Shown here: piece after piece, positions 1 through 38,720 of the stretch
Layout: every line of letters starts with the position of its first letter
How positions within the stretch are numbered: position 1 is the stretch's first letter
Source of the DNA: Streptococcaceae bacterium
GTDB taxonomy: Bacteria; Bacillota; Bacilli; Lactobacillales; Streptococcaceae
NCBI GenBank assembly: GCA_031285775.1
Contig: JAITVN010000028.1
Span: 1 to 38,720 of the forward strand
Length of the DNA stretch: 38,720 nucleotides
Direction: 5' to 3'
The notes under the pieces: model-generated
Told to the model about the DNA's origin: nothing
Databases searched by the model: none
Seen by the model: only the letters and a program-made list of their open reading frames with translations
Position numbers and translations under genes: made by a program

Positions 1-348
1 GATAAGGCTTATACACGCGCCGATCAGCTTTCAGGCGGGCAGCAGCAGCGTGTGTCATTGGCGCGTGCATTGGCTCAGGATTCAGATATCTTACTTGCCG
101 ACGAGCCTGTTTCTGCGCTTGATCCTGTCACTGCCAAGGAAGTCATGGATGATTTTAAGCGCATCAATGAAGAATTGAACAAAACCGTTTTGATAAACAT
201 TCACCATGTGGAACTCGCGCTCCAATATGCCAGCCGGATTATCGCAATCAAAAAAGGCTGCATCGTCTATGATGGCCCATCAAGCGAAGTCACTCAGGAA
301 ATTCTTGATGAGGTTTATCGCAAGGAAACAGAAGAAGTGGGTAACTAG
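1..348 (+). CDS. phnC: Phosphonate-type ABC transporter ATP-binding protein, 3' part (truncated by window start)
   Basis: Frame is open from base 1 (DKAYTRADQLSGGQQQRVSLARALAQDSDILLADEPVSALDP): ABC signature LSGGQQQRV and Walker B. Followed by two PhnE-like permeases. Confidence 0.85.
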   Translation, partial: DKAYTRADQLSGGQQQRVSLARALAQDSDILLADEPVSALDPVTAKEVMDDFKRINEELNKTVLINIHHVELALQYASRIIAIKKGCIVYDGPSSEVTQEILDEVYRKETEEVGN

Positions 349-349
349 C

Positions 350-1162
350 ATGAAGATATTTTTTCAAGCAAAAACTTACACCTTGTCTGACGGAAAAGTC
401 GTCAGGGAAAAACGCTCTTTGGCCTGGCTTTACTGGCTGATTGTGATTGCGATTATTTATGTCTCCATTCGGCTGACAGATTTTGATTTTGTCGGCTTAG
501 CAACACGCGGTCATTCCTTTTTTGAAATGATTGCGGATATGTTTCCGCCTGATTTGAGCTATTTTTCTCATGTGGCAAAACCCTTGTTTGATACAATCAA
601 AATGAGCTTTTTAGGCTCTATTCTAGGGGCGCTGCTGGCTATTCCTTTTGCTGTGCTGGCGTCACACAATATTGTCAGAAATCGGGTCGTGAATCAAATT
701 GTCCGCATCATATTGACGATTACACGTACTTTTCCAACGCTGGTCATTGCCTTGATTGCCACACATGTCTTCGGTTTAGGTACATTTGCCGGCTTGGTGG
801 CCATCTTTATTTTCACTTTTTCCTTTGTCGGAAAACAAATGTTTGAAAACATTGAAACAGTTGACATGGGGGCTTTTGAAGCAACAGAGGCACTTGGTGT
901 GGGGAGATTTAAAGCCTTTGTGACTTCTATCATTCCCCAGGTCGCGCCTTCCTATCTGTCGACGTCATTGTTCGCCTTTGAAGGAAATGTTCGTTATTCG
1001 ACGATTCTCGGCTACGTTGGCGCAGGCGGTATTGGAACGATTCTGAACGATCGGATGGGTTTCCTTATGTACAAGGATGTCGGTGCGATTTTGCTGTCTA
1101 TTCTTGTGACGGTCATCATCATTGAATTAACCAGCACACTCATTCGTGCGAAATTGGCTTAG
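350..1162 (+). CDS. phnE: Phosphonate-type ABC transporter permease
   Basis: Multi-TM permease with the GxxEAxxALGVGRFKAF..IPQ motif. Start chosen at ATG 350 (MKIFFQAKTY) rather than the ORF-track start inside phnC. Confidence 0.85.
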   Translation: MKIFFQAKTYTLSDGKVVREKRSLAWLYWLIVIAIIYVSIRLTDFDFVGLATRGHSFFEMIADMFPPDLSYFSHVAKPLFDTIKMSFLGSILGALLAIPFAVLASHNIVRNRVVNQIVRIILTITRTFPTLVIALIATHVFGLGTFAGLVAIFIFTFSFVGKQMFENIETVDMGAFEATEALGVGRFKAFVTSIIPQVAPSYLSTSLFAFEGNVRYSTILGYVGAGGIGTILNDRMGFLMYKDVGAILLSILVTVIIIELTSTLIRAKLA

Positions 1163-1175
1163 GAAGGTTGAGAAA

Positions 1176-1994
1176 ATGACGGATACTAAAAAAACTATTC
1201 TTGACTTTTATGAAAGTCGTCCGCGCCGTATGGCGTATATCTGGCTGATTGTGGTGATCATTCTTGGTCTGTGCTGGTGGTCAAGCTCTTCTTTGAGCGG
1301 CATTCACATGACAACTCAAGGTGTGCGCATGGCGCAGTCTGTTCTGGATGGGATCATCCATCCGGATACTAAATTGTTGTTTGAAATGGGCACTCAAGGT
1401 GTCCCTTACCTGCTTCTGCAGACGCTTGCGATTGCGATACTGGGAACAATCGTAGGTGCGATCATTGCGATTCCTCTGGCCTTTTTGTCATCAGTGAATA
1501 TCATGCCGAAACCTATCGCTTACCTGTTTAGACTCTTTATCATGGCAATCCGTACCATTCCTTCTTTCGTCTATGCGCTGTTTTTTGTCGGTGTGGTCGG
1601 AATGTCACCTTCTGCAGGTGTGCTGGCGCTTGGCCTTGAGTCCATCGGCATGATTTCCAAACTCTTTATTGAATCAATTGAGGACTTAGATACAGGCATC
1701 CTGGAATCAATGGATGCGGCGGGATCAACAACTTTTCAGAAAATTCGCTTTGGTGTGCTGCCGCAGTTGATGCCTGACCTATTTTCCAATCTGCTTTATC
1801 GTTTGGATATGAATCTGCGCAATGCGTCAATCCTTGGATTGGTCGGCGCTGGCGGTATTGGTGCGCCGCTGATTTTTGCCATGAACGGGCAGATGTGGCC
1901 GAAAGTCGGTTCCATTCTAATTGCACTCTTTGTGCTGATTGTGCTGGTAGAATTGATTTCTTCACGCATTCGCAAGGTATTAACGGCTGGTTGA
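1176..1994 (+). CDS. phnE: Phosphonate-type ABC transporter permease (second copy)
   Basis: Second PhnE-like permease (MTDTKKTILDFYESRPRR...GILESMDAAGSTTFQKIRFGVLPQ). AGGAAGG upstream of ATG 1176. Confidence 0.85.
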   Translation: MTDTKKTILDFYESRPRRMAYIWLIVVIILGLCWWSSSSLSGIHMTTQGVRMAQSVLDGIIHPDTKLLFEMGTQGVPYLLLQTLAIAILGTIVGAIIAIPLAFLSSVNIMPKPIAYLFRLFIMAIRTIPSFVYALFFVGVVGMSPSAGVLALGLESIGMISKLFIESIEDLDTGILESMDAAGSTTFQKIRFGVLPQLMPDLFSNLLYRLDMNLRNASILGLVGAGGIGAPLIFAMNGQMWPKVGSILIALFVLIVLVELISSRIRKVLTAG

Positions 1995-2071
1995 CCTTCT
2001 TTATTATTAAAAGTCTGATGACAAAATGTGCAATTATGGATTGTCTGTGGTGATTTTGTTATAATATTTAC

Positions 2072-2272
2072 ATGAGTAAAAAAGAGACTGAAATTACTGT
2101 TAAGGACACCCAGGACGGAACAATGCTTCAAGTTGGAAAACGAGTGATCGGCTCTGTTCACGAAGTAGACGGTGATTTTGAGGCGCGTTCCGGCGAGAAA
2201 GTGCTGGCAAGCTTTAAAAATTACGCGGATGCTGAAGAGGAAGTTATTCGTTATTACAATTTATCATTCTGA
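2072..2272 (+). CDS. Small DUF2969-like protein
   Basis: 66 aa, MSKKETEITVKD...SFKNYADAEEEVIRYYNLSF; resembles the DUF2969 family of Lactobacillales. Confidence 0.6.
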   Translation: MSKKETEITVKDTQDGTMLQVGKRVIGSVHEVDGDFEARSGEKVLASFKNYADAEEEVIRYYNLSF

Positions 2273-2281
2273 CAGGTCATT

Positions 2282-2962
2282 ATGCCGAAGTTTATTTGTT
2301 CATTTTTCCCAGAAAGTTTGAGCGATATTGAAAAAGCCGATTTATCGGTCTTTTCTGCTGTTGATATGATTGAGTGGCGCGCAGATGCCATGCCGGCAGA
2401 CGAAATTCTGAGAGCCGCATCGCTATTCTTTGAAAAATTCAAGAATTTTCCAGTTTTGTTTACCCTTCGCACCGTCACTGAGGGCGGGAATTTTGACCAG
2501 CCTGATTTGGTCTATCACTACATTCTGCAGCGAATATTGACTGAGTATACACCGACATTTGTAGATGTTGAAGCGCTTTCAAAGCCTGAAGTCCTTGATA
2601 AACTGCAAGCCTTTATGCCGAAACTTTGGCTTTCTTATCATAATTTTCATCAAATGCCAGATGATCTCGTCTCTATGATGGCTGATTTAGCAGAGAAGAA
2701 ACCTGCGGCTGTAAAGATTGCTGTGGAAGCGCAGCATCACCCGGAAGTCTGGCAACTGCTGTTGACTGCTGAAATATTCCGTGAAAGTTACACAACCCCA
2801 TTGATTGCAATTGCCCTAGGACCTCTGGGGAGAATAAGTCGACTAATAGAGCGTTCGCCCTGGACTTTTGTTTCTTTAGATGGCGAAGCGCCTCGTTATG
2901 GCCAGTTTACTTTAAGTGAAACGAAACAAATGTTGAGGGTTCTGAACGATGAAAAAGAATGA
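2282..2962 (+). CDS. aroD: Type I 3-dehydroquinate dehydratase
   Basis: MIEWRADAM, FTLRTVTEGG, VKIAVEA motifs; followed by aroE. Confidence 0.9.
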   Translation: MPKFICSFFPESLSDIEKADLSVFSAVDMIEWRADAMPADEILRAASLFFEKFKNFPVLFTLRTVTEGGNFDQPDLVYHYILQRILTEYTPTFVDVEALSKPEVLDKLQAFMPKLWLSYHNFHQMPDDLVSMMADLAEKKPAAVKIAVEAQHHPEVWQLLLTAEIFRESYTTPLIAIALGPLGRISRLIERSPWTFVSLDGEAPRYGQFTLSETKQMLRVLNDEKE

Positions 2963-3836
2963 GATTGATGGACAGACGCGGATGGCAGCAGTTATCGGAA
3001 ATCCGATAAAACACAGCCTTTCACCTTTTATTCACAACATGGCTTTTGAAGAATTGAATCTGAATGCGACTTACCTGGCCTGGGAAGTTCTGGAAAGAGA
3101 TATGGTTCAAGTTCTGCACAACATTCGATCGCTGGATATGTTGGGCGTTAATATTTCTATGCCCTACAAGCAGCTGGCCATGTGGTATCCTGGGAAGCTG
3201 TCTGACTCGGCACAGTTGATAGGTGCGATTAATACTATCGTTAATGAGAAGGGCAGTTTGAAGGGCTACAATACCGATGGACTAGGCTTTTTCCGCAATC
3301 TTGATGTCAAGTACGATTTCCAGCCAGCAGACAAGAATCTTTCTGTCATCGGCGGCGGCGGAGCGGCACTTGCGATTATTGTTGAGGCGGCACGCGGTAA
3401 GGCAAATAAGATACAGGTTTTCGCAAGAAGAAGCAGATCCTTTGCGCCGCTCAAGAAAAAACTGGAAACGATTGCTGAGCTGACAAAAAGCGACATTCAG
3501 CTTTTTGACTTGTATCAGCTGGAAAATATGCGGCAATGCCTGAAAGCCTCAGATTTGCTGGTTAATGCCAGTTCTGTCGGAATGGATGGCCTATCATCGC
3601 CAGTTCCAACGACTGGAGCTCTGGTGCTTCCGCAAGGACTGTTGGTGGCAGATGTGATTTATAAATGTCTGCAGACGCCTTTTCTCAAATGGGCCGAAAC
3701 TCAAGGCGCAAAAACAGAAAATGGGCTGGGCATGCTGCTTTATCAGGCTGCTGAGAGCTTTAAACTTTGGACAGGTAAGCGAATGCCTGTTGATCTGATC
3801 GAAAAGAAATTAAAACAAAAACTCTATGATGTTTAA
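2949..3836 (+). CDS. aroE: Shikimate dehydrogenase
   Basis: AVIGNPIKHSLSPFIHN, NVSMPYK-like, GAINTIV, YNTDGLGF, NASSVGM motifs. Overlaps the aroD 3' end. Confidence 0.93.
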   Translation: MKKNEIDGQTRMAAVIGNPIKHSLSPFIHNMAFEELNLNATYLAWEVLERDMVQVLHNIRSLDMLGVNISMPYKQLAMWYPGKLSDSAQLIGAINTIVNEKGSLKGYNTDGLGFFRNLDVKYDFQPADKNLSVIGGGGAALAIIVEAARGKANKIQVFARRSRSFAPLKKKLETIAELTKSDIQLFDLYQLENMRQCLKASDLLVNASSVGMDGLSSPVPTTGALVLPQGLLVADVIYKCLQTPFLKWAETQGAKTENGLGMLLYQAAESFKLWTGKRMPVDLIEKKLKQKLYDV

Positions 3837-4506
3837 AGAACACAAAATTCAGCTCATCCACGGGCTTTTCATTATCTATAGCCTGTTTGCCTTGGGCTGC
3901 TTTTTCATTTTTAATCAGGGTGATTTGTTCAATTTGTCCAAATATGAATACATTCCGCTACTGATGATTTGGAACATCTTTCTGGCCTTCATCGCTTTTG
4001 ATGCTGTTCAGCTTCATCTCTGGAGCGGTCATTGGGTGATCAAATGTCTGTCTGCTGTCATTGCCTTTCTGTTTTATCCTAACAGTTATTACATGGTGAC
4101 GGATGCCAAACACATTGGCGACTGGTTTCCAAATCCTGCCTTGATGGACTTTGCGCAGATAGATTCGCAAAAGTTATGCTATTTTATTTTACTGATGGCA
4201 GGTGTCTTCTTCGGTGTTTTTCTGGGGTTTGAGACAATTATGCCGATTTTGCGCAGGTACTTTGTTTCTTATCTTTCAAAATCTGCCTTCGTTTTGATCA
4301 TGTCTTTTCTAAGCGCGGTCGCTATCTATGCGGGAAGAGTGTCCTCTGAACGCATCAATTCATGGGACGTCTTCTATCGGCCGATATACACCTTGGGCAA
4401 GTTGTTTGCAGTCGTTCAGCCGAGCAATTTCAGCTTCTTAATGCTCTTCACACTCTTTCAGCTGTTCATTATCGGGCTCGGCTTTGCTATAGCATGGAGA
4501 AATTAA
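3826..4506 (+). CDS. DUF1361-like membrane protein
   Basis: Polytopic membrane protein with FYPNSYYMVTD and RVSSERINSWDV segments typical of DUF1361. Overlaps the aroE 3' end. Confidence 0.65.
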   Translation: MMFKEHKIQLIHGLFIIYSLFALGCFFIFNQGDLFNLSKYEYIPLLMIWNIFLAFIAFDAVQLHLWSGHWVIKCLSAVIAFLFYPNSYYMVTDAKHIGDWFPNPALMDFAQIDSQKLCYFILLMAGVFFGVFLGFETIMPILRRYFVSYLSKSAFVLIMSFLSAVAIYAGRVSSERINSWDVFYRPIYTLGKLFAVVQPSNFSFLMLFTLFQLFIIGLGFAIAWRN

Positions 4507-4534
4507 GCGGTGTGATTTATCAAAGGAGAATTAT

Positions 4535-5203
4535 ATGATAGATACAGCTTCAATTTTCGGTTTTTTTGACAAAATAAATGTTTTGTTCAAGACATTTGCG
4601 CAGACACCGTCTACTCACATTTGGATTTATATTGTTTTAGGACTGCTCATCTTTGTTGAGACAGGACTTGTTATTTTTCCATTTCTACCAGGAGATTCTG
4701 TTCTTTTTTTTGTTGGCGGTCTGGCCGCTTTATCCAATGGCAAGTTGAATATTATACTCTTGATTGTCTTAATGGGTCTTATCGCTTTTTTAGCAAATCT
4801 GGTCAACTATGAAATCGGGCGTCGATTCGGCATTGTGATTCCGAAAGTGAAGTGGATCAGCCGAATTTTAAAAGCGGAATATTTAGACGAAGCGCACAAA
4901 TTCTTTGAAAAATATGGTGCTTGGGCAATTTTTCTTGGCCGCTTTATGCCGATAATCCGTACCATTGTACCTTTTGTAGCAGGTACAGGAAAAATGCCGC
5001 AGAAGAAGTTTATCCTATTTAATCTCTTAGGCGGCTTCTCATGGGTCATTGTTGCTCTGGGCGCCGGCTTTGCCTTTGGGACAAATGCTTGGGTGCAAGG
5101 ACATTTTGAAATCATCATGATTGCGATTGTTGTGATTTCTCTTCTTCCTGCGCTGATTGGCGGTTTCTCAGGCTATATGAAAAACAAGAGGGCGCGCGCA
5201 TGA
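4535..5203 (+). CDS. DedA family membrane protein
   Basis: [36 protein letters not shown] motifs of DedA/SNARE-associated proteins. Confidence 0.88.
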
Positions 5204-6267
5204 AATTGAGAGTAGATTTAGCAGGAAAGTCACATTCTTATGATGTGCTGATTGAGCGCGGATTGCTTGGATCTGTGGGAAAATGGGTCTCTAGCCTTTG
5301 GGCAGCTCAGAAAATTGCTGTAATTTCGGATGACTTAACCGCCTCTTTTTATGCTGAAAAAGTCATGTCGAATTTAGACAAAGCGGGATTTGATGCCTCG
5401 CTTTTTATCTTTCCTTCTGGAGAAACTTCCAAATCCATAGCAACTGCTGAGGCGGCTTGGAACTTTTGTGCTGCGCAGGCTTTGACCCGCTCAGACGGAA
5501 TCATTGGACTGGGCGGCGGCGTTGTTGGTGATCTGGCAGGATTTGTAGCCTCAACTTATCTGCGGGGGATTCATTTCCTGCAGATTGCAACATCATTAAC
5601 GGCTCAAGTAGACAGCTCAATCGGCGGAAAAACTGGACTGAATGCTGCAGCGGCTAAAAATATGATCGGCAGCTTTGCTCAGCCTGATGGCGTTCTGATA
5701 GATCCTGATGTATTAGCAACACTGGATGAGAGGTGTTTGCGCGAAGGCATGGGCGAGGTAATCAAGTGTGCCCTGATTGCGGACGCTGAGCTTTGGGATA
5801 AATTGGACAAGATGTCAGGAAACGATATTCTTGACAATGCAGACGATCTGATTGCTTATGCTGTGAACGTGAAGCGCAAACTTGTCATGGAAGATGAATT
5901 TGATAATGGTTCGCGTTTGCTGCTGAATTTTGGACATACGATCGGCCATGCACTTGAGGCAACTGCAGGTTTTGGTGAACTCATGCACGGCGAGGCTGTC
6001 AGTATCGGCATGGTTCAAATGACGCGAGCAGCAGAAAATAAAGGTCTCGTAAAAAAAGGCTTGACGGATAAAATTTCTGACATGCTGCATAAATTTGGAC
6101 TCCCTGTCTCATATGAACCATGGGAACCTGGAAAAATTTACCAGAGCCTGATGCATGATAAAAAGCTGCGCGGGAAAACGATTCAGACAATTCTCGTGAC
6201 AGAAATCGGAAAAGCTGAAATACATCCGATTGAGCTGAATGAAATGATGGATTACTTGAAAAAATAA
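5200..6267 (+). CDS. aroB: 3-dehydroquinate synthase
   Basis: [43 protein letters not shown] motifs. Confidence 0.95.
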
Positions 6268-6295
6268 TCTTAATGGAAACCATGAGTGTGATAAG

Positions 6296-7231
6296 ATGTT
6301 GATATACATAGGATTAGCCTTGATTGCCGGCTTTGCCTTATCCAATCAGGGCCCGATAAATTCCAGTCTGAAATATAGGATTAATTCAGCACTTTGGTCT
6401 GCTGTGACGTCACAAACTGTTGGCGTGCTGTTGCTGGCGATTTTCACCTTGTCAATGAGCTTGGGACTTTTTATGCCCCTCTCATTTGTCATGACACATC
6501 CTTGGTGGATTTGGATCGGCTGTTTCATTGGTCCTATTTACATGACCTTTAATATTTACCTCTTTCAGAAGCTGGGTTCGGTTCAGGCTGTGATTCTACC
6601 GATTCTTGGACAAGTTATTATGGGTGTCCTGATTGATAGTTTTGGATGGTTTGATCAAGCGAAGCTCCCGATTTCTGGAATACGAATGATTGGGATTCTC
6701 GTGAGTGTGCTGGGGATTCTGATCGTGGTGGTGCTGCCCAATCACCAGAAAAATGCGACAAAGACCGCAAGCACTCATCCTGCTAAAATTCTGCTGTTTT
6801 GGCGGATATTAGGAATTTTCACAGGTATACTCATCGCTACCCAGCAGGCAGTAAATAGTCATTTGGGAATGCTTGTCGGAAGTTCAGTGAAAGCTGGCTT
6901 TTTGTCATTTTTCTTGGGTTTGCTGCTGATCTTCTGTGTCTGTCTCGCAATTGAAAGGAAATTTCCAAAAAAATCGAGCTTTCGGCAAGTTAAGCCATGG
7001 AATTTCTTAGGCGGCCTTTGCGGCGCTGTTTTTGTGGTTGCCGTCATCATTGCAGTTCCTAAAATCGGGACTGGACTGAATATTCTACTGACTCTGGTGG
7101 GACAGATGATCGGCTCGTTACTGATTCAGCAGTTCGGCTGGTGGAAATCCCCTAAAGAAAAAGTAAATCGCGAACAAATTTTGGGCGTCGTTGTCATGAT
7201 ATTTGGTATAATTTGTATAAAGTTTATGTAA
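6296..7231 (+). CDS. DMT superfamily (YdcZ/DUF606-like) transporter
   Basis: Ten-TM protein with two homologous halves (NQGPINSSL.., QQAVNSHLG..GSSVKAGFLSF). Confidence 0.75.
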   Translation: MLIYIGLALIAGFALSNQGPINSSLKYRINSALWSAVTSQTVGVLLLAIFTLSMSLGLFMPLSFVMTHPWWIWIGCFIGPIYMTFNIYLFQKLGSVQAVILPILGQVIMGVLIDSFGWFDQAKLPISGIRMIGILVSVLGILIVVVLPNHQKNATKTASTHPAKILLFWRILGIFTGILIATQQAVNSHLGMLVGSSVKAGFLSFFLGLLLIFCVCLAIERKFPKKSSFRQVKPWNFLGGLCGAVFVVAVIIAVPKIGTGLNILLTLVGQMIGSLLIQQFGWWKSPKEKVNREQILGVVVMIFGIICIKFM

Positions 7232-7254
7232 AACAATGTCTTGTGGGAGGGCGC

Positions 7255-8181
7255 ATGGATTATATTTCTTGGATTCGTTCCAAAGTCGGTCATGACAAAG
7301 TCTTTATGAATTTTGCTGTTGCCATGATTCGCAATGGCAAAGGTGAAGTGCTGATGCAGCAGCGTGGGGATTCAGGTCTCTGGGGATTTCCTGGCGGCTG
7401 TATTGAGCTGGGTGAGACTTTTGAGGAGGCGCTGCGTCGCGAAGTCTACGAGGAGACAAGGATTCGTGAGCTTGAAATCATTCATCAGCTGGGCAGCTAC
7501 AATCGTCCCGAATTTGTCTATCCGAATGGTGATGTGGCGCAGTGTATCGATGTGGTTTATATCTGTGACTTGCATGAGACAGTGGATTTGAGCTACCGTG
7601 ACTCGGAAACGATGGATCTGCGTTGGGTGGATTTGTCACATCTGGATGTAGCACTTTTTAATCCAGATTTTGACCGCACAATAAAAGATTATTTGGACTG
7701 GACAGGTCCGAAGAGCCAGGAAGATTATATCGGCTGGATCCGAAGTAAGGTGGGACATGACAAGATTATGCTGCCCAGTGTGGTGGCGCTGATTCGCAAT
7801 GACAAAGGTGAAGTTCTCATGCAGAAGCGAGGAGACTCTGGCCTATGGGGGCTTATCAGCGGATGTATGGAGATGGGAGAAAGTTTTGAGACGGCCTTGC
7901 GCCGTGAGATCTTTGAAGAGACTGGGGCACAAAATGTACGGATTGTCCAGCAACTGGGGATTTACAACTGGTACGATTCTCCGCAGCATTTTCCGAATGG
8001 CGATGTGGCGCAGTTCATCGACACTTGCTACGTATGCGAGTTGACCGAAGCAATCGACTTGTCCTATCGGGATGAAGCTGGGGAAACTTTAGAGTTGCGC
8101 TGGGTTGGTTTATCAACATTAGAACTGCCTTTGTTCAATAAAAATTTAACAAAAGTGATAGAGGATTATCTGGAATTATGA
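7255..8181 (+). CDS. Tandem-Nudix protein (two fused Nudix hydrolase domains)
   Basis: Two full Nudix domains, each starting DYI(S/G)WIRSKVGHDK. Nudix boxes GCIELGETFEEALRREVYEETRI and GCMEMGESFETALRREIFEETGA. GGAGG upstream of ATG 7255. Confidence 0.9.
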   Translation: MDYISWIRSKVGHDKVFMNFAVAMIRNGKGEVLMQQRGDSGLWGFPGGCIELGETFEEALRREVYEETRIRELEIIHQLGSYNRPEFVYPNGDVAQCIDVVYICDLHETVDLSYRDSETMDLRWVDLSHLDVALFNPDFDRTIKDYLDWTGPKSQEDYIGWIRSKVGHDKIMLPSVVALIRNDKGEVLMQKRGDSGLWGLISGCMEMGESFETALRREIFEETGAQNVRIVQQLGIYNWYDSPQHFPNGDVAQFIDTCYVCELTEAIDLSYRDEAGETLELRWVGLSTLELPLFNKNLTKVIEDYLEL

Positions 8182-8594
8182 ATCTATTCCAAAACCTAGA
8201 CGGGACTTTGATCGACAGCTACAATGCTTTTTCAAACTGGTTGGATGGCAGCTTATCTGAAAAATTACCTGACGAAATCATGGCAGTCAATTTTAACTTA
8301 TATGAAAGCTGTGAAAATGAGTACTGCATTGAATTTGTAGGCTGTAGTAGATTTGATGCTCAAGATGATGATTGGGCTTGCGATGAAGTATTTGCGACTA
8401 GAGAACATCCATATTTACTTTCTTCTGTGGCTGATGATGTTAAGTGGGAAGAAGTGCTAGCTCTGGCTGTTTCATTGATAATGAGCTACTTGAGTAAGGG
8501 GAGATTTTCAGGAAAACTAAAAAAATATAAAGCCCTAGCTATTGGCTTTGTTGATGGCGATCTTGAAATACTTTATTCGAATATACATTTTTGA
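8178..8594 (+). CDS. Immunity-protein-like hypothetical protein with an N-terminus resembling a HAD phosphatase
   Basis: ATGA overlap with the Nudix stop. First ~18 aa (MNLFQNLDGTLIDSYNAF) resemble the HAD start at 8614; the remainder (FVGCSRFDAQDDDWACDEVFATRE...GFVDGDLEILYS) looks like polymorphic-toxin immunity-type proteins. Confidence 0.6.
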   Translation: MNLFQNLDGTLIDSYNAFSNWLDGSLSEKLPDEIMAVNFNLYESCENEYCIEFVGCSRFDAQDDDWACDEVFATREHPYLLSSVADDVKWEEVLALAVSLIMSYLSKGRFSGKLKKYKALAIGFVDGDLEILYSNIHF

Positions 8595-8613
8595 TTAAGG
8601 TGGAGATGAACTA

Positions 8614-9207
8614 ATGAATTTTATCTGGGACTTGGACGGGACTTTAATAGACAGTTACGATATTTTTGTCAAGGCGCTGGAGGCGACTTTTCGCGATTAT
8701 GGCTGGGACTTTGACGCGGCGGCAACGCGCCGATATATCCTGAAGTATTCGTCGAATCAGTTCTTGAAAGAGCAGCCTATCCCCTTTGATGAGATTCATG
8801 AAAAGTTTTCAAAATATCAGATCATGTGGAATGGCGAGATTCAGTTGATGGAGGGAGCAGGTGAAGTTCTTGATTGGACAAGGGCGCAAGGTATTCAGAA
8901 CTTTTTGATCACGCACAAAGGTAATAATACTTTTACATTGCTAAATGAGCTGGCAATTGCAGATTACTTTGAAGAGCTGATCACAGGCGCTTCGGGCTTC
9001 GAGCGCAAACCGAATCCTCAGTCCGCGAATTACCTCATCGACAAATACGATTTGGACAGGAAGTCTACTTTCTATTTAGGTGACAGATGCCTAGATATTG
9101 ATTTTGCACACAATGCTGGCATTCGTTCAATCAACTTTTTACCAGCGGAAAATTCTTTGCAAATTCATAAACTTACAGACTTGATAGAGTTTGATTTTTG
9201 GAAATGA
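8614..9207 (+). CDS. HAD superfamily hydrolase (phosphoglycolate phosphatase-like)
   Basis: DLDGTLIDS motif I, ITHKGN, YLGDRCLDIDFAHNAGI motif IV. Confidence 0.88.
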   Translation: MNFIWDLDGTLIDSYDIFVKALEATFRDYGWDFDAAATRRYILKYSSNQFLKEQPIPFDEIHEKFSKYQIMWNGEIQLMEGAGEVLDWTRAQGIQNFLITHKGNNTFTLLNELAIADYFEELITGASGFERKPNPQSANYLIDKYDLDRKSTFYLGDRCLDIDFAHNAGIRSINFLPAENSLQIHKLTDLIEFDFWK

Positions 9208-9212
9208 TGTCC

Positions 9213-9338
9213 GCTCTGACAGCCGCCCCATTTATCTGTAGTGAGTGCTCGCGGAGCTTTTGTTGCGCTACTTCTAGGTTCAATTTTTTCTTCCTGCGGA
9301 AGCCTTCATTTACAGATAAATTGGGCGGCTGGCAGAGC
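9213..9338. repeat. 28-bp inverted repeat (26/28 matches) enclosing ~70 nt with internal hairpins, upstream of aroC
   Basis: gctctgacagccgccccatttatctgta (9213-9240) pairs with tacagataaattgggcggctggcagagc (9311-9338). Loop contains gctc-gcg-gagc and cttcc-tgc-ggaag. Confidence 0.85.
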
Positions 9339-9382
9339 TAGGCGAACTTTGGCTTATTTACTGAGTAATGGAGAATAAAAAT

Positions 9383-10549
9383 ATGAGATATTTTACAGCG
9401 GGCGAATCGCATGGTTCGCAGTTGACAGCCATTATTGAAGGGGTTCCAGCGGGTCTGAAACTGACCTGCGAAGACATCAATATTGAGCTGAATCGTCGAC
9501 AGGGCGGTTACGGACGAGGTCAACGCATGAAGATTGAGTCTGATCAGGTCGAAATCAGCTCTGGCGTGCGTCATGGTTTGACGCTAGGTTCGCCGATTAC
9601 GCTGACCGTAGCCAATCGCGACCACAGCAACTGGCGCGAAGTGATGAACGTTGCAGATGTGGATGATGAGGTCAAGCTGAAAAGGCGAGTGACCAAGCCG
9701 CGTCCAGGACATGCAGATTTAGTCGGCGGTGAGAAATACGACTTTACAGATTTGCGCAATGTGTTGGAGCGCTCAAGTGCGCGTGAGACGACAATGCGCG
9801 TGGCTGTGGGAGCAGTAGCGAAGAAACTTTTGTCAGAGCTGGGCATCGAAGTGGCACACCATGTCGTAAATTTCGGCGGCATTGAGATTGAGCTTCCGGC
9901 GGACTTGACGGTTGGGCAGATTCAGGAAACCGCGCGGGTCAATGACTTGTCGATTGTTGTTGATTCACAGGCTGGGCAGATCCGCGACTATATTGACCAA
10001 GTTAAACGAGACGGCGACTCCATCGGCGGGATTATCGAGGTTCGGGCGGAAAATGTTCCAGCTGGATTGGGTTCCTACGTTCAATATGACCGCAAGCTGG
10101 ACGCTAAAATCGCTGCAGCGGTCGTGTCAATCAATGCCTTCAAAGGCGTCGAATTCGGACTGGGCTTTGAAGCTGGCCACAGGCAAGGGTCAGAAGTCAT
10201 GGACGAAATCATCTGGTCTAAGGAAAAAGGCTACAGTCGCGCCAGCAACAATCTCGGCGGCTTTGAAGGCGGCATGACCAACGGAGAGCAGATTATAGTG
10301 CGCGGCGTCATGAAGCCGATTCCTACGCTGTATAAGCCGTTGATGTCTGTAGATATTGAGACGCATGAGCCTTACAGAGCCAGTGTGGAGCGTTCAGACC
10401 CGACCGCTTTGCCTGCGGCGGGAGTTGTCATGGAGAATGTGCTGGCAATTGTGCTAGCTCAGGAAATCAGTGATAAGTTTAATTCTGATACGATGAGCGA
10501 GCTGATTGCTGCGCTTGAGCAGTATCGGACGCGGATAAGGAAATATTGA
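9383..10549 (+). CDS. aroC: Chorismate synthase
   Basis: [36 protein letters not shown] motifs. SD-like tggag upstream of ATG 9383. Confidence 0.95.
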
Positions 10550-10550
10550 G

Positions 10551-11372
10551 ATGATTGAATTAACGGATGAAATTCTGAAAACCGTCATTAAGAAACGTCC
10601 AAGGGATTCTTATAAGGGAACTTATGGTAGTCTTTTGGTAGTTGGCGGAAATGAGCAGTTTGGCGGTGCAGCTATTCTGTCAGCGTCAGCGGCGGTTTAT
10701 GCTGGGAGTGGTTTGGTAACTGTAGCCACGGCTGCATGTAATCACTCGGATTTGCATGCGCGCCTGCCTGAGGCCATGGTCATTGATTGGACAGAAGACT
10801 TTGCTACGTCTAAATACGATGCGGTAGTGATCGGCTGTGGGCTCGGATTGACGCGCGGAGACTTGCTGGAAAAGGTGCTTTCGAATCAAACGGAAAATCA
10901 GAAGATCGTGATGGATGGCTCTGCTTTGACTATTTTTGGCCGTGGACAGGGCTTTCGTATGAAATTTCCCCAGCATATTGTCCTAACACCGCATCAAATT
11001 GAGCTGCAGCGGATTTCCGGTCTCGAAATCGAGCAGCAAAATGACGAATCAATTCAGAGATTTGCAGATAGTCTTGGTGTCACAGTGGTAGCAAAATCCT
11101 CAGAGACAAGAATTTTCAGTCCAGAGCGAGAGACTTTTCTCCTGACAATCGGCAGCCCAGCTCAGGCTACTGGCGGCATGGGGGATACTTTGGCAGGAAT
11201 GATCGGCAGCTTTTTGACACAATTTCATTCGGATATGATGGAGACTGTGTCGGCCGCGACTTATTTGCATTCTCGCATTGCACATGATTTGGCGAAAAAT
11301 TACTATGTGGCGCTGCCTAGCAAGATTATTTCTGAGATCCCTAAATACATGAAAAGGTTCGAGTCCAGCTGA
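10551..11372 (+). CDS. nnrD: ADP-dependent NAD(P)H-hydrate dehydratase
   Basis: GTYGSLLVVGGNEQFGGAAILSASAA, LTPHQIE, GSPAQATGGMGDTLAGMIGSFL motifs (YjeF C-terminal domain). Confidence 0.88.
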   Translation: MIELTDEILKTVIKKRPRDSYKGTYGSLLVVGGNEQFGGAAILSASAAVYAGSGLVTVATAACNHSDLHARLPEAMVIDWTEDFATSKYDAVVIGCGLGLTRGDLLEKVLSNQTENQKIVMDGSALTIFGRGQGFRMKFPQHIVLTPHQIELQRISGLEIEQQNDESIQRFADSLGVTVVAKSSETRIFSPERETFLLTIGSPAQATGGMGDTLAGMIGSFLTQFHSDMMETVSAATYLHSRIAHDLAKNYYVALPSKIISEIPKYMKRFESS

Positions 11373-11386
11373 GTCTGGGCTTTTTT
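11362..11386 (+). terminator. Rho-independent terminator overlapping the end of nnrD
   Basis: agtccag-ctgagt-ctgggct followed by TTTTTT. Confidence 0.65.
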
Positions 11387-11387
11387 C

Positions 11388-11440
11388 TTGACAATAAATT
11401 ATAAAAAAGTTAAAATATATTTATAATGTTTACAGATGTA
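11388..11440 (+). promoter_or_regulatory. Promoter plus cop box (CopY-type operator) for the copper ATPase
   Basis: TTGACA (11388-11393), 17-bp spacer, TAAAAT (11411-11416), then TACAGATGTA (11431-11440), matching the KACANNTGTA cop box. Confidence 0.8.
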
Positions 11441-11477
11441 AACAATTGTTTACTGGCATATTAGAAAGTGAGGAACA

Positions 11478-13607
11478 ATGAAGCGCAAGAAGACTGAAAA
11501 TATGAACCATAAACACATGAATATGAACCAAATGAATGGCAAGAGTATGGAAATGCCGGAAATGAATCACAACAGCATGAACCATGAAAGTAAGGATCAC
11601 ATGAATCACATGGATATGTCAGATACGGATCACATGAGTCACATGGACATGATGAATCACGGCGGACACATGATGCACATGGGGAACATGACGCAGAAGC
11701 TGAAGGTCGCAATTGTCCTGATGATTCCGCTCCTCCTGATTTCTCCGATTGCGTGTTTTACGCTGATCAAATTTCCAGGAAGCGAAATTCTACAGCTGAT
11801 TTTAGGTTCGGCGATTTTCTTCTATTGCGGGACGCCCTTTTTCAGCGGCGCAAAAGGTGAGCTGATGGCGCGAAAGCCTGCCATGATGATGCTTATCACG
11901 ATGGGAATTACTGTGGCTTATGTCTATAGTGTTTATGCAACGATCGCCGCATTGGGAGGATTTGACAAAAATGCGATGAATTTCTGGTTCGAATTATCAA
12001 CGCTGATTGTTATTATGCTGATTGGGCACATCATTGAAATGCGGGCGATCATGAGTGCGGGGGACGCGTTAAAAGATCTAGCCTCGCTGCTTCCGAAAAA
12101 AGCTCATTTGAAATCCGGAGAAGACCTTGATATTTCAAGCTTGAAAGCTGGTGATGTCCTGCTGGTCAAGGAAAACGAGAAAATTCCAGCTGACGGCGTG
12201 ATCTCAGATGAAGCAATGCCTTTAGTTGACGAATCCATGATTACTGGCGAATCCCGAGCAGTTAGTAAACAGTCTGGAGATAAACTTTACGGCGGTTCAT
12301 TGAATCAGAACACGCCTTTTGAGATGACCGTCACAACCGTCGGAAAAGACAGTTTTTTGGCACAAGTGGCTGAGTTGGTCAAAAAAGCACAAGGACGCAA
12401 ATCCAATCTTGAGAACATGGCAGATCGTGTGGCTGGCTACCTTTTCTGGGCAGCGCTGATTGTCGGACTGTTTTCATTTACTTTTTGGACAGTCACTGCA
12501 AATTTCTCTTTTGCTCTACTCATGGCAGTTTCAGTTTTCGTGATTGCCTGCCCTCATGCTCTAGGATTAGCTGTTCCGCTGGTCGTGAGTCGATTGACGG
12601 CGATTTCTTCAAAAAATGGCCTGCTTATTCAAAACCGTACAGCACTAGAAGCCATCAACAAAGTTAAATATGCACTCATGGACAAAACGGGCACGCTTAC
12701 AGACGGAAAATTCATTGTCCGAAAGGTCATAAATTTTGACGAGAATGTGGACATTCTGCCCATCATGGCGGCCATTGAGTCAAATTCGACACACCCGATC
12801 GCTTTGTCCATTATGCAAGCCTCTGGTCCGCTTAAATATCAGGCAGAAAATGTCGAGAATCAACCGGGAATCGGAATGAGCGGCAATGTTGAGGGACACC
12901 ATTATCAAATTGCCAGTTTAAAATGGCTGCGAGACAATGAGGTAACAATTGAAGCAGATGCCAGCACGCAAATCGACAAATATATGAATCAAGGCTTGAC
13001 AATTTCATTTCTTCTGACCCCAAAAAAGCTGCTTGGTTTCATTGCGCTTGGTGATTCTCCCAAAGTTGATGCGGAAGCTTTTATCAAAGGTCTCAAGTCG
13101 CGTGGTATTCTTCCAGTCATGCTGACAGGTGACAACAAGTCAAGCGCGGAGAAGATTTCCTCGATCCTCGGCATTTCGGAGTTTCACGCTGAGCTGAAAC
13201 CTGCAGACAAGGCTGACATTGTCAAAGCGTATCAGAAAAAAGGCAAGGTCCTTTTCATCGGAGACGGCGTAAACGACTCACCCGCGCTAGCCACTGCTGA
13301 TATCGGATTTGCCATCGGCGCCGGCACAAGTGTTGCGATCAATAGTGCGGATGTGGTGCTAGTAAATTCAAAGCCCTCAGAAGTTCTTGCTATGATTGAC
13401 ATTGCGAAATTAATGATGCGTAAAATGAAGCAGAACCTTTGGTTTGGTGCTGGATATAATATCATCGCAATTCCTCTGGCTGCAGGTCTGCTCTATCCAG
13501 CCTTTCATTTCATGATTGACCCGCTGCTTGCTGCTGTTCTAATGAGTTTATCAACCGTGATTGTGTCCATTAATGCCATGCGATTGAATTATCACAATAG
13601 TTTTTAG
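11478..13607 (+). CDS. copB: CopB-type copper-translocating P1B-ATPase
   Basis: Met/His-rich N-terminus, VIACPHALGLAVPL (CPH motif), DKTGTLTDG, GDGVNDSPALATADIG. Confidence 0.9.
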   Translation: MKRKKTENMNHKHMNMNQMNGKSMEMPEMNHNSMNHESKDHMNHMDMSDTDHMSHMDMMNHGGHMMHMGNMTQKLKVAIVLMIPLLLISPIACFTLIKFPGSEILQLILGSAIFFYCGTPFFSGAKGELMARKPAMMMLITMGITVAYVYSVYATIAALGGFDKNAMNFWFELSTLIVIMLIGHIIEMRAIMSAGDALKDLASLLPKKAHLKSGEDLDISSLKAGDVLLVKENEKIPADGVISDEAMPLVDESMITGESRAVSKQSGDKLYGGSLNQNTPFEMTVTTVGKDSFLAQVAELVKKAQGRKSNLENMADRVAGYLFWAALIVGLFSFTFWTVTANFSFALLMAVSVFVIACPHALGLAVPLVVSRLTAISSKNGLLIQNRTALEAINKVKYALMDKTGTLTDGKFIVRKVINFDENVDILPIMAAIESNSTHPIALSIMQASGPLKYQAENVENQPGIGMSGNVEGHHYQIASLKWLRDNEVTIEADASTQIDKYMNQGLTISFLLTPKKLLGFIALGDSPKVDAEAFIKGLKSRGILPVMLTGDNKSSAEKISSILGISEFHAELKPADKADIVKAYQKKGKVLFIGDGVNDSPALATADIGFAIGAGTSVAINSADVVLVNSKPSEVLAMIDIAKLMMRKMKQNLWFGAGYNIIAIPLAAGLLYPAFHFMIDPLLAAVLMSLSTVIVSINAMRLNYHNSF

Positions 13608-13756
13608 TCAAGATGTCCACTTATTTGTTTTGAATGGTCATGTTGCAGAAAAAATGAGCATAGTCAATTCTTCTCAAATTGTCTTTTAGCTTAAAATAGA
13701 AAAGTATTTTAAGTGAAAAAGTGTTAAAATTAAATAAAATAGAATTGAGGTATAAA

Positions 13757-14602
13757 ATGACAATTTTGACAGACACCTACACGCTGGCAAATGGCGTGAA
13801 AATTCCTAAAGTCGGCTTTGGTACTTGGCAGACTCCAGACGGAGAAGTTGCTTATCAAGCAGTTCGTGATGCGCTGGACTTGAGCTATCGTCACATTGAC
13901 ACCGCACGTGTGTACGGAAATGAAGGCTCAGTCGGCAAGGCCATCAAGGATTCCGGCATTCCGCGTGAGGAGATTTTCCTGACCACGAAGCTGCCGAGTG
14001 ATGTGAAAACATACGAAGGTGCGCTTGAATACTTTGAAATCAGCCGTAAGGCACTGGATGTTGATTACTTCGACCTTTATCTGATTCATGCACCTTGGCC
14101 TTGGTCAAATGTCGGTGCAAGTGATGACGCTGGCAATCGTGAAGCTTGGCGCGCACTTGAGAAGCTTTATAAAGAGGGGAAGCTCAAAGCGATTGGAATT
14201 TCCAATTTTGAACAGCATGATATGGAAAGCCTTCTGGAAGTCGCTGAAATTAAGCCGATGGTAAACCAGATCGAGTATTATGTCGGCTGGACGGAGCCGA
14301 ATATTGTGAACTTTGCGGAAAAGCAGGGCATTCTGATCGAGGCTTATTCTCCATTGGCGACTGGACATATGCTGAAAAATCCTGCGATTGTCGAAATGGC
14401 TGGGAAATACAGTGTATCTACTGCACAGCTGGCAATTCGTTTCTGCCTGCAGAACGGTGTTTTGCCTCTGCCTAAAGCGACCAGCCGCGGACACATTGAA
14501 GACAACACGAAGCTTGATTTTGAGATTTCAGCTGAAGATATGCAGACGTTGAATGCTCTAAAAGATACGGCTGAGGGTAAGAATCATGCGACTAAAGGCT
14601 AA
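13757..14602 (+). CDS. Aldo/keto reductase
   Basis: GVKIPKVGFGTWQ, YRHIDTARVYGNE, DLYLIHAPWP, AIGISNF, LPKATSRGHIEDN motifs. Start at ATG 13757 (MTILTDTYTLANG). Confidence 0.92.
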   Translation: MTILTDTYTLANGVKIPKVGFGTWQTPDGEVAYQAVRDALDLSYRHIDTARVYGNEGSVGKAIKDSGIPREEIFLTTKLPSDVKTYEGALEYFEISRKALDVDYFDLYLIHAPWPWSNVGASDDAGNREAWRALEKLYKEGKLKAIGISNFEQHDMESLLEVAEIKPMVNQIEYYVGWTEPNIVNFAEKQGILIEAYSPLATGHMLKNPAIVEMAGKYSVSTAQLAIRFCLQNGVLPLPKATSRGHIEDNTKLDFEISAEDMQTLNALKDTAEGKNHATKG

Positions 14603-14617
14603 TAAAATCGAAATCTG

Positions 14618-14639
14618 AAACGACTTATGTCGTTTTTTT
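14618..14639 (+). terminator. Rho-independent terminator
   Basis: aaacgac-ttat-gtcgttt followed by T-tract. Confidence 0.8.
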
Positions 14640-14747
14640 GGACAACAAAAATAGACAATGTGTGTAAAAAGATGAACTTTTATTTGTCATTTCTCAAAAA
14701 AAGGTCTATGATGAAGTTTATATAATTAAAAAAGGAGTTACAATATA

Positions 14748-16511
14748 ATGATACGTTACACAAGCGGAAATTATGAAGCCTTCGTAAATGCGGCAAAACC
14801 TGAACATGTTGATCAAAAATCTGCATACATCATTGGTGCTGGACTTGCTGGTCTGGCAGCAGCTATTTTTCTGATACGAGACGGACAGATGAAAGGTGAA
14901 AAGATTCATATTTTTGACGAATTGAGTCTGGCAGGCGGTTCTTTGGATGGTGCCTTTATTCCCCATGACGGCTTTGTCACGCGAGGCGGACGTGAAATGG
15001 AGAACCATTTTGAATGTCTTTGGGATCTTTTTCGCAGTGTGCCTTCTCTAGAGGTAGAAAACGCTTCTGTGCTTGATGAATTCTATCGGCTTGACCGGGA
15101 GGATCCTAATTCTAGTAACTGCCGCATGATAGAAAATCGTGGACAGCGTGTCCCTGATGACGGCAAGTTTACCCTGTCGCAAAAGGCACAAGAAGAGATT
15201 GTCAAACTTTTCATGATGAAAGAAGAAGATCTGGTCGGAAAAAAGATTGAAGATGTCTTTAGCGATGAATTTTTCCAATCAAATTTCTGGCTTTACTGGT
15301 GCACGATGTTTGCATTTGAAAAGTGGCATTCGGCAATTGAAATGCGCCGCTACATTCTGCGCTTTATCCACCACATCAAAGGTTTGCCTGATTTCACGGC
15401 TTTAAAATTTACACGCTACAATCAATTTGAGTCACTGGTAAAACCAATGCTGAGCTATTTAAATGGACACGGTGTTGATTTTCAGTACAGTAGCCAAGTC
15501 AAAAATATCGAAGTTGATTTTTCAAAAGGAAAGAAAGTTGCTAAAAAGCTGGTTTTGGCCGACCGCAGCATTGACTTGACTGAAAATGATCTTGTTTTCG
15601 TAACCAACGGCTCAATTACAGAAAGCTCAACACAAGGTTCCGCCACACAAGCTGCGCCTGAAACACATGAACTCGGCGGCTCTTGGAATCTCTGGAAGAA
15701 TTTGGCAGCACAATCACCAGAATTCGGCAAGCCTGAGGTTTTTTGTGAAAATCTGCCTAAAGAAAGCTGGTTCGTATCAGCAACCGTAACCTGGAAGGAT
15801 TTAGACATTGAGCCTTATTTCGAGAAATTGACGCATCGTAAGCTCCGCACAGGTAAAATCGTAACTGGCGGAATTGTCACGATCAAAGATTCCAATTGGA
15901 TGATGAGCTTCTGTATGCACCGCCAACCGCATTTCAAAGAGCAGAACGACCAAGAAGCAATTACCTGGCTTTACGCCTTAAAATCTAATACGCCCGGCAA
16001 CTTCATCAAGAAACCAATTGAGAAATGTACAGGTGAGGAAATCACTCAGGAGCTCCTTTATCATTTGGGCATGCCCGAGGATCAAATTGCAGCATTTGCG
16101 CATGAACACACTAATACAATCCCTGTTTACATGCCCTTTGTGACAAGCTATTTCATGCTTCGCGAACCAGGTGATCGTCCGTTAGTAGTTCCTAAGGATT
16201 CAGTGAATCTTTCGTTCATTGGTAACTTCGCAGAGACAGAGCGGGATACCGTCTTTACCACTGAATATTCCGTACGAACAGCCATGGAAGCCGTTTACCA
16301 ACTGCTTGATGTCGATCGCGGCGTGCCGGAAGTCTGGGCATCGGCTTACGATATCCGAGAATTGGCCGCCTCTGTCTATTATTTATCAGACAAGAAGAAA
16401 CTAAATGACCAGAAATTGCCCTTTATGCAGAAAATAGCATTGCACTATGGCATGAAAAAGCTGAAAGGAACAGTAGTTGAAGAGGTGCTGGAAGAGTCAC
16501 ACTTGATCTGA
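14748..16511 (+). CDS. ohyA: Oleate hydratase (myosin-cross-reactive antigen family)
   Basis: [72 protein letters not shown] motifs. Confidence 0.95.
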
Positions 16512-16522
16512 CACATAACACA

Positions 16523-16549
16523 AGAAAATGGCGGATAAAGCCATTTTCT
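16523..16549. terminator. Hairpin, possible terminator between oleate hydratase and truB
   Basis: agaaaatggc-ggataaa-gccattttct perfect 10-bp stem; only a weak U tract. Confidence 0.5.
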
Positions 16550-16564
16550 GTTACAATAATAAAG

Positions 16565-17458
16565 ATGGACGGAATACTGAACGTGTACAAGGAAGCGGGC
16601 TGGACCTCGAATGATGTGGTGCAGAAGCTTCGCGGGATTTTGAGAACAAAAAAAGTGGGGCACGGCGGTACGCTGGATCCTGCAGTGACTGGAGTTCTTC
16701 CTGTGGCGGTGGGCAAAGCCACGCGTCTTCTGGAATACATGGATGGCGGCGGAAAAGTCTATAAAGGTGAGGTCACGTTGGGAATCTCCACTGAAACAGA
16801 GGACGCTGAAGGTGCTGTGGTCGAGAAAAAAGCTGTGGCGCCCATTCTGACAGGGGAGGATGTGGATGCTGCGATGGCTGCCTTTAGAGGCTCTATCCGC
16901 CAAACTCCGCCGATGTATTCTGCGGTCAAGGTGAAGGGCAAAAAGCTCTACGAGTACGCCCGCACTGGGCTGACGGTGGAGCGGCCTGAGCGAGTGATCG
17001 AAATCAAGCGCTTCGAGCGAACGTCTACGCTGACATTTTCCGACGAAAAAACAGCTAGCTTTGACTTTCTGGTGGCTTGTTCGAAGGGGACATATGTGCG
17101 TACACTGGCTGTGGACTTGGCCGCGCGTCTTGGTTATCCAGGTCATATGTCAAGGCTGGAGAGGACAATGTCAAACGGCCTGACGATTGACTCAGCACTG
17201 ACTTTGTCGGAGATTGAAGCAGCACGGGATACGGGCCGCTTAGAGGAGATCTTCCAGCCGATGGCCTTTGCCGTGTCAGAATTGCCGCGGGTTGAGCTGA
17301 GCGAAAGCGAGTACAATGATGTTCGCGTGGGAAAACGTATCCAATCAGAGATGATCGCTCCACTTGACGCGCCTGTAGCCGTTTTTTACGATGAACAGCT
17401 GGTCGGCGTCTGCCTGCAGCAGGAAAATGAATTGAAAGCAAAGAAAATATTGATATGA
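16565..17458 (+). CDS. truB: tRNA pseudouridine(55) synthase
   Basis: MDGILNVYKEAGWTSNDVVQKLR, GHGGTLDPAVTGVLPVAVGKATRL motifs. Confidence 0.95.
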   Translation: MDGILNVYKEAGWTSNDVVQKLRGILRTKKVGHGGTLDPAVTGVLPVAVGKATRLLEYMDGGGKVYKGEVTLGISTETEDAEGAVVEKKAVAPILTGEDVDAAMAAFRGSIRQTPPMYSAVKVKGKKLYEYARTGLTVERPERVIEIKRFERTSTLTFSDEKTASFDFLVACSKGTYVRTLAVDLAARLGYPGHMSRLERTMSNGLTIDSALTLSEIEAARDTGRLEEIFQPMAFAVSELPRVELSESEYNDVRVGKRIQSEMIAPLDAPVAVFYDEQLVGVCLQQENELKAKKILI

Positions 17459-18354
17459 AAATACAGAATTTTGACGATTTAGAGGATTTCAGCGCGTCCA
17501 CAGTCTTGGTGCTGGGCTATTTTGATGGTCTGCACCGGGGGCATCAGGCTTTGTTTGCTGAAGCTCGGAAAATCGCAGCAGTTCTAAATCTAAAAATAGC
17601 AGTTCTGACCTTTCCGGAAAAAGCTGTCCTGACTTTCAAGCGTTTTGAGCCTGATATGCTGCTGAAACTCACTTCTGATAGGAAGCGCGAGCAATTGTTT
17701 GCGGACAATGGTGTCGATTTTCTATTCTATAAGTCATTGACCTCAGCGTTTGCAAAGAATACTTCTCGAGAATTTGTCGAAAACTACTGCGAGAAGCTGA
17801 ATCCGCAGGTCATTGTTACTGGATTTGATTATACGACAGGCTCTGACATGGTCAATCTTGAGTCAAGTGAAAACATTCGGGTAGTACATGTGCCAGAAGT
17901 TGATGAAGGTGGTGAGAAAATCTCTTCGTCGCGGATACGTGATTTGATTGAGAAAGGGAATATGACCGAGGCCAATCAGCTTCTGGGCTATGAATATGAA
18001 AGCACAGGAATTGTGGTGCACGGTTTCGCGCGCGGTCGTGAACTTGGTTATCCTACTGCAAATCTGGTGATCAAAGACTACATCCATCTTCCGGCCATCG
18101 GGGTCTATACCGTTGATGTCATGCGTCATGGCAAGCGCATGCGAGGCTTTGCTTCTATCGGCTACAATGATACTTTCGGCGGTAAAGAGAAAACCATTGA
18201 AGTCAACATTTTTGACTTTGAAGAAGAAATATACGGTGAGAATTTGACCGTACTCTGGCTGGCGCGCATTCGCGGAATGGTGAAGTTTAACGGTGTCGAT
18301 GCGCTCGTTGCGCAGATGAAGCAGGATGAAGAAGTAGCTAGAAGCTGGGAATAA
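17455..18354 (+). CDS. ribF: Bifunctional riboflavin kinase/FAD synthetase
   Basis: LGYFDGLHRGHQALF, SSSRIRDLIEKGNM, GRELGYPTANL motifs. ATGA overlap with truB. Confidence 0.95.
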   Translation: MKIQNFDDLEDFSASTVLVLGYFDGLHRGHQALFAEARKIAAVLNLKIAVLTFPEKAVLTFKRFEPDMLLKLTSDRKREQLFADNGVDFLFYKSLTSAFAKNTSREFVENYCEKLNPQVIVTGFDYTTGSDMVNLESSENIRVVHVPEVDEGGEKISSSRIRDLIEKGNMTEANQLLGYEYESTGIVVHGFARGRELGYPTANLVIKDYIHLPAIGVYTVDVMRHGKRMRGFASIGYNDTFGGKEKTIEVNIFDFEEEIYGENLTVLWLARIRGMVKFNGVDALVAQMKQDEEVARSWE

Positions 18355-18462
18355 TCTGTAGTTTTCAAGTGCATTTTGTACTCAAACATTTCATTTGTAG
18401 TATAAGGAATTGGCCAGCTGATACTAAGTACAAGTCACTTGATCGGAAAATATTATTATTTA

Positions 18463-18498
18463 AAAAAAATCACTTCTTATAGCAATGAAGTGATTTTT
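18463..18498. terminator. Bidirectional Rho-independent terminator
   Basis: aaaaatcacttc-ttatagcaat-gaagtgattttt between convergent genes. Confidence 0.8.
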
Positions 18499-18546
18499 CG
18501 TACTATTAATTGAGTTCAGTGCTTCAAAGCAGGCGCAGTTCACATC

Positions 18547-19575
18547 TTATTTCACAGGCAGAACACAGGTAATCTCAGGCGCAAAGAAATTCTTCTGCAG
18601 CAATGTCAGTTTTCCAGTATTTTGATTGCGCTTGAACAAGGTCAAATTGTCAGAATCCTGATGTGCAACGATGATGAAATGCTCGTCACCCGCAAAGTTA
18701 AAGTCACGCGGGATATCGCCCTCAGTTTTTACGATATTCATCAGCTCAATTGATCTGCCCCCAGCTTTGACCTTAAATACAGTCAATGAGTTATGCCCGC
18801 GATTGGAGACATAAAGAAATTTACCATCAGAAGACAGGCGAATGGCAGCCAGGCCGTTAAAGTCCTTATAGTCTTTCGGCAAAGTGGAAATTTTCTGCAG
18901 CAGGCTGAACTGTCCGTCTTTATAATCCAGCACCTCAACAGTAGAATCCAACTCGCAAGCCATGTATGCGGTCTTTCCGTCTGGAGAGAAAGTCAGGTGG
19001 CGATCGCCGGATCCTGGTGCTGATTTGTATTCGCTGAAATCGGCTAATTTTCCGCTTTCAGCCACATCATAAACTGTGACTGAGTCGTTGCCCAAGTCGC
19101 AGACGACCAGTTTATTGTCAGGTGTCAGATTGGTGTAATGAACCAAGGCACCGGTTTGCTCAGGCTTTGGTCCATGCTCGTCTTTATGCTTGACGGTATC
19201 TACCAGCTCAATCGTACCGTCTTTTTCCCGTTTGTAAACACGAATTTCGCCTTCATGATAGTTCGCGCCATAAACCAGACTGCGTTTTTCGTCGACAGCC
19301 ACGTATGCGTTTGATGCGCCCAAGGTAAAGACTTCATTGAGCGGAGTAATTTTTTCACCGTCAAAATTGAAGGCAGCAGTTCCGCCGACTTTTCCGGCCC
19401 CAGCAGCTACTGTGTACAAATGACCGTGTGCGTCCAGCGCCATATAAGTCGGGCCGCCGACACGCGCCATTTCCTTCAAATCTGATAATTTTTCCTCTTC
19501 AGTATCAAGCAAGACACTATAAATACCGATCGATTTGCGCTTGGTATAACCCGAAAGTAGAATTTTTTCAATCAT
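18547..19575 (-). CDS. Lactonase family protein (6-phosphogluconolactonase-like beta-propeller)
   Basis: YTKRKSIGIYSVLLDTEEEKL, HLTFSPDGKTAYMACELDSTVEV, LYVSNRGHNSLTVF, PRDFNFAGDEHFIIVAHQDSDNL. Confidence 0.88.
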   Translation of the reverse strand: MIEKILLSGYTKRKSIGIYSVLLDTEEEKLSDLKEMARVGGPTYMALDAHGHLYTVAAGAGKVGGTAAFNFDGEKITPLNEVFTLGASNAYVAVDEKRSLVYGANYHEGEIRVYKREKDGTIELVDTVKHKDEHGPKPEQTGALVHYTNLTPDNKLVVCDLGNDSVTVYDVAESGKLADFSEYKSAPGSGDRHLTFSPDGKTAYMACELDSTVEVLDYKDGQFSLLQKISTLPKDYKDFNGLAAIRLSSDGKFLYVSNRGHNSLTVFKVKAGGRSIELMNIVKTEGDIPRDFNFAGDEHFIIVAHQDSDNLTLFKRNQNTGKLTLLQKNFFAPEITCVLPVK

Positions 19576-19769
19576 AATAGTTCTCTAAATAACCTCTTTT
19601 CAATTAGTTTAAAACCTAGCAGTTTCTTTGATAAAAAATGGATAAAACGTTAATCGTAGACTCCGGCAAATCATGAAACGAATGCACGAATGCCAGACTA
19701 GTCACATTAACAATTTTATCACAAAAAATGATAAAATATATCTATCACAAATTGAAAGAAGGAATTTTA

Positions 19770-20522
19770 ATGTCACGCACACCACTTATTGCTGGTAACT
19801 GGAAAATGAACAAGAACCTCAAGGAAGTTATGTCCTTTATTGCTGGAATTGACGGCAAACTGCCAGACCCAAATAGAATCGAGGTTGCCATCGCTGCACC
19901 TGCATTGTATCTGATTCCGCTGGTTCAAAATCGCGGCACGAACCCTTACAAAGTCTCAGCTGAAAATGTTTATTTCGAGAATTCCGGCGCTTTCACTGGC
20001 GAGATTTCTCCTGCCATGCTGGCCGCTGAAGGCATTGATTACTCCATCATCGGTCACAGCGAGCGACGCGAGTATTTCCACGAAACGGACGAGGAGATCA
20101 ATAAGAAGGCCAAGGCTTTGTTCGCTGCCGGCGTGACGCCAATTCTTTGCTGCGGTGAGACTTTGGAAACTTTCGAAGCAGGTAAAACAGCCGAATGGGT
20201 TTCTGGCCAAATTGAAGCAGGCTTAGCTGGCTTGACTGCTGAGCAAGTGTCAAATCTAGTCATTGCCTACGAGCCTATCTGGGCGATCGGTACAGGCAAG
20301 ACTGCCACTCCAGAGATTGCTGATAAGACTTGCGGTGTAGTTCGTGACACGGTGCGCAAACTTTATGGCGATGAGACTGCTGAAAAAGTTCGCATCCAAT
20401 ACGGCGGTTCTGTGAAGCCCGAAACCATTGCTGAATTAATGGCGAAGCCAAACATTGATGGTGCCTTAGTTGGCGGGGCCAGCCTTGAGCCTGATAGTTT
20501 CTTGGGCTTGCTTAATTTCTAA
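19770..20522 (+). CDS. tpiA: Triosephosphate isomerase
   Basis: [60 protein letters not shown] upstream of ATG 19770. Confidence 0.97.
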
Positions 20523-20880
20523 TCTAGAGAATAAGGCGCTCGCATTGAAGTTCACAGAGTTTTTTTGGCTAGTTATTATGTGGCAGCTTTAGGCATATGC
20601 CAAGATGCAAAAGATCTGCCTTATGCCTCAAAGGCTGAACTCGGTGAGTGATTTTTACTCGTAAAAAATTATTGTGTTTCTTTCAGATTTTATCGCAAAA
20701 ATTATGATTAGAAAACACGATAATTTTTTGTGGTCGATTTTTTTACTTCTATTTTCATTGCGACAGGAAATTCTGAAGTTTTTGCGTGTGAGTGAGCCAC
20801 TTCGTTATCAGTCAACTATTTTTATGGCAATATGTTATGGTGGATTTGCTAAAATCGTGATTGGAGAAGGAAATCTATTA

Positions 20881-21573
20881 ATGGATAATTGGACGAAAGA
20901 CGAAGCCTTGTCTAGATTGGAAAATCTCATCAATAGCCCAGATATTCGGCATGAGGAACGTGTTGTTTGTTTGAGCGCTAAGATGCGACTTGAGGAAGGG
21001 CAAGACTTGGAGAAAACTTTGGAAATTCTTCATCAGGACCTTCAAAAACTTTCAGCAAAGAGAAAAGTGGCTTTATCAAGTGCTCTAGTATGGTTTGATG
21101 ATGAACTCGTCAATCAGCGGAGCGAAGAGAGCAGAAGAAGCGAGCGCCATCTGGCCTTTTGGCGAAAAAGAGTAAAGCGACTTGCCTTTGCAGCGGCAAT
21201 TCTTGCCACTCTTTTAGCTTTAATTCCTTTAGTATCATATCTTTTTCTTTCTTTGTTTATTCCTGGCTACGCACTTTTTGTCATCATCGGATATGTGATC
21301 TGGCTCATCTTTGTGTGGTCAGCTTTTGCAAAGATCAATAAGAAATCTGGCTTTTTATGGTCTATCGCCATCTTGGCTTATGGTGTCATCACACTGATAA
21401 AGGGATTCTCTAGAATTCCCAACTTTCGAGGATGGCTTTCAAGTTCTCCAGATTCTATCGGTTATTTTATTTTGATGATGGTATCAGGAATTATTTGTAT
21501 CCTCTGTTTTATTTGTAGCTTTATAATTTGGATTCAACGCTCAAAAAATCAGGCAGAGGACGAAAAAGTCTAA
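20881..21573 (+). CDS. Hypothetical membrane protein with soluble N-terminal domain
   Basis: MDNWTKDEALSRLENLI.. start with GGAGAAGG SD; about four predicted TM segments. Upstream ORF extension lacks support. Confidence 0.65.
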   Translation: MDNWTKDEALSRLENLINSPDIRHEERVVCLSAKMRLEEGQDLEKTLEILHQDLQKLSAKRKVALSSALVWFDDELVNQRSEESRRSERHLAFWRKRVKRLAFAAAILATLLALIPLVSYLFLSLFIPGYALFVIIGYVIWLIFVWSAFAKINKKSGFLWSIAILAYGVITLIKGFSRIPNFRGWLSSSPDSIGYFILMMVSGIICILCFICSFIIWIQRSKNQAEDEKV

Positions 21574-21610
21574 TCCTTCGTGATGAGAGGATTATTCTGT
21601 TCATTAAAAG

Positions 21611-21633
21611 TCAGGCAGAAGTCCTGATTTTTT
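21611..21633 (+). terminator. Rho-independent terminator
   Basis: tcagg-cagaag-tcctga followed by TTTTTT. Confidence 0.65.
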
Positions 21634-21677
21634 GATAGAATAATGTAAGTTCGTATTCACAAGAAAAAGGAGCTCAA

Positions 21678-22283
21678 ATGCAGTATTTGGTTTTCATCGG
21701 CGTGGCCATTTCGCTTGGTTCAGCCATTCCATATATTCTTGAAACAATCCGTGGAAATGTTCAGCCGAACAGAGTGACCTGGCTGCTTTGGTCTTTTGGT
21801 CCTTTGGTGGGTGCGATTGCTGCATTTTCTACTGGGATTACTTGGTCAGCGCTTCCTGTTTTCATGGGCGGCTTCACGCCGCTTTTGGTATTAGCGGCCA
21901 GTTTTGTCAATCGTAAGGCGCAGTGGAAGCTGGGCAGATTTGATTATGTCTGCGGTGCTTTTTCAATTCTGGTGCTCGTTGTCTGGTATTTGACCAAAGA
22001 CCCGAATTGGGCAATTGCCCTGTCAATTCTGAGTGATGCGTTGGCTGCTGCACCGACCTTCATAAAAGCTTGGAAATACCCAGAGTCTGAGCATGTTTCC
22101 ACTTATTTCGGCGGCATTTTCACACCAATGACCAGCTTTTTTGCGATGAAAACCTGGAACTTCGCGTCGTTGGCATTTCCGATTTACTTGATATTAGTGA
22201 GTCTTGCCATCGTATTTGCCATCCAGCACAAAAAATTCTTGAGAAAAAAATACCAGAATAATCTTGAAGCGGGAAGAAAATGA
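21678..22283 (+). CDS. Conserved multi-TM membrane protein (PQ-loop/SWEET-like appearance)
   Basis: Hydrophobic, SAIPYILETIRGNVQPNRVTWLLWSFGPLVG; AGGAG-type SD. Confidence 0.6.
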   Translation: MQYLVFIGVAISLGSAIPYILETIRGNVQPNRVTWLLWSFGPLVGAIAAFSTGITWSALPVFMGGFTPLLVLAASFVNRKAQWKLGRFDYVCGAFSILVLVVWYLTKDPNWAIALSILSDALAAAPTFIKAWKYPESEHVSTYFGGIFTPMTSFFAMKTWNFASLAFPIYLILVSLAIVFAIQHKKFLRKKYQNNLEAGRK

Positions 22284-22295
22284 GGAGAATTTCGT

Positions 22296-22748
22296 ATGTG
22301 CCAAGAATGTTACACAAATAGAAGTAGAATCACGCCTTTGCTTCATCCTTTAGACTGCTTAGAAAATCATACGCAATATATCTGCGGAAGCTGCGGACGT
22401 TTCATCTGCATTGAGCGGGATCCTCAAAGGCATCTGCAGAGGTGGAATTTCCCTTTCAAATCAGCAGAAATCGCCAAGCTTTACCTGAGAACAGCAGATT
22501 ACACCGAGAAAAAGGCTTGTGGGATTTATGAAATAAGAAATAGTAAAGGTCGTGTTTCTTATAAAATATTTCCTGATGTACAGGATTTGACGCTTTATTT
22601 GCATAAAAACAAGGATAAGTTTTGTGAAAATACTGCTCCTGTATTTTCAGTTGGCGAGTACAGAGAGTTTGAAAACACAGAAGTTCGGAAAGTCTCGGCT
22701 GACGAGATCGAAAAGTACTTATCTGAACGAAAAAGCTCCGATCAATGA
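22296..22748 (+). CDS. Small zinc-ribbon-like protein of unknown function
   Basis: CQEC...CGSCGRFICIERD Cys pairs; start next to an SD-like ggag. Confidence 0.65.
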   Translation: MCQECYTNRSRITPLLHPLDCLENHTQYICGSCGRFICIERDPQRHLQRWNFPFKSAEIAKLYLRTADYTEKKACGIYEIRNSKGRVSYKIFPDVQDLTLYLHKNKDKFCENTAPVFSVGEYREFENTEVRKVSADEIEKYLSERKSSDQ

Positions 22749-22759
22749 ATTGGAGCTTT
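22732..22759. terminator. Terminator hairpin after zinc-ribbon gene
   Basis: aaagctcc-gatcaatgaatt-ggagcttt. Confidence 0.6.
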
Positions 22760-22767
22760 ATTTATTA

Positions 22768-22996
22768 TTGAGTTCGGCGCGCCTGAAGCTAAGAGATTAG
22801 ACAAATTGAGAACCTGCCTCGCAGCAGAAGCTCAATTTGTCTAATCTCTACCCAGGGCTAAAGCCCTAGCAATTTCTAGAAGCTGAAGCTTCTGAAATTG
22901 TCTGCGTCCTGCGGACGGCTGCTGTCCATTCTCGCTAAGGCGCGAACCGCGCCAAGTCGAATGGCACGCTTCAAACGGGCGCAGCTCTCATCTAAT
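22768..22996. repeat. Dense cluster of palindromes/hairpins between the zinc-ribbon gene and xerS
   Basis: 19-bp perfect IR 22792-22810/22831-22849; gggct-aa-agccc 22855-22866; caatttctagaagct/agcttctgaaattg 22870-22900; gtcc-tgc-ggac 22906-22916; ggcgcg-aac-cgcgcc 22939-22953. Confidence 0.85.
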
Positions 22997-23009
22997 TTTT
23001 CGGAAAGAT
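22996..23009 (+). other. Half-dif: 14-bp exact copy of one arm of the dif_SL-like site, next to the xerS stop codon
   Basis: tttttcggaaagat at 22996-23009 equals 24120-24133. Confidence 0.7.
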
Positions 23010-23014
23010 GTCGC

Positions 23015-24070
23015 TTATAGATTATCCAGCGCATTTTTTTGTTCTTCATTGACGATATGGGTGTATAAATCTGTGACCTGGGTACTAGAGTGGCCTAGCT
23101 GATGCGAGACTAGCACCTCAGAATTGGTTTCAGCATACAGGCGCGTCCCAAGTGTATGGCGTAGCTTATGCGGTGTGACCCTTACTTTGAAGCCTTCTGA
23201 ATACTTCGCCACCATTTTTTCGACAGACGAGTTGTCAATGCGGGAAGCAGTGCCCTTGTATATTGTCAGAAACATGGCTGTTTCCTTCTTTTCTGGCTGG
23301 TAACGCTTTTCGCGAATTGCCACATATTCTTCCAGATAGGGCTTCGCAAACTTGGCAATCGGTACCGAATCACGCTTTCCGCCTTTTCGAGTCACTTCAA
23401 CCAGCATCGTTTTAGTGTTCAGATCTTTAAGATTAACGCCTACAGCCTCAGACAAACGCACGCCAGAAGCCAGCATCAAGGCAATTAGTGCCAGGTCGCG
23501 CTCTTTATTTTTTTCAAAACTTGATTTTGCCCGATTTGATAAAGTATTCACATACTTATCAGAAATATAATCTAGGAAACCCTGAGTTTCATCGCCAAGA
23601 AAGAGTTTTCCTTTAATATTTTCCGCCCGAGAAGCTAAGGTCTCATGTTTTTTGGACGTCTTGATTTTTTTCATGACATTACGATAGAAATAAGGCTCGC
23701 CGTCCGGGCCCTCGACCTCTTCAGTCAAGTAATTGTAGAGGCTGGAAAGTGCTGAAATGGTGCGGTTTATCGTGGTTTGAGATAACCCGAAGCTGTTCGA
23801 ATCAGTGTTGAGCAGCGGTCGTTCGCGCAAGTAGATGATAAAAGCCTCTAAATCCTTTTTTGGGAGCTTTTCCAAAGTTTTCAGATCAATTTTATCGGCC
23901 GCGCCAGAATCAATCAGCCAAGTGAAAAAACGCTCGAATTCCTTCAAGTACTCATAAAGGGTATTGAGGGAATAGGAAGCTGCCAGCTTAGACTGATAAT
24001 ATTCTAAAACAAAGTCCGGCATCTGAGTCTTCAGTTTGTCGATTTTTCTGATTAATTGTTCACGTTTCAT
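23015..24070 (-). CDS. xerS: Tyrosine recombinase XerS (chromosome dimer resolution)
   Basis: [52 protein letters not shown]; catalytic [36 protein letters not shown]. Confidence 0.95.
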
Positions 24071-24079
24071 GATAATAGA

Positions 24080-24108
24080 AGTATAACATGCAGAGATATT
24101 TTTGTCAA
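24080..24108 (-). promoter_or_regulatory. Putative xerS promoter overlapping dif
   Basis: On the - strand: TTGACA (24108-24103, inside the dif-like site), 17-bp spacer, TGtTATACT (-10 at 24085-24080), then only 9 nt to the xerS ATG; no SD. Confidence 0.7.
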
Positions 24109-24133
24109 GAAAATTACAGTTTTTCGGAAAGAT
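24103..24133 (-). other. dif_SL chromosome dimer resolution site
   Basis: Reverse complement ATCTTTCCGAAAAACTGTAATTTTCTTGACA closely matches the Streptococcus/Lactococcus dif_SL sequence as I remember it (ATTTTTCCGAAAAACTATAATTTTCTTGACA). Adjacent to xerS as expected. Confidence 0.9.
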
Positions 24134-24156
24134 AAATACATGTTTAACTGTCTTTT

Positions 24157-24944
24157 TTAAAATGCTTGTCTCTGAGTAAATACTTCCAGCTCATCAAAAC
24201 CAACAGACTGTATCAATTCATAAGTGCGTTCATAAGCAGTCCAATTTCTCTGTGCCCGATGACTGTCAGTGCCGAGGGTGACAAGTTTTCCGCCGAGTCT
24301 ACGGTAGTTCGTCAGCAAATTTCTATAAAAGCTTTCAGTCTGCGGCTGGTCAAATAATCTGCGTTAACTTCCAGGGCCTTATTTTTCTCGACCAGAGCTT
24401 TTAAAATATCCGTTAAAGTCTGCTGAAAAGCTGACCTTTCAATATATTTATCTTGGTAAGGTGCATAACGGACGATATAATCCAAATGCCCCAAGCTGTT
24501 AAAACAATCAAATTTTTGAACACATTCTAGAATTGCGTCCAGGTATTCTTGGTAAGCTTCCAGCTTTGTTTTCCCGTTGAAATACCGATGATCATCAGCA
24601 CAAAACTCTTGCTGATGGATAACGTGTACAGATCCGATGACAAAGTCAAATGGTGCCTGAGCGACAAATTCATTGATTTCTTGAACAAAATCCAAGTCAA
24701 GTCCAATTTCTAATCCTATTTTTATAACAATTTTGTCTTCAAACGCCATTTGAAGTGCTTGAATTTCTTCAAAATATGCAGGGACATTCAGATCAAATGG
24801 TATTCCTGGATAGTCAAAATCTCGATGATCAGTAAAATAAATCTCGTCCAGCCCGTAATCAATCGCTTCTATAACATGATTTCTCGCTGCTTCTTCACTG
24901 TCTGCCGAGAAATGTGTGTGCATGTGTGAATCTATTTTTCGCAT
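24157..24944 (-). pseudogene. PHP-domain phosphatase (histidinol-phosphatase-like), frameshifted near 24352-24360
   Basis: N-terminal ORF MRKIDSHMHTHFSADSEE...ALEVNAD then frame break. Adjacent frame continues [66 protein letters not shown]. Confidence 0.82.
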
Positions 24945-25028
24945 GGTAGGTAATTTCCTCATTGATATGTTTCGTCGTTAGCTATTATTTCACTGAATTC
25001 AGCGCGCTTCACATCTTATTTTAGAAAA

Positions 25029-25053
25029 CCGCTCCATACATAAGTTGGAACGG
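25029..25053 (-). terminator. Rho-independent terminator after the SDR gene
   Basis: Minus strand ccgttcca-acttatgta-tggagcgg followed by TTTTCT. Confidence 0.6.
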
Positions 25054-25073
25054 CTTTTGCCATATTTTCTGTT

Positions 25074-25865
25074 TTAAAAAATTGTCGGAACCAGTCCGCC
25101 ATCCATGCGCAGCGCTTCACCAGAAAATGCACCAGCAAGAGGACTTGCGACAAAGCAGACGAAATTTCCGATTTCCCAAGGGCGAATCAGTCGTTGAATC
25201 ACAGAACTTGAGCGATTCGTTGCCATAAACTTCTTCTCAGCTTCAACTGGAGACAAATCAGGATAGAGCTTTAGAAGCATATTGACCACACCTTCAGTCA
25301 GGGTTGAGCCAGGCATAACTGTATTGACGGTCACGCTTGTTGCCCGAGTTTCCCAGCTCAGTGTCTTTGCCAGGCTGAGATTCATGGTCTTCGTCATTGA
25401 ATAGTGGGGCATCTCTGCGCTCGGCATGATGGCAGCCTCTGAAGCGATGAAAATAATCCTGCCGTTGTCATCTTTTTTCAGCATCTTCGGCAGATAGAAA
25501 TTCGACAGAGCTAAGCCTGCCAAGCTGTTGACTTCAAAGTAATAGCGCCAGTCATCCAGCTCGAGTTCTGAAAAAGTTGCCGGCTCAAAGATGCCCATAT
25601 TGTTGATCAGGATGTCAATTTCCGGGAAAAGTTCAAAGAGTTCTTGACGTTCTTTTTCGACGGATAGGTCAAATGGGGCGGCCAGTGCTTTGATGTGAGG
25701 GAATTTTGCCATGATTTCTGCTGAAACTTGCTCAACTGCGGGCATGGTACGTCCATTGATGATGACATTGGCACCTTCTGCTGCTAAAGACTCGGCAATG
25801 GCACGGCCGATTCCTTTGGTTGAACCTGTTACTAGGGCTGTTTTTCCAGTTAATTTTAAATCCAT
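25074..25865 (-). CDS. Short-chain dehydrogenase/reductase
   Basis: MDLKLTGKTALVTGSTKGIGRAIAESLAAEGANVIING, NNMGIFEP, YSMTK; AAGGAGG SD upstream of the start at 25865. Confidence 0.92.
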   Translation of the reverse strand: MDLKLTGKTALVTGSTKGIGRAIAESLAAEGANVIINGRTMPAVEQVSAEIMAKFPHIKALAAPFDLSVEKERQELFELFPEIDILINNMGIFEPATFSELELDDWRYYFEVNSLAGLALSNFYLPKMLKKDDNGRIIFIASEAAIMPSAEMPHYSMTKTMNLSLAKTLSWETRATSVTVNTVMPGSTLTEGVVNMLLKLYPDLSPVEAEKKFMATNRSSSVIQRLIRPWEIGNFVCFVASPLAGAFSGEALRMDGGLVPTIF

Positions 25866-25877
25866 ATTTTCCTCCTT

Positions 25878-26010
25878 GAAATAGCATTCGCGCAAGCGCT
25901 CAGCTTGAAATAGCGTTCGTGCAAGCGCTCAGCATGAAATAGCGTTTGTGCTAGTGTTCAGTCTGAAATAGCGCTCGCACGGGTAAGCACTCAGCCTAGA
26001 AAAGCATTCG
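25878..26010. repeat. Tandem ~29-bp repeats (3 regular units, one 34-bp unit, a partial fifth) upstream of the SDR SD
   Basis: Units 25878-25906, 25907-25935, 25936-25964 (29 bp each, gaaatagcRttcgYgcaagcgctcagcNt-like), 25965-25998 (34 bp), partial from 25999. Confidence 0.85.
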
Positions 26011-26180
26011 TGTGGTATTCTGGGGTTTTGTAGACGTGTTGTTTGGCTTCGCGAATGTTTATCTTTTATCTTGAGCTTGCTTGGCTCTTGGCTGCTTATC
26101 TTAAGTGAGCGCTGCTTATTTTGCATCAAAGTGGACTGTTTTCTCTGTGCGAAAGCGTTTGCTCTGATGCGCTTCTTTTG

Positions 26181-27107
26181 TTAGTTCTCGCCAATTATCT
26201 TGACTTCGGGTTTCAGTGTCACGCCTGATTTTTCTTTGACTTTACTGATCACGTACATAATTAAATTTTCGTAATCTTGAGCGCTTCCATGATCGACATT
26301 GATCATAAAGCCAGCGTGTTTTGTGGAAACCTTAACGCCCCCGATTCGATGACCTTGGCAGCCGGCTTCTTGAATCAGCTGACCCGCAAAATGGCCTTCT
26401 GGGCGTTTAAATACAGATCCGCAGCTGGGGAATTCCAAAGGCTGTTTGCTGACACGCCGGGCAGTCAAATCATCCATTCGAGCTTGAATCACGTCACGGT
26501 CCCCAAGTTCAAGCCTGAAAACGGCAGATAGGACAATCAATCCCTCTTCTCTTATTTTAGAACTTCGATAGCCGAATTGCAAATCAGCATTTGTTAAAGT
26601 AGAAACTTTACCAGTTTTGGCATCCATGACAGTGGCTTTAACCAGTATGTCTGAAATCTCACCGCCGTAGGCACCCGCATTCATGAAAACGGCGCCGCCG
26701 ATACTTCCTGGAATGCCGCAGGCAAACTCGAAACCTGTCAAACTTTGTGCCTGAGCATATTGAGTGACGTCTTTTAATTTGGCGCCTGCTTGTGCCTCAA
26801 TCTCGAAAGAAATGCCGTTTTGAGAGGGACCAGTTGTCCTGCCGGCTGGTCCGATATGATTCAAGTGTTCCAAAAGGATAACCAGACCTCGGATTCCCCC
26901 ATCACGAACAATAAGGTTGCTGGCATTACCAAGTACTGTGACTGCTGTGTCTGATTCATGGGCAAGCTTTACCAAATCTGACAATTCTGAAAGTGAACGT
27001 GGAAATACCAGATAATCTGCGGGTCCGCCAACTTTTGTATAGGCATAATTTGACAGTGGCTCGTCAAATCTGACATCAAACTTCTCAAGTTTTTGTTTAT
27101 CTAACAT
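26181..27107 (-). CDS. murB: UDP-N-acetylmuramate dehydrogenase
   Basis: [67 protein letters not shown] motifs. Confidence 0.95.
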
Positions 27108-27200
27108 AGGTCTATTTTATCATTATTTATTAAGCTTTTGGGAAGCTTATGACAATAAGTCTGTCTTCTGATACTTCACAGCTTAACAGGCATTTTTATT

Positions 27201-27869
27201 TTAGTCAGTAGAGTCTTTCTGATTTTCCACGAATTGTGTCCCCAGCTTTAGAAGTTCAGCATCAATTGATTCTAAGACAGTTTTCAAATCAGAGCTGTTA
27301 TTGACAAAGTCCAACTCGTCGCCATTGATCCGAAGTTTCGGTGAGACTTTATAGGCGTCATACCATCCTGGGTACTCGCTGTGAACTTGCTGATAGTAAG
27401 CTTTTAATTCGGGATTGTTATCGATCTGCTCATAGTCTCTTCCGCGTGCCTGAATACGCGCCAGCATCGTTTCAAAGCTGACATCAATATAAACCAGCAA
27501 ATCTGGCGCTTTCTTGGGCATATTGTCCAATTCTTCCATCATGTTGGCGAGCAATTCTTGGTAAATCTCTAATTCAGTTTTGGAAACGTTTCCATTTTTG
27601 TAGTTTAACGTCAGAAAAAGTTCATCTTCAAAAATCGATCGGTCTAGGACATTGTTGTTGACCCGATAAGCTGCTTTTATAGATTCAAAGCGTTTGTTCA
27701 GAAAATAGATTTGCAGCAGAAATGCATATTTTTTGGGGTCTTTATAATACAAATCCAACACAGGATTGTTATCTACAGATTCATAGAAAACCTGTGTGCC
27801 TAAATGTTCACCTAGAGCTTTTGCCAGACTGGACTTTCCAGCACCGATGGTCCCAGCTAAAACAATCAA
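27201..27869 (-). CDS. Deoxynucleoside kinase (dGK/dAK family)
   Basis: MIVLAGTIGAGKSSLAKAL P-loop, DRSIFEDELF, ARIQARGRDYEQ. Confidence 0.9.
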   Translation of the reverse strand: MIVLAGTIGAGKSSLAKALGEHLGTQVFYESVDNNPVLDLYYKDPKKYAFLLQIYFLNKRFESIKAAYRVNNNVLDRSIFEDELFLTLNYKNGNVSKTELEIYQELLANMMEELDNMPKKAPDLLVYIDVSFETMLARIQARGRDYEQIDNNPELKAYYQQVHSEYPGWYDAYKVSPKLRINGDELDFVNNSSDLKTVLESIDAELLKLGTQFVENQKDSTD

Positions 27870-28052
27870 AATTTTTTCTACCTCTTTCTATCTTGTCTTG
27901 AGAATGGTTGCTTTCAATATTCCAAAATCATTTCAAACCAGAATTCATTTTTAAGTATAGCATATTTTCGTCCTTGTAGGGAATTTCTTTAATTTCTTTT
28001 TAATCCGAAAGGCAAGGACAACTGCCCTTGAAAAGTTAAGCTGATAAGAAAA

Positions 28053-28074
28053 AGCTTGAGGATAGCCCCAAGCT
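28053..28074 (-). terminator. Rho-independent terminator after the XRE/S24-like regulator
   Basis: Minus strand agcttgggg-ctat-cctcaagct followed by TTTTTC. Confidence 0.7.
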
Positions 28075-28113
28075 CAATAACTCTTATTTTCAAAACTTGT
28101 CTAGAGCGCATGC

Positions 28114-28809
28114 TTACTTTTCGCGGTAAAGCCCAGTTATTTCTCCAACATTGGCCTCATCTATGCTGTTTGTATAGTTTTTAATATAAAGTACAGAACC
28201 GTCTGACTGCGGAAGTTCAGTGAACTTGTAGTTGGCAATAATGAAGTTTGGTAAATCCGTTCTGTATTTTCGAATATTAAATTTGACAAATATGATGTCA
28301 CCTGCCTTTATCAAAGGCGGAAAATCTGCGCCGAGCACCTGAATCGCACTGTCATAGTTTACGGGTATTTCATTGAAGGGTATTTTTATCTTTTTGGAAG
28401 GTTCAATTCTCCAAACGGCATCGCTTTCACCAACGCTGACGAGCTGAATGACCGAAAGATGGGCCGAATTGTTTTTTGGATTTGCTTCAAAGTTCCCTGA
28501 TAGTTCGTTCTTTTGATCCTCGAAAGTTTTTTCTACAATTTTAAGAATTTCAACCTGACGATTTTCGGTTAATTTTTCTAGTAGAACTTCGCATCGGCTG
28601 ACAATTTCAGAATTTGTTTCGCCTAGCAAAAAGGTGGGGGAAACGTTAAAATAGCGTGAAATTTCAAGAACTCTTCTCGCGCTTGGTTCCTTTTCTTGAC
28701 GATAATTTGCCAGAGAATTCAGAGGGTAACCAATGTCTCGCTCAATTTTCCGGAAGGTCAGGCCCTGATTTTTAGCTAATTGTCGTAATCTATCATAAAA
28801 CAATGTCAT
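28114..28809 (-). CDS. XRE-family regulator with degenerate S24/LexA-like C-terminal domain
   Basis: N-terminal HTH (LRQLAKNQGLTFRKIERDIGYPLNSLANYRQ). C-terminal VLGADFPPLIKAGDIIFVKF aligns with S24 VxGDSMxPxIxxGDIxxV. Confidence 0.82.
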   Translation of the reverse strand: MTLFYDRLRQLAKNQGLTFRKIERDIGYPLNSLANYRQEKEPSARRVLEISRYFNVSPTFLLGETNSEIVSRCEVLLEKLTENRQVEILKIVEKTFEDQKNELSGNFEANPKNNSAHLSVIQLVSVGESDAVWRIEPSKKIKIPFNEIPVNYDSAIQVLGADFPPLIKAGDIIFVKFNIRKYRTDLPNFIIANYKFTELPQSDGSVLYIKNYTNSIDEANVGEITGLYREK

Positions 28810-28856
28810 TGTTTTGTCTCCTGATTATTAAATAAAGTGAATACCTCATTATTCTA

Positions 28857-28862
28857 ATTATA
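28857..28862 (-). promoter_or_regulatory. Extended -10 (TGtTATAAT) of the regulator promoter
   Basis: Minus-strand atgttataatt ~50 nt upstream of the regulator ATG; the SD caggag follows. Confidence 0.55.
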
Positions 28863-28948
28863 ACATATATTTGCTTGAAAATAACAATTTTTTCATACAA
28901 AAACGTAATCAATAAGAAGTACGAAATAGAATAAAATTAGGATAAACA

Positions 28949-38383
<9,435 letters not shown>

Positions 38384-38518
38384 TGTTGAAATCTCAGCGA
38401 AGCCACTGGTAGATTTCGAACTTTCAAACAGCATCTGATTCATCAACTTCGAGAATTCCAAATTAATCAAGTTTGAGAGATGAGTGGACGAAGTTTTTGA
38501 TATACAAATCGTAAAAAG

Positions 38519-38542
38519 AGAGAAGCTTTCGGGCTTCTCTTT
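38519..38542 (+). terminator. Rho-independent terminator downstream of the surface protein
   Basis: agagaagc-tttcg-ggcttctct followed by ttt. Confidence 0.65.
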
Positions 38543-38579
38543 CTGCAGAATTCAACTGACACAGAATTATCAGCAACTA

Positions 38580-38602
38580 AAAAAGCCCTTGGGCTTTTTT
38601 AA
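38580..38602. terminator. Strong bidirectional terminator
   Basis: aaaaaagccc-ttg-ggctttttt. Confidence 0.8.
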
Positions 38603-38652
38603 ATTTACGGCTCGTGAGCCAGTTGAGTGCGCGGAGCGTGCGAAACAGAAAA

Positions 38653-38671
38653 CCACCCGCTATGCGGGTGG
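38653..38671. repeat. Perfect GC-rich hairpin ccacccgc-tat-gcgggtgg; possible end of an IS200/IS605-like element
   Basis: 8-bp perfect stem with 3-nt loop near the window end; no transposase visible inside the window. Confidence 0.3.
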
Positions 38672-38720
38672 CGTTAGTCGGTTTGACCAAAAGCAAGTAT
38701 AATTGAGATGTTCAGGCTCA

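Follow-up and report, generated by a model that had tools for sequence, protein, structure and literature searches.

A captured gene start: a gene of an unnamed family fused in frame to a repeated HAD 5' end in a Streptococcaceae bacterium

We analyzed a 38,720-nt stretch of a Streptococcaceae bacterium contig (JAITVN010000028.1; hereafter, the window) and found that an open reading frame (ORF) lying between a Nudix gene and a HAD hydrolase gene joins a second copy of the HAD 5' end, in frame, to the body of a gene from a protein family that has no name. The capture of the HAD start is well supported as an event. It is evident from the repeated 5' end, the fusion itself, the membership of the ORF body in the family, an uninterrupted Nudix-HAD pair in a relative, and the intact conserved residues of the chimeric product.

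The ORF sits in a cluster encoded entirely on the forward strand, in the order aroB, YdcZ exporter, double-Nudix, 138-aa ORF, HAD, and aroC (Table 1). An initial annotation of this DNA had placed the ORF at 8178-8672, an end that we correct to 8594, and had recorded that its start overlaps the stop codon of the double-Nudix gene as ATGA, which we confirm (8178-8181). The gap between the HAD gene and aroC (9213-9338) contains an inverted repeat of 28 bp with 93% complementarity and 70 nt separating its arms; partial copies occur on four other contigs of the same genome, as in a MITE-like element.

Table 1. Features of the Nudix-HAD locus, in window coordinates
Feature	Coordinates	Strand	Basis
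aroB	5200-6267	+	Gene order in the window
YdcZ-type exporter gene	6296-7231	+	Gene order in the window
Double-Nudix gene (two fused Nudix domains)	7255-8181	+	Pfam NUDIX, two stretches, E 2.9e-43
Chimeric ORF, 138 aa	8178-8594	+	Open reading frame; every family-invariant residue kept
Left copy of HAD 5' end	8178-8231	+	39/54 nt; firm homology at codons 7-15 (8196-8222)
Body of unnamed family (residues 15-138)	8220-8594	+	Acquired; 36% GC; alignment with relatives
AAGGTGG, Shine-Dalgarno-like	8597-8603	+	Read from sequence; putative role for the downstream HAD gene
HAD-IA hydrolase gene, intact, 197 aa	8614-9207	+	Pfam HAD_2, E 7.6e-26; 59% identical orthologue in same-genus genome G003
Right copy of HAD 5' end	8614-8667	+	Heads the intact HAD gene

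The two copies of the HAD 5' end are direct repeats flanking the inserted gene. Over their first 54 nt, the ORF and the HAD gene are identical at 39 positions (72%), reproducing the count in the initial annotation. No other non-self match among all 54-mers on both strands of the window is as good: the value lies 7.6 sd above the background mean (14.0, sd 3.3), and the runner-up reaches 29/54. The similarity begins exactly at both ATGs, with none upstream, and fades after codon 15-18. Homology is firm across codons 7-15, which encode LDGTLIDSY in both copies (22/27 nt, 9/9 aa), and codons 3-6 of the left copy have little in common with HAD (5/12 nt). As had been noted, the left copy carries Asn where HAD has its nucleophile Asp (D6). 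In the core, left and right copies agree at 19 of 24 nt, about as well as either agrees with relatives. Both copies begin ATGAAT and lack one codon found in relatives (MTTFIWD), and both gene starts contain TAy-rAt-nnn-TTT (Y-[ND]-x-F). Because Y15-x-x-F18 also corresponds to the start typical of the captured family (MYxxF), the homologous N-terminus may comprise 14-18 residues; the duplicated end proposed earlier is thus a real match whose 54-nt extent may be shorter. A DNA motif for DGT-[L/I]-[L/I]-D-S occurs at two sites in the 2.26-Mb assembly (completeness 89.8%), namely the two gene starts, and we therefore reject the idea that the left copy came from another HAD paralogue. A control pattern had 0 occurrences in the same assembly.

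Residues 15-138 belong to an unnamed family: a scan of one genome per species yielded 31 genome loci that encode relatives, to which 8 plasmid matches were added. Nearly all of the genome loci match from residue 15 or later (two begin at 7 and 13); the plasmid relatives are 34-47% identical, and some match from residue 10. Most family members start near residue 15 (MYxxFxxWLD), and others bear unrelated extensions (MGLFRKF, MALFGFM, MGFFDKF). The LDGTLIDS N-terminus is absent from every member inspected; none of these homologues, then, has such an N-terminus with no HAD gene adjacent, an arrangement that the initial annotation had held to count against its reading. Hosts include Clostridia, with Ruminococcus among them, Bacteroidota, Pseudomonadota, and one verrucomicrobium. 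In an alignment of 28 sequences, W21, F39, N40, D60, W66, and G123-F-V-D-G127 are invariant. The chimera keeps all of them and by this measure fits the unnamed WLD/FNLYE/GFVDGDLEI family, so its body appears to be an intact family member. Of the 297 genomes examined from the bacterial family, only that of the window has the gene, the other 296 lacking it; at the level of the phylum, it is found in 2 of 399. This rarity, coupled with an AT-rich body (36% GC versus 45% in the window), leads us to conclude that the gene was acquired. Residues 15-138 are thus an acquired member that looks intact. A phage origin was set aside, as neither phage records nor viral contigs gave a match. At two other loci (L013, 7290-8348; L084, 1084-1842), the family domain is fused to N-terminal regions that have no Pfam match and look alike by eye.

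Relatives of the window preserve versions of the locus that lack the newcomer. In a genome of the same genus (G003, locus L035), the Nudix and HAD genes overlap by ATGA with nothing between them, which places the left copy of the window in the ancestral, Nudix-coupled position. The single Nudix gene of this pair is 77% identical to Nudix domain 1 of the window and the HAD genes are 59% identical; the gene upstream of the pair differs from that in the window, and the wider context is another one. A genome from a different genus (G011, g8) has the order aroB, YdcZ, Nudix, DUF1054, HAD, and aroC, and the slot before HAD has therefore held other genes. The proposal that an ancestral Nudix-HAD pair was invaded is accordingly supported by the same-genus pair, with the qualification that in genus g8 the slot is filled by DUF1054. 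The Nudix genes of relatives have one domain and that of the window has two. Window domain 2 shares 59-61% identity with domain 1, which is no more than it shares with the Nudix genes of other species; a recent internal duplication as part of the same event is unsupported, and from sequence comparison the two domains probably did not arise by one. In a related genus, a Nudix gene that shares 75% identity with domain 1 (L073, 1483-1971) is flanked by hisA- and hisF-like genes, each joined to it by an ATGA overlap, and this Nudix gene therefore also moves between operons.

The present state of the chimera is consistent with a functioning gene. We infer that its translation begins at the ATG overlapping the Nudix stop codon and is coupled to that of the Nudix gene. 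The earlier claim that the newcomer took over the HAD start codon together with its coupling holds for the start, which occupies the Nudix-coupled position, and is probable for the coupling. Across codons 7-15, LDGTLIDSY differs from HAD by 5 synonymous and 0 nonsynonymous changes (P 0.0005-0.003 if neutral), and the captured segment looks kept. Either this divergence dates from a time when both sequences headed HAD genes, or the segment has been constrained within the chimera; judging by the four altered codons adjoining LDGTLIDSY, enough time seems to have passed for the latter, and the segment is probably under selection. A structural model predicted from 22 family sequences (mean pLDDT 88.5) contains one helix spanning residues 7-27, in which the former HAD residues would form the first turns of family helix 1, lengthening it by about two turns. 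We predict that the chimera is a working family member.

Several accounts of the repeated 5' end can be weighed against these data. That the N-terminus of the ORF merely resembles HAD through chance or convergence is very improbable. The motif DxDGTL is widespread, codons 3-6 fail to match, and unrelated N-terminal extensions such as MGLFRKF occur elsewhere in the family; against this, the agreement at 39/54 nt is in the same codon register, lies beside the HAD gene itself, and exceeds the runner-up among window positions by 10, and the motif appears at no third site in the assembly and is missing from the homologues inspected. We consider chance resemblance ruled out by the match statistics. 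The account we favor, to which we give an even chance, is that an insertion left the HAD 5' end duplicated as a long target duplication. A gene of this horizontally moving family would have inserted at the Nudix-HAD boundary of the conserved aroB, YdcZ exporter, Nudix, HAD, and aroC cluster, leaving the HAD 5' end in two copies. The one upstream would keep the ancestral ATG overlapping the Nudix stop and be fused in frame near HAD codon 14-18, at or next to the incoming gene's own start, and the downstream copy would head the intact HAD gene with AAGGTGG as its own ribosome-binding site. PMC3031569 reports "long and variable target duplications" where restriction-modification genes have inserted. 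In the cases of Nobusato et al. (2000), cited there and in PMC4978471, a gene likewise sits between genes of the chromosome, with long direct copies of its target on either side and the neighbor intact. Those cases concern mainly restriction-modification genes, whereas here the gene is a single one from an unnamed family and the left copy is fused in frame as a new N-terminus. Against a target duplication, the two copies are as diverged as copies from different species, which is more than a recent duplication would give; at 72% identity over 54 nt, they stem from an old event or from no duplication at all. The poor match at codons 3-6 and the onset of similarity at the ATG, with nothing upstream, also count against it.

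Homology-facilitated illegitimate recombination would explain the locus with no duplication and is a serious contender, though we put it at somewhat short of an even chance. Incoming linear DNA carrying the family gene and a diverged HAD gene would have recombined by homology at one end (on the HAD or aroC side) and joined by microhomology at HAD codons 15-18 at the other, with the start of the native HAD gene surviving as a stub; the HAD 5' ends would then be alleles of two strains. The between-species divergence of the copies, synonymous in the core, agrees with this route, and the shared TAy-rAt-nnn-TTT offers a plausible microhomology. The locus also looks mosaic, since Nudix domain 2 resembles domain 1 no more than it resembles the Nudix genes of other species. 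PMC3240628 describes this route in S. pneumoniae, where junctions show 3-10 bp of microhomology, and in A. baylyi; in those cases, as proposed here, homology anchors the foreign DNA at one end and microhomology joins it at the other. The host of our window also belongs to the Streptococcaceae. Such events are usually accompanied there by a deletion of similar size, whereas none is visible here within HAD; pertinent to this point, the slot before HAD may have lost a DUF1054 gene. Counting against the route, the shared ATGAAT start and the shared missing codon suggest that the copies have a closer common origin with each other than with G003, and the HAD gene is closest to its same-genus orthologue (59%), as expected if it is native. 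Divergence thus favors homology-facilitated recombination and the shared start features favor a nearer common descent; both mechanisms fit the data.

A second gene-start duplication was found at the locus of a Verrucomicrobiaceae relative (L020), where the order is a DUF1553 gene, the family gene, a 63-nt copy of a DUF1501 5' end, a YhcG/DUF1016 nuclease gene, and the intact DUF1501 gene. The two copies (8376-8438 and 9553-9615) are identical at 54 of 63 nt and arose independently of those in the window. As this duplication flanks the YhcG gene and not the family gene, it illustrates the kind of event rather than the same event. In contrast to LDGTLIDSY in the window, the copy that is out of use has five nonsynonymous changes among its nine changed codons. 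Other direct repeats near family genes (L010, L028, and L064) look intergenic and were set aside as candidate gene-start duplications.

What the captured protein does is a matter separate from its arrival. The initial annotation had called the ORF body immunity-like and suggested an orphan gene kept against the toxins of neighbors, a reading that we consider unlikely and in effect a guess. In its favor, the protein is small and acidic, and the family is patchily distributed across phyla and partly plasmid borne. In addition, one member (L005) is fused at its C-terminus to a SUKH-1-like domain (E 4e-4, below the curated cut-off; folded from a single sequence, the fusion reached a pLDDT of 36), and a SUKH gene lies about 2 kb upstream of another (L069); these SUKH signs are weak. 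The orphan immunity genes treated in PMC10539506 are likewise small, acidic, orphan, and patchy, but the chimera differs in having neither a recognized toxin among the neighbors scanned nor a match to a known immunity family. Searches of Pfam, NCBIfam, PADLOC, and PHROGs with the 28 aligned sequences gave no match at E 0.01 or better, and hence none to a known defense or immunity family; isolated matches at E 0.03-0.1 are not meaningful. A PDB sequence search gave no match for the family, and a PDB fold search returned nothing at E <= 0.001, its matches being weak and poorly superposed (best E 0.1). The immunity-like label therefore finds no match in any of these resources, and the sub-threshold SUKH-1 fusion is the sole hint toward it. 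Also against immunity, no recognized toxin was present among the selected neighbors scanned at family loci, no LXG toxin gene was found in the genome, and in many Ruminococcus genomes the family gene occupies a conserved site. At these loci (L015-L032, about 7500-9500), it repeatedly lies between iorA-like and iorB-like genes, which we take to encode the two subunits of indolepyruvate oxidoreductase, and several have a repeat-rich ORF downstream. The immediate neighbors of family genes are mostly housekeeping genes. By sequence, the chimera is not a HAD hydrolase either: Asn replaces the nucleophile, and it does not match HAD.

The mechanism is of a known type, the family that supplied the gene has no name, and the event is moderately interesting. 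With its invariant GFVDG, its presence in several phyla, its lack of a name in Pfam and NCBIfam, and no PDB fold match at E <= 0.001, this conserved family merits attention. It is a speculative and rather unlikely generalization that insertions duplicating a 5' end at overlapping gene starts form a recurring route for single mobile genes into operons, by which they would gain a start codon, coupled translation, and an added N-terminal helix, with the segment then kept by selection. The locus does record clearly, as a fossil would, how one acquired gene could lodge in a tightly overlapping operon with neither neighbor broken, and how the start of a host gene was turned into part of an unrelated protein.
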